The position numbers and the translations under genes were made by a program. 64,000 nucleotides of DNA. Origin: Betaproteobacteria bacterium. Lineage in GTDB: Bacteria > Pseudomonadota > Gammaproteobacteria > Burkholderiales > Ga0077523. Shown here piece by piece: positions 1-64,000 of the stretch; the stretch's first letter is position 1, and the number at the start of each line of letters is the position of its first letter. The notes under the pieces are model-generated. The model saw only the letters and a program-made list of their open reading frames with translations. It was not told the DNA's origin and searched no databases. The stretch covers positions 124,001 through 188,000 of the forward strand of contig WGLR01000023.1 of the NCBI GenBank assembly GCA_016125475.1. The letters are read 5' to 3'.

Positions 1-25
1 CCCCGACACTCCGTCACGAAACGAC

Positions 26-1303
26 ATGAAGATCTCGAACAGATTCCTGCGGTGGGTGGGCCTGAGCCTGGTGCTCTGCGCGGCCTGCGACGTACGGGCT
101 CAGACGTCCACCGAGACGCCGAGCGAAGGGTTGAGTCGAAGAATGGTGAGGAAGGCGCAGCCGCTTCCGTCCATAGAACCCATCGAGATGGGTTCGTTTC
201 TCGTCTATCCGGACCTCACGGTCACCGGGATGTACGACGACAACGTCTACTACGCGAGCCAGGACAAGATCGGTGACTGGGCCATGATGGCCTCGCCCAC
301 GGTGTTCGTGCAGTCGAACTGGGAACGTCACGCGCTGAACCTCTACGCCAACGTGGACGCGATGCGGTACCTGAGTCGCGAGAGCGAGAACTCCGACGAC
401 TACCGTGTGAGCGCGGAAGGCCGCTACGACTTCACGCAGGACGTGAACGCGTATGGCGGTGCGCGCTGGGCACAGGAGCACGAGGACCGGGAGTCACCGG
501 ACTCGCGCAATGGATACACGCCCACCCGCTACACCAACGAGCGCGCGTACGGAGGCGGGTTTGCCCAGTTCAGTCGATTGTCCGTGCGGCTCGGGGGTAC
601 GGTGCAGCGCCTCGACTACTCGGACGTCAAGTTCCTCAACGGGATCATCAACATGGATGACCGGGACCGCACGCAGTATTCGGGCGGCACGCGCATCGCG
701 TGGGAACTGTCGCCGCACTTCGAGCCGTTCGTCCAGGTCGCGTTCGACCTGCGGCGGTATTCCAACGACCCGGACGATGCGGGCTACTTCCGCGACTCGA
801 ACGGCGAGCGCTACCTGATCGGGACGCGGTTCCTGATGTCCGGCACCGCCAAGGCGGAGATCTTCGGTGGCTATCTCGCCCAGCGCTACGAGGACGTCCG
901 TTTCCCGGTCGTGCATGCGCCGGCCTTCGGCATGAATCTCATCCTGCGTCCGCGTACGGGCACGACGATCTCCGTGTTCGTCGACAGGACCGTGGAGGAG
1001 ACCACGCTGCCGGCGGCGTCCGGCAACCTGAACAGTTACGCCTCGTTCGCGCTCGTGTCGCGGTTCAGTTCCCTGCTGGCCCTGCAGATGAGCGGGGCCC
1101 TGTCGCGCAACGACTACCAGGTGATCGACCGTCGGGACGACTACCTGTCCGGAGGCGTGGGGCTGTACTGGTATCTCGCGCGCGGCATGATCCTCGAGAC
1201 CAGCTACCAGTATCGCAAGCTGAGATCCTCGGTCGCGACGGAGGACTTCTCGAAGAACCAGGTGTTCTTGCGGCTCGTCTTCGCGCTGCAGCCGAGAGAG
1301 TGA
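26..1303 (+). CDS. outer-membrane beta-barrel protein, BBP2-like
   Basis: Putative exported outer-membrane barrel of 425 residues. A signal peptide occupies roughly residues 1-25, ending before QTSTETP. After a short linker the sequence turns into alternating aromatic and polar beta-strands (for example FLVYPDLTVTGMYDDNVYY) that continue to the C-terminus. This strand pattern and length match the beta-barrel porin 2 / exopolysaccharide-export barrel families. No catalytic motif is visible. The ATG sits only 25 bases into the window, so its promoter and any upstream operon partner are out of view. It ends 2 bp before a perfect CRP-type palindrome serving the next genes. The barrel assignment is confident; the substrate is unknown. 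Confidence 0.72.
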   Translation: MKISNRFLRWVGLSLVLCAACDVRAQTSTETPSEGLSRRMVRKAQPLPSIEPIEMGSFLVYPDLTVTGMYDDNVYYASQDKIGDWAMMASPTVFVQSNWERHALNLYANVDAMRYLSRESENSDDYRVSAEGRYDFTQDVNAYGGARWAQEHEDRESPDSRNGYTPTRYTNERAYGGGFAQFSRLSVRLGGTVQRLDYSDVKFLNGIINMDDRDRTQYSGGTRIAWELSPHFEPFVQVAFDLRRYSNDPDDAGYFRDSNGERYLIGTRFLMSGTAKAEIFGGYLAQRYEDVRFPVVHAPAFGMNLILRPRTGTTISVFVDRTVEETTLPAASGNLNSYASFALVSRFSSLLALQMSGALSRNDYQVIDRRDDYLSGGVGLYWYLARGMILETSYQYRKLRSSVATEDFSKNQVFLRLVFALQPRE

Positions 1304-1304
1304 A

Positions 1305-1320
1305 TGTGACGTGAGTCACA
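1305..1320. promoter_or_regulatory. perfect CRP-type operator TGTGA-N6-TCACA
   Basis: The sequence reads TGTGACGTGAGTCACA, an exact match to the CRP consensus half-sites with the standard 6-bp spacer. It lies just after the stop of the barrel gene and about 195 bp before the secreted-protein gene at 1516. The Crp-family protein at 15374-16021 keeps the residues that read TGTGA, which makes this a credible target. Occupancy is inference. Confidence 0.65.
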
Positions 1321-1332
1321 AAGCCGCAGCAA

Positions 1333-1348
1333 ATTGACAGTCGTCAAT
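1333..1348. promoter_or_regulatory. inverted repeat overlapping a TTGACA -35-like hexamer
   Basis: ATTGAC and GTCAAT flank a 4-bp centre, and TTGACA (1334-1339) inside it matches a sigma70 -35 box. No convincing -10 follows at 17 bp. Its place between the CRP site and the 1516 gene suggests a promoter or operator; it could also simply form a small stem in RNA. Confidence 0.35.
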
Positions 1349-1515
1349 GATGAGAGTGTGCACGTTCCGGATCATTCGATTCATGCAGGAAGGGGGCAGT
1401 GATACGGGCTCCTGCTCATGCAGTCGGAGAAGTGGTGGATGGCGGTCGTCTCCCACTCGTGCCGAATGACCGTTACACGGACCGCGTTGACGCAAATCCA
1501 GAAGGAGCCATGCAA

Positions 1516-2127
1516 ATGAAGTCAGTACAAAGATTCTCGTTCAGGCCCGTTGCTGCAGTCGCTGCGCTGGCGGTGGTCGGTCTCGTCGGCGGCGTCGTGG
1601 GGACATCCGGGACGGGTCAGGTCTCGTTCGGTCTCGTGTCCGTCGCCCAGGCTGCCGAGAAGGGTGGTGCAGGGGCTACGGGGCACGGCAAGCACGGCAG
1701 TGCGTCCACGGGCGCAGCTGCCGCCGGAACGGGGTCCACGGGCAAGAGCGGCAAGCCGGGTACGACCGGCGGCGGGCAGGTCTCGGGTTCCAAGCTCGGC
1801 CGGCTCAACATGGCCAGGGCGTTCGTGTCTCCGGGCTTCGACATCGCGAACGTGGACGATCCGGCGGCACCCGTGGCCCAGATCGCGCTGTACAAGGATC
1901 TGATCAGTGGCGACTACAGCGACGATGCGCTCGATGCTGCCGCCACGGCGCTCGGCAACGCGGCCACCGTGAATCCCGTGACGCTGGACACGGTCACGAA
2001 ACTGAACTCGATTCTGAAGGTGACGACCTCCTGGTCGACGTCCCAGCTGGATGCGCTCGCGACGAAGGCGACGGAAGTTCTCGTCGCGCGTCGCACCGAG
2101 GAAGGCGAGACGACGGAAACCAAGTAA
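1516..2127 (+). CDS. secreted hypothetical protein with Gly/Ser/Thr-rich linker
   Basis: Not recognised as a named family; 203 residues. A hydrophobic N-terminal segment ending at AQA (about residues 15-48) looks like a long signal peptide. A low-complexity Gly/Ser/Thr/Lys stretch follows (about 50-95), then a folded-looking C-terminal domain beginning LGRLNMARAFVSPG with regular Ala-rich helices. I chose ATG 1516 because GAAGGAG (1501-1507) stands 8 bp upstream; ATG 1510 would be only 2 bp from it. The next gene, 121 bp downstream, is also secreted and Gly-rich, so the two probably act together outside the cytoplasm. A perfect CRP-type site lies upstream. No function can be assigned. Confidence 0.7.
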   Translation: MKSVQRFSFRPVAAVAALAVVGLVGGVVGTSGTGQVSFGLVSVAQAAEKGGAGATGHGKHGSASTGAAAAGTGSTGKSGKPGTTGGGQVSGSKLGRLNMARAFVSPGFDIANVDDPAAPVAQIALYKDLISGDYSDDALDAAATALGNAATVNPVTLDTVTKLNSILKVTTSWSTSQLDALATKATEVLVARRTEEGETTETK

Positions 2128-2248
2128 CCCGTCGGACATCCGGTTCGCCGAGTCGCAGGATTCGGCGAGCCGGAACGGGAGTCGATGGTGGTGTCGGGTG
2201 GTCCACGCGCGACGAAGGTCGATGCGACAGCAGGTGGAGATCGTACAG

Positions 2249-3172
2249 ATGCGGGTAGCTTCCAAGTGCCTCCTGGCAAGTCTGGTCCTGGTCGGGTTCG
2301 TCTCGGTCCTGACGGGGGGCGGTGCCATCGTCCTGGCGCAGGAAGAAGGTCACGGTGCGGATGCGGGTGGCGGACACACGGGCGGGGCCGGTGGCGGTCA
2401 TTCCGGGGGCGGCGGTGCCGGTGAAGGGGGCGGCCACTCGGGAGGTGGTGGCGCCGGACAAGGTGGCGGTCACTCGGGGGGTGGCGAGAGCGGGGGGGAG
2501 AAGCTGCAGCATGGCCTCCGCGCCGGCCACGAAGGGCATGCATCGGGACAACACGTGGAGGCAGCGCCGCAGGGTCGTGGTGCCGGCGAGAGCAAGGGCA
2601 AGGGTTACGCCGTCAGTCGCCGTTTCGCGGGAGGTGCCGGTATCTGGGGCGGGAATCAGGTGCCCGAAGGGATCGAGAACAACGGTGGCGGCGAGGGGGA
2701 AGGCCCCGTCTATCGCTTTCGCTACTGGGGGGGGTGGAACATTCCGGTGATACCGGACGAACCTCCCATCGGCGGGGGCGGCAGTGCGGCGAGCTTCAAC
2801 GTTCTCACCGGCGATGCGCGTTGCGAGGACATCAGCCCCGGCGTCATCGAACCGCTGTCCGAAAAGAACTGGGCGCGTCTCGACGCGGCTTACGATCTGC
2901 TGCGTGATCCGGTGAAGCCGCCGAAACCACGCGCCCGGCAGGCATCCCTGTTCACGCTCGCCGTTTACCAGTTCGAACTGCTGGCACCGAAGTCGGATGC
3001 CCGGGCCGCGGCGATGTATCTCGCGCACGTCGCGAAGGTGCCACTCACGCCGACACTGGTCGACAAGGTGAACTGGCGCCTGTGCATCGCGCCGAAGCAG
3101 CGGGGAGCCACCACGGAACTCACGAAGCTCGCCCGATCGGAACAGGCCGCGCTGCAGACTTCCGGGCGCTGA
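2249..3172 (+). CDS. secreted Gly/His-rich repeat protein, unknown function
   Basis: Unrecognised 307-residue exported protein. The signal peptide runs about residues 1-30 and ends LAQ. Residues 40-79 contain near-perfect 12-residue units of the form GGGHSGGGGAG(E/Q). The rest is a Gly-rich linker and a C-terminal domain (about 180-307) with Cys residues near TGDARCED and RLCIAPK. The regular histidines suggest metal binding or an extended surface linker, but this is inference. I chose ATG 2249 because AGGTGGAG lies about 9 bp upstream; ATG 2222 is an alternative. It is probably co-transcribed with the secreted protein at 1516-2127. Confidence 0.7.
   Translation: MRVASKCLLASLVLVGFVSVLTGGGAIVLAQEEGHGADAGGGHTGGAGGGHSGGGGAGEGGGHSGGGGAGQGGGHSGGGESGGEKLQHGLRAGHEGHASGQHVEAAPQGRGAGESKGKGYAVSRRFAGGAGIWGGNQVPEGIENNGGGEGEGPVYRFRYWGGWNIPVIPDEPPIGGGGSAASFNVLTGDARCEDISPGVIEPLSEKNWARLDAAYDLLRDPVKPPKPRARQASLFTLAVYQFELLAPKSDARAAAMYLAHVAKVPLTPTLVDKVNWRLCIAPKQRGATTELTKLARSEQAALQTSGR
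2366..2485 (+). repeat. in-frame 36-bp tandem repeat coding Gly/His units
   Basis: This stretch encodes residues 40-79 of the Gly/His-rich protein as a short GGGHTGGA unit, two full 12-residue units and a partial unit. Each unit has one His. The DNA copies differ at third positions, so the repeat is conserved at protein level rather than being a fresh duplication. Confidence 0.6.
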
Positions 3173-3339
3173 GCGCGGAGCAATACAGGACTGTCCAGCA
3201 GGGGGGCGGAAGGGTTCGCGACCCGCGGGACAGCGGATCTGCCGCGACGCAACGTCTCGATGGTGGCGGAGGAAAGTGCCGTACAGCGATGCCCGTCAGC
3301 GGCCTCGCGTGTCCGGCGGGCCGCTGACGGACGGGCGGA

Positions 3340-3906
3340 TCAGAGCCTCGAGAGGTACTGGCTCATGGCGTTGATCTGTTCGTCCGTGAAGTTTTTCACG
3401 GTAGGCGCCATGATGGCACTCTCGCGCTTGCCGTCGCGATACGCCTTCATCTGTTTCGCGAGGTAACGCCACTTCTGGCGCGCGAGTCGCGGGAATTCAC
3501 TCATGCCCAGATAGCCCTTCTGGTGGCACGCGTCACACTTGGCCTCGTCCAGCAGTTTGCGCCCCTCCTCGAGGACGGCCGGGTCGGGGCTGCCGCTCTC
3601 GCGGGTCATCAGTTGCGAATTGAAGAATTCCGCGATCTCCTTCATGTCCTGTTCGGAGAGCACCTGAAGGGCCGCGTTCATCTGGTAGTTCTTGCGCTTC
3701 TGCTCCTTGAACAGCTTCATCTGGGTCACGAGATAGTCGACGGTCTGTCCCGCCAGGTTCGGGTACAGCCACGAGCTGGAATTTCCGTCGATGCCATGAC
3801 AGTTCGCGCAGGAATCCGCCTTCGCGGCGAGCGCGCCATCCTGCCACGTCACCGTTGCCAGCGTAAGCGAAAGGGTCATTGCAAGAGTCACGGATTTAAG
3901 TCGCAT
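3340..3906 (-). CDS. periplasmic di-haem cytochrome c (c4-like)
   Basis: Electron-carrier cytochrome of 188 residues with a signal peptide (about 1-28, ending ALAA). It has two haem-attachment motifs, CANCH (Cys33-His37) and CDACH (Cys124-His128). Candidate axial methionines are in KNYQMNA (Met76) and SAIMAP (Met166). The duplicated single-domain architecture is that of cytochrome c4 / cytochrome c553-type proteins, which shuttle electrons in the periplasm to terminal oxidases. The start is fixed by GAGGAG, 6 bp upstream of ATG 3906. It stands alone, convergent with the Gly/His-rich gene. No partner oxidase is in the window. Confidence 0.88.
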   Translation of the reverse strand: MRLKSVTLAMTLSLTLATVTWQDGALAAKADSCANCHGIDGNSSSWLYPNLAGQTVDYLVTQMKLFKEQKRKNYQMNAALQVLSEQDMKEIAEFFNSQLMTRESGSPDPAVLEEGRKLLDEAKCDACHQKGYLGMSEFPRLARQKWRYLAKQMKAYRDGKRESAIMAPTVKNFTDEQINAMSQYLSRL

Positions 3907-4205
3907 CTTCACTCCTCGAATGTTGCCGTTCCGGCGTCTTCCGTTGCTGCTCGGCGGCAGCCTCCTGTTGTGTGCCACGCTCCGGGGACACACGCGAACC
4001 CGGGGTGGTGACAATCGCCGGAGTATAGGACATTCGAACGCGCGAAGCGTGCCGTGAAAGCTGGGCCGGAACTGCCTGGCTTCACGCCACGCCGTGTGTA
4101 CCCGAGACGGGCGATGCCGTGGACGGACATCGCGACGCCCGCCCCGGATTTCGGTCCTCGCCGCGGGGGTGCGAGCCTTCCCGGCCGCACTCCCGCGGCA
4201 TCACG

Positions 4206-4838
4206 TCACTGCAGGCCGAGCAGGGGGCGGACGTCCGATTCCTTCCAGCACGGTAGCGCCTCGACACGGTTCATCCATGCGCGGAGGTTCGGATAACCGT
4301 CGAGCGGCAGTTTCTGATACATGTGCAGATGCATGGGTGCCGCACAGGCGATGTCGGCGATCGTGACCTTGTCGCCGACGAGCCAGTCGTGTTTGGCGAG
4401 GCGGTCGTCGAGGATCGCCGCGAGCTGGTGGAACTTGGGCTCGTTCGCGGCAAGAGCCCCGGCATCGGTCTCCTGTTTCAGGAACGGCTTCACGAGGTTC
4501 TCGACAAGGTATACGTAGCACGCCGGAAACCACTGGTTCGCCTCCCAGAGCAGCCACCGGTTGATGTCGGCCCGCGTCTTCAGGTCCGTGGGGTAGTAGT
4601 CGTGGCGCTGGTGCTTGTCCGCGGCGTACTGGAGGATCGCGTTCGATTCCCAGAGCACGAAGTCGTCGTCGACGAGTGCCGGGAGGGACGCGTTGGGGTT
4701 GATCGCAAGGTATTCGGGGCGTTTGAACTCGCCCGCGAAATAGTCGACCTTCATGGGCTCGTACGGCGTGTCCATCAGGTGAAAGCCGGCAACTATCTTG
4801 CGGCAATTGACGGTGCAGGGATCGAGATAGACCTTCAT
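4206..4838 (-). CDS. glutathione S-transferase family protein
   Basis: Cytosolic GST of 210 residues. The N-terminal thioredoxin-like domain has the cis-proline in NASLPAL (Pro53) and the glutathione-binding Glu-Ser pair in WESNAIL (Glu64-Ser65). The C-terminal helical domain has the N-cap box motif in DKVTIADI. The usual catalytic Ser/Tyr near residue 8-12 is replaced by CTVNC, so Cys8 or Cys12 may act as in beta/omega-class GSTs (inference). GGAGGAGG lies just upstream of ATG 4838. It is divergent from the SDR gene at 5299. The substrate is unknown. Confidence 0.86.
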   Translation of the reverse strand: MKVYLDPCTVNCRKIVAGFHLMDTPYEPMKVDYFAGEFKRPEYLAINPNASLPALVDDDFVLWESNAILQYAADKHQRHDYYPTDLKTRADINRWLLWEANQWFPACYVYLVENLVKPFLKQETDAGALAANEPKFHQLAAILDDRLAKHDWLVGDKVTIADIACAAPMHLHMYQKLPLDGYPNLRAWMNRVEALPCWKESDVRPLLGLQ

Positions 4839-5298
4839 GTTTGTCCTCCTCCACGGTTGTCTGCGGGGCCACAGTCTCTTCGAACGGGCCGCATGGTGAG
4901 TGCCGGCTTGGCTGCCACGGGTCGCGAACCGCTCCCACTCACATCCGACCTCGCCCAAGGCCGGTCGTTCGAATGGACGGGAGCCTGAGCCGTCACGCCC
5001 CGGCAACCCCCGCAACCGAGGGCACCTCGCGCTTCGGGCAACGGCCGTGCCGTGCTCGAGGCGCGAACGACTCTAGCAAGGAAACTCCGGGTCCACCACG
5101 GCGTCCGTCGGTGCATCGCAGCGCGGTGCTCGAGCGTGTCCCGGGTTTTGCTTCCGGTCCGTGACGACGGAGCGTTCACGCACGTCGACGTTGCGTCGCA
5201 CCATGGGCAAGGTTCGCGACCTTGCGAAAAGGTCGCTGCGCTACACTGCCGCATCGGCAGCCGTTCGGCATCCGGATTACTCGTACCGGGAGAGGCTC
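4839..5298. other. 460-bp divergent intergenic region
   Basis: Separates the divergent GST and SDR genes. I see no convincing gene, RNA or strong palindrome. It presumably carries both promoters, but no clear -10/-35 pair stands out. The short open frames here lack ribosome-binding sites. Confidence 0.4.
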
Positions 5299-6075
5299 AT
5301 GCGTGGGAACCTGTTTTCGCTCGAAGGCAAGGTGGCACTGGTCACAGGGGGCAACAGCGGCATCGGGCGCGAACTCGCACTGGGGCTGCGGGACGCAGGG
5401 GCGAGCGTCGCGATAGGCGGTCGCCGGGCGGATCGCAACGAGGCGGTGCTCGCCGAACTCGGTGACCGCGGTGCGGCTTTCCGGATGGACGTCACCGACG
5501 AGGATTCCGTCGAGCGGACCATCGCGGCCGTCGTCGAGCGCTTCGGCCGTCTCGACGTGCTCGTGAACAACGCCGGTGCCGTGACGCGTGCATCGGCGCT
5601 GGATCTCGAGGCGGACGCCTGGCAGCACGTGCTCGCCGTCAACATGACCGGCCCCTTTCTCTGCACCAAGCACGCTGCACGCGTCATGCGGACGCGCGGC
5701 TCCGGCAAGATCATCAACATCTCGTCGGTGTACGGACTCGTCGCGCCGAGCAAGGGATTGCAGGTCTCGTACACGGCCTCGAAGCACGGTCTCATCGGGC
5801 TCACGCGCGTGAATGCCGTGGAGCTTGCGCCACTGGGCATTCAGGTCAACGCGATCTGCCCCGGCTACTTCATCACCGAGATGACTGGCGACCTCAGCGG
5901 CACGTCGTTCGAACAGGCGATCCGGCGGCGCACGCCGAGCGGGAAACTGGGCGACACCGGGGACCTCGTCGGAACGTGCGTGTACCTCGCATCCGGTGCG
6001 TCGAATCACGTGACGGGAGCCTGCATCCAGGTGGACGGCGGATACTTCGCGTCCGACGGCATCGATCGCGGATGA
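5299..6075 (+). CDS. SDR family NAD(P)-dependent oxidoreductase
   Basis: Classical short-chain dehydrogenase/reductase of 258 residues. It has the cofactor motif TGGNSGIG (16-23), the NNAG motif (90-93), and catalytic Ser142/143, Tyr158 and Lys162 in the expected YxxxK spacing. The end matches the family's DGGY C-terminal motif. The Arg in GGRRADR after strand 2 hints at NADP preference (inference). It probably oxidises an alcohol or reduces a ketone; glucose/3-oxoacyl-ACP reductase-like members look the same, so the substrate is open. ATG 5299 has GGGAGAGG just upstream; the longer frame from 5161 has no ribosome site and would add an unusual extension. Confidence 0.88.
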   Translation: MRGNLFSLEGKVALVTGGNSGIGRELALGLRDAGASVAIGGRRADRNEAVLAELGDRGAAFRMDVTDEDSVERTIAAVVERFGRLDVLVNNAGAVTRASALDLEADAWQHVLAVNMTGPFLCTKHAARVMRTRGSGKIINISSVYGLVAPSKGLQVSYTASKHGLIGLTRVNAVELAPLGIQVNAICPGYFITEMTGDLSGTSFEQAIRRRTPSGKLGDTGDLVGTCVYLASGASNHVTGACIQVDGGYFASDGIDRG

Positions 6076-6752
6076 CCGGTACGTGACGGCCGGGCGCGGC
6101 ACGACCTGATCGTGCACGCGCACTCGCCCCGCGTGGTGCGTCGACCTCCTGTCTCTGCGCAGTTCGCGCAGGCCGATTAGTCCTTTCGCTGGTCCGCGTC
6201 AAGGTAATAGTTCACTTGATTGTGCCCTCCGTGCGCCGGACATTTATGGCGCACTGGTAGTTCGGTCGTGGTGCCGCGCGTGGACACGAGAAGGCCCGTA
6301 CGCTCCATCGACGAACGATCGGCTGCATCCATCGCGTGTGAGTGGGGCGGAACTGATGGGACGACCGACAGGTGAATGCACGTCGTTCCCGGTGAATGTC
6401 GAGCGTGGACAATCGCTCTCCGGGGCCACGGGGTGTGCTGCACGGTACGGGCGCACGCCGAAAGGACGACGTCGCGTGGCAGTCGCCGTGCGTCGCAGCA
6501 CCATGCGTCTCACGGCTCGCCGGCACGTCATGCCGGCAAGCTCCCGATTTCCGGAACGATGGCGAAAGGTTGCCAGCCCGGGCGCTTTCCTCACGCCACT
6601 GCAATGCCCGAACCGCCGTTCCCCGAGCGTCCCCGCCACGGGAACACGACGCAAGAGTTCATCAATTTGGATGATGCGACCACTGGCGCCCTGCTCTATC
6701 TTCAGGCCCGTGTGTGTCTGTTTGCTCGTTCCGTGCCGGATCGTGTCGGTCG

Positions 6753-6769
6753 CGTTGTCGCGGACAACG
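6753..6769. promoter_or_regulatory. perfect dyad CGTTGTC-GCG-GACAACG
   Basis: A 7-bp inverted repeat with a 3-bp centre ending 56 bp before the LuxR-type gene. Size and symmetry fit an operator for a dimeric HTH regulator, possibly the LuxR protein itself. Binding is inference. Confidence 0.45.
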
Positions 6770-6784
6770 GTGTCGTTGCGGATC

Positions 6785-6807
6785 CGGTCGGGACCGCATC
6801 CGGATGC
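6785..6807. promoter_or_regulatory. two adjoining palindromes before the LuxR ribosome site
   Basis: CGGTC-GG-GACCG (6785-6796) abuts the perfect 12-bp palindrome GCATCCGGATGC (6796-6807), immediately 5' of GGGGAGGTG (6809-6817). In RNA these would fold next to the Shine-Dalgarno sequence; in DNA they could be operator sites. Confidence 0.4.
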
Positions 6808-6825
6808 CGGGGAGGTGACAGTGTC

Positions 6826-7479
6826 ATGACAGAAGGGAGCATGCACCGTCAGCACGGACTGGTTGCGACCAGGGCAGCAATGCGTCGCGACGACAAACGT
6901 TGTGTTGCCATGACCAACAAACAAAACAACACGTACGAGAGCATTGCGCTGGATGCGATCGAGATCGGTGTCATCGGTGTCGGATACGACGGCAACCTCG
7001 ACTACATGAATTCGCTCGCGGAGCGAATCCTCGGGTTTCCGACGCTCGGAGTGGCGGGTGAGGCATTCGCCCATTTCCACAACGGAAATCACGTTCTCGC
7101 CAATGCAGTCAGGACTGCAATGTCGTCCGGTGCGAACATCAGCGTCGCGCTGGGAAGCGGGTGTTTCGCGACCGTGGTGCCGTTGCGCGGGCCGGGGCCG
7201 GGCGCGTCCGCCCAGGGGTGCGTCGTGCTCGTCAGCGCCGTCGACCGTCGCGTCGCATCGGTCTCACAGCTCACACAACTGTTCGGCATGACCGTCTCCG
7301 AAGCGCGGCTCGCGCGCGGGCTGGCCCAGGGAAAGACGGTCGAAAGCTATGCGAGCGACAACGGCCTGAGTCTGGCGACCGTCAGGACGCACCTGCGTTC
7401 CGTGCTCGCGAAGACCGGCGTCAAGCGGCAGATCGACCTGATCAGGATCCTCCACGCGATCCTTCCCGTACGGGATTGA
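6826..7479 (+). CDS. LuxR-type (NarL/FixJ HTH) transcriptional regulator
   Basis: Regulator of 217 residues. The C-terminal domain (about 150-212) is a LuxR-type helix-turn-helix: MTVSEARLARGLAQGKTVES followed by NGLSLATVRTHLRSVLAKTG. The middle (about 35-140) looks like a small PAS-type sensor (IEIGVIGVGYDGNLDYMN...AERIL), so the signal may be a cytosolic ligand or redox state. There is no response-regulator receiver domain and no autoinducer-binding domain I recognise. ATG 6826 has GGGGAGGTG about 9 bp upstream; ATG 6841 is possible. It is preceded by a long palindromic leader and stands alone, so its targets are unknown. Confidence 0.8.
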   Translation: MTEGSMHRQHGLVATRAAMRRDDKRCVAMTNKQNNTYESIALDAIEIGVIGVGYDGNLDYMNSLAERILGFPTLGVAGEAFAHFHNGNHVLANAVRTAMSSGANISVALGSGCFATVVPLRGPGPGASAQGCVVLVSAVDRRVASVSQLTQLFGMTVSEARLARGLAQGKTVESYASDNGLSLATVRTHLRSVLAKTGVKRQIDLIRILHAILPVRD

Positions 7480-7772
7480 CCGGCGTCGGTACACGACGCG
7501 GTTCCCGTCCTCCTGCCGTTGCGCCTGCGTCCGGCCAGGCACGTCCACGACCGGGAAATGTCCGGCAGTGCCGTGGGGTCAGGCCGCGACATGTCGTGAT
7601 GTCCTGCGAGAGCCACGACGCGGCTCCCTCAAGTCGTCGCGCCGATGGCCGATGACCCCTTGCCGCCTGCTGCGCGCCGACTTTCCCGACGGAGCGACCG
7701 TGCCGGTCCCGTACCCGTCGGTTTCGGGGATACTGTCGGTCCGGCCGGACGATCATCTGGAGGAAAACCTTC

Positions 7773-8198
7773 TTGGCATTCGAGCTCGCATGGCTCCTCG
7801 TCGGTGTCGCGCTCGTCATCCTCGAGCTCATGACGGGGACGTTCTATCTGCTGCTCCTGGGTGGGGCGTCCCTTGCGGCGTCTGTCGTGGCATGGCTCGG
7901 TCACGCGTTCTGGCTGCAGGCAGGCACCGCGGGATCGGTCGCGCTGATCGGGGTGTTCTGGCTCGCGCGACACCGCCGCAGCCTGGCGGGGCGGGCAGCC
8001 GTGGCGGGAATGGACGTGGGGCAACCGGCGACGTTCGAGACCTGGCTCGACAAGGGAGCGCGGCTGGCCCGGGTTCGTTACCGAGGCGCGACGTGGGATG
8101 CAATGGTCGACGGCGAGGATGATCTCTCGCCCGGCAGGAACGTTTACGTGAAGGCCGTCGACGGCAATCGCCTCGGGGTGTCGGTCCGGCGCCCATGA
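7773..8198 (+). CDS. NfeD family membrane protein
   Basis: Partner protein of SPFH (stomatin/paraslipin) proteins, 141 residues. Two or three hydrophobic helices (about 4-23, 27-45, 47-65) precede a C-terminal OB-fold domain (about 80-141). The order and size match the short NfeD form without protease domain. The start is TTG 7773, supported by TGGAGGA 8 bp upstream; no in-frame ATG gives a complete first helix. It runs straight into the stomatin-like gene, whose reading frame opens at ATG 8195 within its stop codon. The pair is expected to form a membrane-microdomain complex. Confidence 0.85.
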   Translation: MAFELAWLLVGVALVILELMTGTFYLLLLGGASLAASVVAWLGHAFWLQAGTAGSVALIGVFWLARHRRSLAGRAAVAGMDVGQPATFETWLDKGARLARVRYRGATWDAMVDGEDDLSPGRNVYVKAVDGNRLGVSVRRP

Positions 8199-8236
8199 AG
8201 CTGCACAGGATATCCGTTCACGGAGGAGGCTCCTCG

Positions 8237-9235
8237 ATGTTTCCGAAACTCGTCGCGGTGATCGTGCTCGCGGTTGCCGCATTCAGCTTTCCACCGACGC
8301 ACGGCTTCGCTGTGCCGCTGTTCATACTCGGTGCGGTGATCGTGTTCATCGTCGAGGGTGTTCGCGTCGTTCCGCAGCAGACTGCGTGGGTGGTCGAACG
8401 CCTCGGCCGGTTCCACAAGATCCTCGAACCGGGCCTCAACATCATCGTGCCGTTCGTCGACCGGGTGCAGTACAGGCACTCGCTCAAGGAAGTTCCGCTA
8501 GACGTTCCGGAGCAGGTCTGCATCACCAAGGACAACACGCAGCTCGGCGTGGACGGGCTGCTCTACTTCCAGGTGACCGATCCGCGACTCGCGAGCTACG
8601 GTGCATCCGACTTCGTGCTCGCGATCACGCAGCTCGCCCAGACCACGCTGCGCAGCGAGATCGGGAAGATGGAGCTGGACCGCACGTTCGAGAGTCGCGA
8701 GGAGATCAACCGCCAGATCGTCGCCGTGCTCGACGAAGCCGGACGAACCTGGGGCGTGAAGGTGCTGCGCTACGAGATCAAGAACCTGACGCCGCCGGAG
8801 TCGATCCTGCGTGCGATGCAGGCGCAGATCACGGCGGAGCGCGAGAAGCGCGCGCTGATCGCGAAGTCCGAAGGACAGCGACAGGAGGAGATCAACCTCG
8901 CCGAGGGCGAGCGCCAGTCCAAGATCCTCGCATCCGAAGGCGAGAAGACGGCCGCGATCAACAAGGCGCAGGGCGAGGCGACGGCGATCCGGATGCTCGC
9001 GGACGCCCAGGCGGAAGCGGTGCGTGCGGTCGCGGCCGCGCTTGCATCGGACGGGGGCATGAATGCGGCGAACCTCAAGGTCGCGCAGGAGTACGTCGCC
9101 GCGTTCGGCGCGATCGCGAAGGCAGGCAACACGCTGATCGTCCCTGCGAGTCTCTCCGATCCCGCGGGGCTCGTGGCAAGTGCGATGACGGTACTGACCC
9201 GGGCAAGTGGAGCGCCCTCGAGCCCCCCTGGCTGA
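8237..9235 (+). CDS. SPFH/stomatin-like (paraslipin) membrane protein
   Basis: Membrane-anchored SPFH protein of 332 residues. One N-terminal transmembrane region (about 1-40) is followed by the SPFH domain (VVPQQTAWVVERLGRFHKIL..., about 45-220) and an Ala/Glu-rich coiled coil (about 190-260) typical of oligomerising stomatins. It probably forms ring assemblies that organise membrane proteins together with NfeD. GGAGGAGG (8222-8229) is 7 bp before ATG 8237, so I prefer this to ATG 8195, which overlaps the nfeD stop. It resembles E. coli QmcA and bacterial slipins. Confidence 0.9.
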   Translation: MFPKLVAVIVLAVAAFSFPPTHGFAVPLFILGAVIVFIVEGVRVVPQQTAWVVERLGRFHKILEPGLNIIVPFVDRVQYRHSLKEVPLDVPEQVCITKDNTQLGVDGLLYFQVTDPRLASYGASDFVLAITQLAQTTLRSEIGKMELDRTFESREEINRQIVAVLDEAGRTWGVKVLRYEIKNLTPPESILRAMQAQITAEREKRALIAKSEGQRQEEINLAEGERQSKILASEGEKTAAINKAQGEATAIRMLADAQAEAVRAVAAALASDGGMNAANLKVAQEYVAAFGAIAKAGNTLIVPASLSDPAGLVASAMTVLTRASGAPSSPPG

Positions 9236-9284
9236 GTGCACCCGAGCTTCACGGGAGGCTTTTCGTCCCGTTCGAGGGCGACGT

Positions 9285-9305
9285 GCCCCTCCAGCCGGGA
9301 GGGGC
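9285..9305 (+). terminator. hairpin after the stomatin gene
   Basis: GCCCCTCC and GGAGGGGC form a perfect 8-bp stem with a 5-nt loop, 50 bp past the stop. There is no T-tract, so intrinsic termination is possible but unproven. Confidence 0.35.
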
Positions 9306-9480
9306 GTCGTTCGGTCCCGCCGACGTCGGTCAGGGTCTGGACCGCGCCGCCCAATGCATTAAACTCCCGCGTCGCCCGAAACCCGGGGAGTCGGTCTCCC
9401 GGGGCCGTCCGGCCAGGGCTCGACATTTTTCGATGCAGATGGGAACTGACTGCCGGCCCGGGTCGGCGGGGGGAGTTTTG

Positions 9481-10557
9481 TTGACGGTTTTGCAGCAACT
9501 GATGACGATTGTCCGGTTCGCGGCGTGCACGACTCGCCTGGCCCGTGGACCCGTTGCCCTGCTGTTCCTCGCAGGCGTCTGGGCATCCCCTGCGATCGCC
9601 CAGGACGAGGCCGGGAACAGGGCGATTCCGGAACTCGACGTCGAGTACGTGATCGGGCATCCGCACCCGCGCGTGGCCGAGATCGGCTACAAGCAGCCGG
9701 AGGTGTTCGATCCGTTCACCGACAAGCTCTACCAGAGCGGCTTCCGCTACGGCGGGCCGTCGGTCGAGATTCCCCAGGAAGCGCGATACCTGAGCGCGAT
9801 AGGCCGCACGAAGATGCTGAAACGCATCCTCGCGTGCGCCGATGCCTGGTACTACCCGTTCTCGCACACTGCCCCGAAATCCGAGCCGCCCGGCATCGAC
9901 ATCGAGATCCTGAGCCGCATCGCGCAGAGGCACGGGTGGCAATTCTCGATCCTCTGGGCCAACACCGGTGTCTATCGGGGCGGCGTCAACCTGGCCTTCA
10001 AGCAGACCATCAACCGCGGGTTCTGCGACGTGTTCCTGGGGCTCGCGATCACCGGTGTCGACGACCACATGACCCGCAACGACATGGCGTTCACGACCCC
10101 GTACCTCGGCGTCGGCTTCGTGCTCGTGAGTCAGGGCAAGGTGCCCAAGGTGCGGACGCTCGCGGAACTCAAGGGCCAGGGATTCAAGATCGGGGTGCCG
10201 GCCTACTCGCCGATGTACGACAACGCCGTCGAACTCGGCATCCCGGTCGAAACGTACTTCCAGAATCACCGCGTGATCGACGGCCTGCTGCGTCACGAGG
10301 TCGACGCCGTCATGGTCTGGGGACCCTCCATCACGGTGGCGAATCACGACAAGAACGTCGAACTCCACATGTCCGAAGGCTTTCAGCCGATGCCCGGCCA
10401 GCGATTCAACATGGCCTGGGCGGTGAAGGCGAAGGAGACGGAGTTCAAGAAGATGCTCGACGACTCCATCAACGAGATGCTCGCGGACGGGGAGATCCGC
10501 GAGATCGTCGAGCGCTACGACGTGCCGTACTTCGCGCCGTTTCCCGAGGGCCGGTAA
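9481..10557 (+). CDS. periplasmic solute-binding protein, SBP_bac_3-like
   Basis: Exported protein of about 350 residues resembling the solute-binding proteins of polar amino-acid ABC transporters and the MxaJ/XoxJ-like proteins beside quinoprotein dehydrogenases. It has a signal peptide ending PAIAQ, an unusual N-terminal extension of about 80 residues, then a bilobal domain starting at RILACADAWYYPFS with the hinge regions GFCDVFLGLAITG and FKIGVPAYSP. No ABC permease or ATPase gene is adjacent. Instead ExbB, ExbD and TonB genes follow in the same direction. I chose TTG 9481 because GGGGGAG lies about 5 bp upstream; ATG 9502 is the conservative alternative. The ligand is unknown. Confidence 0.75.
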   Translation: MTVLQQLMTIVRFAACTTRLARGPVALLFLAGVWASPAIAQDEAGNRAIPELDVEYVIGHPHPRVAEIGYKQPEVFDPFTDKLYQSGFRYGGPSVEIPQEARYLSAIGRTKMLKRILACADAWYYPFSHTAPKSEPPGIDIEILSRIAQRHGWQFSILWANTGVYRGGVNLAFKQTINRGFCDVFLGLAITGVDDHMTRNDMAFTTPYLGVGFVLVSQGKVPKVRTLAELKGQGFKIGVPAYSPMYDNAVELGIPVETYFQNHRVIDGLLRHEVDAVMVWGPSITVANHDKNVELHMSEGFQPMPGQRFNMAWAVKAKETEFKKMLDDSINEMLADGEIREIVERYDVPYFAPFPEGR

Positions 10558-10622
10558 CGCCCCGGACCGGTGGCTCCCGCACTCGACCGACAATTTCTAC
10601 GACTCTTGAGAAGGTCACGGAC

Positions 10623-11261
10623 ATGTGGACTAGCTTCATCGAACTGAGCAGGCTTTCCATGGGGGTCATCCCCGTGCTGGTCGTCCTGTTCACGCTCGCG
10701 CTCGCGGTCATCATCGAGCGCCTGTACTTCTTCCATCGCGTCCTGTCGCAGGGCGCCGCGATCGAGCACGACCTGAAGCGCACGAGCTATCGGGACACGG
10801 AATCGCTCCGCGGGATCGCCGCGCGCTTCAGGACCGCGCTACAGGCCGGGCTCGTCATGACCGGCGTGGAGTCCCGCTCGGAAGACGCGGAAGCGGCGGA
10901 GCGGCACATCGACGAAACCATCCTGGAGGTCGTCCCGAGGATGGACCGCAATCTGTGGGTGCTCGACACGGCGGTCACGCTCGGTCCGTTGCTGGGTCTG
11001 CTCGGCACGATCTTCGGCATGATCAAGACGTTCAACGTGCTCGGCGCGCATGGCATGGGAGCCGGTGCGGGCGCGGTGACGGGCGGCATCGGCGAGGCGC
11101 TGGTCGCGACGGGAGTCGGCCTGTTCATCGCGATCGTGGGCCTGATCTTCCTCAACTATTTCAACAAGCGCGTGCGCATGGGCGTTCAGCAGATGGAACT
11201 CATCAAGCTCACCGTCGTGAACCGGCTGCACGGCGGTGGCAACGGCGTGGGCGCCGCCTGA
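10623..11261 (+). CDS. exbB: MotA/TolQ/ExbB proton channel family protein
   Basis: Inner-membrane proton-channel subunit of 212 residues that energises TonB. The first helix is at about 10-32 (MGVIPVLVVLFTLALAVIIE). The conserved cytoplasmic loop follows, then two C-terminal helices with the family signature LGPLLGLLGTIFGMIKTF and the glycine-rich TGGIGEALVATGVGLFIAI. The start ATG 10623 has a GAGAAGGT ribosome site. It is followed after 2 bp by ExbD and then TonB, giving the classic energy-transducing order. The 65-bp gap from the binding protein suggests one operon. Confidence 0.9.
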   Translation: MWTSFIELSRLSMGVIPVLVVLFTLALAVIIERLYFFHRVLSQGAAIEHDLKRTSYRDTESLRGIAARFRTALQAGLVMTGVESRSEDAEAAERHIDETILEVVPRMDRNLWVLDTAVTLGPLLGLLGTIFGMIKTFNVLGAHGMGAGAGAVTGGIGEALVATGVGLFIAIVGLIFLNYFNKRVRMGVQQMELIKLTVVNRLHGGGNGVGAA

Positions 11262-11263
11262 TC

Positions 11264-11701
11264 ATGCGTTCGCGCACAGACCGCTACTTCGAGGCGGACA
11301 AGGCCCGCATCGAAGTCATACCGATGATCGACATCATGATGTTCCTGCTGGTGTTCTTCATCATGATCACGATCGACACCATCGCGGGCAGCGGCATTCC
11401 GCTCGACCTTCCGGGCTCGAAGACGACGCAGGTCATCAAGGACACGCAGATCACGATCGGCGTGCAGAAGGACGGTGCGATGTTCGTGAAGGGGAAGAAG
11501 CTCACGGCCGAGGAGCTGACCGCCGAACTCAAGGGCGCGAAGGAGAAGGGCAAGGTCGACGTCGTGATCGCGGGTGACAGGGAGGTGCCGCTGCAGAAGC
11601 TCCTCGACGTCATGGACGTCGTGCGCGGCCAGGGCATCAATTCCGTCGGTATCGCGGCGTCGGACTCGACGCGCGGCGAGGGCGCCGAGCCGTCCAGATG
11701 A
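11264..11701 (+). CDS. exbD: biopolymer transporter ExbD
   Basis: 145-residue partner of ExbB. A single N-terminal transmembrane helix contains the essential Asp in VIPMIDIMMFLLVFF, the proton-relay residue of the family. The periplasmic domain (about 50-130) has the expected beta-alpha fold ending in the DGQGINSVGIA-like segment. It starts 2 bp after exbB and overlaps the tonB start by 4 bp (ATGA), so translation is coupled. Confidence 0.92.
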   Translation: MRSRTDRYFEADKARIEVIPMIDIMMFLLVFFIMITIDTIAGSGIPLDLPGSKTTQVIKDTQITIGVQKDGAMFVKGKKLTAEELTAELKGAKEKGKVDVVIAGDREVPLQKLLDVMDVVRGQGINSVGIAASDSTRGEGAEPSR

Positions 11702-12441
11702 GTGACGAGAACGCCCCGGCCCGGGAGGCGTCGCGGGATCGATCCGGGAAGGACGGCCTGATGCCGTTCTCGCGTGCGCTGCTGCTCGCGATCGCCCTCG
11801 AGGCGATCGTCGTGCTGTATGCGACCGTAAACTGGAGCCAGCTCTTCCCGAAGCCCGTTCCTCCCCCCATGAAGGTCGAGTTCGTGAAGGCGCCTGAGCC
11901 GCCGCCACCGCCGCCTGCGCCGCCGCAGCCGAAGCCCAAACCCAAGAAGAAGAAGCCGAAGCCGCCGACGCCCCCGAAGCCCGAGGACAAGCCGGTTCCC
12001 GCGCAGAAGCCGCCGGAACCCGAGCCCGAGCCCACGCCGAAGCCGCCGCCTCCCGAGCCGCCGCGCACCGACCTTCCGCCACCGAAGAAGCGTGCGAAGC
12101 CGGTGAAGAAGCCTCCTGCGGTCTACCCGAAGGACGCGCTCTCGCAGGGCCTCGAGGGGCGGGTGCGCGTGCGGCTGCTCGTGAGCGGTACGGGCAAGGT
12201 GCTCAAGGTGGAAGTGATCGAGTCCGAGCCGCCGGGTGTGTTCGACTATTCGGCCATCCACGCTGCGAGGGATTATCTGTTTCCGCCCGACGAGAACGGG
12301 GTGGAGCAGTTCCAGATCGATCAGGTGTTCGTCTACCGGCTCGAGGACGACCGCTACGGTCCCGAATCGCGGCCGAAGAAGGACCAGGAGCCGGATCGAA
12401 AGGAGGCGTCACCCGGCGATCAGCCGGACGCCGGGAAGTAG
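11698..12441 (+). CDS. tonB: TonB energy transducer
   Basis: 247-residue TonB. A membrane anchor (about 25-45) is followed by a long Pro/Lys/Glu-rich periplasmic spanning rod (about 55-140, with runs such as PEPPPPPPAPPQPKPKPKKK) and a C-terminal TonB domain (about 140-225: YPKDALSQGLEGRVRVRLLV). The tail after the fold is unusually charged (PESRPKKDQEPDRKEASPGD). It transmits proton-motive force to outer-membrane receptors, but no TonB-dependent receptor gene is in the window. It starts inside the exbD stop (ATGA). Confidence 0.9.
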   Translation: MSDENAPAREASRDRSGKDGLMPFSRALLLAIALEAIVVLYATVNWSQLFPKPVPPPMKVEFVKAPEPPPPPPAPPQPKPKPKKKKPKPPTPPKPEDKPVPAQKPPEPEPEPTPKPPPPEPPRTDLPPPKKRAKPVKKPPAVYPKDALSQGLEGRVRVRLLVSGTGKVLKVEVIESEPPGVFDYSAIHAARDYLFPPDENGVEQFQIDQVFVYRLEDDRYGPESRPKKDQEPDRKEASPGDQPDAGK

Positions 12442-12544
12442 GGCCGGGGACCGCGTGCCCCCCGGGGCCATGCGGTAGCATTGATCCTTCGGAGGTGCCC
12501 GCACGAAAGGCGGGCGCCCGTTCGCGTGGGAGCACGGAGGGGCC

Positions 12545-14248
12545 ATGCACGAACTCGTGATACGCAACGCAATACTCGTCGACGGCACCGGGGCGCCCGC
12601 CCGCGGCGCGGACCTGGCGGTGGATTCCGGGCGGGTCTCGGCGGTGGGCGATTCTGTCGGCGCCGGCAGGCGCGAGATCGACGCGAAGGGCGCGCTGCTG
12701 ACGCCTGGCTGGGTCGACATCCACACGCACTACGACGGGCAGGCGACCTGGGACCCCTGGCTGACGCCGTCTTCCTGGCACGGCGTGACCACGGCGGTGT
12801 TCGGCAACTGCGGCGTCGGTTTCGCGCCGGTGCGGCCCGGCGCCGAGCGCTTCCTGATCAACCTGATGGAAGGTGTCGAGGACATTCCGGAATCCGTGCT
12901 CGCCGAGGGTATCGACTTTCGCTGGGAGAGCTTTCGCGAATACCTGGACGTTCTGGATGGTGCCCCGCACCTGTTCGACATCGGCGCCCAGGTGCCGCAC
13001 TGCGCACTGCGCTTCTACGTGATGGGGGACCGGGGCGTGGATCACGCCGAAGCGCCGACCGACGACGAGATTCTGCGCATGGGAACGTTGCTCGAGGAGG
13101 CTCTCGTCGCCGGTGCGCTCGGCTTCACGACGTCGCGGACCACCAAGCACCGTGCGAAGGACGGACGCTACACGCCCGGCCTGACGGCTGCCGAGCCCGA
13201 ACTCGCCGGTCTCGCGCAGGCGATGCGCCGGGCCGGTGCAGGCGTCATCGAGGTCAATTCGGATTTCGGCGACGGTGACTTCGAACGACTTCGCGCGGCC
13301 GCAGCCCTGGCCGGACGTCCGCTGTCCGTGCTGCTGCTGCAGGTTCACAACGCTCCCGACCTCTGGAAGGACACGCTCGCGCGGATTCACGCCGCACGGG
13401 CTGCCGGGATGGAGGTGACCGGTCAGGTCGGGTCGCGGCCGATCTGCGTGACGATGGCTCTCGAGGGGACGGTACATCCCTTTCTCACGCATCCGCTGTG
13501 GCAGGGGATGGCGGGCCTGTCGCCCGCCGAGCGTTTCGCCGAACTGCGGTCGCACCCGGATCTGCGCCGGCGGCTCTGGGCAGAGCGTCCCGACGATACG
13601 TACACGCGCTGGATCGCGGGCATGTTTCCGCGCACCTTCCGTCTGGTACCGCCATTCGACTACGAACCCGACATGGCGAACAGTGTCGGTGCGCTGGCAG
13701 AGGCCGCGGGCCGGGATCCGTTCGATCTCGCACTCGAGCTGCTGATGGAAGAAGACGGCAAGGCGCTGCTCATGCACACCTTCGAGAACTATTTCGACGG
13801 CGACCTGGAAACGGTGCGCACACTGCTCGAGGACCCCGCGACGATCTGCGGCATTGCCGACGCGGGTGCGCACGTCGGATTCATCTGCGACGCGAGTTCC
13901 GCGACGACCATGCTCACCCACTGGGCGCGCGACCGGCGGCGAGGCCCGCGTATCCCTCTCGAATACCTCGTGAAGAAGCAGACGCGCGACACGGCCTTCG
14001 CGTACGGCTTGCGTGACCGCGGCGTGCTCGCACCGGGCTACAAGGCCGACTTCAACGTCATCGATTTCGACGCCCTCGGGGTCCTGCAGCCGCGCATCGT
14101 CTACGACCTGCCCGCGGGCGGAAGACGCCTCGTGCAGAAGGCACGCGGCTACCTGCACTCGTTCGTGTCGGGCGTCGAGGTGATGCGTGACGGCGAACCG
14201 ACCGGCGCGCTGCCCGGGAAACTGGTCCGCGGCGCGCGCGGCGGCTGA
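12545..14248 (+). CDS. N-acyl-D-amino-acid deacylase family amidohydrolase
   Basis: 567-residue metal-dependent hydrolase of the D-aminoacylase branch. It has the metal motif HTH (His60, His62) in DIHTHYDGQATWDP, the family cysteine in GNCGVGFAP (Cys89), and a conserved Asp near residue 439 (ADAGAHVGF). It would hydrolyse N-acyl-D-amino acids or related amides in the cytoplasm; the true substrate is not predictable. ATG 12545 follows GGAGGGGCC. A paralogue lies at 44786-46444. It is convergent with the ADP-ribosylglycohydrolase gene. Confidence 0.86.
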   Translation: MHELVIRNAILVDGTGAPARGADLAVDSGRVSAVGDSVGAGRREIDAKGALLTPGWVDIHTHYDGQATWDPWLTPSSWHGVTTAVFGNCGVGFAPVRPGAERFLINLMEGVEDIPESVLAEGIDFRWESFREYLDVLDGAPHLFDIGAQVPHCALRFYVMGDRGVDHAEAPTDDEILRMGTLLEEALVAGALGFTTSRTTKHRAKDGRYTPGLTAAEPELAGLAQAMRRAGAGVIEVNSDFGDGDFERLRAAAALAGRPLSVLLLQVHNAPDLWKDTLARIHAARAAGMEVTGQVGSRPICVTMALEGTVHPFLTHPLWQGMAGLSPAERFAELRSHPDLRRRLWAERPDDTYTRWIAGMFPRTFRLVPPFDYEPDMANSVGALAEAAGRDPFDLALELLMEEDGKALLMHTFENYFDGDLETVRTLLEDPATICGIADAGAHVGFICDASSATTMLTHWARDRRRGPRIPLEYLVKKQTRDTAFAYGLRDRGVLAPGYKADFNVIDFDALGVLQPRIVYDLPAGGRRLVQKARGYLHSFVSGVEVMRDGEPTGALPGKLVRGARGG

Positions 14249-14256
14249 GCCGACGG

Positions 14257-15048
14257 TCAGTTCGGGGTCACCCGGGCCGCCTCGGGAAATTTCCCGACGA
14301 AACGGTCGACCACCGCACGCAGCGGGTCGTCGAGCCTCCGGCGCACCTCGGCCGCGATGTCCTGGGGCAACCCGCCATAGAACGGCGCCGCGATCGCTCC
14401 GGTCAGCGAGGCGAGCGTGTCGGCGTCACCGCCGAGCGAGATCGCGTTGCGGACCGCTCCCTCGAAGTCGGACGATTCCTGGAATGCGACGAGGGACGCC
14501 GGAATGGATCCCCGGCACGTGCTGTCGAACTGATAGTCCGGTCGTATCTCGTCGAGGGTGGTGTCCACCGGGTAGCGGAAACGACGCTCCGCGATCTCGC
14601 GGATGTCCTGCTTCGTTCCGCCGGTGCGGGCGGCGAACACGCAGGCCGCCATGAGCTCGGCCCCCGCGATGCCTTCCTCGTGATCGTGCGTGACCATCGC
14701 GCTGGCACGGGCCCGGGCGATGACTTCGTCGAGCGTGTCGAACGCGAATGCGATCGGGCTGACCCGCACGGCCGCGCCGTTGCCGAAGCTGTGGTAGGGG
14801 GCGCGCCGTTTCCGGAAGGCCCACTGGACGAAGCTCCCGCCGAATCCGGCACCGGGGTAGCGATGAAAGTATTCGTGAAACGTATCCGCGAGATCGCGTT
14901 CGTCGAGCAGGCTGTCGGCGACCGCGATCGTGAGCAGCGTTTCATCCGTGAACGTGCTCGCCGGTGTGAACAGCGGAAAATCCGTGGACTTCGTGCCCGC
15001 CCATTCGTGAACCGACCCGATCATGTCGCCTGCGATTGCGCCCAGCAC
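14257..15048 (-). CDS. ADP-ribosylglycohydrolase (DraG-like) family protein
   Basis: 263-residue member of the fold that removes ADP-ribose from proteins or small molecules using two Mg ions. The N-terminal AGDMIGSVHE motif (6-15) and the C-terminal SLGGDADTLAS motif are present. The usual Thr-Asp-Asp metal triad appears as Thr34-Asp35-Glu36 in TFTDETL, a conservative change. The start is GTG 15048, with GGGGAGA upstream in the right place. There is no adjacent ADP-ribosyltransferase such as DraT. The target is unknown. Confidence 0.86.
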   Translation of the reverse strand: MLGAIAGDMIGSVHEWAGTKSTDFPLFTPASTFTDETLLTIAVADSLLDERDLADTFHEYFHRYPGAGFGGSFVQWAFRKRRAPYHSFGNGAAVRVSPIAFAFDTLDEVIARARASAMVTHDHEEGIAGAELMAACVFAARTGGTKQDIREIAERRFRYPVDTTLDEIRPDYQFDSTCRGSIPASLVAFQESSDFEGAVRNAISLGGDADTLASLTGAIAAPFYGGLPQDIAAEVRRRLDDPLRAVVDRFVGKFPEAARVTPN

Positions 15049-15373
15049 GGCATGGATCTCCCCGAAAATCGAGGCTGTGCGCGGGAGACCGGTTCAACCG
15101 CCGCCCGACATCGCGAGTCGAGCGCCGGGTCCGTGTGCGTACCGGAGGCAGGCGCACTGGAACGTGTATCTCCCGGAGGCCCGGCCTCCTGATGGTCGTC
15201 GGGGCTGCAGCAATGGGCCCCGCTCGTTTTTCCGTGCTCTTGCACTTGCTTGTTGTTCGAATGATCGAGTGCGAGCCTACTGCGCGGGCGCGGGCGGGGC
15301 ATGTGACGTATTTACATGCAGGTGTGTGAAGCAGTTCCTTGCGCGACGAATTCCTATCTGGTAGGGGCCGCCT
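15049..15373. other. 325-bp intergenic region between two minus-strand genes
   Basis: Holds the promoter side of the ADP-ribosylglycohydrolase gene and the end of the Crp-family gene. Two isolated TGTGA half-sites (15302 and 15325) occur, but neither has a matching partner at CRP spacing. I see nothing else definite. Confidence 0.35.
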
Positions 15374-16021
15374 TCACCACGACTTCGGCGGCTGCCTCAC
15401 GATGAACATCCGGTGCTCTTCCGTCTCGATGTACCCGCCGGCGCGAAGGTCACGGATGATGCGCGTCACCATCTCCCGCGATGCGCCGACGCGCTTGGCG
15501 ATGTCCTGGTGCGTGATCGGAGGTTCCACGACCAGGCGCCCGTTGTCCTGGGTCGCGCGGTCCAGCAGCAGCCGCGCGACCCGGCCGTAGACGTCGAGCA
15601 GGGCGAGGCTCCCGACCGTGCGGGTCAGCGTCCGGACGCGACCGATGAGCATGCGGATCAGTGCTGCCGCCACGTCCGGATGATCGATCAGGAAGCGCTC
15701 GACCTCCTCGCGCGAGATCACCGCGAACCGGCACGGTTCGATCGTCATGACGGAGGCGGACCGGGGGCCGTAGTCGAGCATCATTTCGCCGAAGTGCTCG
15801 CCGGGGCCGTGCTCGTTCAGCAGGACTTCCTTGCCGTCTTCCTCCGACAGGTACACGCGCACCCTTCCCGAGAGGACCACGAACATCGTGTCGCCCTGAT
15901 CACCTTCCTGGATCACGATCGCATTGCGCCGATAGGACCGGACCGTTCCGATGTTCGCCAGTCGGTCCACGTAGGGTGCGGGCAGTTGCCAGACAGACTC
16001 TTGTTGTTGTTCCATCTTCAT
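15374..16021 (-). CDS. Crp/Fnr family transcriptional regulator, CRP-like
   Basis: Cyclic-nucleotide-type regulator of 215 residues. The N-terminal cNMP-binding beta-roll has the phosphate-contact signature: Glu79 in HFGEMM and Arg87-Ser88 in GPRSAS, aligned with E. coli CRP Glu72 and Arg82-Ser83. The C-terminal winged HTH has the recognition helix SREMVTRII (181-189) carrying Arg182, Glu183 and Arg187, which in CRP read TGTGA. There is no N-terminal Cys cluster, so it is not an FNR. It lies 16 bp after the enoyl-CoA hydratase gene, probably in one transcript. The ribosome site is weak. A perfect CRP site occurs at 1305-1320. Confidence 0.9.
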   Translation of the reverse strand: MKMEQQQESVWQLPAPYVDRLANIGTVRSYRRNAIVIQEGDQGDTMFVVLSGRVRVYLSEEDGKEVLLNEHGPGEHFGEMMLDYGPRSASVMTIEPCRFAVISREEVERFLIDHPDVAAALIRMLIGRVRTLTRTVGSLALLDVYGRVARLLLDRATQDNGRLVVEPPITHQDIAKRVGASREMVTRIIRDLRAGGYIETEEHRMFIVRQPPKSW

Positions 16022-16037
16022 GGGCGGGATCGTTCTT

Positions 16038-16817
16038 CTAGTCGCCGGATTCGCTCCCGGGGTTTCGTCGCGAGGCGAGAAACCGTCGCATCGCCGTCTG
16101 AGGCTCTCCGCTTTCGTAGGCAGCCTTCTGCGCGGCGACGGCGGCGTCGAGGGCTGCATCGAAACCCGGCTGGGAGAGGCGCCGGAACCGTTCCTTCGTG
16201 AGGCGCATCGCCGTGGAGGGAAGGCGGGCGAGCCTCGCCGCGAGTTCGACGGCCGTGTCGAGCACCTCGTCCTGCGGCACGAGCCTGTTCAGGAGGCCCA
16301 TCTCGTAGGCTCGCTGGCCCGTTATCAGATCGCCGAGCAGGGACAACTCGACGTTGTGCCCGAACCCCACGTGCGAGGTCATCATCTGCGAGCCCACGAT
16401 CGAGGCGAGTCCCGCCTTGATCTCCGGCTGGCCGATCTTCATTTCCGGGTAGCCCACGCGCAGGTCGCAGCAGAGTCCGATCTGGAAACCCGCGCCGGCC
16501 GCGACGCCATTGAATGCCGCTACCACGGGCCTGGCGAGATCGCGCACGGCGCGGTACATCGCATGATTGGCCGCGAGCCATGCCTCGATGTCGTCGAGCG
16601 TGTAGCGTGAGGTCTCGGACAGGTCCTGTCCGGAGCAGAAGCCCCTGGAGCCGCTGCCCGTGATGACGATCGCGCCAATCCCCGGCGCTTGGTCGGCGGC
16701 CTCGAGCGCTCCGATGAGCGTCCGCCTGAGCGTGGTGTCGATGGCGTTCAGTGCTTCCGGGCGGTTCAGCCGGACGACACGGACCAGGTCACGGTCTTCC
16801 GTTGCCACGACGCTCAT
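16038..16817 (-). CDS. enoyl-CoA hydratase/isomerase family protein
   Basis: Crotonase-fold enzyme of 259 residues. It shows the CoA-binding and oxyanion-hole segments GFCSGQDLSE and VVAAFNGVAAGAGFQIGL. The catalytic-Glu region reads EMKIGQPEIKAGLAS, so the second acidic residue is present in a shifted context. It could hydrate or isomerise an enoyl-CoA in acid catabolism. I chose ATG 16817, about 11 bp after GGGGGG; ATG 16826 is too close to it. It is upstream of the Crp-family gene on the same strand. Confidence 0.86.
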   Translation of the reverse strand: MSVVATEDRDLVRVVRLNRPEALNAIDTTLRRTLIGALEAADQAPGIGAIVITGSGSRGFCSGQDLSETSRYTLDDIEAWLAANHAMYRAVRDLARPVVAAFNGVAAGAGFQIGLCCDLRVGYPEMKIGQPEIKAGLASIVGSQMMTSHVGFGHNVELSLLGDLITGQRAYEMGLLNRLVPQDEVLDTAVELAARLARLPSTAMRLTKERFRRLSQPGFDAALDAAVAAQKAAYESGEPQTAMRRFLASRRNPGSESGD

Positions 16818-17206
16818 CGCATGCATGCCCCCCCGTCGGCTCCCGCGGCGCCGCGGGACTCTCTCCAGTCTGGTGGTGGTCGGAGGGGCTCGAACGCACC
16901 CCGGTCTCTCCATCGTTCGCGAGTGAAGCCGCGAACGGATGTGGTCCGTGCCACCGACACGCCTCGACACCGGTCCGCCGTCAGGTCATGGGCGGATTCT
17001 GTCGTGCCTCCCCGAGTTTTGCGAAAGTTCGCCGCGAGCGCAACCTGGTCGCACCCGCGTCCCGACTCCCCGGAAATCCGCGGCGCCGGCGCAGGATCGT
17101 GCGGGATACCGGCGAACGGTGTCGGGTCACGGTGCCTGCCGGCCGTCCGCTGCGACGGTCGCGGCATGCGAGTGGGTCTTTCCGGGGTCGTCGCGGGACG
17201 ACGTGC
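16818..17206. other. 389-bp intergenic region, nothing definite
   Basis: Lies between the FKBP gene end and the enoyl-CoA hydratase start, both on the minus strand. It should contain the promoter of the hydratase-Crp operon. No gene, clear promoter or RNA structure was recognised. Confidence 0.35.
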
Positions 17207-17686
17207 TCAGTTCGACGCTCCCTTCGGCACGACGTCCAGCAACCGGACCTCGAAGATCAGTGTGGATTGCGGCGGGACGACGCCGAATGCGGTCGCATCG
17301 CCGTAGCCCATCTTCGGAGGCACGACGATGGTGCGTTCGCCGCCGACCTTCATGCCGAGGACGCCGCGGTCGAGACCCGGAATCATGTGGCCGGTGCCCG
17401 CGATCACCGACACGGGGTGACCGTGTTTCTTCGTGCTGTCGAACGGCACGCCCTTGTGGTCCGCGGTCGACGGGTCGAAGACGAAGCCGTCGTAGTCCAG
17501 AACCACGTACTCGGCGCGCCGCGCCTCGCGTCCGTCACCGAGCTTGCGATCGATGACGAGGGTTTTCGTGGGGGCCGTGTCCGGGATCGCGTCCACGTGT
17601 TCCACCTGTTGGCGTGCGCTGGCCTGGGCGGCGGTGCCGAGCAGCATCGTCGTCGCGATCAGACTCGTGATGGCATGTCGGGTCAT
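17207..17686 (-). CDS. exported FKBP-type peptidyl-prolyl isomerase
   Basis: 159-residue periplasmic foldase. The signal peptide is about residues 1-25 (ending ASARQ) and one FKBP domain spans about 40-157. Recognisable elements are GVPFDST, HMIPGLDRGVLGMKVGGERTIVVPP and the terminal LIFEVRLLDV. The insertion KKHGHP stands where typical FKBPs have a short loop. It would catalyse cis-trans isomerisation of X-Pro bonds in exported proteins. The start ATG 17686 has AAAGG upstream. It is downstream of the DUF2726-like gene on the same strand. Confidence 0.88.
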   Translation of the reverse strand: MTRHAITSLIATTMLLGTAAQASARQQVEHVDAIPDTAPTKTLVIDRKLGDGREARRAEYVVLDYDGFVFDPSTADHKGVPFDSTKKHGHPVSVIAGTGHMIPGLDRGVLGMKVGGERTIVVPPKMGYGDATAFGVVPPQSTLIFEVRLLDVVPKGASN

Positions 17687-17767
17687 GTTCGTTGCCTTTC
17701 TGGACGAAGGGCGGAAGGATACCGCGGCCCGCGGCGGGACGCTGCGCATCCGCAGCCGGACGCGGCG

Positions 17768-18385
17768 TCACGCGAGACGCAGCAGCGCGCGCAGGTGTTC
17801 GCGCCTGGGGAGCTGGCGAGGGTCCAGCGAAAGATATTCGATGCCGGCGGGAAGAATGGGGGCCGGCGGGCGTGTGCCGGTGTCCGGCATGCGGAGATCG
17901 ATCGCGGCGACGACCGAAAAGTCCTGTCTGCACAGGACGAAGTCGAAGACGTGACCGCCGCCCGTCGGGTTCGGTGCAGTCCCGGCCACGCGGGAGGCCG
18001 GCACGAACGCGAACACGAGCAGTTCGGGCACCGCGGTGCGCAGCAGCAGGTAGGCGAGCTTGAACGCGCCCGCGAGAAGTGGCGAGGGCTCCGACCGGCC
18101 GGGCGACACGGTCGGCATGGTGGTTCCGGCCGTCGCAGGCACGGGGCGGGGATCCGCGGTGCCGGCCACTGCCTGCCCGGGACTCCCGCCGGCGGCGCGA
18201 TGCGACGCAATGATCTGCTCGAGTTCGTTCGGCCCGCCCCGGCTCTTGCTGCGATTCGTGCGTCCGACGTCCATCTTCATGGACGTGGTGCCGCCGGTAC
18301 CGCCGATGCGCTTCATCAGCATGAACCAGCCGATGAGCACTCCGATCATGATGATGAAGCCCAAGACGACCTTGAGCCAGTTCAT
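17768..18385 (-). CDS. membrane-anchored protein with DUF2726-like domain
   Basis: 205-residue protein of unknown function. One N-terminal transmembrane helix (about 5-25) is followed by a linker rich in Gly, Pro and Thr (about 28-95). A C-terminal domain contains VFDFVLCRQDFSVVAAIDLR and ends EHLRALLRLA. That tail resembles the end of DUF2726, a restriction-endonuclease-like fold often joined to membrane or topoisomerase-type domains, but the usual Glu after IELD is changed to IDLR. GTGGAG precedes ATG 18385. Assignment is tentative. Confidence 0.6.
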   Translation of the reverse strand: MNWLKVVLGFIIMIGVLIGWFMLMKRIGGTGGTTSMKMDVGRTNRSKSRGGPNELEQIIASHRAAGGSPGQAVAGTADPRPVPATAGTTMPTVSPGRSEPSPLLAGAFKLAYLLLRTAVPELLVFAFVPASRVAGTAPNPTGGGHVFDFVLCRQDFSVVAAIDLRMPDTGTRPPAPILPAGIEYLSLDPRQLPRREHLRALLRLA

Positions 18386-18705
18386 GGCGACTCCACACGC
18401 GTTCGACGGGACATCCCGAGTGTAACGGCTGTCTCCTGCATTCACTGGAGGCTAGAATCGCGCCGGAGGAACCGGTCCGTGCCTCTGCGCGGTGCAAGGG
18501 TCGACGGCCGGACGTCGACGCCGGTGCGAACCGCCCCGACGATCGTCCGCGCACGGCGAGTGCGGGGGGGGGCGTGACCGTGTACGCCGCCGTGTCGCGG
18601 CCTGGTCCGTCCGTCGGTGACGGGGCCTGCCCCGCATCGTCGCGGGACTGCCTTCCGTCCACGGTCGGTTCGCGGTGACGGCACATTTCCTGAAAGGCCC
18701 TGCTC
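18386..18705. other. 320-bp divergent intergenic region
   Basis: Between the divergent DUF2726-like and M14 peptidase genes. TAGAAT at 18453-18458 could be a -10 box but has no matching -35. No gene is visible. Confidence 0.3.
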
Positions 18706-20391
18706 ATGAGTCTCGATCGCTATCTCGACTACCCGAAGCTGACGGCCGCGCTCGAGTCACTCGCCGCCCGTCATCCGGACCTGTTCCGCATCGAGAGTAT
18801 CGGCACGAGTTTCGAGGGCCGCGAGATCTGGCTCGTCACTGCGACGAACCGGACGACCGGGGAGGCCTGCGACAAGCCGGCGTTCTGGGTGGACGGGAAC
18901 ATTCACGCGACGGAGCTCGCCGGCTCCATGGCCTGTCTCCACTTTCTCGAGAGCCTGGCGCGGCGTTACGGCGAGGACGCCGATGTCACGCGCGTGCTGG
19001 ACACCCGGGCCTTCCATGTCTGCCCGAGACTCAACCCGGATGGCGCCGAATGGGCGCTCGCGAAGCGGCCCCGTCTGGTGCGTTCGTCGACACGACCCTA
19101 TCCGTACGACGAGGAACCCGTCGGAGGCCTGCGTCGCGAGGACGTCGACGGCGATGGCCGCGTGCTCACGATGCGCATCGTGGATCCGAACGGTCCGTGG
19201 AAGGCGAGCGACCGCGACCCTCGCCTGCTCGTGCGGCGAGAGCCGACCGAGGCCGGAGGTACCTACTACCGGCTGCTCCCCGAGGGGTTCGTCGACGATT
19301 TCGACGGTCACATGATCGAGATGCAGGCGAGGCGGGAGCAACTGGATCTGAACCGCAACTATCCCGCGGGGTGGCGTCAGGAGCACGAGCAGCACGGCGC
19401 AGGCCCTTTCCCGGTTTCGGAGCCGGAAGTCCGGGCGGCCGTGGCGTTCATAACGGCCCATCCGAACATCACGGGCGGGATCGCGTTTCACACGTACAGC
19501 GGCGTGCTGCTGCGGCCCTGTTCGCATCGTGCCGACGAGACGCTGCCCGTGGAGGATCTCCGGACCTTCCAGAAGATCGGGGCGAAGGGCACGGAGATCA
19601 CCGGCTATCCGAACGTCTCGGTCTTCCACGAGTTCCGGTATCACCCGAAGGAGGTGATCACCGGGTCGTTCGACGACTGGCTCTACGAGCACCTCGGGCT
19701 CTACTCGTGGACCGTCGAGATCTGGAGCCCGCAGCGCGAAGCCGGCATCGAGGGCTACAAGTTCATCGACTGGTATCGGGAACATCCCGAGGAGGACGAC
19801 CTCAAGCTGCTCGCGTGGAACGATTCGGTGCTCGGTGGCGAGGGGTTCGTCCCCTGGTATCCGTTCGAGCACCCGCAGTTCGGACACGTCGAACTCGGCG
19901 GCTGGAACGCGTTGTACACCTGGAGCAATCCGCCTCCCGCGCTGCTCGAACGGGAAGTGGCGAGATTCCCCGACTGGATCGTCTGGCATGCGCTCATCTC
20001 GCCGCGGCTGGAGTTCCTTTCCGTCGATGTGCAGGCCGTTGGCGAGGGTGTCTGCCGCCTGACGGTGGTCGTTCACAACACCGGATGGCTGCCGACGTAC
20101 GTGAGCAAGCGTGCCCTCGAGAACAGGCAGTGCCGGGGCGTGATCGCGGAGATCTCGCTGCCGGACACGGCGACCCTCCTCACCGGCGCACGACGGGTCG
20201 AACTGGGACAGCTCGAGGGACGAGCCTACAAGCCGTCGAGTCCTTCCGCGTGGTCAGGCTGGGGGGGTGACGTCACGCAGGATCGCGCGAAGTTCGAGTG
20301 GGTCGTGGAGGCCGCGCGAGGCACGGTCCTCGGGCTCGTCGTTCGCCATGACCGCGCAGGTGTCGTGAGGCGGGAGGTGACGCTCGCCTGA
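18706..20391 (+). CDS. M14 family zinc carboxypeptidase
   Basis: 561-residue metallopeptidase. The zinc ligands are His67 and Glu70 (GNIHATE) with the third His262 (AFHTYSG), and the catalytic Glu338 is in SWTVEIWSP. The first about 380 residues are the M14 domain, with an insert carrying GHMIEMQ and LDLNRNYP. The last about 150 residues form a beta-rich domain. No signal peptide is seen, so the enzyme is probably cytosolic and trims peptides. It stands alone and converges on the lipoprotein gene with a 6-bp gap. Confidence 0.88.
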   Translation: MSLDRYLDYPKLTAALESLAARHPDLFRIESIGTSFEGREIWLVTATNRTTGEACDKPAFWVDGNIHATELAGSMACLHFLESLARRYGEDADVTRVLDTRAFHVCPRLNPDGAEWALAKRPRLVRSSTRPYPYDEEPVGGLRREDVDGDGRVLTMRIVDPNGPWKASDRDPRLLVRREPTEAGGTYYRLLPEGFVDDFDGHMIEMQARREQLDLNRNYPAGWRQEHEQHGAGPFPVSEPEVRAAVAFITAHPNITGGIAFHTYSGVLLRPCSHRADETLPVEDLRTFQKIGAKGTEITGYPNVSVFHEFRYHPKEVITGSFDDWLYEHLGLYSWTVEIWSPQREAGIEGYKFIDWYREHPEEDDLKLLAWNDSVLGGEGFVPWYPFEHPQFGHVELGGWNALYTWSNPPPALLEREVARFPDWIVWHALISPRLEFLSVDVQAVGEGVCRLTVVVHNTGWLPTYVSKRALENRQCRGVIAEISLPDTATLLTGARRVELGQLEGRAYKPSSPSAWSGWGGDVTQDRAKFEWVVEAARGTVLGLVVRHDRAGVVRREVTLA

Positions 20392-20397
20392 GGCGCC

Positions 20398-20850
20398 TCA
20401 CTGCCTGGCGGCGCCGCACATCTGCAGCGGAATCCGCGCCTGTTGCAGCCACTTCGTCTGCATGTCGCCGGAAAAGTCCACGCTGTAGTCCGCGCGGGAT
20501 TCATTGATCCCGGTGTCGTATATCTCGTAGCGGATGTGATGGGCCGTGTGCGAGGAGCCCTTGGTCCCGTCCTCCTCCGGCGTCAGCGTCACGGTGAGGA
20601 TCTGCTTGATCCGGGAGGCCGCCGCGACCTGGGACTGCGCGTAGCTTCCTTCCCTCTTCGCAACGACCCCGAAGGTCCTGCGAATCGCGTCCTCCACGCA
20701 CGGCACCGAACCGAGCATCGTCCCGGGCAGTGTCGCCGAGCGCTGATCCAGCGTCTCGCGCACGTCCCGCGCCGTGCTCGCACAGCCGCCCAGCAGCACG
20801 AGCGCGAGGAGTGCGACCAGGATGCCGCGAGTGTGTGGTGTGTGCATCAT
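20398..20850 (-). CDS. putative lipoprotein, unknown function
   Basis: 150-residue protein with a lipoprotein signal peptide (lipobox LLGGC, Cys at about 22) and a mature part that resembles no family I know. Two further Cys residues (SVPCVED and the penultimate QMCGAAR) could form a disulphide. Its ATG (20850) overlaps the stop of the UxaA-like gene by 4 bp (ATGA), so it should be made with that cytoplasmic enzyme, an odd pairing. Confidence 0.7.
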   Translation of the reverse strand: MMHTPHTRGILVALLALVLLGGCASTARDVRETLDQRSATLPGTMLGSVPCVEDAIRRTFGVVAKREGSYAQSQVAAASRIKQILTVTLTPEEDGTKGSSHTAHHIRYEIYDTGINESRADYSVDFSGDMQTKWLQQARIPLQMCGAARQ

Positions 20851-22043
20851 GCGGCGGTCGGAAAACATGCGGGCCCCAGTGGTTCGAAGGTCTTGTAGGT
20901 CAGGATGAACTCCTGGTGGCCGAGCGCTTCCGATCTGGTCGGCTCGCCCTCCGCAACGCGGAGGATCAGGTCGTATATTTCGCGCCCGACGTCGTCGAGC
21001 GTCGCCCGGCCTTCGAGAATCCGCCCGGCATCGACGTCCATGTCGTCACGCATGCGCTGGTACGTGTCCGGGTTCGCGCAGACCTTGATGACCGGCGAGA
21101 GCGCGGAACCGACCACCGATCCGCGGCCGGTCGAGAACAGTATCAGGTGACTGCCGCACGCGATGAGCTCGGCGATCTCCGCGTTGTCGTTGATGTTCGG
21201 GAAGCCGAAGCGCGGCTCGCCATCGGGCACGACGTCGAGCAGATAGAGTCCGCCGCCGGCCGGCGTGTCGCCGGGCTTGATGATTCCCGAGATGACCGAC
21301 TGGCCCGACTTCGCGTAGGCCCCGAGCGACTTCTCCTCGATGGTCGTGAGACCGCCGTCGGCATTGCCCGGCCCGATGCTCGCGTGACCGTAGGCATCGT
21401 AGTACCTGGCAGCCTTGGCGACGGTCCTGACGATCTCTTCCCCGAGCGCGGGGTGCTGGGCTCGCTTCGCCATCCAGTGTTCCATGCCGATCAGCTCGCC
21501 GGTCTCCTCGAAGATGCACGTCGCATTCTGCTCGACGAGGAAGTCGAACGCGCGACCCATGGCCGGATTCGCCGTGAGACCGCTCGTGGCGTCGGATCCG
21601 CCGCAGATCGTGCCCACGACCAGTTCGTCGACGGCCATGTCCACGCGAGGCGCGGCCCGCAGCGCGTCGAGGGTCCGCGCGACCCACGCGCGGCCCGCAT
21701 CCACGGAGCGTCGGGTCCCGCCCGTTTCCTGGATCACGATCAGCTCGGCCGGGCGTCCCGAGGCCCTGACCGTTTCCAGCAGTGCGGTGCGGTTGAAGCA
21801 CTCGCATCCGAGCGAAACGAGCAGGACAGCCCCCACGTTCGGGTGCGTGCAGAGGCGCTCCATCATCTTCTGTGAGTAGCCATTGGGAAAGCAGCCCGGA
21901 AAGCCGATGAGGTGCGCGCCCGTCTCGCGGTGCGGATGCACGATCTCGCGCGCCACGTGGTGTGCACACTCGACGAGGTACGCGACCGCGACGAGATTGC
22001 GTATGCCCTTCCGGCCGTCCTGGCGCAGGTAGCCCTGGATCAT
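20847..22043 (-). CDS. UxaA-type dehydratase/sulfo-lyase large subunit
   Basis: 398-residue C-terminal part of a UxaA family enzyme (altronate dehydratase, galactarate dehydratase, or sulfolactate sulfo-lyase SuyB type). Family features seen: GYLRQDGRKGIRNLV at the start, GCECFNR, VGTICGGSDATSGLTANPA, and the metal-ligand region HASIGPGNADGG. It would remove water (or sulfite) from a sugar acid-like substrate in the cytoplasm. It overlaps the upstream SAF-domain gene by 4 bp. The neighbouring enolase-superfamily and CitE-like genes suggest sugar-acid catabolism (inference). Confidence 0.86.
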   Translation of the reverse strand: MIQGYLRQDGRKGIRNLVAVAYLVECAHHVAREIVHPHRETGAHLIGFPGCFPNGYSQKMMERLCTHPNVGAVLLVSLGCECFNRTALLETVRASGRPAELIVIQETGGTRRSVDAGRAWVARTLDALRAAPRVDMAVDELVVGTICGGSDATSGLTANPAMGRAFDFLVEQNATCIFEETGELIGMEHWMAKRAQHPALGEEIVRTVAKAARYYDAYGHASIGPGNADGGLTTIEEKSLGAYAKSGQSVISGIIKPGDTPAGGGLYLLDVVPDGEPRFGFPNINDNAEIAELIACGSHLILFSTGRGSVVGSALSPVIKVCANPDTYQRMRDDMDVDAGRILEGRATLDDVGREIYDLILRVAEGEPTRSEALGHQEFILTYKTFEPLGPACFPTAA

Positions 22044-22375
22044 TGCGTCCGATTCTCCTCGAGGTACTGGTGCCCCGCGTCGAGCGTGTAGGTCGGGATG
22101 TAGTCGCTCGTCACATTGTGTATGTGCATGTTCTCGCCCGGAGCGATCGCCACGAGCGCACGACCGATGGGGGCGCCGTACTTCACGATCTTCTCGTCCT
22201 TGCTCACAGGCTTGAACGCGAACTTGTGGCCGGTCGGGATCGCCCTGGCCAACGTGACGGCGTGTCCCATCACGGTCAGCGATTCGCCGGCCCGAAGGTC
22301 GCGCTTCGCGATCGCGACGTTGTCGTCCGGCGCAAGGACCAGAACCCGCGGATCCGTTTCGGCATCGTCAGTCAT
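22040..22375 (-). CDS. UxaA-type SAF-domain small subunit
   Basis: 111-residue N-terminal module of the split UxaA-type enzyme. It carries the SAF fold with the motifs IPTGHKFAF and GENMHIHN. In single-chain altronate dehydratase this domain is fused to the large part; here it is a separate gene overlapping the large subunit by ATGA, as in SuyA/SuyB. The start is ATG 22375; GTG 22378 is also possible. Confidence 0.82.
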   Translation of the reverse strand: MTDDAETDPRVLVLAPDDNVAIAKRDLRAGESLTVMGHAVTLARAIPTGHKFAFKPVSKDEKIVKYGAPIGRALVAIAPGENMHIHNVTSDYIPTYTLDAGHQYLEENRTQ

Positions 22376-22381
22376 CACGGT

Positions 22382-23599
22382 TCACTTCCCCACTCTCGTC
22401 ACGCGAACGGTTGCATCCTTGCGCCGGATGACATCAGGGCGCAGGCGTGTCCCGAGGCCCGGCCCCGGCGGTGCCGAGATGAAGCCGTCCTTGACAGGAG
22501 GCAGCTCCGTGACGAGCGTGGGATACCAGTCGTAGTAGAACGCCCGGACCATCTCCTGCACCAGCGCATTCGGCGAGTTCAGTGACAGATGAACGGAAGC
22601 GGTGAGCAGGATCGGTCCCGTGCAGTCGTGGGGCGCCAGCGGCAGGGCCCAGGCTTCGGCCATCGTCGCGATCTTCCTGGATTCCGAGAGGCCCCCGCAC
22701 CAGCCGACGTCCAGCATGCACACGGACACCGCCTGCTTCTGGAAGAGATCACGGAAGCCCGCGCGGGTCGCGAGCGTCTCGCTGGCCGTGACCCAGACGT
22801 TGGTCCGGTGAGCGTAGTCCGACAGCGCGTCCAGATTGCTCATCTTGATCGGGTCCTCGTACCAGAACGGGTCGAACTGCTCGAGGGCCCCCGCAATGCG
22901 GATCGCGGCCGGCAGCTGCCACATGGAGTGGAACTCGACGTGGATGTCCATGCGGTCCCCGACCGCCTTGCGGATCTTCTCGAAGGGCCGCATGGCCTTC
23001 CGGAGATCGGCGTTGGAGATGTAGGTTCCGTTGGAAGCTTCGGCGGCCTCGTCGAACGGCCAGATCTTCATGCCCGTGATGCCCATGTCGAGCAGGCTTT
23101 CCGCGAGTTCTCCCGCATCGGTGAGAAACCCCTTGAGGTCCTCGTAGGGCCGCTTCTTCTTGTCCACCTTCGCGGGAAGACCGAAGTTCTCCGTACCCTG
23201 GGTCGGCTTGGAGCGCACGTACTGATAGCCGGCACAAGTGTTGTAGACGCGGATTCTGTCCCGCGAGGCGCCTCCGAGGAGCTGGTAGATCGGCTGTCCG
23301 GTGACCTGGCCGAAGAGGTCCCAGAGCGCGATGTCGATCGCGGATGCCGCGCGCATCTCGACGCCCACGCTGTTGAAGCCGAGGTAGGTGTTCAGGAAGT
23401 GATGGGAGATCCGGTCGATCTCGAGCGGGTTTCTGCCCAGAAGCCACGGTGCGCACGTCTCGTGGATGTGGGCTGCGACCGGGTTCACCGCGTAGAACGT
23501 CTCGCCGAGCCCGACGAGGCCTTCGTCGGTATGGATCTGGACCCAGAGCAGGTTCGGAAATTCCGCGAGCTGGATGGTCTCGACGGCCGTGATCTTCAT
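22382..23599 (-). CDS. mandelate racemase/muconate-lactonizing (enolase superfamily) enzyme
   Basis: 405-residue enolase-superfamily enzyme with the N-terminal capping domain (1-120) and a TIM barrel. Metal-ligand strands appear as DIHVEFH, FWYEDPI and VTASETL, and the catalytic segment GMKIWPFDEA lies on an earlier strand. A His in PLAPHDC fits the mandelate racemase subgroup. It would dehydrate or cycloisomerise a sugar acid; family members include galactarolactone cycloisomerase and acid-sugar dehydratases. It is upstream of the split UxaA genes (6-bp gap) in one operon. ATG 23599 follows AAAGGG. Confidence 0.86.
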   Translation of the reverse strand: MKITAVETIQLAEFPNLLWVQIHTDEGLVGLGETFYAVNPVAAHIHETCAPWLLGRNPLEIDRISHHFLNTYLGFNSVGVEMRAASAIDIALWDLFGQVTGQPIYQLLGGASRDRIRVYNTCAGYQYVRSKPTQGTENFGLPAKVDKKKRPYEDLKGFLTDAGELAESLLDMGITGMKIWPFDEAAEASNGTYISNADLRKAMRPFEKIRKAVGDRMDIHVEFHSMWQLPAAIRIAGALEQFDPFWYEDPIKMSNLDALSDYAHRTNVWVTASETLATRAGFRDLFQKQAVSVCMLDVGWCGGLSESRKIATMAEAWALPLAPHDCTGPILLTASVHLSLNSPNALVQEMVRAFYYDWYPTLVTELPPVKDGFISAPPGPGLGTRLRPDVIRRKDATVRVTRVGK

Positions 23600-23760
23600 G
23601 TGTGTTCGCCCTTTCATCGGAGTCGCGAAGTGTACCGTCAAACCCGGACGTCGCCGGAGTGTCGGCAAATCACGACACCCGGTCCCCGTCGTCCACGGTG
23701 ACACGTCCGGTCCGGCGGATATTGGTACGATCGACGCTTTGCAGAGGAAGGGGAATCTCG

Positions 23761-24630
23761 ATGAAGCCGTCGGCCGATACGCACGTGCGTCCGCGACGCA
23801 GCCTGCTGTTCGTTCCCGCGTTGAGACCGGATCGTTTTGCCAAGGCGCTCGAGTCCGGCGCGGACATCGTGTGCATCGACATGGAGGACGCGGTCGCCCA
23901 GGATCGCAAGGACGAGGGCCGTGCGGCGACGCTGCCGCTGTTCGCGACGCCGTCGCATCCGGAGGTCGAACAGATGGTCCGGATCAATGCGCTGTCGACG
24001 TACCACGGGCTCAAGGATCTGCAGGCTCTCATCGACTGTGCGGCGCCTCCGCCTGCGATCATGATTCCGAAGGTGCGGTCGGCCGAAGAGGTGCAGCTGC
24101 TCGACACGCTCCTGTCGGGTGGTTCCGCGCGGTCCATCCGCTTCTGCGTGATCGTCGAGACCAATCAGGCTCTCGAACGTGCAGTCGACATTGCCCGGGC
24201 GAGCCCGCGCATCGACTCGATGATCCTCGGTGCGGTGGACATGTCGGCCGACCTGCGCTGCACGAAGGCCTGGGAACCGCTCCTGTATGCGCGTTCGCGA
24301 CTCGTGCACGCGGCGGCGTCGGCCGGCATCGATCTCCTGGACGTGCCCTATCTCAATCTCGACGACCCGGAAGGTCTGCGTGAGGAGGCGGTGCGGTGTT
24401 TGCGGCTCGGCTTCACGGGCAAGGCGTCGATCCATCCTTCCCAGCTCGCGGCCATCCACGAGGCGTTCACGCCCAGCCGGGAACAGCTGGAGAAGGCGCG
24501 GCGCGTGTGTGCCGCCTTCGAAGAGAACACGAGTGGCCTCGTCGTCGTCGACAACGAACTAATCGAGCTGCCGGTGGTCCGTTCCTATTACCGGATGCTC
24601 GCGATCGCCGAGCGCATCGCGAGCCGCTGA
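23761..24630 (+). CDS. HpcH/HpaI aldolase / CitE-like CoA ester lyase
   Basis: 289-residue TIM-barrel enzyme of the citrate-lyase beta / malyl-CoA lyase family. Recognisable parts are SLLFVPALRPDRFAKAL, CIDMEDAV (metal Glu/Asp), MIPKVRSAEEV and VIVETNQA. It could cleave (3S)-citramalyl-CoA, malyl-CoA or a similar beta-hydroxyacyl-CoA. GAGGAAGGGG precedes ATG 23761. It is divergent from the enolase-superfamily gene, so a shared 160-bp promoter region may coordinate them. Confidence 0.86.
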   Translation: MKPSADTHVRPRRSLLFVPALRPDRFAKALESGADIVCIDMEDAVAQDRKDEGRAATLPLFATPSHPEVEQMVRINALSTYHGLKDLQALIDCAAPPPAIMIPKVRSAEEVQLLDTLLSGGSARSIRFCVIVETNQALERAVDIARASPRIDSMILGAVDMSADLRCTKAWEPLLYARSRLVHAAASAGIDLLDVPYLNLDDPEGLREEAVRCLRLGFTGKASIHPSQLAAIHEAFTPSREQLEKARRVCAAFEENTSGLVVVDNELIELPVVRSYYRMLAIAERIASR

Positions 24631-24639
24631 ACGTCCGCA

Positions 24640-24671
24640 CCGGCGGAAGCGCAGCCGTTCGCTCCCGCCGG
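24640..24671. terminator. bidirectional hairpin between convergent genes
   Basis: A 7-bp GC stem, one mismatch and four further pairs close an 8-nt loop (CCGGCGG...CCGCCGG). It sits between the convergent CitE-like and FeeM-like genes. T-tracts are weak. Confidence 0.45.
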
Positions 24672-24680
24672 CGGCGCAGA

Positions 24681-25496
24681 TCAGCTCGTCGCGACCACCG
24701 TCCGGGTGTCGTCGCGGAGAGACACGTGGGCCTTCGACTCGCTGTCGAACTCGGCCAGGGTGGCTGCTGTACGCCCCATATACGTCGCAAGTTCCCCGTC
24801 GAGTTTCTCGATGTCGAGACGCAACAGAATTGCGGGCGCCTTCACGCGCCCGCATTCCCGTACGTCGGACGCCACCGTGAAGCCGAAGAGTTTTCTGTAA
24901 ACAGGGGCATGCCGCGGATTCACCTCGATGTAGAGATCGGTCGCGCCTCTTTCCACACGACCGATCTTGTACGCGAGCGCGAACATCGAGGACAGCACGC
25001 GGCGACTGTCGCTGTTCGGCGCCACTGCCAGTCGGGTGAGCTCACAGAGGGTGCGGCCGTTCTCACGCGCAGCCGAAATGACGTCCGGATACGTGTGGTC
25101 GATGCAGAGTCCCGTCGGTCCGTCGAAGGTGAGGGTCATCGTGCCGATGACGTGGCCCAGTTCGAATGTCACGAGCGTGACGAACGCGCGTGTGCCTGTC
25201 TCCGGTTCGACGTCGATCGAACCCGTCTCGTAGCCGCGCCATTCGTAGCGCTGTCTCACCAGTTCCGTTGCTGCCACGAGTTGTTCGCGTGTCGTCGCGA
25301 CTTCCGCACGAACGGCCGCAGGACTTGAAACTGCGTGATCGTCGAGTCGGGCGCGGGCGTGTGTCGTCCTGTCGGGGATCCCCCTGGCGTCGGAACTGCG
25401 CGCGCGAAAGACCTGCTCGAAGAACGATGCTTCCCAGACTCCGGGCGCATTGGAACGTTGGGCTACTGCATTCGTGAACATCGAAGAAGTCATCAT
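24681..25496 (-). CDS. FeeM-like N-acyl amino acid synthase
   Basis: 271-residue GNAT-fold acyltransferase resembling FeeM, which makes long-chain N-acyl amino acids from acyl-ACP, and distantly LuxI. The core (about 95-245) shows the diagnostic order: RQRYEWRGYE, VIGTMTLTFDGPTGL, NGRTLCELTRLAV, SSMFALAYKIGR and LYIEVNPRHAPVYRKLFGF. The N-terminal about 60 residues are low-complexity and the last about 30 are charged. ATG 25496 has GAGGGT upstream. Some related proteins are linked to PEP-CTERM/exosortase systems, and one PEP-CTERM protein is in this window. Product and amino acid are unknown. Confidence 0.8.
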   Translation of the reverse strand: MMTSSMFTNAVAQRSNAPGVWEASFFEQVFRARSSDARGIPDRTTHARARLDDHAVSSPAAVRAEVATTREQLVAATELVRQRYEWRGYETGSIDVEPETGTRAFVTLVTFELGHVIGTMTLTFDGPTGLCIDHTYPDVISAARENGRTLCELTRLAVAPNSDSRRVLSSMFALAYKIGRVERGATDLYIEVNPRHAPVYRKLFGFTVASDVRECGRVKAPAILLRLDIEKLDGELATYMGRTAATLAEFDSESKAHVSLRDDTRTVVATS

Positions 25497-26329
25497 GACT
25501 CGTACCCTCTTCCAGAAGTTTTCGGCTGTGCCGCCACCTACGCACGCATCACGCCAGCATGTACACGAGTCGGCCGGCGCGTCACTGATAGCACGCGTTG
25601 ATGGCATTGGAATAACAGCGTCTCCATTGCTCCACCTCTTGTTCTGTTCACCGATGGGGCGACGGTCCAGGCGTACGGACGGGGCCGGTGCGTCGGGGCG
25701 TCGCAGATCGACAGGTGGATCGAAGAAGATGGTTGTCTTATCGAGGAACCCGTCGCCCACCGACTAGCGGGCATCGGGCTGTGGTGACGTGGTGCTCGTT
25801 CACGAAGAGGTGTCGGCCCGGTGAGGCAGGCCATGGGTCCCTCGCGCGTCACACTCCCGTCACGGGGACCATGCATCCGCTCGCAGACTGTACAAGATTC
25901 GAGTTGCCGCGGCATCTCGTTCTTGCGTATCCGCGCCTTGATTCCACGCCTTCTCCGGAAGCCACGCATTGACCGCGCGCAAGGCCTGCAACCGGGCGCC
26001 CGGGATCGCCGGCGTTTGTGTCGGATTTCTTGACGCCGACTCGTTGCGGGACGACCGTCGCAAACGTCGGCGCGCAAGTGTCGGCGCTGTTTACGCCTGC
26101 AGTCCGTTGTTGCCGTTCGTCACGGGCAAGTGCTTGACTGGACGAATGTTCGGGCAATGGGCCCGCTTCCTGCGAAATGATTCGACGTGAGACGTTCGAG
26201 GTACGAGGTCGTACCGGGTGACGCCTCCATGTCCCGCGAGGCGCGGATGAACCGGCCTGTCCCGATCAGGCCGCGGACGTGTCGAGCGATTTGGTACCGA
26301 GCAACCTCTTTTCGAGAAGACTCTTCGCC
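25497..26329. other. 833-bp non-coding divergent region
   Basis: Lies between the divergent FeeM-like and HD-domain genes. No open frame has a good ribosome site. A perfect 16-bp dyad is described separately. The length is unusual in a window where most gaps are under 150 bp, so promoters or an RNA may be present. Confidence 0.4.
26200..26215. promoter_or_regulatory. perfect dyad GGTACGA-GG-TCGTACC
   Basis: A 7-bp inverted repeat with a 2-bp centre, 115 bp before the HD-domain gene. This is a typical size for a dimeric repressor or activator site. No candidate protein is adjacent. Confidence 0.4.
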
Positions 26330-26944
26330 ATGCTGCAGAGAATTGCCGTGGAGCCCGGGCATCGGGGCCCAACAGTCGCCCTCACGACCACCAAGCGGGT
26401 TGTGCCGTTTCGACAGCAGCCGTGCGCACTCCTGATCGAGGCATTGTCGGTCGCGGCCGAAAGGCGGCGCGACCCACGCCGTCGCAGGCGGGAACTCTCG
26501 GGAGGGCTGGAGCACGCGATCTCGCTCGTGCACGTCCTGTGCAACGAGGCCGGCATCACGGATGACGTCACACTCGCCGCCGCGGTCCTGCACGATACGC
26601 TCGTCGAGACGCAGGCGACCTACATGGAAATGCGACGACAGTTCGGTCCGGTCGTGGCCGAGGTCGTCGCCGAACTCGCCGACGACGTCGACGGACCCGT
26701 GAAGGACCGTCCGGCACTCCGTCTCCAGGGGGGTGGCTCGCTGAGCCATCGCTCGAAACTGATCCGGCTCGCGCAGCAGGTCGTCTCCGTCAGGGAACTC
26801 GCGCCGGACGCGGAGCAGCCCCACAGGCATCGGTTGCCGGCTTCGTTCGATGCCATTCGATCGATCGTCGAGAATCTCCGCGGCACGCACGCCACGCTCG
26901 AATACCTCTTCGACGAGGAGTGCACGCGCTTCCAGGCTGCATAG
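26330..26944 (+). CDS. small HD-domain protein, SpoT-hydrolase-like
   Basis: 204-residue protein whose core (about 58-160) aligns with the HD hydrolase domain of RelA/SpoT and MESH1 proteins, which cleave (p)ppGpp using Mn. His62, His88 and Asp89 are present (LEHAIS, AVLHDTLVET). However, the fourth ligand, Asp in the motif LAD(R/K), is Gln149 here (LIRLAQQVV). The protein may therefore be inactive or altered. No synthetase domain is present. ATG 26330 has GAGAAGA upstream; a GTG at 26279 would add 17 residues. Confidence 0.72.
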   Translation: MLQRIAVEPGHRGPTVALTTTKRVVPFRQQPCALLIEALSVAAERRRDPRRRRRELSGGLEHAISLVHVLCNEAGITDDVTLAAAVLHDTLVETQATYMEMRRQFGPVVAEVVAELADDVDGPVKDRPALRLQGGGSLSHRSKLIRLAQQVVSVRELAPDAEQPHRHRLPASFDAIRSIVENLRGTHATLEYLFDEECTRFQAA

Positions 26945-27001
26945 AGCACCGAAATCTGGCCACGCCAGACCCGCCCGATCCGCTCCCGTAGCGGATGACC
27001 G

Positions 27002-27035
27002 ATGCGGCGCGCCCGTTCTTGCGGGCGCGCCGCAT
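27002..27035 (+). terminator. strong 14-bp hairpin before selD
   Basis: ATGCGGCGCGCCCG and its exact complement enclose the loop TTCTTG, giving a perfect 14-bp, almost all-GC stem. It follows the HD-domain gene (57 bp) and precedes selD (82 bp). No T-tract follows, so it may be a terminator or a leader structure of selD. Confidence 0.5.
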
Positions 27036-27116
27036 TCACGTCGGTGGTGCGTCGGGCCGGCGCGGACGCCGATGCGGGATAGAATCGTGGCGAACGTCCA
27101 GCAGGGAATCCCGCAC

Positions 27117-28166
27117 ATGAACGCACCTATCGAACCCGTCCGCCTCACCCAGTTCAGCCACGGAGGTGGTTGCGGCTGCAAGATCGCCCCGTCGGTCCTG
27201 CGCGAGATCCTCGGCGAAGCGTCACGGAGCGCGATTCCCGCGGCGCTGCTGGTCGGGCTGGAGACGGCGGACGATGCCGCCGTCTACCAGATCAACGATC
27301 AGCAGGCCATCGTCGCGACGACCGACTTCTTCATGCCTGTCGTGGACGATCCTTACGACTTCGGCCGTATCGCCGCGACCAACGCGATCTCGGACGTCTA
27401 CGCGATGGGCGCCCGGCCGCTGTTCGCACTGGCGGTGGTGGGGATGCCGGTCGACAAATTGCCGGCGAGCACGATCCGTCGTGTCCTCGAAGGCGGCGAG
27501 GCCGTCTGTGCCACGGCCGGCATCCCGATCGCGGGCGGGCACAGCATCGATTCCGTCGAACCCATCTACGGGCTCGTCGCCATCGGTCTCGTAGATCCGG
27601 CCCGGGTCAAGCGCAACGCCGACGCGAAGGCGGGTGACAGACTCGTGCTCGGCAAGGGACTCGGCGTGGGTATCTACAGCGCCGCGCTCAAGAAGGGTGC
27701 GCTCGATCCTGCGCTGTACGACACCCTGATCGCGACGACCACGCGACTGAACACGCCGGGCACGCGCCTGGCCGGGATGGACGGCGTCCACGCGATGACC
27801 GACGTCACGGGCTTCGGTCTGCTCGGCCACCTGCTCGAGATCTGTCGCGGATCCCGCCTCGGCGCGGAGATCCGGTGGCGTGACGTGCCGACGCTGCAGG
27901 GCGTCACGGACCTCGTCGAGAGGGGCTTCCGGACCGGCGCCTCCGCCCGGAACTGGCAGAGTTACGGGGATCACGTGGACATGGGCACTTTCGGCGAGTC
28001 CGAACGTGCGCTGCTCACCGATCCGCAGACGAGCGGTGGTCTGCTCGTCTCGTGCGCCCCCGATGCAGTGGACGACGTCCTGGCCGTGTTCCGGGAGGAG
28101 GGCTTCGCCGACGCCGCGGTCGTCGGGCAACTCGTCGCAGCGGAACCCGTCGTGCAAGTGAGATAG
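27117..28166 (+). CDS. selD: selenide, water dikinase
   Basis: 349-residue SelD, making selenophosphate from selenide and ATP. It is very close to the E. coli enzyme: N-terminal SHGGGCGCKIAPSVL with catalytic Cys19 and Lys22 (E. coli Cys17 and Lys20), TTDFFMPVVDDPYDFG, and MTDVTGFGLLGH. The active site codon is Cys (TGC), not Sec. It is followed after 12 bp by cysE, likely in one transcript. No selA, selB, selC or 2-selenouridine synthase gene is in the window, so the use of selenophosphate is not shown. A strong hairpin lies 82 bp upstream. Confidence 0.96.
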   Translation: MNAPIEPVRLTQFSHGGGCGCKIAPSVLREILGEASRSAIPAALLVGLETADDAAVYQINDQQAIVATTDFFMPVVDDPYDFGRIAATNAISDVYAMGARPLFALAVVGMPVDKLPASTIRRVLEGGEAVCATAGIPIAGGHSIDSVEPIYGLVAIGLVDPARVKRNADAKAGDRLVLGKGLGVGIYSAALKKGALDPALYDTLIATTTRLNTPGTRLAGMDGVHAMTDVTGFGLLGHLLEICRGSRLGAEIRWRDVPTLQGVTDLVERGFRTGASARNWQSYGDHVDMGTFGESERALLTDPQTSGGLLVSCAPDAVDDVLAVFREEGFADAAVVGQLVAAEPVVQVR

Positions 28167-28178
28167 GAACTAACGGCA

Positions 28179-28964
28179 ATGAATCCCGTCGATGCGGACC
28201 TCTGGTCCGAGTTGAAGCGCCAGGCAATCCGGCAGGTCGAGCAGGAGCCCATCCTGTCCGGCCATCTCTACGATCTGATCCTCAGGCATCGGGGGTACGA
28301 GGAGGCGCTCGCGTACCTCGTCGCGTCCAGTCTCGCGAATCAGGTCTTCAGTCTCGCGGGAATGGTGGATCTCGTCGGCGAGACCATCGCGCGCGATCCG
28401 TGGATTGCGTCCTCGAGTCTCGACGATCTGCGCGCGGTCACGACCCGTGATCCCGCTTCCGAGTGCGCGCTCGTGCCATTCCTGTACTACAAGGGCTTCA
28501 AGGGCCTTCAGGCCCACCGTGTCGCGCATTCGCTCTGGCAGGACGACCGTCGCGGCGTCGCGCGGTTCCTGCAGAGCCGCGTCGCCGACTCGCTCGCGAT
28601 AGACATCCACCCCGCCGCACGGATCGGGCGCGGCGTGTTCATCGACCACGGCATCGGCCTCGTGATCGGTGAAACGAGTGTCGTCGAGGACGATGTCTCG
28701 ATTCTCCAGGGCGTGACCCTCGGCGGTACCGGCAAGGAATCCGGCGACCGGCATCCGAAGGTCCGGCGCGGCGTGATGATCGGGGCGGGCGCCAAGATTC
28801 TCGGCAACATCGAGATCGGCGAGGGTTCCAAGGTCGCGGCCGGCAGCGTGGTGCTGAAGGCGGTCGCACCGCACTCCACCGTGGCGGGCGTGCCGGCGGT
28901 CCCGGTGGGGTCGCTGCGCACGGACGTACCTGCGTTCGACATGCGGCAGGACATCGATGGGTGA
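28179..28964 (+). CDS. cysE: serine O-acetyltransferase
   Basis: 261-residue CysE, acetylating serine with acetyl-CoA for cysteine synthesis. The N-terminal helical domain is followed by left-handed beta-helix hexapeptide repeats (from about 140). The catalytic Asp142 and His157 (IDIHPAARIG, FIDHGIG) match E. coli Asp143 and His158. The substrate loop SGDRHPKV is present. It is 12 bp after selD. The downstream PhyH gene starts with a GTG that could overlap its stop. Confidence 0.93.
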   Translation: MNPVDADLWSELKRQAIRQVEQEPILSGHLYDLILRHRGYEEALAYLVASSLANQVFSLAGMVDLVGETIARDPWIASSSLDDLRAVTTRDPASECALVPFLYYKGFKGLQAHRVAHSLWQDDRRGVARFLQSRVADSLAIDIHPAARIGRGVFIDHGIGLVIGETSVVEDDVSILQGVTLGGTGKESGDRHPKVRRGVMIGAGAKILGNIEIGEGSKVAAGSVVLKAVAPHSTVAGVPAVPVGSLRTDVPAFDMRQDIDG

Positions 28965-29047
28965 ACGGCGGGTGCGTGGGCGGTGGCCCTGAGCGTGCCG
29001 AGCCTGGCGACACCGGGCCGGTGTCGCCCGACGGGAGCGGGCGCGCG

Positions 29048-29887
29048 GTGAACGCCCCCCTCGACGAGCGTGCCCTCCGCTCGTATCGTGAGGACGGCCT
29101 TGCGGTGTCACCGGTGCGATTGCCGTCGCATCGCCTCGAGGAGATGCGCGGCGCACTCGACGGTCTGCTCGCCGCGAATGCCGACATCGCCCCCGAGAGT
29201 CTGGTCTGTCCTCACATTCCGAACGGGGCCCGGCACGACGCCGCGGCCGCGCAGCGATGGCTGTCCTTCGCGCTGGACCCTCTCCTGGTGGACGCAGTCG
29301 CCCAGATTCTCGGGCCGGACGTCATCCTCTGGGGGAGCCAGGTGTTCTGCAAGCCCGCGGCAACGGGGAGAGAGGTGCCCTGGCACCAGGACGGCCAGTA
29401 CTGGCCGATCCGGCCCGTCGCCACGTGTTCGGTCTGGATCGCACTGGACGACGCGACGCCGAAGAACGGGTGCATGCGGTACATCGCGGGTTCGCATCAC
29501 GCAGGCAGCCTCTTCCGTCATCGGGAGCGTCCGGGGCGGGACGTCGTCCTCAACCAGGAGGTCGAGGCGGCCGACCTCGACCTCGCGCGCGCACGTGACG
29601 ACGTCCTCGAGGCGGGGCAGTTCTCGCTGCACGACGTATTCCTGATCCATGGCTCGGGCCCCAATCGTTCCGGTGTGCGGCGCGCGGCGTTCGTCGTCCG
29701 GTTCATGCCCGCGCCGTCGCTCTTCGACCGTCGCATCGATCGGCGCCAGGACCAGGCAGGCGTAAGCTTCAGCTTCAGCCGTCGTCCACTCTGGCTCGCC
29801 CGTGGAGCCGACCGGGCCGGCAACGACTTCTCCATCGGGCACGGGGAGGAGATGGGGCTGGTGCCCCGCGTGTCGGACGATGCCTGA
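29048..29887 (+). CDS. phytanoyl-CoA dioxygenase (PhyH) family protein
   Basis: 279-residue Fe(II)/2-oxoglutarate oxygenase. The iron ligands are His113 and Asp115 (PWHQDGQ) with a distal His in HDVFLIHGSGPNRS, and the Arg that binds 2-oxoglutarate follows in RSGVRRA. It would hydroxylate an unknown organic substrate. I chose GTG 29048 (GGGAG about 10 bp upstream); a GTG at 28961 overlapping the cysE stop would add 29 residues. It is one of three PhyH genes in the window, the others being at 41017 and 41987. Confidence 0.85.
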   Translation: MNAPLDERALRSYREDGLAVSPVRLPSHRLEEMRGALDGLLAANADIAPESLVCPHIPNGARHDAAAAQRWLSFALDPLLVDAVAQILGPDVILWGSQVFCKPAATGREVPWHQDGQYWPIRPVATCSVWIALDDATPKNGCMRYIAGSHHAGSLFRHRERPGRDVVLNQEVEAADLDLARARDDVLEAGQFSLHDVFLIHGSGPNRSGVRRAAFVVRFMPAPSLFDRRIDRRQDQAGVSFSFSRRPLWLARGADRAGNDFSIGHGEEMGLVPRVSDDA

Positions 29888-29915
29888 CCGGGCGTCCCGC
29901 ACCGTGTCGCGCCGG

Positions 29916-29943
29916 TTCCCTTGCGTGCCCGATCTGGTATCGT
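29916..29943 (+). promoter_or_regulatory. possible extended -10 promoter
   Basis: TGGTATCGT gives an extended -10 (TGnTATCGT) with a weak TTCCCT -35 at 16 bp. Transcription would start about 25 nt before the barrel gene at 29975. Confidence 0.35.
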
Positions 29944-29974
29944 TTCCTCGCATCAGACGGCAGAGAGGAATGTC

Positions 29975-30697
29975 ATGAAGGGTCTTCGTTCAGTGGTCGC
30001 ATTGCTTCTCGGTCTCGGGGCGTGGGGTGCTCACGCGGCCGACATCGATTCCGTTCAGCTGCTCGACCAGAGCCAGTTCCGGCTGCTGTCGGAGGATCTC
30101 GGTGCGGCACTGTCCTACAAGCCGCTCACGCCGGCCGAGCCGCTCGGTCTGACAGGTTTCGACATCGGTGTGGCCGTGACGGGCACGAAGCTCAGGAACA
30201 CGGCCGTGTTCGATCGCGCCACCCGGAGCGGCAACTTCCCGGACTACGTGCCCGTGCCGACACTGCGGGCCTACAAGGGATTGCCCTTCGGCATCGACGT
30301 CGGCCTGATGGCCGGCATGGTTCCGAATTCGAACGTCCGCTTCTACGGCGGGGAACTGCGCTACGCACTGCTGTCCGGGAACGTTGCCCTGCCCGCCATC
30401 GCGATCCGCGGGAGCTACACGAAACTGAGCGGCGTGAGCCAGCTCGACTTCGACACGAAGGGCATCGACCTGTCCATATCCAAGGGAGTGCTCAACTTCA
30501 CGCCGTACGGCGGCGTCGGGCACGTGTGGGTGAGTTCCACGCCGAACGGCGTGGCAGGTCTGAACAAGGAGACGTTCGGTCTCAACAAGGTTTTCGTCGG
30601 CATCAACTTCAACATGCTGCTCATGAATCTCGCCGTCGAGGCGGATCGCACGGGTGATGCCACGTCCTTCGGCGTCAAGCTGGGCGTGCGTTTCTGA
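29975..30697 (+). CDS. exported outer-membrane protein, unknown
   Basis: 240-residue protein with a signal peptide (1-22, ending AHAAD). The rest is alternating beta-strand sequence ending in a terminal Phe (GVKLGVRF), the usual C-terminal signature of outer-membrane barrels recognised by BamA. No specific family was recognised. AGAGGAA precedes ATG 29975 and an extended -10 lies upstream. It is convergent with the LLM oxidoreductase. Confidence 0.75.
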   Translation: MKGLRSVVALLLGLGAWGAHAADIDSVQLLDQSQFRLLSEDLGAALSYKPLTPAEPLGLTGFDIGVAVTGTKLRNTAVFDRATRSGNFPDYVPVPTLRAYKGLPFGIDVGLMAGMVPNSNVRFYGGELRYALLSGNVALPAIAIRGSYTKLSGVSQLDFDTKGIDLSISKGVLNFTPYGGVGHVWVSSTPNGVAGLNKETFGLNKVFVGINFNMLLMNLAVEADRTGDATSFGVKLGVRF

Positions 30698-30706
30698 TTC
30701 TGGCCC

Positions 30707-30723
30707 AGGGGGAGTCGCCCCCT
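30707..30723. terminator. short GC hairpin between convergent genes
   Basis: AGGGGG and CCCCCT form a 6-bp stem with a 5-nt loop between the barrel gene and the LLM gene. There is no T-tract, so this is a weak candidate. Confidence 0.3.
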
Positions 30724-30740
30724 CGTCACCGTTCCGCCGG

Positions 30741-31748
30741 TCACGCAGTGCACCGTGTGGCGGCCGCCTCCGCGAGGAGTTCGTAGGAACGCAGTCGCGT
30801 CGCGTAGTCTCCCGTGATCGTGAGGACCATGACCTCGTCGGCTTCCGATTCGTCCGCGAGTCGGGCGATCCGGTCGAGCACCTGGCCGGGCGTGCCGACG
30901 ATGCCGCGGGCGCGCTCGCGTTCGATGATCTCGCGGTCACCCGGGGAGTACTCGCGTGACAGCGCTTCCGCCGTGGTCGCCACGGGCTCGTCCACGCCGC
31001 GTGCCAGGTGCAGCCGTCGCAGGTCCATCGGGGCCGCGAGCCGCTGCGCCTCGTCCTCCGTCGCCGCGCAGATCGCGAAGACCGCGATCATCGCGGTCGG
31101 GCGTGTGTCGCGCGCGGACGGGCGGAAACCCTGGCGGTACGCACGCGTGACCTCCGGGCCTCCCCGGGCCGTGATGAAGTTCGCGAACGCGAAGCGCAGG
31201 CCCAGATAGGCTGCGAGTGTCGCGCTGTAGTCCGACGAACCGAGCAGCCAGACCTCGGGTGAATGCGGGCCGGCCGGCATCGCCTTCACGCGTGCGTACG
31301 GATGCTCGTCCGGCAGCGCGTCGTCCAGGAATGCCAGCGTCTCCTGGACGTGCACGGGAAACTGGTTGAAATCGTAGAACGCGCCACTCCAGAGCGCCTG
31401 GGCGGTGACGCCGTCGGACCCGGGCGCACGGCCGATGCCGAGATCGATCCGGCCGGGATGCAGGGCTTCGAGCATGCGGAACGTCTCCGCGACCTTGAGC
31501 GCGCTGTAGTACGGAAGCAGAACGCCCCCCGTGCCGACGCGAATCCGGTTCGTCACGGCCGCCACGTGCGCGAGCAGGATCTCGGGGCACGGGTCGCCGA
31601 GGGCGTGGGTGTTGTGATGTTCGGCGAGCCAGAAGCGGTGGTATCCGAGCGCGTCCGCGGCCTGCGCGAGTTCAACGGTCCGGGCGACGGCTTCCGCGGG
31701 GGAGGTGCCGCGAATGATCGGTGACTGGTCGAGAACGGACAGGCGCAT
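30741..31748 (-). CDS. LLM class flavin-dependent oxidoreductase
   Basis: 335-residue luciferase-like monooxygenase/F420-like fold. It shows the family N-terminus LSVLDQSPII, the segment LGYHRFWLAEHHN, and GTGGVLLPYYSALKVAE followed by RIDLGIGRAPG. It probably uses FMNH2 and oxygen; the substrate is unknown. The order and the LDQSPI motif fit the MsnO8 subgroup. It starts 3 bp after the MFS gene end, in a minus-strand run beginning at SRAP. Confidence 0.88.
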   Translation of the reverse strand: MRLSVLDQSPIIRGTSPAEAVARTVELAQAADALGYHRFWLAEHHNTHALGDPCPEILLAHVAAVTNRIRVGTGGVLLPYYSALKVAETFRMLEALHPGRIDLGIGRAPGSDGVTAQALWSGAFYDFNQFPVHVQETLAFLDDALPDEHPYARVKAMPAGPHSPEVWLLGSSDYSATLAAYLGLRFAFANFITARGGPEVTRAYRQGFRPSARDTRPTAMIAVFAICAATEDEAQRLAAPMDLRRLHLARGVDEPVATTAEALSREYSPGDREIIERERARGIVGTPGQVLDRIARLADESEADEVMVLTITGDYATRLRSYELLAEAAATRCTA

Positions 31749-31751
31749 CGT

Positions 31752-32948
31752 TCACCTCGAGGCGGCGGCGGCCGCGACGGCCGTTCGGCGGTGCCACGCG
31801 AGCCACGCGAGCGCAACGCTCGTGAGCCCGATCAGCGGCATGGCGGCGATGTTCAGCGCGGCCCAGCCGGCGTGCGCGAGTATCACCCCGGAAATTGCGG
31901 ACGAAGCGCCCATGCCGATGAACACCGACATGTCGTTCAGGCCCTGCGCCTTGGCCTTCTCCGAGGCTCCGTGCGATTCCGCGAGCAGTGTCGTCGCGCC
32001 GACGTACAGGAAACACCAGCCGACGCCGAGCAGCGCACTCGACAGCCAGAAGTGCAGGAGAGTCTGCCCCGTGACGCCCGCGAGGACGCACAGCGCGAAG
32101 GCACCGAGGCCGGCGCTCATCACGCGCAGCGGTCCCAGGCGGTGCACCAGCGAACCCGTGACGAATGCCGGTGCGTACATGGCCACGATGTGTGTCTCGA
32201 TCACGAACGCTGCGTTACCGAACGGCAGGCCGCACATCTGCATCGCGAGCGGCGTCGCCCCCATCAGCAGGTTCATGACGGCGTAGGCGGTGATTGCGCT
32301 GAGGCACGCGACGAGGAAGACCGGCTGCCGCGCGATGTGCGCGAGCGGGCGGGAGGCGGCCGTGCGCTCCGAGGGATGGGCGCCGGGAAGTCTCAATGTC
32401 CACAGCAGCAGTGCCGAGAGGGTCGCGAGCAGCATGAGCACACCGTACGACCCCAGAAACGGGATGCCGAAAAGGTTGCGCGTGAGCTTGCTGCTCTCGG
32501 GCCCGAGGATTCCGCCGGCGATGCCGCCTGCGAGCACGAGCGAGATGGCGCGACTGCGCCGCTCCGGCCCCACGCTGTCGGCCGCCGCGAAGCGGTAGAA
32601 GCCGCCCGACGCCGCGTAGGCACCGGCGACGAACGTGCCCGCACAGAACAGCGTGAAGACGTGGAACGCGATGCCGAGCGTGCAGAGCACGGCACCGATC
32701 AGTCCCGCGAACGCACCCAGCAGGAACCCAGCGCGTCGCCCCCTCGCGCGCATGATCTGCGACAGGGCATAGGAGGACGCCGCCGCGCCGACGATGTAGG
32801 TCGTGGCGGGAACGGTGGCCAGGGACTTGTCCGGTGCCAGGAAGAATCCGGCGAGGCTGCCGATCGAGACGATCGACAGGTTGTTGGTCACGAGCAGGGC
32901 CTGGCAGGCCGCCAGCGTGCCCAGCGTCCGGGGGGCAGTGTCCGTCAC
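31752..32948 (-). CDS. MFS transporter
   Basis: 398-residue permease with twelve predicted hydrophobic helices. The loop after helix 2, RARGRRAGFLLG, is a loose version of the MFS motif A. The GTG start (32948) overlaps the upstream cupin-like gene by 4 bp (GTGA) and is supported by CAGGAG. The gene is followed by LLM oxidoreductase 3 bp downstream. Export or uptake substrate is unknown; drug-efflux families look alike at this level. Confidence 0.85.
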   Translation of the reverse strand: MTDTAPRTLGTLAACQALLVTNNLSIVSIGSLAGFFLAPDKSLATVPATTYIVGAAASSYALSQIMRARGRRAGFLLGAFAGLIGAVLCTLGIAFHVFTLFCAGTFVAGAYAASGGFYRFAAADSVGPERRSRAISLVLAGGIAGGILGPESSKLTRNLFGIPFLGSYGVLMLLATLSALLLWTLRLPGAHPSERTAASRPLAHIARQPVFLVACLSAITAYAVMNLLMGATPLAMQMCGLPFGNAAFVIETHIVAMYAPAFVTGSLVHRLGPLRVMSAGLGAFALCVLAGVTGQTLLHFWLSSALLGVGWCFLYVGATTLLAESHGASEKAKAQGLNDMSVFIGMGASSAISGVILAHAGWAALNIAAMPLIGLTSVALAWLAWHRRTAVAAAAASR

Positions 32949-33373
32949 GTGTCTCCTGCCTGGTCGATCCGGACGTTCACCGCGATGAACGGGGCATCCC
33001 CGAGGTTGGTCACGGCGATCCGGCCGTCGCTCCGGTGCCAGGTGGACGATGCGGCGGCCAGCGCGAGGCGCTCGGTGCCACGGCACGAGTGCAGGGCGAC
33101 GAGTGCGGGCGTGACGGCGATGAGGACACCGGCGTTCCCGGCGAACGTGACCGTCTGGCCGGGCAGGAGTTCGACGCGCACGACGCGGCCGGCAGCCGGT
33201 TCCTGCGCGAGGGCGGCTTCCACGCGGTCCGCGGGCGACGGATCGGCGGCGTCGTCGACACGGTCTAGAACGGCGGGCCTGGGTGGCAGGGGGGCAGCCT
33301 GGGCTGCCCTGTCATCGATGGCTGCTTCGGCGGAGGCGAGGAGGCCGAGGAGGGCGAGCAGCCGGAACCTCAT
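32945..33373 (-). CDS. small secreted protein, possible cupin-like fold
   Basis: 142-residue exported protein (signal peptide 1-22, ending AEAAI). The central part (about 60-135) reads as a single cupin-like beta-sandwich: VRVELLPGQTVTF, GVLIAVTPALVAL, IAVTNLGDAPFIAVNVRI. It lacks the His/Glu metal ligands of functional cupins, so it may only bind small molecules or another protein. It shares the GTGA overlap with the MFS gene. Family assignment is tentative. Confidence 0.6.
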   Translation of the reverse strand: MRFRLLALLGLLASAEAAIDDRAAQAAPLPPRPAVLDRVDDAADPSPADRVEAALAQEPAAGRVVRVELLPGQTVTFAGNAGVLIAVTPALVALHSCRGTERLALAAASSTWHRSDGRIAVTNLGDAPFIAVNVRIDQAGDT

Positions 33374-33482
33374 GTCGCCCCCCGCCGGGATTCCACCGCG
33401 ACGCCGTGTGCCGGGAAGACGCGCGCAGGGCACGTGTCGGCATCGCGGGTCTCCGGGGCGTGCGGGATCCGGCCCACCGGGT

Positions 33483-34076
33483 TCAGGCCAGCGCGCGGTC
33501 CAGGAACTCCAGCCGGTCCTGTCCCCAGAACAGTTCGTCGCCCACGACGTAGGTGGGGGCCCCGAACACCTGTCGGTCGATGGCTTCCTGCGTGAGACGG
33601 TCGTATTCCGCCTGGGCGCCTGCTGCGCGGGCGGCGGTGAGGAGGGCGCCACCGTCGAGGCCGGCCCGCGTCGCGACGTCGCGCAGGGTGTCCGCATCGG
33701 CGATGTCGAGGTCGTCCTCCCAGCACGCCTTCATGAAGGCCTGGGCCAGGTCCAGCTGGCGCTCCGGTCCCGTCGGGGCGGCTGCGATGATTGCCTTGGC
33801 GGCCAGGTCGGGCGACGTCGGGAAGAATCGCGGTTCGAGCTTGATCGGGACGCCGAGGTGATCGCGCCAGCGCTTCAGTTCCATCATGCGGTACGCCTGC
33901 CTCTGCTGCGGCCGCTGCTTGAGGGGCAGTCCGCCCGAAACGGGGAAGATGCGGCCGTAGTCGACGGGCTTGACCGCGATGGATGCGCCATGGCGACGGG
34001 CGATGTCCCGCAGGCGCGCGTGCCCGAGGTAGCTCCACGGAGAGACGGGGCTGAAGTAATAGTCGATGGTTTTCAT
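33483..34076 (-). CDS. 2-hydroxychromene-2-carboxylate isomerase-like (DsbA family) protein
   Basis: 197-residue thioredoxin-fold protein of the kappa-class GST / HCCA isomerase type. It begins with MKTIDYYFSPVSPWSYLGH, which has the catalytic Ser of these isomerases instead of a CxxC pair. It ends with the typical VFGAPTYVVGDELFWGQDRLEFL. The family isomerises aromatic catabolites or binds glutathione. It lies between SRAP and the cupin-like gene on the same strand, 20 bp from SRAP. Confidence 0.86.
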   Translation of the reverse strand: MKTIDYYFSPVSPWSYLGHARLRDIARRHGASIAVKPVDYGRIFPVSGGLPLKQRPQQRQAYRMMELKRWRDHLGVPIKLEPRFFPTSPDLAAKAIIAAAPTGPERQLDLAQAFMKACWEDDLDIADADTLRDVATRAGLDGGALLTAARAAGAQAEYDRLTQEAIDRQVFGAPTYVVGDELFWGQDRLEFLDRALA

Positions 34077-34095
34077 GGTTCCAGGGTCCTCGTTA

Positions 34096-34776
34096 TCATC
34101 GGTCGAGCCCGGCATCGACGGGGTCGACGATGTCGGGCGAATCGTTGCGTACCGAATTGACGCGCGTCCCGACCCGCCATGCACGGACGCTCCGGGCCGG
34201 CGGCGGCTCGAGCAGCGGGCGCAGTCTCTCGACCGGCGTGTGCGGATCTAGCCACTCGTCGTACCACTCGGGGCGAAGCATCACCGGCATCCTGTCGTGG
34301 ATCGGTGCCATGGCGTCGTTCGCGCGGGTCGTGAGGATACAACACGACGCGGGCGTGGCTGCATCTCCTTCCTCGAAGAGCCCCGCCATCGCGAAGACGG
34401 GTGCGTTCGCGGGAACGACGTAGTAGGGTTCGCTGCGGCCGCCATCGGGACGATGCCACTCGAAGAAGCCCGAAGCTGGCAAAATGCAGCGGCCCGCGCG
34501 GAATGCGTGCCTGAACATCGGTCGCTCGGGCGCAGTCTCCGCCCGGGCATTGATGGGGGTGGGGTAGGAGGTACGGGTGCCCTTGCGCCGGGCCCATGCC
34601 GGAACGAGTCCCCAGCTCATCAATTCGCCGGTGCGCCCGTCACCGGATTCGCGAACGACGAGCACCAGCGTTCCGGGCGCGATGTTGTACCGCGCGGAGA
34701 TTTCGGGTGTCGAGACGAGCTGGAAGTGATCCGCCAGTTGCCTGGCGTTCTCGTCGAGAGCGTAGCGGCCACACAT
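34096..34776 (-). CDS. yedK: SOS response-associated peptidase (SRAP/YedK)
   Basis: 226-residue HMCES/YedK-type protein that forms a covalent DNA-protein crosslink with abasic sites in single-stranded DNA. The catalytic residues are all present at the expected places: Cys2, Asn76, Glu106 and His160 (MCGRYA, INARAE, FFEW, IHDRMP). The Met1 must be removed to expose Cys2. It heads the minus-strand run towards the LLM gene. No LexA box was seen upstream. Confidence 0.93.
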   Translation of the reverse strand: MCGRYALDENARQLADHFQLVSTPEISARYNIAPGTLVLVVRESGDGRTGELMSWGLVPAWARRKGTRTSYPTPINARAETAPERPMFRHAFRAGRCILPASGFFEWHRPDGGRSEPYYVVPANAPVFAMAGLFEEGDAATPASCCILTTRANDAMAPIHDRMPVMLRPEWYDEWLDPHTPVERLRPLLEPPPARSVRAWRVGTRVNSVRNDSPDIVDPVDAGLDR

Positions 34777-34821
34777 GATCAGGAATTATAGGGATACCCC
34801 CGACCAGGTTGAGAGTCGCCC

Positions 34822-35400
34822 ATGACAAGAATTGCTGCCTTCGTCCTGACGTTCGCGTGCCTCCTCGGTGCGGGCGGACCCGCGTGCGCCTACGAGTACG
34901 TCGGTCTCGGCACCGGGGTCGATCCGGCGGGCCTGCGGGCGCTGTTTCCGACATCCCGGCACGAGTTCTGGCTGCGTGGGTCGTCCAGCGTCGCGAGGCC
35001 GGGCGACGACGGCGGGAAATTCGAGAGGTGGCTGCGCGAGGCGGACGGCATCTACATCATCAGGTTCTCGTCGGACGATTCCCGCGGCGACGTCACCGCG
35101 GCGAGCCTGTCGATGGAGCACGGCAAGGTTCGCCGGTGGATCCTTTCGTTCGAGCGCCTCGGGGTCGGCAAGCGACCGGAACAGATCGAAGCGCGTTATC
35201 CCGGCTGCCGTCGCATCCTCGACACGCTCATCGAGCGGTACGGAAAACCCGACAGGTTCCGCACCCGCACGGAAGATGGGATGCAGCACAGGCCCCGATC
35301 GTGGTCGGGCAAGGACGGCGAACTGACGCTCGACTGCGGCCGATTCCCCGGCAGGCGCGCCATCTTCGCGATCGACATCGAGATCGACTCGAATTCCTGA
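34822..35400 (+). CDS. secreted hypothetical protein
   Basis: Unrecognised 192-residue protein with a signal peptide (1-23, ending ACAYE). The mature part is mixed alpha/beta with conserved-looking elements ADGIYIIRFSSDD and SFERLGVGKRPEQIEARYPGC, and two cysteines that could pair. It is divergent from SRAP by 45 bp and is followed by a hairpin. There is no functional clue in the sequence. Confidence 0.65.
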   Translation: MTRIAAFVLTFACLLGAGGPACAYEYVGLGTGVDPAGLRALFPTSRHEFWLRGSSSVARPGDDGGKFERWLREADGIYIIRFSSDDSRGDVTAASLSMEHGKVRRWILSFERLGVGKRPEQIEARYPGCRRILDTLIERYGKPDRFRTRTEDGMQHRPRSWSGKDGELTLDCGRFPGRRAIFAIDIEIDSNS

Positions 35401-35404
35401 TCTC

Positions 35405-35425
35405 GCTCCGGAGGTCGGCCGGAGC
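35405..35425. terminator. hairpin between convergent genes
   Basis: GCTCCGG and CCGGAGC form a 7-bp stem with a 7-nt loop, just after the secreted-protein stop and before the Sel1-repeat gene end. Lacks a clear T-tract. Confidence 0.4.
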
Positions 35426-35461
35426 CGGGGCCATCACGCAGCACGCGCGCCGGGGCCTGCT

Positions 35462-36925
35462 TCAGTTCTGTCGATACTTGGCCAGCACGTCGTCGAGCCC
35501 CTGCTTCGAGCCGTTCCGGAACTCGTAGATTCCGCTCAGATCCTTCATGAGGGGCGCGCGCAGGCTCTTCAGATCCTCGCGATCGTCGGTGAGTCCGATC
35601 GCGCGCGCGTAGTAGTCGATGACCTTGTCCAGTTCGGCGAACGCGCGACCCACGGCGTCCGTCTTGGCCTGGCCTTCGAGCGACTTGGAATCCGCGGTGA
35701 TGCGCTCGTACTCGGCGAAGTGTGTCTGCCCGAGCAGATACCAGCCGTAGGGGTCCTTCGGTGACAGCTGCGTGACCTTCTCGAAGCGGGTCATCGCCTG
35801 TGCGAGGTCTCCGGCCTTCTGGGCCATCACGCCGAGCCGCATGTAGAGCTGCGGGAGCCACTTGGTCTGGTATTCGCCCCACTCGGTGTCCGACATGCCC
35901 TCCGGACGCGTCCCCGATTCGATGAGCGCGATCGCGCGCTCGCCGTACTTGGTGGCGGGGGCGCTGAATTTCTCGGGGTTCGACTTGGCTTCGCCGGCCG
36001 CCGCGAACGCGAGAATCGTCAGCAGCTGCACGTCGTCGGGATTCTTCTCGAGCCAGGCATCGGCGAGCGCGAACGCGTCGTCGAACCGGCGTGCCTTCAC
36101 GTAGGCGTCGATCGCGCCCGGAATCGATTCCTGACCGGCCCGCGCCGCCTTCTCGAACAGCGCGAGCGCAGCCGCATCGTCCTTGTCGACACCCCGGCCG
36201 TCACGCAGCAGCGTCGCCAGCTGATACTGTGCCTCCGCGTTGTTGGCGTCCGCGGCCTGTCTGTACCACTTCACCGCTTCCGTGTAGTCCGGGAGCGTTC
36301 CGACACCGTTCTCGAAATTCCAGCCGAGGAGGTAGGCGGCCTCGACGTTGCCCTGTTCGGCCGCCTTGCGAAGCCACACATTGGCCTCGGTCTCGTCCTT
36401 CTCGACGCCCGTGCCGTTGTCGAGGGCGAGGCCATAGGCGTACTGCGCTTCCCCGTAGCCCTGGTCCGCCGCCTTCTTGTACCACGTCGCACCCTCGGCC
36501 TCGTTCTTCTCGACGCCATCGCCGCGTGAAAGCATGTAGCCGAGCAGGTACTGCGCCCCGGCCTTGCCCTGATCGGCCGCCTTGCGGAACCAGTAGACCG
36601 CCTTTTCACTGTCCTGCGGCACGCCCGAGCCGGACATGTAGTACGAACCCAGCGCGGACTGCGCATCCGGATTGCCCTTCTCGGCCGCGCGCTCGTACCA
36701 CTTGGCGGACTCCGCCAGATCCTGCGGGACGCCCTGTCCGTTCTGATAGATCCATCCGAGGATGTACTGCGCGGTCGCCTGGCCCTGCTCGGCGAATGGC
36801 CGGAACTCGGTCGCGGCGGTGGCGTAGTCGCCGTTGTTGTAGGCGTTGACGGCTTCTTCCCAGCCGGCCATGGCGGGCGTCGCCACGAGGACGGCCAGCA
36901 GGGCGGTGAGAACACGGATCTTCAT
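35462..36925 (-). CDS. exported Sel1-like/TPR repeat protein
   Basis: 487-residue protein with a signal peptide (1-20, ending AMAG). About eight Sel1-like repeats of 36 residues follow (AQYILGWIYQNGQGVPQDLA, AQSALGSYYMSGSGVPQDSE and so on, about 25-300). A TPR-like helical domain completes it (about 300-487). Sel1 proteins act as scaffolds; this one would act in the periplasm. GAGGAG precedes ATG 36925. The lone DUF3460 gene lies upstream on the same strand. No partner can be named. Confidence 0.87.
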   Translation of the reverse strand: MKIRVLTALLAVLVATPAMAGWEEAVNAYNNGDYATAATEFRPFAEQGQATAQYILGWIYQNGQGVPQDLAESAKWYERAAEKGNPDAQSALGSYYMSGSGVPQDSEKAVYWFRKAADQGKAGAQYLLGYMLSRGDGVEKNEAEGATWYKKAADQGYGEAQYAYGLALDNGTGVEKDETEANVWLRKAAEQGNVEAAYLLGWNFENGVGTLPDYTEAVKWYRQAADANNAEAQYQLATLLRDGRGVDKDDAAALALFEKAARAGQESIPGAIDAYVKARRFDDAFALADAWLEKNPDDVQLLTILAFAAAGEAKSNPEKFSAPATKYGERAIALIESGTRPEGMSDTEWGEYQTKWLPQLYMRLGVMAQKAGDLAQAMTRFEKVTQLSPKDPYGWYLLGQTHFAEYERITADSKSLEGQAKTDAVGRAFAELDKVIDYYARAIGLTDDREDLKSLRAPLMKDLSGIYEFRNGSKQGLDDVLAKYRQN

Positions 36926-37073
36926 GACGGAAAATCTCCTCGGTACGACGTCATCGCGCGGGGGCATCGCGAAATTCCGGAACGAGCCATCCCGGGCTCT
37001 GCGCGCGGTCCGCGCACCGGCACTGCACTCCATCCGCATGGACGCTCCGTCTCCGGGCAAGTTCTCGAGGCAC

Positions 37074-37265
37074 TCAGCTTTCGCTGCTGTAGTACTCGTA
37101 CGGTTTCTTGGGGACGCGCGCGCTGTCGAATTCCTCGCGCTGCGCGGCATCATAGGGCTTGTCCCACCAGGTCGCCCTGGCCTTCTTCTGCTTGTCGATC
37201 ACCTCGGGGTGTTTCTGGAGGAACTCGCGCAGAAACAACGTGGTGTCGGATTCGTACGTTTCCAT
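37074..37265 (-). CDS. DUF3460 family protein
   Basis: 63-residue cytosolic protein with the family layout: acidic YESDTTLFLREFLQKHPEV at the N-terminus, WWDKP in the middle and VPKKPYEYYS at the end. DUF3460 is known essentially from Betaproteobacteria, and it supports the lineage call. Its function is unknown. It is upstream of the Sel1-repeat gene and divergent from the S9 peptidase. Confidence 0.87.
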   Translation of the reverse strand: METYESDTTLFLREFLQKHPEVIDKQKKARATWWDKPYDAAQREEFDSARVPKKPYEYYSSES

Positions 37266-37506
37266 TCGACTATCGCTCTGAAAACAATGAAAAAACCCGC
37301 GCGATTGTAGCGTGCCCGCCGGCGCGAGTCACGCCCGCCGAGCATTCCGGGTGCGCGACCGGCGAATTCATCGGTGGCGGAGGCTCTCTCTGATCCATTG
37401 CGGCACGGCGACATCGCGGCGTTTGCAGTCCCGGCGCTCACGATGCAAGCTTCGGCCCGACCGGCGCCCGGAACGCGTCGATGCCGCCCATAACACGAGT
37501 CGAGAG

Positions 37507-39561
37507 ATGCAGAAGCGCACGCCACGAACCCCGGTCCCGCCCGTCGCACCACGGGAATCCCTGAGCCTCACCCTCCACGGAGACACGCGCCCCGACGAGT
37601 ACGCATGGCTCAGACGGAAGGACGACCCGGAGGTGATCGCCTATCTCGAGGCGGAGAACCGTTACACCGACGCGATGATGCGTCCGAGCGTTCCCCTGCA
37701 GGGAAAGCTCTACCGGGAAATGGTTTCCAGGATCAAGGAAACCGACATGGGCGTGCCTTACCGCGAGGGAGACTGGTACTACTACTCGCGGACCACGAAG
37801 GGCCGTCAGTATCCCACCTACTGCCGCAGATTCCGGTCGCTCCGCGCGCGGGAGCAGATCGTGCTCGACCTCAACCGGCTCGCACGCGGGCATCCGTTCC
37901 TCGGACTCGGCGCGCTCGACGTGAGTCCGGACGGCCGCCGTGTCGCGTTTTCCACCGACTACACGGGGTTTCGCGAATACACCCTGAGAGTCATGGACCT
38001 CGACACCGGCAAGGTTCTGCCCGTCGAGGTTCCGAAGACGCGCTCCATCGCGTGGTCCGCCGACAGTGCCGCGCTCTTCTACGTGACCGAGGACGACGCG
38101 AAGCGGGCGTGCCGGGTCTGGCGTCACCGGCTCGGGCGCGACGACCACGACCTCGTGTACGAGGAAACGGACACCCGTTTCTCCGTCGGGGTCGATCTCG
38201 CCCGGAGCCGCGCGCACGTGTTCATCACGTCCCACAGCGCGACCACCTCGGAGGTCAGGTTCGTGCCGGCTGCGGACCCCGATGCCGAACCGAGGCTCGT
38301 CCAGGCGCGGCGCAAGGGGCACGAGTACTACGTGGACAGCCACGGCGAGCAGTTCTACATCGTGACCAACGACCGCGGGCGGAACTTCCGGCTCGTGACG
38401 GCGTCCGCGGACCGCTGTGGGCAGCGCGCGTGGCGCGAACTGATCCCGCACCGTGACGACACGATGCTCGAAGGCGTGGACCTCTTCGCGCGGCACTACG
38501 TGCTGCACGAGCGCCGCGACGGCTTCCCCCGCATGACCGTCGTGAGGCAGTCCGACGGCGACCGCCACGAGATCGAGTTTCCGGAGCCCGCCTACAGCGC
38601 GTTCGCGGGCGCCAACGCCGAGTTCGACACGGACGTCTTCCGCTTCGCGTACGAGTCGTTCGTGACCCCCGATTCCGTTTACGACTACGACATGAACTCG
38701 CGCAAGCGGGTGCTGCTCAAGCGGTTCGAGGTGCGTGGCGGCTACGACCCGAAGCACTACCGGACCGAACTGCTGCACGCACGCGCGCCCGACGGCACGA
38801 CGATTCCGGTGTCGCTCGTGTATCGCCACGATCGTCGCAGGCGGGCGGCACGCCCGATGCTGCTGTCCGGATACGGTGCCTACGGGTACCCCGAGATGGT
38901 GACCTTCTCGTCGACGCGCCTGTCCCTGCTCGACCGTGGCGTGATCTTCGCGCTCGCACACGTGCGGGGCGGCGGCGAGATGGGGAAGCGCTGGCACGAC
39001 GAAGGCCGCATGATGCAGAAGAAGAACACGTTCCACGACTTCATCGCGTGTGCGGAGCACGTGATCGCCGAGGGGTACACGGCGCCGGACCGTCTCGTGA
39101 TCGAGGGTGGCAGCGCCGGCGGACTCCTCATGGGCGCGGTCGTGAACATGCGGCCGGAGCTGTTCCGTGCGGTCGTGTCCGAAGTCCCGTTCGTGGACGT
39201 GATCAACACCATGCTCGACGACACGCTGCCGCTCACGACCGGTGAATACGAGGAGTGGGGAAATCCGAACGAGCGGCGCGCGTACACGTACATGCGATCC
39301 TACTCACCCTACGACAACCTGCATGCGCACGCGTACCCCGCCATGCTCGTCGAGACGGCGCTGAACGACAGTCAGGTCATGTACTGGGAGCCAGCGAAGT
39401 ACGTCGCGCGCATGAGGACCCTCAAGACCGACGGCAACCCTCTGCTTCTGCGCATCAACATGGACGCGGGACACGGCGGCGCGTCGGGCCGGTACGACTA
39501 CCTGCGCGAGATCGCCTTCCGCTTCGCGTTCATCCTGGGCGTGGTGGGCATCACGGACTGA
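37507..39561 (+). CDS. S9 family peptidase, oligopeptidase B-like
   Basis: 684-residue serine peptidase of the prolyl oligopeptidase fold. The N-terminal seven-blade propeller (about 70-420) filters substrates and the C-terminal alpha/beta-hydrolase carries Ser536 (GGSAGG), Asp621 (LNDSQV) and His656 (GHGG). Sequence order and length fit oligopeptidase B, which cleaves after Arg/Lys in short peptides. No signal peptide, so cytosolic. The ribosome site for ATG 37507 is weak. It is divergent from DUF3460. Confidence 0.92.
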   Translation: MQKRTPRTPVPPVAPRESLSLTLHGDTRPDEYAWLRRKDDPEVIAYLEAENRYTDAMMRPSVPLQGKLYREMVSRIKETDMGVPYREGDWYYYSRTTKGRQYPTYCRRFRSLRAREQIVLDLNRLARGHPFLGLGALDVSPDGRRVAFSTDYTGFREYTLRVMDLDTGKVLPVEVPKTRSIAWSADSAALFYVTEDDAKRACRVWRHRLGRDDHDLVYEETDTRFSVGVDLARSRAHVFITSHSATTSEVRFVPAADPDAEPRLVQARRKGHEYYVDSHGEQFYIVTNDRGRNFRLVTASADRCGQRAWRELIPHRDDTMLEGVDLFARHYVLHERRDGFPRMTVVRQSDGDRHEIEFPEPAYSAFAGANAEFDTDVFRFAYESFVTPDSVYDYDMNSRKRVLLKRFEVRGGYDPKHYRTELLHARAPDGTTIPVSLVYRHDRRRRAARPMLLSGYGAYGYPEMVTFSSTRLSLLDRGVIFALAHVRGGGEMGKRWHDEGRMMQKKNTFHDFIACAEHVIAEGYTAPDRLVIEGGSAGGLLMGAVVNMRPELFRAVVSEVPFVDVINTMLDDTLPLTTGEYEEWGNPNERRAYTYMRSYSPYDNLHAHAYPAMLVETALNDSQVMYWEPAKYVARMRTLKTDGNPLLLRINMDAGHGGASGRYDYLREIAFRFAFILGVVGITD

Positions 39562-39597
39562 GTCCGACGCCGGGGGATGCCGCGAGGACGGGTCGGC

Positions 39598-39622
39598 AAA
39601 AAAAACGGCCCCGAAGGGCCGT
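39598..39622 (-). terminator. intrinsic terminator of the cyclase gene
   Basis: On the minus strand ACGGCCC-TTCG-GGGCCGT is followed by eight T residues, 26 bp after the stop of the cyclase gene. The UUCG-type loop and U-tract make this the clearest intrinsic terminator in the window. Confidence 0.85.
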
Positions 39623-39647
39623 ATCTGCTGCCGGCGGGAGGACCGGA

Positions 39648-40751
39648 TCAGTACAACACGATCGGGTTGCCCGGCGAACCGGTCGCACCGATGATCTTCA
39701 GGGGCGCCCAGACGAACGCGCCTTCCTTGATGCCCGCATCCACGAGGGACTTGGTGTCGACGTTCTCGAGGTTCCAGATGCCGCGGCGGTTCTGCATGTT
39801 GGTGTGGCAGGGCACCGCATAGCCCATGACCTCGTTGCCGGGCTGGGCGTCGTTGGCGGAGGTGTCGCCCATCGTGAGCGCGATGTCGCGGGACGCCATG
39901 TACTCGCACGCGCTGATCCCGAAGCCGGGCTCGCCCTGCGCGAAGATCGCGCGGGCCGCGGCGCGTTCCTCGGCCGTCATCGACTTGTAGCGGTCGTTGC
40001 TCCAGGTGTTGCCCTGGCCGGTGTGCAGCGCCACGCAGTCGCCGGACTGGATCTCGCCGACGCCCGACATGCGGACCATGGCCTTCACGTCGTCGGCCGT
40101 GACGATGCCGATGTCGCCGGGCTGCTTCGGAATCGGCAGCATCTCGGCGGACGCGGGCAGTTTGCCCTGCGACTTGCGGTACGCCACCGCGTCGAGCACG
40201 ACCATGCGGCACACGAACCCGAACTCGGCGGGATACTCCACGCCGGCATCACCCATGCCCATCACGCGACCACCCGCGCCGCGCTCGTAGACGTTCCACG
40301 TGAGGCGTCCGTTGTACATCATCGGTCCCTTGGAGGTGTTGATGCCGATGTGGCCGGGGCCGTCGAACTGGGTCTGGATCTGGCCGATCTCGGTGGTCAC
40401 GAGTTCGTCGTGATAGATCAGCGCGTTCTTGCCGAACGGACCGCCCGTCGGCGTGCCGGGGATCGACATGTGCCAGCCGCGCGGCCCGAACGCGGGCGCT
40501 TCGTGGTGGTAGAACTTGCCGATCGTGAGTGCCTTGAAGTTCTTCACGGTCGCGAGCGCGCGGCGGACGTTCGCCGAATTCTTCGTGTGGTTCGCGCTGC
40601 CGGCCTTGTCATCCTTGCCCCACTTGGACGGCCACCAGTTTTCCGTGAACGGCCGGTCATCCGTCGGGCCCGGCAGTGCCTGCGCGAGTGCCGTCCCGGC
40701 AAAGCCGATCAGCGCACCACCCACGGCCGCTGCGATGATTGAACGTCTCAT
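39648..40751 (-). CDS. exported cyclase (kynurenine formamidase-like) family protein
   Basis: 367-residue cyclase-family protein (PF04199 type) with a signal peptide (about 1-24, MRRSIIAAAVGG...ALAQ). The metal-binding region reads QFDGPGHIGINTS, a variant of the usual HxGTHxDAPxH; the first His may lie upstream in YHDELVTTE. Later motifs PGDIGIVTADD and SGDCVALHTGQGN match the family. It would hydrolyse an amide or lactone outside the cytoplasm. GGAGGAG precedes ATG 40751. A T8 terminator follows it. Confidence 0.83.
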   Translation of the reverse strand: MRRSIIAAAVGGALIGFAGTALAQALPGPTDDRPFTENWWPSKWGKDDKAGSANHTKNSANVRRALATVKNFKALTIGKFYHHEAPAFGPRGWHMSIPGTPTGGPFGKNALIYHDELVTTEIGQIQTQFDGPGHIGINTSKGPMMYNGRLTWNVYERGAGGRVMGMGDAGVEYPAEFGFVCRMVVLDAVAYRKSQGKLPASAEMLPIPKQPGDIGIVTADDVKAMVRMSGVGEIQSGDCVALHTGQGNTWSNDRYKSMTAEERAAARAIFAQGEPGFGISACEYMASRDIALTMGDTSANDAQPGNEVMGYAVPCHTNMQNRRGIWNLENVDTKSLVDAGIKEGAFVWAPLKIIGATGSPGNPIVLY

Positions 40752-41016
40752 TGTGTCTCTCCTCCACTGATTGGTACTTCGGACGATTTCAGTCAGCGGA
40801 TCGACGGAAGGCAATGAATGCCTCCCATGCAATCCTTACGTCAGAATTACATGGAATAACTTCGCATGCAAGAATGCGTCGGGCGTTTGCATCGCAGCGT
40901 TGACAGTCGTGACGACGCCGGCGCAAAGTTCACGGCCGCACGGGCCGGCCGGCGATGATCCGCGGCGTCCCGGCACCGTGTTGTGCAGTGCAAGATCCCA
41001 GCCGCGAGGAGGAGCG

Positions 41017-41892
41017 ATGATCACGGACGCGCAGGTCGCTTTCTACGAGGAGAACGGGTACGTCGTCGTCGAGGACGTCCTCGATGCGGCGACGCTCGCG
41101 CGTGTCAGGAAAGTGGTCTCGGAGATCCTCGATGACGCGAGGGGGGTCACCACGCACAACGACATCTACGACCTCGAACCCTCGCACCGGCCCGACCGCC
41201 CGCGTGTGCGCCGCATCAAGAAGCCGCATCTCGTGCACCCCGTGTTCCGCGAGGTGCTGAATGCGCCGGTGCTGCTCGACGTCCTCGTGCGGCTGCTCGG
41301 GCCCAACGTCCGCCTGCACGGATCGAAGCTCAACACCAAGTCCGCCGGTTTCGGGTCGCCGGTCGAGTGGCATCAGGACTGGGCGTTCTACCCGCACACG
41401 AACGACGACGTGCTCGCGATCGGGCTGATGTTCGACGACGTTTCCATGGAGAACGGGCCGATGCTCGTGCTGCCGGGCACGCATCGCGGGCCGATCTACG
41501 ACCACCATGCGCAGGGCCGCTTCTGTGGCGCGATGGACCCCGCGGCCAGCGGCCTCGACTTCTCCAGGGCCGTGCCCTGCCTCGGCAGGGCCGGGGCGGC
41601 GTCCTTCCACCACGTCCGTCTCGTGCACGGCTCCGCGCAGAACACGTCGTCGCGCGACCGTCAGCTCCTGCTCTACGAGTGCGCCGCTGCCGACGCGTGG
41701 CCGCTCGTGAACTTCACGAACATCGACGAGTTCGACAGCCGCATGATCTGCGGCGAGCCGACGCTCGAGCCACGCCTGGTGCCGGTGCCGGTGCGCATGC
41801 CGTTGCCGCCCGCGCTTAACCAGGGCTCCATCTACGAGAACCAGACGGCCGCGAGCAGCCGGTTCTTCAAGGTCGCGCTGGAGTCCGTGTAG
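41017..41892 (+). CDS. phytanoyl-CoA dioxygenase (PhyH) family protein
   Basis: 291-residue Fe(II)/2-oxoglutarate oxygenase. The iron ligands are His119 and Asp121 (EWHQDWAF) and distal His204 (RLVHGSAQNTSSRDR), with the 2-oxoglutarate Arg nearby. GAGGAGGAG precedes ATG 41017. It is divergent from the cyclase gene (265 bp) and followed after 94 bp by a second PhyH gene of equal length, so a tandem paralogous pair. The substrate is unknown. Confidence 0.87.
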   Translation: MITDAQVAFYEENGYVVVEDVLDAATLARVRKVVSEILDDARGVTTHNDIYDLEPSHRPDRPRVRRIKKPHLVHPVFREVLNAPVLLDVLVRLLGPNVRLHGSKLNTKSAGFGSPVEWHQDWAFYPHTNDDVLAIGLMFDDVSMENGPMLVLPGTHRGPIYDHHAQGRFCGAMDPAASGLDFSRAVPCLGRAGAASFHHVRLVHGSAQNTSSRDRQLLLYECAAADAWPLVNFTNIDEFDSRMICGEPTLEPRLVPVPVRMPLPPALNQGSIYENQTAASSRFFKVALESV

Positions 41893-41986
41893 GACGCCGC
41901 GCGGCGGGAGCCGGACGCCCTGTCCGGCACGGAAACGGCGAAGGCGGTCGACGACCCCTCACGCCACGTCGACGAGAGGCAACGAG

Positions 41987-42862
41987 ATGAATGCGGTTTC
42001 GCCCGCGGCATGGCACGCGCGCAATGCGGTGTCCCACAAGGTCCTGAGCCCCGAGGAGACGGCTCGGTTCGACGAACTCGGGTACCACTTTCCGGTCCGT
42101 GTGTTCACGCCGGACGAGATCGCCGGATATCGCGCGAAACTCGAGGCCGCGGAAGCCGCCGCCGGCGGTCCGCTGAGCGGCCAGATGCGCAACAAGCCGC
42201 ACCTCCTCTTCACCTGGGCAGACGAAATGGTCCGTGATCCGCGCATTCTCGACGCCGTGGAGGACGTGCTGGGTCCCGACCTGCTCGTCTGGAGTGCGAG
42301 CTTCTTCACGAAGGAGGCGGACAATCCCGCCTACGTCTCGTGGCACCAGGATTCCACGTACTGGGGGCTGTCGGAGCCGGACGTCGTCACGGCCTGGATC
42401 GCCTTCTCGGATTCGGTCCCCGAGAACGGCTGCATGCGCGTGATTCCCGGCACGCACGTGATGGACCAGCTGCCGCACACGGACACGTTCGCGGATAACA
42501 ACCTGCTCACGCGCGGGCAGGAGGTCGGGGTCGACGTCGACGAGGGGCAGGCCGTGGACGTCGTGCTGCAGCCCGGCGAGATGTCGCTGCATCACGTGCG
42601 GCTCGTGCACGGGTCGGACGCCAACCGGTCGCACCGCCGCCGGATCGGATTCGCGATCCGGTACGTGCCGACCTATGTCCGGCAGGTTGCCGGCCATCGC
42701 GACTCCGCGCAGCTCGTGCGCGGGGTGGATCGCTACCACCACTTCGATCCGGAACCGCGCCCCGCCGTGGACCTCGGCGACGCCGAGCGGGCGGCTCACC
42801 GGCAGGCGACGGAAGCCGCCATCCAGATCCTCTACCGCGGAACGGAGAACCGGCCGGCCTGA
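41987..42862 (+). CDS. phytanoyl-CoA dioxygenase (PhyH) family protein, second copy
   Basis: 291-residue PhyH with the iron motif His120-Asp122 (SWHQDSTYWG) and distal VRLVHGSDANRSHRR. It is only distantly similar to the preceding PhyH, so this is not a recent duplication. ATG 41987 follows GAGGCAACGAG. The stop is followed 12 bp later by the 21-bp palindromic tandem repeat and the convergent nuclease gene. Confidence 0.86.
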   Translation: MNAVSPAAWHARNAVSHKVLSPEETARFDELGYHFPVRVFTPDEIAGYRAKLEAAEAAAGGPLSGQMRNKPHLLFTWADEMVRDPRILDAVEDVLGPDLLVWSASFFTKEADNPAYVSWHQDSTYWGLSEPDVVTAWIAFSDSVPENGCMRVIPGTHVMDQLPHTDTFADNNLLTRGQEVGVDVDEGQAVDVVLQPGEMSLHHVRLVHGSDANRSHRRRIGFAIRYVPTYVRQVAGHRDSAQLVRGVDRYHHFDPEPRPAVDLGDAERAAHRQATEAAIQILYRGTENRPA

Positions 42863-42873
42863 TCCTGCGCTGC

Positions 42874-42978
42874 CGTGACGCAAGCGTCAGGGTGCACGAC
42901 GCAAGCGTCGACGTGCACGACGCGAGCGTCGGGGTGTGCCACGCAAGCGTCAGAGTACGCCACGCGAGCGTCAGGGCG
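42874..42978. repeat. 21-bp palindromic tandem repeat, five copies
   Basis: Five copies spaced exactly 21 bp carry the core (G/C)ACGC(A/G)AGCGTC at 42877, 42898, 42919, 42940 and 42961. Each core is itself a near-perfect palindrome (GACGC-N2-GCGTC), so each copy could bind a dimeric protein or form a small hairpin. The stop codon of the nuclease gene (42971-42973) falls in the last copy. It lies between two convergent genes. Confidence 0.75.
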
Positions 42979-43492
42979 TGCGGCGATGGTCCCGCCCGTG
43001 ACGCCAGCGCGCGGGACGCACCGGGTGGCGATCCCGCCAGAGGCCGCGGCGTGCGCGCCGCGCCTCGCGCTCCATCGATTCGTAGCGCGCGTGGTCCCTG
43101 CCGCGGTCGTACGCCCACGCGAGGCCGAGACGCAGCTGCTCGGTGCCCGCGTCGAGTCCGTCCGGCTGTCTGCGCACCTCGGCGAGGACGCGGTGGTACC
43201 GGTCCCGGCCGCGCACGAGCAGTCGCACGTCACGCCCGCGCAGGAGCCGCTGGAGACTGCGCTTCGCGGCGCGGCCGTAGGGCTGGTCGCGTTCCGGCGC
43301 GTCGATGTGCAGGAGCCTCACGACGACCCGCCGGTGCGCGCGCGTCACGGTGATCGTGTCGCCGTCCGTCACGTACACCACGTGCGCCGTCCACGACTGC
43401 GGCGGGTCGGCAGGTGCGCCGCGGAGCGCGCCCGCGCCCGCGAGCAGGAGCGCGGCCGCGATCACCTGCCACGCGCGGCGTCGCCGGATCAA
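42971..43492 (-). CDS. thermonuclease (SNase-like) family protein
   Basis: 173-residue staphylococcal nuclease-like protein. A hydrophobic N-terminal segment suggests export. The SNase core shows [23 protein letters not shown] and YHRVLAEV, which carry Ca-binding Asp and catalytic Arg/Glu positions of the fold. The start is TTG 43492, overlapping the pncB stop (TTGA); GTG 43465 is also possible. The gene ends within the 21-bp palindromic repeat. Confidence 0.83.
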
Positions 43493-44682
43493 TCGCCCGT
43501 GTCCACCGCGACTTCGGGGACCTGGAAGACTTCCCGCAGATACGTCACGTAGGACGGGTCGTAGTCCATCGTCTTCTCGGGCGTGTCGCTGATCTTCGCG
43601 ACCGGCTGGCCGTTGCAGCGCGTCATCTTGATGACAATCTGCAGCGGATCCACGCCGAGATCGTTCGTGAGGTTCGTCCCGAGCCCGAAACCCGGCTTGC
43701 ACCGCCCCTTGAACCGCTCGTAGAGTTCGATGCACAGCGGCACGTTCAGGCTGTCGCTGAACACGAACGTCTTGCCACGCGCGTCCACGCGCATCCGGTT
43801 GTAGTGCGCGAGCATCTTCTCGCCCCACTCGAACGGATCGCCCGAATCGTGGCGCACGCCGTCGAAGAGCTTGCAGAAGAACAGGTCGAAGTCGCGCAGG
43901 AACGCGTCCATCCCGCAGACGTCGGTGAGCGCGATGCCGAGGTCGCCGCGATATTCTTCCGCCCACTTGTCGAACGCGAATCTCTGCGTGTCGCGCAGAC
44001 GTGGCCCCACGGCCTGACAGGCCTGCAGGTACTCGTGGGCCATCGTGCCGAGCGGCACCATGCCGTACTGGCGCGCGAACAGCACGTTGCTCGTGCCCGC
44101 GACGCGCGGCGCGATCTCGCGCTTCAGCGTTTCCACGACGACCTGCTGCCACCCGTGCGAGAAGCGCCGGCGCGTGCCGAAGTCCGAGATCTTGAACTCC
44201 GGATCGGGCTGGTGACGCACGAGTTCGATCTTGTCCCTCAGGCGGCGCATGCCTTCGGCCTTGTCCAGGTCCGGATGGTTGTTGCGGAACCAGACCTCGC
44301 TCACGATCGCGAGTACCGGAACCTCGAAGAGAATCGTGTGCAGCCACGGCCCGTGGATGTGGATGTCGATGCCGCCCTCGACCTCCGGCGCGCGACGGAT
44401 GTCGATGAATCCCTCGTCGAGCTGGAACAGGCGCAGGAGGTCGACGTAGTCGCTCTTCATGAACCGCAGCGCGCGGAGGTAGTCGAGTTCGTCGCGCGTG
44501 AAGCGGAGGGTGCAGAGGTGGCGCACCTCCTCGCAGATCTCGTCGTAGTACGGCGAGAGATCGACGCCGCGCGTGCGGCACTTGAAGCGGTACTCGACGT
44601 GTGCGCCGGGGAACTGGTGCAGGACGACCTGCATCATCGAGAACTTGTACAGATCCGTGTCGAGCAGGGACTGGATGATCAT
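43489..44682 (-). CDS. pncB: nicotinate phosphoribosyltransferase
   Basis: 397-residue PncB, making nicotinate mononucleotide from nicotinate and PRPP in the NAD salvage pathway. The start [19 protein letters not shown] is the family signature. Later segments are [12 protein letters not shown] (with the phosphorylated His of PncB), [14 protein letters not shown] and [18 protein letters not shown] 44682 has CGGAG upstream. It overlaps the thermonuclease start by 4 bp. Confidence 0.96.
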
Positions 44683-44785
44683 GGGTGCTCCGAAAGGCTG
44701 GCGCGATTGTCTCCGAATCGTCACGGGGCGCAAAGCCGTCGGAGTGCGTGCCGCGGCGCCGCGGCACGTGCCGGCGCAGGCGGGT

Positions 44786-46444
44786 TCAGGCGTCGAAACG
44801 GTCCAGCACGTGACCCGGACCGCCGTCCATCGGAACGTAGGCTTCGCCGTCGAACACGCGTGTGCCGTTCACCCAGACGCCGTGCACGCCACGGGGACGC
44901 CGGATGATCCGTTCACCGCCCCCGGGAAGATCGTGGAGCCTCTCGAGGCCGGAGATGCCGACGGTCGCGGGATCGAAGAGGAGGAGATCCGCCCAGGCGC
45001 CCGCTTCGATGCGTCCGCGACCGGGAATGCGATACCGCGAGGCCGGGTCGAGCGTGAGCTTGCGGACGCCCTCGGCGAGCGTGAAGGTGCCGGTCTCGCG
45101 TACCCAGTGCGCGAGAAAGTGCAGACCGAATCCCGCGTCGCAGAAGTAGATCAGGTGCGCGCCCGCGTCGGAGAGTGCGAGCACGCCGGACTCGTGCCGG
45201 AGCAGGGGTGCGACGCCGGCGTCGTTGTTCTGGAAGAGCTTGGCGATGAAGCGCGTGTCCAGGCCGCTCTCGAGAGCCGTGTCGAAGAACAGGTCGAGCG
45301 GGTCGCGTCCGAGTTCGGCTGCGCGGTGCGCGACGGTCGTGCCGTCGGGCAGTTCCATCTTGTTCCAGTCGCCGTAGAACAGGATGCCGGCCCCGGGATG
45401 CGCGAGGTTGTCGCGGAACTTTGCACGGAAGGCCGGATCGGCGTAGATGGCGGGGAGGTCGTCGGGCCGTGCCGACTTCACGCGGTCGAACGCAGAGTGG
45501 GAATAGAGCAGGTACGGGTCGCGCAGCGTGAAGTCGAACGACAGCGGCTGACAGCTCGTGTGGATGCAGACCTCGTGGCCGCGACCCTGCGCCGCCGCGC
45601 ATCGCTCGTACCAGTCGAGCGCGACGTCGGGGGCGGCCTCGTTGTACATGGTGAGCACGGTCACGATGAAGGCGGGCCGTCCCGTGCGGCGCGCGATGTC
45701 CTCCATGTACTCGGGCGTCCCGCGCGGCCCGGTCGCCATCACGAAGACCCCGCGTCCGGCCTCGCGCAGCGGCTCCACGAGAGTGTGGAGTTCGGCGTCG
45801 GACGCGATGGTCGAGGGCATCGGCAGGCCGCCGTAACCCGCGTGGTTCGGCGAGAACGACGACGCGAAGCCGGCCGCGCCTTCGTCCAGTGCGGTGCGCA
45901 CCATGGCCCGCATGCGCGCGAGCTCCTCGGCCGTGGGCACGGCGCGGGTCGAGGCGTCCTGGCCCATGACCGCGGTGCGGGCCGTCGAGTGGCCGAAGAG
46001 CACGCCCACGTTCGCATAGGGCTTCACGCGACGAAGCTGGGCGAGATATTCGCCGAACGACTCGAACTCCCACTGCGTGCCGGTGAGCAGTGCGTCGAGG
46101 TCCATGCCTTCGACCACCGACAGATTCTTCACGACGGTCTCGCGCAGCGGCGCGGGGCAGGGCGCGATGCCGAAGCCGCAGTTGCCGAGGATCGCCGTGG
46201 TCACGCCGAGCGAGGGCGACGGCGACAGCGTGGGGTCCCAGGTGATCTGCGCGTCGTAGTGCGTGTGCACGTCGATGATGCCGGGCATCAGCGCCAGGCC
46301 GTCCGCATCGACGACCTCGGCGGCGGGCGCGTCGACGCGCCCCACCTCTGCGATCCGGCCGTCGCGCACCGCGACGTCCACCTTCCGGCCCTCGGCGCCC
46401 GTGCCGTCGTGAACCACGGCACCCCGGATCAGCAGATCGTGCAT
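44786..46444 (-). CDS. N-acyl-D-amino-acid deacylase family amidohydrolase
   Basis: 552-residue paralogue of the protein at 12545-14248. The metal motif HTH (His60, His62) is in [14 protein letters not shown] and the family cysteine Cys89 in [10 protein letters not shown] conserved Asp lies near [13 protein letters not shown]. The N-terminal 60 residues and the C-terminal beta-sandwich are as expected for amidohydrolases. Substrate unknown. It is downstream of the MFS gene on the same strand, with a hairpin between. Confidence 0.87.
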
Positions 46445-46571
46445 GTCCTCTCTCCCTCTCGTCCTGTCTGGCGAATGCCCCGGGGGTCCGCGACGACCGC
46501 CGGCATGGCCTCGATGATAACCGCGGGCAGCGCGCGCCCGCCCGTGACCCGTCGTACGCGCGGCCGCAAAC

Positions 46572-46599
46572 GAAACACGCCCGTCACCGGGCGTGTTTC
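46572..46599 (-). terminator. 12-bp hairpin after the MFS gene
   Basis: GAAACACGCCCG and CGGGCGTGTTTC form a perfect 12-bp stem with a 4-nt loop. It is 20 bp past the MFS stop on the minus strand; a short TTT follows the stem. Confidence 0.65.
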
Positions 46600-46618
46600 C
46601 GCTGCAGCGGGTGACCCG

Positions 46619-47872
46619 CTAGCCGGCGCTCGACACCGCGCGCGAACCGACGCGCGACTGCACCCCCACCGACAGGGCGGTGAGGATGGCCATGCCCTGA
46701 AGCAGCGCGACGCCACCGAGCACGGCCGTGAACTGGCCGCGGTCCATCAGCGGCCCGAACACGAGCGGCGACAGCGAGAAGCCGATGTCGAGGCCGGAGT
46801 AGACGAAGCCGTAGATGCGACCGAACGCCGCCTTGCCGAAACCTGCCGTCGCGGTCTGCCGCACGAGCAGGTCACGCGAGGGCCCCGCCACGCCCACGCC
46901 GAAGCCGACCACGGCCATGAGGACCATCACGCTCCACGGCGGAAAGATCGCGAGCGCGATGACGAGCGCCGCGAGCGCGGAGACCGACAGCGCGGCCGTG
47001 ATGACGCGCTCGTGCGCACCGTGTCTGCCGACCAGGAAGCCGCCCACGATCATGCCGCCGGCGCCGCCGAGCATGTATGCGGTGAGACACGACGTCGCCG
47101 TCGCGAGGGAGAGCCCGTAGATCCTGTTCAGCGCGGTGGGCGAGAAGCTCTGGAGTGCGCCGAGCGCGAGCGTCGTCACGAAGAAGAACGCGAAGCACAG
47201 CCACACGCCGGGCGACTGCAGGAACGCGAACGGGGCGCGCACGGGCTCCCGTTCCGCACCCGGTTCCGCGTGGGAGGGGCCATTGTCGATGTCGAGGAGG
47301 TTGCGCTGCCAGACCAGCGTGGCGAGCACCGTGAGCGCGAGCAGGCCGGCGGCGAAGCCGGACCAGTGCCAGTTCGCGAACGTCGCGATGCCGGCCATGA
47401 ACACCGGTGCCGCGGCCCAGCCGAGATTGCCGGAGAGGCCGTGCACCGAGAAAGCGTGGCCCAGGCGTGCGGACGAGACGCGGTGATTCAGGATCGTGAA
47501 GTCGACCGGGTGGAACACGCTGTTGCCGAGCCCCGCGAATGCCGCGGCGAGCCCGAGCATCCAGTAGTGCTGGGCGGCGGCGAGCGCGAAACCCGCGGCG
47601 GCGAGGCTCGACACGCCGAACAGCAGCACGCGCCGCGGTCCGAATCGGTCCACGGCGAAGCCCGCGGCGGCCTGGCCGAAGCCGGAGATCACGAAGAAGA
47701 TCGTCATGAGCGCACCGACTTCCGTGAACGTGAGGCCGAAGTCGTGCATGAGCCACGGAAAGAGCGGTGGCAGCAGCAGGTGGAAGAAGTGCGACGTGCC
47801 GTGCGCGAAGCCGACGACGCCGATCACGCGCGCATCCCGATGACCGGCGGTGTCTTTCTGGACGGAAGGCAT
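46619..47872 (-). CDS. MFS transporter, Fsr-like
   Basis: 417-residue permease with twelve predicted helices. The loop after helix 2, AVDRFGPRRVLLFG, matches the family motif A, and the N-terminus GVVGFAHGTSHFFHLLLPPL resembles fosmidomycin-resistance-type transporters. It is divergent from an AraC regulator by 85 bp, so probably controlled by it. A hairpin follows it. Substrate unknown. Confidence 0.87.
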   Translation of the reverse strand: MPSVQKDTAGHRDARVIGVVGFAHGTSHFFHLLLPPLFPWLMHDFGLTFTEVGALMTIFFVISGFGQAAAGFAVDRFGPRRVLLFGVSSLAAAGFALAAAQHYWMLGLAAAFAGLGNSVFHPVDFTILNHRVSSARLGHAFSVHGLSGNLGWAAAPVFMAGIATFANWHWSGFAAGLLALTVLATLVWQRNLLDIDNGPSHAEPGAEREPVRAPFAFLQSPGVWLCFAFFFVTTLALGALQSFSPTALNRIYGLSLATATSCLTAYMLGGAGGMIVGGFLVGRHGAHERVITAALSVSALAALVIALAIFPPWSVMVLMAVVGFGVGVAGPSRDLLVRQTATAGFGKAAFGRIYGFVYSGLDIGFSLSPLVFGPLMDRGQFTAVLGGVALLQGMAILTALSVGVQSRVGSRAVSSAG

Positions 47873-47932
47873 GGAGGTTCCCGAAACTGTACGACTCGCA
47901 TGCTAGCCGGAACGTGCTTGGCGGGTTTACGA

Positions 47933-47955
47933 TGTCGAGACGTTTTGTGTCGAGA
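47933..47955. promoter_or_regulatory. direct repeats TGTCGAGA before the AraC gene
   Basis: Two exact copies of TGTCGAGA start 15 bp apart (47933 and 47948), the second ending 2 bp before the AraC start codon. Direct repeats are the usual AraC-family operator layout, so autoregulation and control of the divergent MFS gene are plausible. Confidence 0.4.
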
Positions 47956-47957
47956 AC

Positions 47958-48740
47958 ATGCCAAACCGGTCCATCGATCCCCTGCCGCGGGTTGCGCCGA
48001 CCCCGGCACGTCCCGTGGCGGTCAACGTGAGGATGCTGCCCGCGAACGGCCACGTGGCAACCCACGCCCACGACTGGGCGCAGCTCGCGTGCACGCTGCG
48101 CGGTGCCGTGCGCATCCGTGCCGGTCAGACCACGTGGATCGTGCCGCCCACGCGGGCCGTCTGGATACCGCCGCACGTGGATCACGAGGTCACGCTGATC
48201 GGCGAGGTCGCGCTGCGCACGATCTACGTCGACGCGAGCGTGGCCCCGCGCGCGCTCGACACCTGCGACGTGGTCGACGTCTCGCCGCTCATGCAGGAAC
48301 TCATCGAGGCACTCGGCGAGAGCTCTGCCGAAGAGCGTCCGGTGCGGCACGAACTGCTCACGCGCCTGCTCCTCGAGGAGATGCGCGAGGCGCCGGCCCT
48401 GTCGCTCGAACTCAGACTGCCGTCGGATCGTCGGCTGCGGACCCTCTGCGACGCGATGCTCGAGGAGCCCGGTGCGCCGTTCGGGCTCGACGAGTGGGCG
48501 GCGCGCACCGGAGCGAGTCCACGCACGCTCGCGCGGCTGTTCCAGCAGGAACTCGGCATGAGCTTCAGCCAGTGGCGACAGCGGGTGCGGCTCGCGCACG
48601 CCGCCGCGCTCGTCGCCGGCGGTCAGTCGCTCGCGTCGGTCGCCGAGGCACTCGGCTACGACAGCGCGAGCGCATTCTCGGCAATGTTCAAGCGCGCACT
48701 CGGGCAGTCGCCCCGGGAGTTCTTCGGCAGCCGGCACTGA
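47958..48740 (+). CDS. AraC family transcriptional regulator
   Basis: 260-residue regulator. The N-terminal cupin domain (about 20-100) has the histidines of THAHDWAQLA. The C-terminal double HTH (about 155-255: ARTGASPRTLARLFQQELGMS, VAEALGYDSASAFSAMFKRALG) is typical. The arrangement with the divergent MFS gene matches NimR/NimT of E. coli, so the regulator may control that exporter. The ribosome site is weak. Confidence 0.9.
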   Translation: MPNRSIDPLPRVAPTPARPVAVNVRMLPANGHVATHAHDWAQLACTLRGAVRIRAGQTTWIVPPTRAVWIPPHVDHEVTLIGEVALRTIYVDASVAPRALDTCDVVDVSPLMQELIEALGESSAEERPVRHELLTRLLLEEMREAPALSLELRLPSDRRLRTLCDAMLEEPGAPFGLDEWAARTGASPRTLARLFQQELGMSFSQWRQRVRLAHAAALVAGGQSLASVAEALGYDSASAFSAMFKRALGQSPREFFGSRH

Positions 48741-48834
48741 GTCCGCGCGTCGCGGCATGACCATCGTCAAGAGCGCGAGCCGGGTCCGCCCCTAGAATCC
48801 CCGCCAATCGGACATCGTGCACGGGGGGCGGGGC

Positions 48835-50079
48835 ATGGAACTGGTCGTCGATGCGGACACCTGCCCCGTGGCGGATGCCCTGGCGGTCGAGATGGTCGAG
48901 CGCAAGGGGCTCGGGCATCCGGACACCGTCTGCGACGCCGTCGCCGAGGCGTTCGCGGCCGGTCTCGCACGGGTCTACGCGGAGCGTTTCGGGGGCGTCC
49001 TGCACCACAACGTCGACAAGGTGCTGCTCGCGGGCGGCGCCTCGGCTCCGCGATTCGGGGGAGGCCGGATCCTGGAACCCTTCTCGCTCCACCTCGCCGG
49101 GCGTGCCACCGAGCGTGTCGGCGACGAGACCGTCCCTGTCGCGGACATCGGACGCACCGCGGTGCACGACTGGTTCTCGGCGCACCTTCCGGAAGTGACG
49201 TTTCACGACGTCGTGCGCGTGCGCGTCCTGACGCGACCCGGATCGACGGACCTCGCGAGTCTGTATCGTCGTGCGGCCACACGCGGTGGCGTGCTCGCGA
49301 ACGACACCTCGGTCGGCGTCGGGTTCGCGCCCCTCTCGCGGCTCGAGCGCATCGTCGATGCGGCGGAACGGACGCTCACCGATCCGGGGCTGCGATCGTC
49401 GTGGCCCTGGCTCGGCGCGGACGTGAAGGTGATGGGCGTCAGGGTGGGCACGCGGATCACGCTCACGGTCGCGTGCGCGTTCGTCGACCGGCACGTCACG
49501 GACGTCGACGACTACCTCCGGAAGAAGGCGCTCGTCGCGGACCGCGTGAGGGCGACGGCGCACACGCTCGCCTCGCAGGACATCGACGTGGTCGTGAATG
49601 CAGCCGACGACCCGGAAACCGGCGACGTCTACCTGACGGTGACCGGACTGTCCGCCGAGGCAGGCGACGACGGCCAGGCCGGCCGCGGCAACCGGGTGAA
49701 CGGACTCATCACGCCGATGCGCCCGATGACCATCGAATCCTATGCGGGCAAGAACGCGGTCACGCACGTGGGCAAGCTCTACAACGTGATCGCGGGGCTC
49801 GTCGCCGAGGACGTCGTGAGGCAGCTGCCGGAAGTCGCGGGTGCGACGTGCACGCTCGTGAGCCGCATCGGCGAACCCGTGTCTTCGCCGCAGGCGTGTC
49901 ACGTGCGTCTGGTCCTCGCGGGCGGAACCGGCGTTCACCGTCTGCGGTCCCCCGTGGAGCGCGTGGTGTCCGACCACCTGGCGCGCGCGCACGAACTGTG
50001 GCGCGACATGCTGACGGGTCGGATCGTGACGGACCGGTGGCCGCTCGTGCGGCGCGACATCTCACAGGGGGACGCATGA
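48835..50079 (+). CDS. archaeal-type methionine adenosyltransferase
   Basis: 414-residue protein of the archaeal S-adenosylmethionine synthetase family (PF01941 type), not the usual bacterial MetK. Diagnostic segments in order: [20 protein letters not shown] (near 20-40), [61 protein letters not shown], and [17 protein letters not shown]. It would make S-adenosylmethionine from Met and ATP. ATG 48835 follows GGGGGGCGGGG. It overlaps the PCMT gene by ATGA, so the two are made together. Presence of a normal metK elsewhere cannot be seen. Confidence 0.88.
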
Positions 50080-50753
50080 CGGACGAACGGGCGGACGAGC
50101 GGCGGGTGCTCGTCGACGAGATCGCCGCGGAAGCGGCGCAGTGCGCGCGTTACACGGGGCGTGCACGATTGGCGGAGCGCACGATGCAGGCCATCCGGAG
50201 CGTTCCGCGTCACGAATTCGTGCTCCCGGGAGAGAGCGAACGTGCGTACGTGAACGCGCCCCTGCCGATCGGACACCGTCAGACGATCTCCCAGCCGTTC
50301 ATCGTCGCGCTGATGACGGACCTTCTCGACACGCGGCCCGACGACGTCGTGCTCGAACTCGGCACGGGCTCGGGCTACCAGGCGGCGGTCCTCGCCACGC
50401 TCGTCCGGCATGTCTTCACGGTCGAGATCGTGCCCGAACTCGCGGCGATGGCGACGGCCACGCTGTCCCGCCTCGGTTACGACAACGTGTCGGTCCGAAG
50501 CGGTGACGGTCAGGCAGGCTGGCCCGAGCACGCGCCGTATCGGGGGATCATCCTCACGGCGGCGTGCACGGAACTCCCGGAGGCACTCGCGGCGCAACTG
50601 GCACCGGGAGGGCGCGTCGTCTATCCGCGCGGGGAACCGTACGGCGAACAGGAACTTGTGGTTGCCGACCTGGACCCGTCGGGCGCACTGCGCGCTCAGT
50701 CCGTCCTGCCGGTGCGGTTCGTGCCGGTTCTCGATCGTCCCCCGCTCTTCTGA
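50076..50753 (+). CDS. pcm: protein-L-isoaspartate O-methyltransferase
   Basis: 225-residue PCMT that repairs damaged Asp/Asn in proteins by methylating isoaspartyl residues with S-adenosylmethionine. The SAM-binding motif VLELGTGSGYQAAVLA is at about 88-104; the substrate loop PLPIGHRQTISQPFIVALM precedes it, and GGRVVYPRG is the motif near strand 5. It overlaps the archaeal-type MAT gene by 4 bp; that gene's product is the methyl donor. Its last 58 bp overlap the convergent LysR gene. Confidence 0.93.
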   Translation: MTDERADERRVLVDEIAAEAAQCARYTGRARLAERTMQAIRSVPRHEFVLPGESERAYVNAPLPIGHRQTISQPFIVALMTDLLDTRPDDVVLELGTGSGYQAAVLATLVRHVFTVEIVPELAAMATATLSRLGYDNVSVRSGDGQAGWPEHAPYRGIILTAACTELPEALAAQLAPGGRVVYPRGEPYGEQELVVADLDPSGALRAQSVLPVRFVPVLDRPPLF

Positions 50754-51727
50754 GGTGCGAGGCCGCCGCGGTCCGTTCCTGCGGTCGCGGGCAGATGCGG
50801 GTCGTCCACGGACTCGGGCGGGTTGCACGGCTCGAGCGCCTTCGCGAGTGCCTCGATGAACGCGCGCGTCTTCGTCGCGAGGAGCTTCCTCCCCGGGAAG
50901 ACGGCCCAGGCCGTCGACGGGGCCGCCCACCACCCGGGCAGCACGCGCACCAGTTCGCCTGCGTTCACGTAGGGCTCCGCGAAGAACGTCCCGACGGCGG
51001 CGATGCCGGCACCGGCGCACGCCAGCTTCAGCAGCAGGTCGGGCGAGTTGGCGCTGGTGCGCAGCGGCAGCTCGCCCTGCCACGCATCCGGCGGGTCGCC
51101 CCCTCGCAGGAGTGTCCATGGGACCGGATCGCCCGAACGGGAAAGGAGCATGAGGGCGTGGCGACCCGAGAGCTCGTCGGGTTCCGCCGGTGATCCGTGT
51201 ACGGCGAGGTATCGCGGAGCCGCGTACAGGCCCGTGTGGAAGACCGCGACGCGACGGGCCGTGAGCTGCGAGTCGGGAGGGAGGTCGCCCATCCTGATCG
51301 CGAGGTCGAAATTCTCCGCGACGAGGTCGACGCGGCGCGGCGAGACATCGATGTCGAGGGACACGCCGGGGTGGTCCGTTACGAACGTCGCGAGCATCGC
51401 GGACAGGGCGCGCGCGGCGAAGTCGGCGGGCATCGACACGCGGAGCCTGCCCGCGGGCAGCTGCTGGCGCGACTGCGCCAGCGCGCGCGCCGCGTCCACT
51501 TCCGAGCCGATCGCGCGAGCGTGGGCGAGCACGCCCTCGCCGAAGTCAGTCAGGACGAGCCGGCGGGTCGTGCGCTGGAGGAGCTTCTCGCCCAGGCGCG
51601 CTTCCAGGGCCGACACGCGGCGCGACAGGGTCGACTTCGGCAGCTTCAGGCGCTCGGCCGCGCGGCTGAAGCTGCCTGCATCCATGACGTTCGCGAACAG
51701 CAGGAGATCGGCGGCATCGGCATCCAC
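50696..51727 (-). CDS. LysR family transcriptional regulator
   Basis: 343-residue LysR. The N-terminal winged HTH ([40 protein letters not shown]) is followed by an effector domain (about 90-300) with the periplasmic-binding fold. A Gly/Arg-rich tail extends past 300. I chose GTG 51727 because the operator-like dyad at 51742-51757 would otherwise be coding; ATG 51763 is the longer alternative. It is divergent from azoR and likely controls it. Its 3' end overlaps pcm by 58 bp. Confidence 0.85.
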
Positions 51728-51741
51728 GGGTTCTGGCCTTT

Positions 51742-51757
51742 GTTCCACTGGTGGAAC
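51742..51757. promoter_or_regulatory. LysR-type dyad GTTCCAC-TG-GTGGAAC
   Basis: A perfect 16-bp palindrome with the LysR T-N11-A layout (T51743, A51755). It lies between the divergent LysR and azoreductase genes. Likely autoregulatory and controlling azoR. Confidence 0.6.
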
Positions 51758-51838
51758 GATCATACCCGTGTGGAGGTCTTCTGTAGATGTCCCGACAACA
51801 ATACATTGTCCTCATCGCAACCCCATCGGGAGGACGAC

Positions 51839-52471
51839 ATGAACATCCTGCAGGTGAACTCGAGCGCGCGGCGTGCCCAGGGCACGACGGGATCCCAGTC
51901 TGCCGGCCTCGCGGCCGAACTCGTCGCGCGTCTGCGGTCCGTGCATCCGGGCGGTTCCGTGACCGTGCGCGACCTCGCCACCAGCCCCCATCCCGCACTG
52001 GACGAGTCCGCCCTGGACGCGCTGTTCACGCCCGAGTCGGAGCGTTCGGCGGCACAGGCGGCGCGCGTGGCGCTGGACGATGCGCTGATCGCCGAGGTCC
52101 AGGCCGCCGACGTGATCGTTCTGGCGGCGCCCATGATCAACTTCGGCGTGAGTGCCCAGCTCAAGAACTGGATCGACGCGATTTCCCGGGCGCGGGTCAC
52201 GTTCCGCTACACGGAACAGGGTGTCGAGGGACTTCTGCGCGGCCGGACGGTCTACGTGGTGACGACGCGCGGCGGGGTACACCGCGACCGGCCCAGCGAC
52301 ACCGTCGTGCCGTACCTGCGGACCGTGCTCGGGTTTCTCGGCATGACCGACGTGCGCTTCGTGTACGCCGAGGGGCTCGCGATGGGACCCGAAGCGCAGG
52401 CACGCGGGCTCGCGGCTGCCCGCGCCGAGATCGCCGAAACGGTTCAAGATACCGCGACCGTGGGCGCCTGA
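51839..52471 (+). CDS. azoR: FMN-dependent NADH-azoreductase / quinone reductase
   Basis: 210-residue flavodoxin-like enzyme. The FMN phosphate loop is [21 protein letters not shown] and the second flavin loop [17 protein letters not shown]. It reduces quinones and azo dyes with NAD(P)H. GGGAGGAC precedes ATG 51839. It heads a run with two pirin genes (35 bp and 1 bp gaps), divergent from LysR. Confidence 0.92.
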
Positions 52472-52505
52472 CGCGGACGGCGCCACCGAACAAGGAGAAG
52501 ACAGG

Positions 52506-53378
52506 ATGGACACGAAGACCCTGGAAACGAAGACACTCGCACACCCCCGGACAGTCGAACGTCTGGTCGCGGGACAGGCCACGAGCGACGGTGCCGGCGT
52601 GAAGCTCACGCGGGTGCTGACGCAGTCGCTGCAGAAGCGTCTGGACCCGTTCCTGATGCTGGACGCGTTCGGCACCGACAATCCCGACGACTACATTGCG
52701 GGATTTCCGCCGCACCCTCACCGCGGCTTCGAGACCGTCACGTACATGATCGCGGGACGCATGCGTCACCGGGATTCCGGTGGCAACGAAGGCCTGCTCA
52801 CGAACGGTGGCGTGCAGTGGATGACGGCCGGGCGCGGCGTGATCCACAGCGAGATGCCCGAGCAGGAGGAAGGCAGCATGGAAGGGTTCCAGCTCTGGCT
52901 CAACCTGCCCGCGAAGGACAAGATGATTCCGGCCTGGTACCGGGACTTCCCGGGCGCCGAGATCCCCGAGGTGCAGGCGGACGGCGTGACCGTGCGGGTC
53001 ATCGCGGGCGAGAGCCAAGGCGTGAAGGGCGCGATGCAGCGTGACGCGACGGAGCCGGTGTACCTCGACGTGCACCTGTCCCCCGGTGCGGTGTTCGAGC
53101 AGGCCCTGCCGGCCGGGCACAACGCGTTCGTGTACGTCTACCGCGGCGCGGTGTCCATCGCCGGGACGCGAGTGCCCATGCAGCGCATGGCGATTCTCGC
53201 AAACGATGCACAGGCCGACGGCGTGGTGCTGAAAGCGGCGGACGAGGCCGCACGCGTGCTCCTGATCGCGGGAAGGCCGCTCGGCGAACCGATCGCGCAG
53301 TACGGGCCGTTCGTGATGAACACCACCGAGGAGCTGCAGCGTGCGGTGGCGGACTACCAGTCCGGCCGGTTCGTCTGA
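52506..53378 (+). CDS. pirin family protein
   Basis: 290-residue bicupin. The metal-binding His and Glu residues are in PPHPHRGFETVTY and MTAGRGVIHSEMPE. Pirins include quercetin 2,3-dioxygenases and redox-linked regulators; the exact activity is not predictable. AAGGAGAAGACAGG precedes ATG 52506. It is in the azoR operon and followed immediately by another pirin. Confidence 0.9.
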   Translation: MDTKTLETKTLAHPRTVERLVAGQATSDGAGVKLTRVLTQSLQKRLDPFLMLDAFGTDNPDDYIAGFPPHPHRGFETVTYMIAGRMRHRDSGGNEGLLTNGGVQWMTAGRGVIHSEMPEQEEGSMEGFQLWLNLPAKDKMIPAWYRDFPGAEIPEVQADGVTVRVIAGESQGVKGAMQRDATEPVYLDVHLSPGAVFEQALPAGHNAFVYVYRGAVSIAGTRVPMQRMAILANDAQADGVVLKAADEAARVLLIAGRPLGEPIAQYGPFVMNTTEELQRAVADYQSGRFV

Positions 53379-53379
53379 C

Positions 53380-54279
53380 GTGGCGCCGGAACCGGAGGGG
53401 CGGGAAGAACGCATTCCCGCCCACGCGGCGAGTGTCGGCGGCCTGCCTGTCCGACGGGCCCTGCCGACGCGGGCGCGACGCATGGCCGGCCCGTGGTGTT
53501 TCCTCGATCACGTCGGCCCCTCGGTGCTGGCCGACGGACAGACGCTCCGCGTGGCCCCGCACCCCCATATCGGGCTGCAGACGTTCACGTGGATGATCGA
53601 AGGCGAGGTCCTGCACCGGGACAGCCTCGGGAGCGTGCAGGTCATCCGCCCGGGCCAGGTCAACCTGATGACGGCCGGGCGCGGCATCGCGCATTCCGAG
53701 GAACTGCTGCCCGGGTCGCCACGCCTGCACATGGCGCAGCTGTGGATCGCGCTGCCCGACGCGAAACGGGCCATCGAGCCGTCCTTCGAGCACCACCCCG
53801 TGCTCCCCGTGATCGAGACCGAGGGGGCGCGGATCACGGTGCTCGCAGGCTCGCACGACGGCGAGCGTGCACCCGGGACGTTCCACTCGCCCCTCGTCGG
53901 CCTGGATCTGTCGGCGAGAGCGGGTGCGCAGGTTTCCCTCCCGCTGGACCGAAGCTTCGAGCACGTGCTGCTGGCGCTGGATGGTGACGTCACGGTCGGG
54001 GACGAGCCGCTGGCTCCCGGCGTGCTCGCGTTCTTCACGCCGGGTCGCGCGCAGGTCGCGTTCCGGTGCACGAGCGAGGCCCGCCTGCTGCTGGTGGGAG
54101 GCCGGCCCTTCGGCGAGGACGTGCTGCTCTGGTGGAACTTCGTCGCGCGTCGCCCCGACGAGGTGGTGCGTGCCGCGGCGGAGTGGAATGCGGGCGATGG
54201 CGCCTTCGGGCGCGTGTCGGGCTACGACGGCGAGCCGTTGCGCGCGCCCGACCCCGCCGTCGCCGGGCTCAGGCGATGA
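53380..54279 (+). CDS. pirin family protein, second copy
   Basis: 299-residue bicupin with the pirin metal motif APHPHIGLQTFTW and MTAGRGIAHSEEL. It differs strongly from the first pirin, so this is an old duplication. I chose GTG 53380, one base after the first pirin's stop; GTG 53341 would overlap it. The last 11 bp overlap the convergent ogt gene. Confidence 0.88.
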   Translation: MAPEPEGREERIPAHAASVGGLPVRRALPTRARRMAGPWCFLDHVGPSVLADGQTLRVAPHPHIGLQTFTWMIEGEVLHRDSLGSVQVIRPGQVNLMTAGRGIAHSEELLPGSPRLHMAQLWIALPDAKRAIEPSFEHHPVLPVIETEGARITVLAGSHDGERAPGTFHSPLVGLDLSARAGAQVSLPLDRSFEHVLLALDGDVTVGDEPLAPGVLAFFTPGRAQVAFRCTSEARLLLVGGRPFGEDVLLWWNFVARRPDEVVRAAAEWNAGDGAFGRVSGYDGEPLRAPDPAVAGLRR

Positions 54280-54775
54280 GCCGGATGCCCGCCTCCGGCG
54301 CGTGTCGATGCTCGTGCGCGAGGAGCCACCTCTTGCGTGAGAGCCCTCCGGCATAGCCCGTGAGCGTGCCGTCGCTGCCGACCACGCGATGGCAGGGCAC
54401 GATGACCGGCAGCGGGTTGGCGCCGTTCGCGGCGCCTACCGCGCGCGCGGACCGCGGGCACCCGAGTGTCCGTGCGAGCGCGGCGTAGCTGGTGGTGTCC
54501 GCGTAGGCGAGATCGCGAAGCGCGGCCCACACCCGGTGCTGGAACGCCGTCCCCGAGGGCGCGAGCGGCAGGTCGAACCAGGTCCGCAGCCCCGTGAAGT
54601 ACTGCCGGAGCTGCTCGCGCACGTCGCGCAGCACGGGCGCGTCGGGCTCCCGGGCTCCGCGGTCCCCGGGACGCACACGTTCCCATTCCTCGTCGAAACG
54701 CAGCGCGAGAAGGGCCTGTCCGTCGCTCAGCGCGTGGAACACGCCGATCGGCGTGTCGATGTCGCAGTGGATCAT
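54269..54775 (-). CDS. ogt: methylated-DNA-protein-cysteine methyltransferase
   Basis: 168-residue suicide repair protein that takes O6-alkyl groups from guanine. The active Cys is in PVIVPCHRVVGSDG; the DNA-binding helix lies in TTSYAALARTLGCPRSARAVGAANG. Ends in the usual LLAHE region. It overlaps the Ada-AlkA gene by ATGA, so the two are coupled. Confidence 0.94.
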   Translation of the reverse strand: MIHCDIDTPIGVFHALSDGQALLALRFDEEWERVRPGDRGAREPDAPVLRDVREQLRQYFTGLRTWFDLPLAPSGTAFQHRVWAALRDLAYADTTSYAALARTLGCPRSARAVGAANGANPLPVIVPCHRVVGSDGTLTGYAGGLSRKRWLLAHEHRHAPEAGIRLIA

Positions 54776-56214
54776 TTCGCATTTCCTCCGATCGATTGCC
54801 AGAGATGCATGACGGCGTACGCACGCCAGGGTCGCCAGGCCTCGGCGCGCGCGAGTACCTCGCGGTCCGCGGTCGTGCCGAGTGCCTTCCGCACGCCGTA
54901 GTCGGTGTGCGGGAACGCGTCCGGCCACCCCAGGGCCCGCATGGCGAGGTACTGTGCCGTCCAGTCGCCGATGCCGGGCAGCGCGCGCAGGCGCGCGAGC
55001 TGGGCCTCGACGTCCGCGGTGGGTTCGAGCGTGATGTCACCCCGTGCGTGAGCCTCCGCGAGCGCGAGGATCGCGCGTGCACGGGCCCCGACGATGCCGA
55101 GCCGGGCGATGTCGTCCACCGAACGTGTCGCGACCTCGCGGGAAGACGGAAAGCGCGTCACGAGCGACCGAAACGGCGTCTCGACGCGTGTGCCGAGCGC
55201 GGCCGCGAAGCGGCCGGCAAGCGTGCGTGCGGCCTTCACCGTGATCTGCTGGCCGAGGATCGCGCGCACCGCCATCTCGAAGCCGTCGAACGCGCCGGGC
55301 AGCCTCAGGCCTGGCGCAGGCGCGGCCAGTGCGTCGAGCCGGGCGGCGATCGCGGCCGGGTCCGCGGCCAGATCGAAGAGCCGCCTCACGCGCTGAAGGA
55401 CGGCGGGTACGACGGGTGCCAGCGACGCGGACAGGGTCACGTCGAGACAGTGCCGGTCCGCGACGAGGCTCACGCGTATCCAGCCCGTGCAGTCGATGCC
55501 CTCGCGTTCGATGCGCACGGTACGTGCGTACGCCTGCTCGCCGACGTGTTCCACCCCCTCGATCGTGCGGCCGCTCAGGAAGGCGAGGAGTGGTTCCCAG
55601 GCGAGAGGCGGGCGAAAGCCCAGGCGGAACGTGAGCGTCTCGGCGGGAGCGGCGGCGACCGAACGACGCAGCGCGCTCGGCGCGAGACCGTAGCGTTCCG
55701 TGAAGACCGCCTGGAACCGGCGCAGACTCCCGAAGCCGGCCGTGAAGGCGATGTCCGTGACGGGCAGGGTCGTCTCGGTGAGCAGGCGTTTCGCGAGGAG
55801 CAGACGGTGCGTGTGCGCGTACTGCACGGGCGTCACGCCGAACGCGTCGCGGAACACGCGGCTGAGGTGCCGGGCGGACACGGCGAGCCTGTCCGCGAGC
55901 GCCGCGACGGGAACCGGCTCCCCGGAGCCGTCCTCGATGAGCGCCGCGGCCGTGCGCGCGAGTCGCGTCGGCGCATCCACGGCGGACTCGCCGGGTGCGA
56001 GCTCGGGACGGCAGCGCAGGCACGGACGGTATCCTGCGACCTCGGCGGCAGCCGCGCTCGGATAGAACGTGCACTGCTCGCGCCGCGGCAGGCGGCTCGG
56101 ACACACCGGCCGACAGTACACGCCGGTCGATCGCACACCCACGAAGATCCGTCCGTCGAAGCGGGCGTCGCGGGATCGCCAGGCGTTGTAGCAGTCATCG
56201 GGATCGAGGAGCAT
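54772..56214 (-). CDS. alkA: Ada-AlkA fusion: methyl-sensor AraC domain plus 3-methyladenine glycosylase II
   Basis: 480-residue fusion. Residues about 1-75 are the Ada zinc domain with Cys34, Cys38, Cys65 and Cys68 (VYCRPVCPSR, CLRCRPE), where Cys34 would accept a methyl group. Residues about 80-185 are an AraC-type HTH. Residues about 190-480 are AlkA: N-terminal domain then HhH-GPD with ILGQQITVKAA and LPGIGDWTAQYLAMRALG, the catalytic Asp being in FPHTDYGVRKAL. It excises alkylated purines and may activate its own operon. No ribosome site; TATCGT sits 6 nt before the ATG, suggesting a leaderless message. Confidence 0.93.
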   Translation of the reverse strand: MLLDPDDCYNAWRSRDARFDGRIFVGVRSTGVYCRPVCPSRLPRREQCTFYPSAAAAEVAGYRPCLRCRPELAPGESAVDAPTRLARTAAALIEDGSGEPVPVAALADRLAVSARHLSRVFRDAFGVTPVQYAHTHRLLLAKRLLTETTLPVTDIAFTAGFGSLRRFQAVFTERYGLAPSALRRSVAAAPAETLTFRLGFRPPLAWEPLLAFLSGRTIEGVEHVGEQAYARTVRIEREGIDCTGWIRVSLVADRHCLDVTLSASLAPVVPAVLQRVRRLFDLAADPAAIAARLDALAAPAPGLRLPGAFDGFEMAVRAILGQQITVKAARTLAGRFAAALGTRVETPFRSLVTRFPSSREVATRSVDDIARLGIVGARARAILALAEAHARGDITLEPTADVEAQLARLRALPGIGDWTAQYLAMRALGWPDAFPHTDYGVRKALGTTADREVLARAEAWRPWRAYAVMHLWQSIGGNAK

Positions 56215-56315
56215 GGCGCTACGATAGCCCGAAGGGCGGCGCGGCGCGCGCCGTTTTCGGACGCGGGAGTGCGTGACGCAGTCGTCGGTCGCTGCGGGAC
56301 GGGAACGGAGGTGAC

Positions 56316-56759
56316 GTGGACAGGCTGCGCGAGATACCGGACGTGAGGCAGATTCCCGGCGAGTCCCCCAGGCGCTGGTTCACGTCCACCGACGCCGACT
56401 TCGTCGTGTGGCTGGATGCCTCGGGTCGGCCCCTCGGCTTCCAGTTCTGCTACGACAAGGGCGGCGGGGAAACGGCGATCACGTGGCGCCGCGACACCGG
56501 CTTCACCCAGGCGCGCGTCGACGACGGCGAGTCACGGGCGCTCGCCTGCAAGGCGACGCCGCTCCTGCTCGGGAACACGTCCGGGCCGGATCTCCGGCGC
56601 GCGCTGGAGCGCTTCTCGGCCCTGGCGGACGACCTGCCGGAACGGTACGCGCACGAGTTCACGTGGCGACTGCTCGCGGGGGAAGCGAGGCGTCACCGCG
56701 GCGTCCGGCGATCGGCCGCGACGGGGCGACGAAGGCGGAAAAGCCGCCGCCGTGCGTGA
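56316..56759 (+). CDS. hypothetical protein
   Basis: Unrecognised 147-residue protein, no signal peptide. The first about 85 residues look folded (DFVVWLDASGRPLGFQFCYDKG), and the C-terminus is Arg-rich (RRSAATGRRRRKSRRRA), which may bind nucleic acid or membranes. GTG 56316 has ACGGAGGTG upstream. It is divergent from the Ada-AlkA gene and upstream of hrpA. No function assigned. Confidence 0.65.
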   Translation: MDRLREIPDVRQIPGESPRRWFTSTDADFVVWLDASGRPLGFQFCYDKGGGETAITWRRDTGFTQARVDDGESRALACKATPLLLGNTSGPDLRRALERFSALADDLPERYAHEFTWRLLAGEARRHRGVRRSAATGRRRRKSRRRA

Positions 56760-56873
56760 GAGGAAAAACGCAACAACGCAAGCCTGACCCCGAAGGAGGG
56801 GGTGGTGGGTGGCTGGCGGATGCGTAAGCGACTACAATCGCGACTGCCTCACTTCACGTGATCCGGCTGTCCG

Positions 56874-59800
56874 TTGTCCACCGTTCCCGAGTCTTCTTCA
56901 CCCGAACAGGCCGCGATCCGGTCGCGCTTCAAGCGGCTCGATGCCTGCATGGCCTCGGACCGTGGCCGTCTGGGTGGCCGCCTCGCGCGGCTGCGGGACG
57001 GCAAGGGCAACGCGTCCGACGAACTCGGTGCGATCGACGCCGCGATCGACGCTTCGGTCGCCCGGCTCGATGCGCGCCGCGCGCGCCGGCCACGCATCAC
57101 GTATGCCCCCGACCTTCCCGTCAGCGAGAAGCACGAAGAGATCGCGCGCGCGATCGAGCGCCACCAGGTCGTGATCGTCTCCGGCGAGACCGGCTCCGGC
57201 AAGACGACCCAGCTGCCGAAGATCTGTCTCGATCTCGGGCGCGGCAGTGCCGGCATGATCGGGCACACGCAGCCGCGCCGCATTGCCGCGCGCACGGTGG
57301 CCGGCCGCATCGCGCAGGAACTCGCGAGCCCCCTCGGCGACGTCGTCGGCTACAAGGTGCGCTTCAACGACACGTCCGGCCCGGACGTGCTCGTGAAGCT
57401 CATGACCGACGGCATCCTGCTCGCCGAGACGGTGACCGACCGCCACCTGCGCGCGTACGACACGATCATCGTTGACGAGGCCCACGAGCGCAGCCTGAAC
57501 ATCGACTTCCTGCTGGGGTATCTGCGCCAGCTCCTGCCGAGGCGGCCCGACCTCAAGGTGATCATCACGTCGGCGACGATCGACGCGCGCCGCTTCTCGC
57601 GGCACTTCATGGATGCGCCCGTGATCGAGGTTTCCGGGCGCCTCTATCCCGTCGACGTGCGATACCGGCCGGCCGAGGAGTGCGAGGACGGCGAGGCACC
57701 CGACCTCGCCGAGGAGATCGGCGACGCGCTCGACGCGCTGTATCTCTCCGACGGGCCGGGGGACGCGCTCGTTTTCCTGCCGGGCGAGCGCGAGATCCGC
57801 GAAACGGCGGAATACCTGCGCAAGCACCCGGTCGGCCGGGCCCGTGTCGGTGGCGCGGGCGTCGAGATCCTGCCGCTCTTCGCGCGTCTGTCTGCCGCGG
57901 AACAGGACCGCGTGTTCAAGCCCGGCACCGGGCACCGTGTCGTGATCGCGACGAACGTCGCGGAGACCTCGCTCACGGTGCCGCGCATCCGCTACGTGAT
58001 CGACCCGGGGCTCGCGCGGATCAACCGTTACAGCTACCGCAACAAGGTCGAGATGCTCCAGGTCGAGCCGATCTCGCGTGCCTCCGCGAACCAGCGTGCG
58101 GGCCGGTGCGGACGCGTGATGAGCGGCGTGTGCGTGCGGCTCTACGCGGAGGACGACTTCGCGGCACGGCCCGAGTTCACCGATCCCGAGATCCTGCGCT
58201 CGTCACTCGCGTCGGTCATCCTGCGCATGAAGGCGCTGAAGCTCGGGGAACCCGAGAGCTTCCCGTTCGTCGAGCCGCCGCTGCCGAAGATGATCGCGGA
58301 CGGCTACCAGCTGCTGGCCGAGCTGGGCGCGGTCGACGCGCGGCGCAGTCTCACGGCTGTGGGCTCCCAGCTCGCGCGCCTGCCGATCGATCCTCGCATC
58401 GCGCGCATGATCGTCGAGGCGAAACGCCAGAACTGCCTGCGCGAAGTGCTCGTGATCGCGTCCGCACTGTCGGTGCAGGACCCGCGCGACCGCCCGCTCG
58501 ACAAGCAGGAGGCCGCGGACAGCGCGCACGCGCAGTTCGTCGACGAGCGTTCCGACTTCCTCGCGTTCGTGAAGATATGGGACTTCTACGACGAACTGCT
58601 GAAACACAAGAAGTCCAACCGCCGGCTCCAGCAGGACTGCCGGGATCACTTCCTGTCGTGGCTGAGGCTGCGGGAGTGGCGCGACCTGCACGGACAGCTC
58701 CACGCGCTCGTGTCGGAGATGGGCTGGCGGGAGAACGAGAAGCCTGCGGGCTATCCGGAGATCCACAAGGCCCTGCTGTCGGGCCTGCTCGGCAACGTCG
58801 GCATGAAGGCCGAGGAGGGCGGTGAATATCTCGGCGCGCGAGGCATCCGCTTCCACGTGTTTCCGGGGTCGGCGCTGCGCAGGAAGCAGCCCCGGTGGAT
58901 CATGGCGGCGGAGCTGACCGAGACCACGCGACTGTTCGCCCGCTGCGTCGCGTCCATCGAGCCCGACTGGATCGAGCAGCTCGCGCCGCACATCGCGCAC
59001 CGGCACTACTTCGATCCGCACTGGGAGAAGAAGTCCGCGCAGGTCGTCGGCTACGAGCGGGTGACCGTCTACGGACTCACGGTCGTGCCGCGACGGCGCG
59101 TGAGCTACGGACAGATCGATCCGGTCGAGTCGCGGCGCATCTTCATACGCGGGGCGCTCGTCGAAGGCGACGTGAACCTGGACGCCCCGTTCCTGCGCGC
59201 GAACCGGGCACTCGTGCGCGAGGTGCAGGGGCTCGAGCACAAGTCCCGCCGGCACGACGTGCTCGTGGACCCGGAGGTCATCGCGGACTTCTACTCGGAC
59301 GTGGTGCCCGAAGGAATCTTCAACCTCGCGGCGTTCGAGCGCTGGCGTCGGGACGCGGAACGCGCGAATCCCCGCCTTCTCTACCTCACGCGCGAACGCC
59401 TCATGCGGCACGCCGCGGAAGACATCAGCGCGGAGCGCTTTCCCGACACGATCGAGATGAACGGCGTGCGCTACCGGCTCGCCTATCGCTTCGAGCCCGG
59501 GCATCCGCTCGACGGCGTCACGATGATCGTGCCGCTGCACCTGCTGAACCAGATCGACGAGCGGCGGTGCGAGTGGCTCGTGCCCGGTCTGTTGCGGGAC
59601 AAGCTCACGCACCTGATCAAGGGGCTGCCCAAGGGCCTGCGCAAGCACTTCGTGCCGGTGCCCCAGGTCGTGACGGCGGTGCTTTCCACGCTCGAGCCCG
59701 ACGCGGTACCGCTCACGGAGGCGCTCGGACTCGCTCTGCGCGCTAGCACGGGTGTCGAGGTTCCCGGGGACGCCTGGGACGAGTCGGACGTCCCCGCGCA

Positions 59801-60827
59801 CCTGCGCATGAACTACCGGGTGGTCGACGACAATGGCGGCGAGGTGGCCGTCGGGCGTGACCTCCCCGAACTGCGGTTGCAGCTCGGCGTGAAGGCGCGT
59901 CGGCAGTTCACGGAGCAGGCGCGCAGCACGCTCGAGCGCAGCGGGGCGACCCGCTGGGAGTTCGGCGACCTGCCGGAGCAGGTCGCCTTCACGCGCGCCG
60001 GCCAGAACCTCGTGGGCTATCCGGCCGTCGTGGACGAGGGCAGGACCGTATCCGTCGTGCTGCTCGATACCGAGCAGGAGGCTGACGCCGCGATGCGACG
60101 CGGGCTGCGCCGGCTGTTCCAGCTGAGCGCGGTCGAGCAGGTGAAATACGTCTCGCGCAACCTCCCGGGCCTCCAGGAGATGGCGCTCAGGTACATCCTG
60201 CTCGGCGATCTCGACGGCCGGCAGCAGGACAAGTCCTCCGCGATGGAGAAGCTGCAGGAGGAACTCGTCACCGCGATCTGCGATCGCGCCTTCTTCGTCG
60301 AGGACAGCCCGATCCGCACGCAGTCGGCGTTCGAGGCGCGCGTCGTGAAGGCGAAGACGCGCCTCACCGACGTGGCGGCCGAGCTCTGCCGGATCGTCGC
60401 GGACATCCTCACGGAATATCACCAGCTGCGTCCGCGTCTGCAACGGCCCGGGGCGCAGGCCTGGCAGCGGCTCATGAACGACATCCGCGCACAGCTGCGC
60501 GCCCTCATGCCATCCGGGTTCATCGCGTCGACGCCGTTCGAGCGGCTCCGGAACTATCCCCGCTACCTGCGGGCCGTCGGGGTGCGTCTCGACAAGTTTC
60601 CGTCGAACCCGGCGCGCGACGCGCAGTGGCAGGAAACGCTGTCGCTCTGGAACCGGCAGTGGCAGCAGCGGCTCGAGGCGGACCGCGCGCGCGGCGTCCG
60701 CAACCCCCGGCTCGAGGAATTCCGGTGGATGCTCGAGGAACTGCGCGTCTCGCTCTGGGCGCAGCAGCTCAAGACCCCTTATCCCGTCTCGTTCAAGCGC
60801 GTCGAGAAGGCCTGGACGGAGATCTGA
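56874..60827 (+). CDS. hrpA: ATP-dependent RNA helicase HrpA
   Basis: 1317-residue DEAH-box helicase very similar to E. coli HrpA. Walker A is SGETGSGKTT (about 103-112), the DEAH box VDEAHERSLN is at 201-204, and the SAT motif, winged-helix, ratchet, OB-fold and the long C-terminal HrpA domain follow. It unwinds RNA structures and rescues stalled ribosomes in gamma- and betaproteobacteria. The start is TTG 56874; ATG 56949 would be 25 residues shorter. It stands alone. Confidence 0.96.
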   Translation: MSTVPESSSPEQAAIRSRFKRLDACMASDRGRLGGRLARLRDGKGNASDELGAIDAAIDASVARLDARRARRPRITYAPDLPVSEKHEEIARAIERHQVVIVSGETGSGKTTQLPKICLDLGRGSAGMIGHTQPRRIAARTVAGRIAQELASPLGDVVGYKVRFNDTSGPDVLVKLMTDGILLAETVTDRHLRAYDTIIVDEAHERSLNIDFLLGYLRQLLPRRPDLKVIITSATIDARRFSRHFMDAPVIEVSGRLYPVDVRYRPAEECEDGEAPDLAEEIGDALDALYLSDGPGDALVFLPGEREIRETAEYLRKHPVGRARVGGAGVEILPLFARLSAAEQDRVFKPGTGHRVVIATNVAETSLTVPRIRYVIDPGLARINRYSYRNKVEMLQVEPISRASANQRAGRCGRVMSGVCVRLYAEDDFAARPEFTDPEILRSSLASVILRMKALKLGEPESFPFVEPPLPKMIADGYQLLAELGAVDARRSLTAVGSQLARLPIDPRIARMIVEAKRQNCLREVLVIASALSVQDPRDRPLDKQEAADSAHAQFVDERSDFLAFVKIWDFYDELLKHKKSNRRLQQDCRDHFLSWLRLREWRDLHGQLHALVSEMGWRENEKPAGYPEIHKALLSGLLGNVGMKAEEGGEYLGARGIRFHVFPGSALRRKQPRWIMAAELTETTRLFARCVASIEPDWIEQLAPHIAHRHYFDPHWEKKSAQVVGYERVTVYGLTVVPRRRVSYGQIDPVESRRIFIRGALVEGDVNLDAPFLRANRALVREVQGLEHKSRRHDVLVDPEVIADFYSDVVPEGIFNLAAFERWRRDAERANPRLLYLTRERLMRHAAEDISAERFPDTIEMNGVRYRLAYRFEPGHPLDGVTMIVPLHLLNQIDERRCEWLVPGLLRDKLTHLIKGLPKGLRKHFVPVPQVVTAVLSTLEPDAVPLTEALGLALRASTGVEVPGDAWDESDVPAHLRMNYRVVDDNGGEVAVGRDLPELRLQLGVKARRQFTEQARSTLERSGATRWEFGDLPEQVAFTRAGQNLVGYPAVVDEGRTVSVVLLDTEQEADAAMRRGLRRLFQLSAVEQVKYVSRNLPGLQEMALRYILLGDLDGRQQDKSSAMEKLQEELVTAICDRAFFVEDSPIRTQSAFEARVVKAKTRLTDVAAELCRIVADILTEYHQLRPRLQRPGAQAWQRLMNDIRAQLRALMPSGFIASTPFERLRNYPRYLRAVGVRLDKFPSNPARDAQWQETLSLWNRQWQQRLEADRARGVRNPRLEEFRWMLEELRVSLWAQQLKTPYPVSFKRVEKAWTEI

Positions 60828-61050
60828 CGCCCGGTCCCGGACCGGCATGTTGCGTTGCGGGATTGGCCGGGGTGTCGGACATCCCTACACTAGGAACGCG
60901 CTGATCGACGGGAGCGCGACCGCGGGCGGGAGACCAGCCGGACGTCGGACCCCGTCGCGCCCGCGGACCCCCGACCCGACCGTGTTCTCCGATCGGGATC
61001 GCTCCGGATCCGCGTCGAGAGCGTTGCTCGCCAAAAGAACGGAGGGAATC

Positions 61051-61479
61051 ATGAAAATCGTTGCGCAGGTAATCGAAGGCAAGCAGTCCGGCGTCATCTC
61101 GGTCACTCCCGACTCGAACGTGTACGACGCGCTGAAGCTCATGGCGGAGAGGGAGGTGGGTGCCGTCATCGTGCAGGAAGGCGACCGCCTCGTGGGCATA
61201 CTCTCCGAGCGGGACTACGCGCGCAAGGTCGTGCTGCTCGGAAAGGCCTCGCGCGACACGGCCGTTCGCGACATCATGACCCAGAAGGTCGTCTGCGTGC
61301 GCCCGACGGCCACGATCGCGGAGTGCATGGCCCTGATGACCGACAAGCGCGTGCGGCATCTCCCCGTGCTCCGGGACAAGCACGTGATCGGCGTCGTATC
61401 GATCGGTGACGTCGTGAAGGAGACCATCGCGGAGCAGCAGTTCATCATCTCCCAGCTGGAACAGTACATCATGAGCTAG
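61051..61479 (+). CDS. CBS domain-containing protein
   Basis: 142-residue protein formed of two tandem CBS domains (about 8-60 and 75-130), a Bateman module that binds adenine nucleotides. Segments are MAEREVGAVIVQEGDRLVG and MTDKRVRHLPVLRDKHVIG. It has no catalytic domain, so it is probably a regulator or sensor. CGGAGGG precedes ATG 61051. Confidence 0.9.
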   Translation: MKIVAQVIEGKQSGVISVTPDSNVYDALKLMAEREVGAVIVQEGDRLVGILSERDYARKVVLLGKASRDTAVRDIMTQKVVCVRPTATIAECMALMTDKRVRHLPVLRDKHVIGVVSIGDVVKETIAEQQFIISQLEQYIMS

Positions 61480-61691
61480 CGGCGACCCGAACCGCGGATC
61501 GCGCCGGCCGCACACGAAGTCGCGACGGTGTCAGGATTGGCGGACACCCCGCGCCGCCGGTCCCGCGGCCAACTTTTCCGACGGAACGCGGTCGAAGCGC
61601 GGGGTCGGCACGTCGCCGCGGCGACGGCGAAGCTCGCCGGCCGACGACGGACGGCGCGGCCGTGCCGGATCCAACAACAGGAGAGCAACGA

Positions 61692-62063
61692 ATGAATCTG
61701 ATCGGAAAGTCGCGGCTGCTGAGTCTCGGGCTCGTCGCGGTGGCCGCGACGGGATGTTCGACGATGCTGAAGGTCGGGCACGACTTTCAATACGGCGACT
61801 TCGCGGCGCGTGCCGTCCAGGGACAGACCACCAAGGCCGATGTCGAGGACTGGCTGGGTCAGCCAGAGGGTCGGGGCATGGTGCTGGAGACCGACGGATC
61901 GAAGAACGACCAGTGGACCTACTACTTCGGCAGCGGCCGGTTCCCGAGCGGAAACGACACGAAGTTCAAGCTGCTCCAGGTCAAGTTCGATGCGCAGGGC
62001 AAGCTCATCTCCTACGTCTGGTCGGGCGAGCCCGCGCCGAAGGAGAACGACAAGAAGCCGTGA
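61692..62063 (+). CDS. BamE/SmpA-like lipoprotein
   Basis: 123-residue lipoprotein (lipobox VAATGC, Cys at about 22). The mature domain has the SmpA/OmlA fold signature: GQTTKADVEDWLGQPEGRG and a terminal YYFGSG...KFKLLQVKFD. Such domains sit in the outer membrane assembly machinery and elsewhere; this copy is not necessarily BamE itself. GGAGAGCAACGA precedes ATG 61692. Confidence 0.8.
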   Translation: MNLIGKSRLLSLGLVAVAATGCSTMLKVGHDFQYGDFAARAVQGQTTKADVEDWLGQPEGRGMVLETDGSKNDQWTYYFGSGRFPSGNDTKFKLLQVKFDAQGKLISYVWSGEPAPKENDKKP

Positions 62064-62177
62064 CGCGGCAGCCCCGGGGCGGGGGCGAGGGTGTTCAGTC
62101 GTCCGCGCGTCGAGTAGGATGTCCGGACCACGACCGGCACCGTGAGGCCGGCGGGAGAACAACAGGAGACCCTGCAG

Positions 62178-63023
62178 ATGAAGAAGCCCCTTGTCTCGGC
62201 GCTGTTCGGCGCCAGCCTGCTCGCACTGTCCGTCGGCGCCCAGGCCGTCGTGGCCGTGGTTCCGGACAGCGGTGCGCTGTCCCTCGCATTCGTTGATCAC
62301 GACGGCGTGTTCCTCGATGCGGGCGGCAATCTTGCCGTGGACGGCATGGATTACGTGCAGGACAACACTATCGCGTCGTTCAGCGACGCGTTCTATTCCG
62401 CGCGGGCCCAGACCCTGCCGGGCGTGAACCGGGGCGAGGCGATTGCTTCCGCGCCGGGCAACCCCGACGGTGTCGCGCTCGCGATGTCCGCCTGGTACGA
62501 CAAGTTCACCGTCTCGGGCGGTACCGGTGCGGGTGTCGCCGATGTGAGCACATCGTTCACGGGCACCATCGGTTCGAGTGCCTATTCGGAAGGTCTCTAC
62601 GCGATGGTGCGCCTGTCCGAGGCGCAGTTCGCCGCGCTGCCGAGCGTGGATCCCGCATCGCTCCTCGGCTCTCTCGGGTCGATCGCGGCCATGCCGCCCG
62701 GCAGTCTCGTGATGTTCGACACCGTCGACTCGACCACGAATCCCGGTCCCTTGGACGGCACCCTCACGGGCAGTGTCGCGTTCAACTACGACGAGCCGTT
62801 CTATCTCTTCAGCATCATGGTGCTGGACGCTTCCGAATCGGGTTCGATCTCGTCCTTCAGTTCGGCCGAGTTCGGGATCACGCCGCCGGGCGGAAGCGTG
62901 CTCACGTCCGCGGGCGGTTACACCTATGCCGCGGCCGTCCCCGAACCGGAAACCCTGGGCCTCATGGCCGCCGGCATCGCGCTCGTCGCCTGGCGACTGC
63001 GCCGGCGACGCGCCACGCGGTAA
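62178..63023 (+). CDS. PEP-CTERM sorting domain-containing protein
   Basis: 281-residue exported protein. The signal peptide is 1-23 (ending AQAVV). A beta-rich domain (25-250) follows, and the C-terminus has VPEPETLGL (254-262), a hydrophobic helix (263-272) and RLRRRR, the PEP-CTERM signal cut by exosortase. This marks an exosortase-containing, exopolysaccharide-producing bacterium. No exosortase gene is in the window. CAGGAGAC precedes ATG 62178. Confidence 0.92.
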   Translation: MKKPLVSALFGASLLALSVGAQAVVAVVPDSGALSLAFVDHDGVFLDAGGNLAVDGMDYVQDNTIASFSDAFYSARAQTLPGVNRGEAIASAPGNPDGVALAMSAWYDKFTVSGGTGAGVADVSTSFTGTIGSSAYSEGLYAMVRLSEAQFAALPSVDPASLLGSLGSIAAMPPGSLVMFDTVDSTTNPGPLDGTLTGSVAFNYDEPFYLFSIMVLDASESGSISSFSSAEFGITPPGGSVLTSAGGYTYAAAVPEPETLGLMAAGIALVAWRLRRRRATR

Positions 63024-63471
63024 TGCGGGATCGCCCCGTCCGGGCTGCACGCCCGGACGGGGCGTGCGTCGCGGGCCGGCCGCGCAACGGAGCTGACGAT
63101 GAGCGACACATTCGCCTTCGTGTCACCGTCACCGACAGGCGACCCGCTGTCACGCCTCCACGGGATTCCGAAGGGCAGGTTGCCGCATCACGTTCACCCG
63201 CCTCGGTCGTCGTTTTGCCGGCAGGAATTTTCTTTCGCATTCAATCGATTGAAGTTTCCGCGCACACCCGCTGTGCGGACGTGTGCCCGGGCACGCGGCC
63301 ACTCCCGCATCGGGGGTGGCGGCGCAGGGCGGGACGCGATCGGTCACGGGCTTACCGCACCGTGCTGACACGAATCTTGCAGCGGTCCGACGATACAAGA
63401 GCGATCCCCGGAACGTGTGCCCGTCGCGCACGCTGCGGAGGACGCCACGACATCGATCTCAGGAGACGACC
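63024..63471. other. 448-bp intergenic region
   Basis: Between the PEP-CTERM gene and the partial gene at the window end. The first part is the hairpin at 63032-63064; beyond it I see no gene or clear promoter. Confidence 0.35.
63032..63064 (+). terminator. 14-bp hairpin after the PEP-CTERM gene
   Basis: CGCCCCGTCCGGGC and its exact complement close a 5-nt loop, 8 bp past the stop. Very stable, but no T-tract follows. Confidence 0.6.
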
Positions 63472-64000
63472 ATGACCACGACGAGCGCCGACAGCACGGA
63501 AGGCCGTCCGCATCTCCAGGTGGCAGATCCCGCACGGCTGAAGGCGGCGGCACAGGACGATGCGTGGTCGCGATTCTCGGGGGCCACGACGGTCGAGGCG
63601 TTCTGTCAGGGCTGGCTGGCCGTGACCTGCGCGCGTGTCGGCGCCACGGACGGCATCCTGGTCCTCGCGAGCCCCGATGGTCGCGGCTTCGTCCCGGCCG
63701 CGGCGTGGCCCGACACGAAGCGGGACCGGCAGAAGCTCGCGGAAGCGATCGAGCGCTGTCTCGAACAGAAGAACCTGCTGGCGCTGCCGGCCGGAGACGG
63801 CGGCGCGCGACTCCACGTCGCACAGCCCATCGAACTCGAGGGCGAGCTGCTCGGCGCCGTCGCGGTCGACGTCGAACCCCGTCAGGAAGCCGAACTCAAG
63901 GACCTCGCCCGGGAGCTGTCGTGGGGGGCGGGATGGCTCGAGGCGCTGCTTCGCCGGAGTCTCAACGCACGCGAGTCCGAGACCGCGGTGAGGCTGCGCC
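63472..64000 (+). CDS. GAF-like domain protein, 3' end outside window
   Basis: Partial gene, 176 codons visible, no stop before the window edge. The N-terminus has no signal peptide. Residues about 38-135 look like a GAF-type sensor (FCQGWLAVTCARVGATDGILV, VAQPIELEGELLGAVAVDVE). A possible helix starts after it. AGGAGACGACC precedes ATG 63472. The rest of the protein, and so its function, cannot be seen. Confidence 0.7.
   Translation, partial: MTTTSADSTEGRPHLQVADPARLKAAAQDDAWSRFSGATTVEAFCQGWLAVTCARVGATDGILVLASPDGRGFVPAAAWPDTKRDRQKLAEAIERCLEQKNLLALPAGDGGARLHVAQPIELEGELLGAVAVDVEPRQEAELKDLARELSWGAGWLEALLRRSLNARESETAVRLR

Follow-up and report, generated by a model that had tools for sequence, protein, structure and literature searches.

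The four genes at positions 9502 to 12441 of the window, the whole 64,000-nucleotide stretch of DNA that was analyzed, are best explained as one unit that combines a Ton motor (ExbB-ExbD-TonB) with a periplasmic XoxJ-like substrate-binding protein (SBP). The gene order of this cassette is fixed, the SBP is akin to XoxJ, and its clade carries an extra conserved tail. The cassette is present in genomes that also encode PQQ-dependent alcohol dehydrogenases and, mostly, a LutH-like receptor located elsewhere in the genome. We see an even chance that the cassette encodes a Ton system devoted to the uptake of lanthanides, in which the XoxJ-like SBP is the partner in the periplasm; we infer the ligand and contacts of this partner. 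The pairing points to a dedicated import system for rare earths (or a cofactor). The joining of a XoxJ relative to a Ton motor of its own, which extends to small genomes with only one receptor match, would provide a testable handle on the ligand of XoxJ-type proteins and on the lanthanide path from the outer membrane to the enzyme, and the cassette would serve as a marker for the use of lanthanides by soil and marine members of the Burkholderiales.

Gene content and conservation of the cassette

The four genes are oriented in one direction, with intergenic gaps of 65, 2, and -4 bases. The first gene (9502 to 10557, + strand) encodes a XoxJ-like family 3 SBP of 351 amino acids. It is followed by genes for ExbB of the MotA/TolQ/ExbB family (10623 to 11261, + strand), ExbD of the ExbD/TolR family (11264 to 11701, + strand), and TonB with a Pro/Lys-rich spacer and a TonB_C domain (11698 to 12441, + strand), the last of which overlaps exbD by 4 bases. 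All four proteins passed the Pfam cutoffs, namely, SBP_bac_3 (PF00497; 41.3 bits, cutoff of 26.4), MotA_ExbB (PF01618; 98.9 bits), ExbD (PF02472; 104.5 bits), and TonB_C (PF03544; 49 bits). The three adjacent domains above their cutoffs identify an ExbB-ExbD-TonB energizing system; matches to the narrower NCBIfam exbB and exbD equivalog models fell below the cutoffs of those models. The reading frame of the SBP was given from a TTG at 9481, and the next in-frame ATG, at 9502, was taken as the start. The sequence GGGGGGAG is positioned just 5' of TTG codons at 9478 and 9481, and the SBP may start at one of these codons. No sigma-70-like promoter site was found for the cassette, and terminators occurred at a frequency near chance.

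The nearest identified genes encode NfeD and a Band_7 protein upstream of the cassette and an amidohydrolase and an ADP-ribosylglycohydrolase downstream of it. A preliminary description of this DNA had noted an SBP joined to ExbB-ExbD-TonB without an ABC transporter or a receptor, and this was confirmed by the lack of any match to the ABC permease family PF00528 or to the receptor domain Plug in the window. None of the 18 PF00528 matches of the genome lies inside the window, the nearest being located about 19 kb from the SBP gene on the same contig. The six Plug matches of the genome are located on contigs 8, 15, 18, and 26, and none is on contig 22, which contains the window. Nothing was seen of an ABC system to which the SBP might belong, an origin considered in the preliminary description: the window holds no permease match, and the nearest paralogs of the SBP are encoded beside xoxF.

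A survey of 120 genomes, including that of the window, with the SBP as the query revealed the clade of the SBP itself and two paralog classes. The order SBP-ExbB-ExbD-TonB, which had been proposed as a check in other genomes, was kept in all 16 fetched loci of the SBP's own clade. Outside the four genes, the flanks vary, and no gene is common to all of these loci. A scan of named genomes, some of which are the same records as genomes of the 120-genome survey, yielded 29 loci; for 23 of these, the record title names Betaproteobacteria, Burkholderiales, Rhodocyclaceae, or Hydrogenophilales. All four genes were present in 27 of the 29, and in the other two, the contig ends after ExbD (L081) or within ExbB (L095). 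In this survey and in a sample of 399 genomes of the order, the cassette was counted as present in a genome when the SBP score exceeded 500 bits. Short loci were read for 16 of the 29 cassette genomes in the order sample, some of which repeat earlier genomes; SBP, ExbB, and ExbD were found in all 16 and TonB also in 14, the other two stretches ending before it. This conservation of gene order is far beyond chance. The hosts form a Burkholderiales group whose members are mostly uncultured, and a plasmid search with the SBP query gave a single weak match.

The cassette might also be an ordinary Ton operon that serves several receptors, in which the SBP is a second XoxJ-type chaperone or sensor that needs no contact with TonB. 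Larger cassette genomes contain 3 to 10 Plug matches, and XoxJ-type proteins are thought to work on dehydrogenases rather than on transporters (PMC12997753, accessible portion of the text), as this explanation would have it. However, the loci read, which span families f1, f19, f24, and f39 of the order, showed the pairing of the SBP with the Ton motor without exception amid changing surroundings, the larger genomes have further TonB genes besides that of the cassette, and the SBP bears a tail specific to its clade. We regard an ordinary Ton system with an SBP that only shares the operon as unlikely.

The XoxJ-like binding protein and its N-terminal tail

The SBP consists of a signal peptide, recognized by eye, a conserved tail (residues ~39 to 97), and the SBP fold (residues ~91 to 349). 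Of the NCBIfam models, TIGR03871 of the XoxJ/MxaJ family ("quinoprotein dehydrogenase-associated putative ABC transporter substrate-binding protein") matched it best, with an E value of 1.6e-18 but with a score of 67.2 bits, far below the cutoff of 212.15. In an AlphaFold2 model, most ten-residue blocks between residues 91 and 350 had pLDDT values of 89 to 98, with two blocks at 72 and 80, and the blocks before residue 90 had values of 44 to 68. Superposition of the model and the XoxJ structure 6onp gave a Z score of 17.6 and a root mean square deviation of 3.2 over 200 residues with 22% identity. Among the best 50 structures, 6onp ranked 42nd yet had the highest identity. A phmmer comparison of the SBP with XoxJ gave an E value of 0.0011. 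Phylogenetic analysis of 46 SBP cores placed the 30 cassette SBPs in one clade (support of 93/88), which was sister to the clade of 10 SBPs encoded in the position of XoxJ (99/94); a third class of 5 SBPs was also recovered (100/100). The structural comparison with 6onp, the phmmer match, and the tree together reveal kinship with XoxJ in both fold and sequence. The protein has the SBP_bac_3 fold, but this fold is not by itself a distinguishing mark of XoxJ because many amino acid SBPs score higher, fitting it as well as or better than XoxJ does.

The SBP was also compared with amino acid binders at the positions that we take to be those of their ligand-binding Arg and Asp/Glu. In an alignment with GlnPQ domains, the carboxylate-binding Arg corresponds to H189 and the amine-binding acid to W273, a Trp that is invariant in the cassette SBPs, so that the SBP has neither residue. 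An amino acid ligand is therefore unlikely, as judged from the alignment. The adjacent permease gene that marks an amino acid ABC SBP is also lacking.

A paralog with 41% identity to the SBP is encoded on contig 33 of the window genome between a PQQ alcohol dehydrogenase gene and a cytochrome c gene, an arrangement that resembles xoxF-xoxJ-xoxG. The window genome thus holds both kinds of SBP, that of the cassette and that in the XoxJ position. The cassette SBP is not the only XoxJ-type protein of its hosts, because most cassette genomes also keep an ordinary XoxJ; a role as a replacement of XoxJ was accordingly ruled out for these genomes. In the order sample, one genome (G394) has the cassette SBP alone, and another (G003) has the cassette SBP and only a fragment. 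No PQQ-dehydrogenase match was found beside the cassette SBP in the stretches read around the cassette loci. In one genome (loci L036 and L076), a cytochrome c match lies upstream of the cassette, and a paralog at another locus (L050) does adjoin a dehydrogenase gene.

The extra N-terminal extension that the preliminary description had pointed out proved to be real: the Pfam match does not begin until residue 112, and the fold is predicted to start near residues 91 to 96. The mean conservation of the tail is 0.67 to 0.80 versus 0.75 to 0.82 for the folded part of the cassette SBPs, and the tail is predicted to be disordered. The segment at residues ~39 to 62 (...IPELDVEYVIGHPHPRVAEIG; 9616 to 9687, + strand) is conserved, has low pLDDT values, and is without a counterpart in the XoxJ-position and third-class SBPs. 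Almost the entire tail is missing from SBPs in the XoxJ position; in those of the third class, the first 25 to 30 residues are missing, and only the second half (DPxxDxxYxxG) is kept. One SBP outside the clade (L048) has a similar tail; it is encoded among dehydrogenase genes, with no ExbBD-TonB genes beside it.

By eye, the first part of the tail, with the stretch ELDxEYVIG/DEYVYGRNR, resembles the TonB boxes of receptors of the same genomes. If it functioned as such a box, the SBP would be a client of TonB, which would pull or position a periplasmic carrier. The stretch immediately follows the signal peptide, which is also the place of the TonB box in receptors, it is absent from the XoxJ-position and third-class SBPs, and, within its region of low pLDDT, it is conserved in the 30 cassette SBPs (L45 in 100%, V50 in 90%, and E48 in 87%). 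However, a motif model trained on 40 receptor N termini (46 nonredundant sequences, of which 10 were dropped and 4 were put back after trimming by hand) did not recognize the tails of the 30 cassette SBPs (median shuffle P value of 0.40). The top-scoring position fell inside the extension for 14 of the 30, mostly away from the box-like stretch. The TonB box, convincing by eye, was thus rejected with the motif model, and a TonB client is kept as a weak and very unlikely alternative.

Candidate receptor, dehydrogenases, and proposed path

In the order sample, receptors of one family (cluster 1, called LutH-like here) were present in 26 of the 29 cassette genomes and in 51 of the 370 others (Fisher test ignoring kinship, P = 1e-17). 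The corresponding numbers in the 120-genome set were 16 of 17 and 16 of 103 (P = 3e-10, likewise ignoring kinship). The family was not found in the order-sample genomes G011, G259, and G370, which are 64 to 86% complete. Among 16 cassette genomes searched for Plug, 14 had the LutH-like receptor, and the single Plug matches of the remaining two (G122 and G125) belong to other groups. These co-occurrence figures, obtained within one order, are confounded by descent. The link between receptor and cassette rests on co-occurrence because no Plug match was detected within 150 kb on the contig of the cassette in any of the 16 genomes, and the 51 other genomes that have the receptor show that it is not tied to the cassette. 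It can also be powered otherwise, so that the cassette is not strictly needed, because the cassette is absent from two genomes (G005 and G006) in which xoxF, XoxJ, and the LutH-like receptor all occur. A second receptor group (cluster 2, ~700 amino acids) is also frequent in cassette genomes and was not seen in G120 and G121; it may have a role with the cassette.

Twenty-four plasmid relatives of the receptor were found, and the gene neighborhoods of six were read. In Methylobacterium nodulans, one regulator gene separates the receptor gene from a lanmodulin gene (E value of 5e-38 to lanmodulin). The Sphingobium and Variovorax plasmid receptors are encoded amid quinoprotein genes, and the neighborhoods of those from Caballeronia, Ideonella, and Methylocalor contain no quinoprotein or lanmodulin genes. 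In the receptor tree, cluster 1 joined the six plasmid relatives (100/100) and therefore groups with a receptor encoded near lanmodulin; PqqU was placed apart (100/100). In Methylorubrum, lutH (1785) adjoins the lanmodulin gene (1786), according to the available part of PMC7391723. The family was named LutH-like because of this grouping and of the lutH-lanmodulin neighbors in Methylorubrum; LutH itself is absent from the tree. A LutH-like TonB-dependent receptor with a gene elsewhere in the genome is thus probably the one missing at the locus, and judging from sequence relationships, lanthanide would be the substrate of the family in these bacteria. Of the earlier idea of a quinoprotein and lanthanide connection, the kinship with XoxJ and the co-occurring LutH-like receptor speak in favor, but neither a receptor gene nor xoxF is adjacent to the cassette, and the earlier interpretation as a whole is partly supported.

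Analysis of the dehydrogenases revealed TIGR03075 matches above the cutoff in all 22 genomes tested, 20 of which have the cassette. The XoxJ-linked dehydrogenases have DYD at the motif position (13 loci in one reading and 6 in another), which we take to be a mark of lanthanide use. PqqC was found in 18 of the 22 genomes. It had no match in G120, G121, G122, and G125, for which completeness is not stated, although xoxF-type genes are present there. In the two small genomes G120 and G121, xoxF carries the DYD motif and XoxJ is encoded separately from the cassette SBP; each has one Plug match, which belongs to the LutH-like family and is the only receptor seen there. The receptor gene is whole in G120 and split into two overlapping frames in G121, which may reflect an error or a broken gene. 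Each of the two genomes has two TonB_C matches, that of the cassette and an orphan with no ExbBD found near it. The sole other ExbB-ExbD pair of G121 is TolQ-TolR like (TolQ above the cutoff and TolR with 124.5 of 127.3 bits), and G120 contains, besides a Tol pair, one further ExbB-ExbD pair with no TonB like that of the cassette beside it. Apart from the cassette, no ExbB-ExbD-TonB triple of this kind was seen in these two genomes, which have no stated completeness.

The same dedicated Ton system could instead import PQQ or a PQQ-metal complex, with the SBP passing the cofactor on. The four genomes with xoxF-type genes and no PqqC match, two of which have the LutH-like receptor as their sole Plug match, would fit such a substrate, as would the distant relationship of LutH-like receptors to PqqU (E values of 1e-19 and 3.5e-28 to 6v81), a known PQQ importer (PMC12124388, as far as its text was available). 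Against this, the PqqU signature Y99(F/W), R304, and R365 reads L, N, and D (beside an Arg) in the single aligned sequence of the LutH-like family (G075), and most of the genomes tested have PqqC, those that do not being the ones without a stated completeness. Import of PQQ is considered unlikely. The window genome encodes a PqqU-like receptor that scored 576 bits, below the NCBIfam cutoff of 1200, and that keeps F99, R304, and R365. PqqU was ruled out as the partner receptor of the cassette, since the family common to cassette genomes forms a different clade and its aligned member lacks the signature.

For the preferred reading, lanthanide uptake, the following path is proposed. The TonB of the cassette would energize the LutH-like receptor, through which lanthanide, free or chelated, (or PQQ) would enter the periplasm. 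The SBP would then take up the incoming cofactor or escort it to XoxF, or it would keep apo-XoxF ready, and the tail may anchor the SBP at a partner close to TonB or to the receptor. An ABC importer would not be needed because the dehydrogenases act in the periplasm. XoxF function requires XoxJ (PMC7391723), and XoxJ/MxaJ proteins have been proposed to aid the insertion of PQQ and metal (PMC12997753), both according to the accessible sections of these papers. A more specific version, which appears quite unlikely, would make the SBP a TonB-coupled periplasmic carrier. The disordered tail would dock to TonB or to the receptor plug, and lanthanide or PQQ-lanthanide would pass from the LutH-like receptor to the XoxJ-type protein and on to apo-XoxF, bypassing the cytoplasm and an ABC importer.

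Comparison with known systems

XoxJ, MxaJ, and PedG (TIGR03871-like) share the SBP fold, and paralogs of the cassette SBP are encoded next to xoxF and cytochrome c genes. The cassette SBP differs from XoxJ, MxaJ, and PedG in its linkage to ExbB-ExbD-TonB rather than to a dehydrogenase, in its extra conserved tail, and in its score below the TIGR03871 cutoff. The periplasmic binding proteins FhuD and BtuF of Escherichia coli are reported to contact TonB, and both serve ABC importers. To our knowledge, neither is encoded in an operon with ExbB-ExbD-TonB, whereas the cassette SBP shares such an operon. PqqU (YncD) represents TonB-dependent import tied to quinoproteins, but the receptors linked to the cassette belong to a separate clade. 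The lut cluster of Methylorubrum extorquens (LutH/LutAEF) is similar with respect to the LutH-like family that co-occurs with the cassette. The lut cluster pairs a receptor with an ABC importer (PMC7391723, available part), whereas here the SBP is paired with a Ton motor and the window has no ABC permease match. In Verrucomicrobia metagenome-assembled genomes, XoxF3 gene groups contain XoxJ, XoxG, and a TonB-dependent transporter, as described in the accessible text of PMC10875860. XoxJ and the TonB-dependent receptor thus share a neighborhood there, but beside the dehydrogenase, and "exbb" does not occur in the main text of that paper. Searches of the open PMC literature, including the available portions of PMC10848612, PMC9301485, PMC8779874, PMC10875860, and PMC12482762, yielded no account of an exbB-exbD-tonB operon that begins with a XoxJ-like gene. 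The parts of the cassette are of known kinds, and the pairing of a XoxJ-like SBP with a Ton motor appears to be new.

Neighborhood and occurrence of the cassette

Analysis of the region directly 5' of the SBP-ExbB-ExbD-TonB cassette revealed a pair of genes encoding NfeD and Band_7 (SPFH) proteins (window 7773-9235). This pair is absent from the set of genes conserved with the cassette among the relatives. A match to cytochrome c is positioned just 5' of the cassette in a single genome (L036 5374-5667; L076 5438-5785). The cassette was also detected in metagenome-assembled genomes titled Akkermansiaceae (locus L095) and Bordetella parapertussis (L087). The titles or bins of both are probably wrong, because by sequence similarity the two loci fall within the Betaproteobacterial set.

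Solute-binding proteins outside the cassette

An SBP with a module-like tail (KLDTEIVVGGQ) is encoded at L048 (9126-10133; contig 21 of genome G034). It is sister to the module clade, is surrounded by several PQQ dehydrogenase genes, and has no ExbBD-TonB genes adjacent to it. A third class of XoxJ-like SBPs was observed in the same genus (L061, L062, L063, L065, L067, L068, and L069). The stretches read at these loci contain no ExbBD-TonB genes and no match to a quinoprotein dehydrogenase.

PQQ genes, TonB_C proteins, and receptors

The small genomes G120, G121, G122, and G125 (carrying loci L096, L097, L099, and L098, respectively) contain xoxF-type genes, and a search for PqqC in these four genomes gave no match. 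These organisms may be PQQ scavengers, or the genomes may be incomplete.

A conserved TonB_C protein of 300 to 330 amino acids is encoded at L151-L157, L159, L160, and L163; ExbBD was not found near it at these loci, of which L154 is cut by a contig end. The gene following it at L160 presumably encodes a shikimate dehydrogenase.

Burkholderia, Paraburkholderia, and Caballeronia also carry LutH-like receptor genes on large replicons (plasmid matches H3-H16). In the neighborhood of H4, the one read among these, no quinoprotein gene was seen. On contig 26 of the window genome (L145, 249500-269000), pqqC is grouped with a long frame that has a TonB_C domain at its end, a two-component-like pair, and genes for one PqqU-like and one LutH-like receptor, the two receptor genes being convergent.

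Follow-up and report, generated by a model that had tools for sequence, protein, structure and literature searches.

A FeeM-family N-acyl amino acid synthase gene of a Betaproteobacteria bacterium lies divergent to a degenerate MESH1-like gene with a predicted PrsR/sigma-54 element

We analyzed a 64-kb stretch of DNA from a Betaproteobacteria bacterium (referred to here as the window) and found a gene, feeM, whose product belongs to the FeeM family of N-acyl amino acid synthases. Based on sequence comparisons and a structural model, the enzyme probably makes an envelope lipid, and the long noncoding stretch next to its gene is probably a PrsR/sigma-54 control region facing a divergent neighbor (the HD gene) that encodes a degenerate MESH1-like protein. 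The enzyme itself is of a known kind; what is new is the arrangement around feeM and its pseudo-hydrolase partner. The less ordinary features are the pairing of feeM with an alarmone hydrolase that is degenerate throughout the genus and lies behind a PrsR-type promoter, and a link between one FeeM clade and Lol-like genes, which is undescribed in the literature that we searched.

To our knowledge, N-acyl amino acids had previously been connected with the PEP-CTERM/exosortase system through gene proximity alone. This connection is credited to Craig 2011 as its founding paper. A synthase gene that sits beside a regulon promoter and a degenerate hydrolase makes three things directly testable: where the lipid goes, how it is controlled, and what the pseudo-hydrolase does. 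The features discussed below are listed in Table 1.

Table 1. Features of the feeM-HD region and of related genes elsewhere in the genome (G000)
Feature	Position	Strand	Basis or remark
FeeM-family N-acyl amino acid synthase (feeM)	24681..25496	-	271 aa; profile, PDB sequence match, model, fold
E152 codon, counterpart of FeeM Glu95 and Nas354 Glu103	25041..25043	-	Alignment with 2g0b
Conserved block spanning the feeM start	25492..25557	-	74% over 66 nt versus G002; includes a possible ribosome-binding site
Short block shared with G002	25591..25618	-	Possible feeM promoter of unrecognized type
GACTGTACAAGATTC / GACTGTACAAGAWTC box	25886..25900	.	Candidate feeM control site
Second, weaker PrsR motif-1-like site, TGTCGGATTTCTTGACG	26019..26035	+	Motif scoring
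PrsR motif 1 (PEP-CTERM-box enhancer), TGTCGGCGCTGTTTACG	26079..26095	+	Definition in PMC1569441; congener alignment, pattern search
Sigma-54 -24/-12 site, TGGGCCCGCTTCCTGC, GG-N10-GC	26158..26173	+	64 nt after motif 1
58-nt identity block over the HD gene start	26316..26373	+	Window versus G002
MESH1-like homologue of small alarmone hydrolases, active site degenerate (HD gene)	26330..26944	+	MESH1 match, residue columns
Lol-like module, PepA-like gene, and prsK-prsR on contig C4	L196 10556-17847 and L197 9453-12937		G000

The feeM gene and its product

The feeM open reading frame was intact, began with ATG, and had exactly the boundaries given in a preliminary description of this DNA. The start codon was supported by a comparison with the ortholog in genome G002 (Betaproteobacteria bacterium Ga0077526, contig LNDV01000014.1), because similarity between the two began at the ATG and the DNA alignment contained gaps of 1, 9, and 6 bases directly upstream. 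The motif order that the preliminary description had claimed for FeeM-type acyltransferases was recovered in full, with WRGYE at residues 86 to 90, CELTRLAV at residues 151 to 158, and IEVNPRHAPVYRKLFGF at residues 190 to 206.

The accompanying proposal that the protein is a FeeM-type N-acyl amino acid synthase was backed by a profile search, the catalytic residue, and the fold. Specifically, the Pfam FeeM profile PF21926 matched the protein with 145 bits (E = 2e-42; cutoff, 27) and was covered from position 1 to position 158 of 158. One outcome that the preliminary description had named as counting against it was a plain GNAT family scoring higher than FeeM. This did not occur: in that search, the plain GNAT profile PF00583 reached 15 bits, which is under its cutoff. 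The sole relative in the PDB by sequence was FeeM 2g0b (E = 8e-9). As for the active site, E152 lies within CELTRLAV and was invariant across 45 sequences. The corresponding Glu95 of FeeM is the proposed catalytic Glu, and its counterpart in Nas354 has been mutated (PMC4897644).

An AlphaFold2 model of the protein had a mean pLDDT of 77.6. Most values in the GNAT/LuxI-like domain (approximately residues 59 to 243) were above 90, and the N- and C-terminal tails were both of low confidence. The closest fold was that of FeeM 2g0b (Z score, 21.3; rmsd, 2.4; 177 residues), followed by the next GNAT (Z score, 15.8) and LasI (Z score, 14.6), and BjaI matched structurally as well. A plain GNAT identity is very unlikely on both the profile scores and the fold scores. 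Identity as a LuxI-type AHL synthase is likewise very unlikely, despite the common GNAT fold, because the AHL synthase profile PF00765 (Autoind_synth) had no match to the protein at E ≤ 1 and LasI ranked well below FeeM.

The preliminary description had further related the protein to exosortase-associated acyltransferases. A distant relationship held up, but family membership did not, as TIGR03694 had no match to the protein at E ≤ 1; the cutoff of this profile is 111.95 bits, and its true members in related loci scored 246 to 250 bits. The TIGR03694 acyltransferases are GNAT/LuxI-like relatives that occur in the same type of locus in related bacteria (L116 and L131), and they form a separate family. 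The tie of the window FeeM to the PEP-CTERM/exosortase system is genomic and is not one of family membership.

Taken as a whole, the product of feeM belongs to a known family, FeeM, within which it is divergent but otherwise unremarkable. It shares its domain, fold, and catalytic Glu with FeeM 2g0b, NasY, and Nas354. Its identity with FeeM across the fold was approximately 26%, and it differed from FeeM, NasY, and Nas354 in having an N-terminal extension of approximately 58 residues with one predicted helix and no PilZ domain. Family members can be encoded singly, as reported for Nas343 and Nas354, whose genes are not part of a pathway operon. The feeM gene lies outside a biosynthetic cluster.

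When 11 other congeneric genomes were searched, an ortholog of feeM was found in G002 only, where it occupied the same slot (citE, feeM on the minus strand, and the HD gene on the plus strand). In four other congeners that were inspected, citE adjoined the HD gene directly, without feeM. The feeM-HD pairing is known from two genomes only. Occupation of the slot in just 2 of 12 congeneric genomes would suit a stray gene, one that was moved or is decaying, that has no functional tie to its neighbors, and that came to be divergent by chance when it inserted between citE and the HD gene, and the neighboring citE and sugar-acid dehydratase genes are unrelated to lipids. We consider this explanation unlikely, however, since feeM is intact, has kept its catalytic residues, and showed purifying selection relative to the G002 ortholog (dN, 0.41; dS, 1.41, which is close to saturation), and since the slot was retained in two species whose FeeM proteins are 55% identical. 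The sugar-acid catabolism genes at positions 20847 to 24630 (encoding a galactarate-dehydratase-like protein, an enolase-superfamily dehydratase, and a CitE/RipC-like lyase) were syntenic with the HD gene in congeners.

The intergenic region and the divergent HD gene

The gap between feeM and the ATG of the HD gene was 833 bp (positions 25497 to 26329) and was among the two longest uncalled gaps of the window when a crude gene caller was used. The longest uncalled stretch found with this caller was 1.28 kb (positions 9236 to 10514). The preliminary description had presented the gap as an unusually long noncoding promoter side of feeM and had called it silent. It is indeed long and noncoding, but the recognizable promoter in it, of the PrsR/sigma-54 type, belongs to the divergent gene, and silent is the wrong functional description because a conserved regulatory element that faces the HD gene was found inside.

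A search for a hidden gene in the gap yielded no encoded peptide that was conserved in any locus compared. A coding reading was rejected because the strongest of the weak tblastn matches to G002 covered one stretch in two frames, and the match was therefore one of DNA similarity, not protein similarity. No Rfam family, tRNA, or sigma-70 promoter was found in the gap, and RNA structure upstream of feeM and at the HD gene start was no more stable than in shuffled sequences. The palindrome CGAGTTGCCGCGGCATCTCG at positions 25900 to 25919 was set aside, since it lacked conservation in G002. An alignment of the gap with the corresponding stretches of G002, G005, and G006 revealed a common block facing the HD gene.

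Haft 2006 described a 17-nt motif (motif 1) that ends in TTTACA, is sometimes repeated, and lies upstream of proteobacterial PEP-CTERM genes. A spacer of 62.8 ± 10.6 nt separates it from a sigma-54 -24/-12 motif further downstream, and motif 1 was assigned to the response regulator PrsR (PMC1569441). The gap has the same composition as this PrsK-PrsR-RpoN regulon, namely, a 17-nt motif 1 ending in TTTACG/A, a spacer of approximately 63 nt, and a -24/-12 site. In addition, genes for PrsR (715 bits) and PrsK (784 bits), both scoring above their cutoffs, are present on contig C4 of the window's genome, and a single exosortase (229 bits) is encoded on contig C11. The element in the window differs from the published regulon in that it faces a non-PEP-CTERM (MESH1-like) gene on another contig and that its sigma-54 site lies 156 nt from the ATG, compared to a reported mean of 71. 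The sigma-54 site is also weak, with a score of -5.3 compared to 16 to 26 for genus-wide training sites, but the GG-N10-GC core and the spacing are kept.

The composite pattern occurred at 14 sites in 8 of the 12 genomes of the genus, compared to 0 to 1 hits per genome for a control pattern. Four of these sites precede the HD gene, and most of the others precede PEP-CTERM or secreted-protein genes. When the pattern was relaxed (TGT for TGTC), the element was found upstream of the HD gene in seven of the eight congeners that have this gene, at positions -243 to -251 from the ATG and with an identical spacer. It was found upstream of none of seven distant HD homologues. These comparisons provide good support for a predicted PrsR/sigma-54 regulatory element upstream of the HD gene, and the main explanation for the 833-bp stretch is a known regulon that would act on that gene. 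In the mechanism that we propose, the stretch would serve as a divergent control region, and the PrsR boxes and sigma-54 site would drive the HD gene.

Because enhancer-binding proteins act at a distance, the same PrsR enhancer boxes might act on both divergent genes, in which case feeM and the HD gene would be switched along with the PEP-CTERM proteins. The divergent layout is kept in two species, PEP-CTERM genes in the same genome use this regulon, and relatives of feeM adjoin PEP-CTERM genes. However, no sigma-54 site facing feeM was found in the gap, and the feeM side has no recognized promoter. Furthermore, the element is independent of feeM and did not arise to serve it, because congeners that lack feeM in the slot also carry it in front of the HD gene. 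Switching of feeM itself by PrsR is possible, but joint control of the two genes strikes us as doubtful. On the feeM side, the exact GACTGTACAAGAWTC box was present only in the two feeM-HD intergenic regions when 12 congeneric genomes were searched.

The HD protein showed nearly full-length similarity to fly and human MESH1 (E ~ 1e-22). The MESH1 type is recognized by its residues for metal binding and catalysis (H, HD, ED, and the LADK Asp), and by this measure the HD protein falls outside it. In columns aligned with human MESH1, the Glu of ED in the HDxxED motif was replaced by V, A, Q, G, or F in eight of eight congeners (L031 to L038), and the Asp of LADK was replaced by Q, E, S, or V in the same eight. 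The first or second His of the HD site was additionally lost in some congeners. In contrast, H, HD, ED, and the LADK Asp were all intact in six of six outgroup homologues from other families. We take the lost residues to be the catalytic Glu and metal-ligand Asp of MESH1 and other small alarmone hydrolases. Since catalytic and metal-binding residues are lost, the HD protein probably binds its ligand but does not cleave it, and it is probably inactive as a hydrolase.

The start of the HD gene was unusually similar in the window and G002. The 14 nt upstream of the ATG and the first 14 codons were identical, including the synonymous sites, whereas identity was approximately 72% over the rest of the gene and approximately 73% over the aligned gene in full, with 57% of synonymous sites differing. 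RNA folding was rejected as the cause of this 58-nt identity, as no stable fold was found.

Related loci, export genes, and the likely product

Clade assignment was based on a tree of 104 FeeM domains. The FeeM proteins of the window and G002 fell into a nine-member clade (clade A; support, 100/100), and the other seven members were from uncultured betaproteobacteria or other proteobacteria. Lol-like components were located within 6 kb of FeeM in all seven of the other clade-A loci, compared to 4 of 72 other FeeM loci (Fisher P = 1e-7, with kinship left in; clade members are not independent samples). The term Lol-like was chosen because the LolC/E and LolD scores in FeeM loci were under the curated cutoffs for true Lol proteins. 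The Lol-like export module, which was present in every other clade-A locus inspected, gives these synthases a testable partner.

Locus L116 illustrates the layout. It contains two LolC/E-like permeases, a PEP-CTERM protein, a clade-A FeeM, a DUF1302 barrel, a LolD-like ATPase, a LolA-like protein (PF17131), a second FeeM, and a TIGR03694 acyltransferase. A second FeeM was present in five of the other seven clade-A loci and was the sister of a paralogue on contig C11 of the window's genome. In loci L116, L122, L131, and L138 (as well as L105, L106, and L160), FeeM genes, mostly as two paralogues, were located within a few kilobases of genes for Lol-like export, a DUF1302 barrel, and PEP-CTERM/TIGR03694 proteins, and such loci are candidates for both making and exporting N-acyl amino acids. 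In the literature that we searched, no published link between N-acyl amino acid synthases and Lol-like systems or between PEP-CTERM and MESH1 was found, although one may exist.

In the window's genome, the corresponding parts were dispersed. The C11 paralogue was part of an XrtA-type exopolysaccharide locus and shared its contig with the exosortase gene. On contig C4, a Lol-like module adjoined a PepA-like PEP-CTERM gene that has a PrsR site of its own, and prsR was within approximately 20 kb of the module. No gene for a FeeM, TIGR03694, or cluster-type ThiF protein was found beside the C4 module or prsK-prsR.

Enzymes of this family join an acyl donor and an amino acid to form an N-acyl amino acid (PMC4897644, PMC10404671). 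In the case of the window FeeM, the family, fold, and catalytic residue were computed, and we infer the reaction and the substrates. The enzyme would take a long-chain acyl group, presumably from acyl-ACP, and, with E152 as the general base, would transfer it onto an amino acid at the alpha-amino group. The resulting N-acyl amino acid would be an envelope lipid that a Lol-like system may pass to the outer membrane. This reading was adopted because the other clade-A members sit in PEP-CTERM/Lol-like loci; use of a Lol-like system by the window FeeM is suggested by these relatives, and the module is on another contig here. The preliminary description had envisaged a signal or an envelope lipid; the latter fits the Lol-like/PEP-CTERM context of the relatives, and nothing was found that supports a signal.

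The product might instead be modified further. In the characterized tyz cluster, a FeeM gene lies beside genes for ThiF and a nitroreductase (PMC10404671), and the first step of the Oxz/Tyz pathways (OxzAB and TyzABC) is carried out by a FeeM-like acyltransferase, as the window enzyme is. Many Burkholderiales FeeM genes adjoin ThiF and nitroreductase genes, and one clade-A locus, L131, has both nearby. The window FeeM product could, by analogy, be cyclized and desaturated to an acyl-oxazolone by a ThiF protein and a nitroreductase encoded elsewhere. We consider this highly improbable, as neither gene was found beside feeM within the window and no cluster-type ThiF was found in the genome, where the best ThiF match was generic (44 bits, compared to 399 to 648 bits in six congeners with an oxazolone cluster). 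Like the window's genome, G002 was without a cluster-type ThiF.

Because the window's genome had neither a TIGR03694 protein above the cutoff nor a cluster-type ThiF, FeeM-type enzymes are the best candidates for an exosortase-linked N-acyl amino acid synthase here, and a plain N-acyl amino acid is likelier than an oxazolone. As predicted from sequence, the likely product is an envelope N-acyl amino acid without further modification. The divergent pair would then set one gene of the PEP-CTERM regulon, whose product may bind a ligand without hydrolyzing it, beside one lipid enzyme.

In a broader scheme, which we regard as quite speculative and improbable, a PrsKR/sigma-54 program would couple an alarmone-binding pseudo-hydrolase to N-acyl amino acid lipids that are exported alongside PEP-CTERM proteins. 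Export to the outer membrane would be carried out by a dedicated Lol-like ABC system composed of LolC/E-like, LolD-like, and LolA-like proteins and a DUF1302 barrel. If true, this scheme would represent a new pathway for exporting aminolipids and would tie surface remodeling to nutrient state in a new manner.

Two further matches to the FeeM model in the window's genome were rejected as FeeM proteins. The match on contig C45 was closest to OlsB-type ornithine acyltransferases, and the match on contig C9 (L064, positions 9150 to 10412) was a 420-aa fusion of a GNAT-like protein and a CRP-like domain. This domain is of the cyclic-nucleotide-binding type, and the gene lies downstream of a dnaB-like gene.
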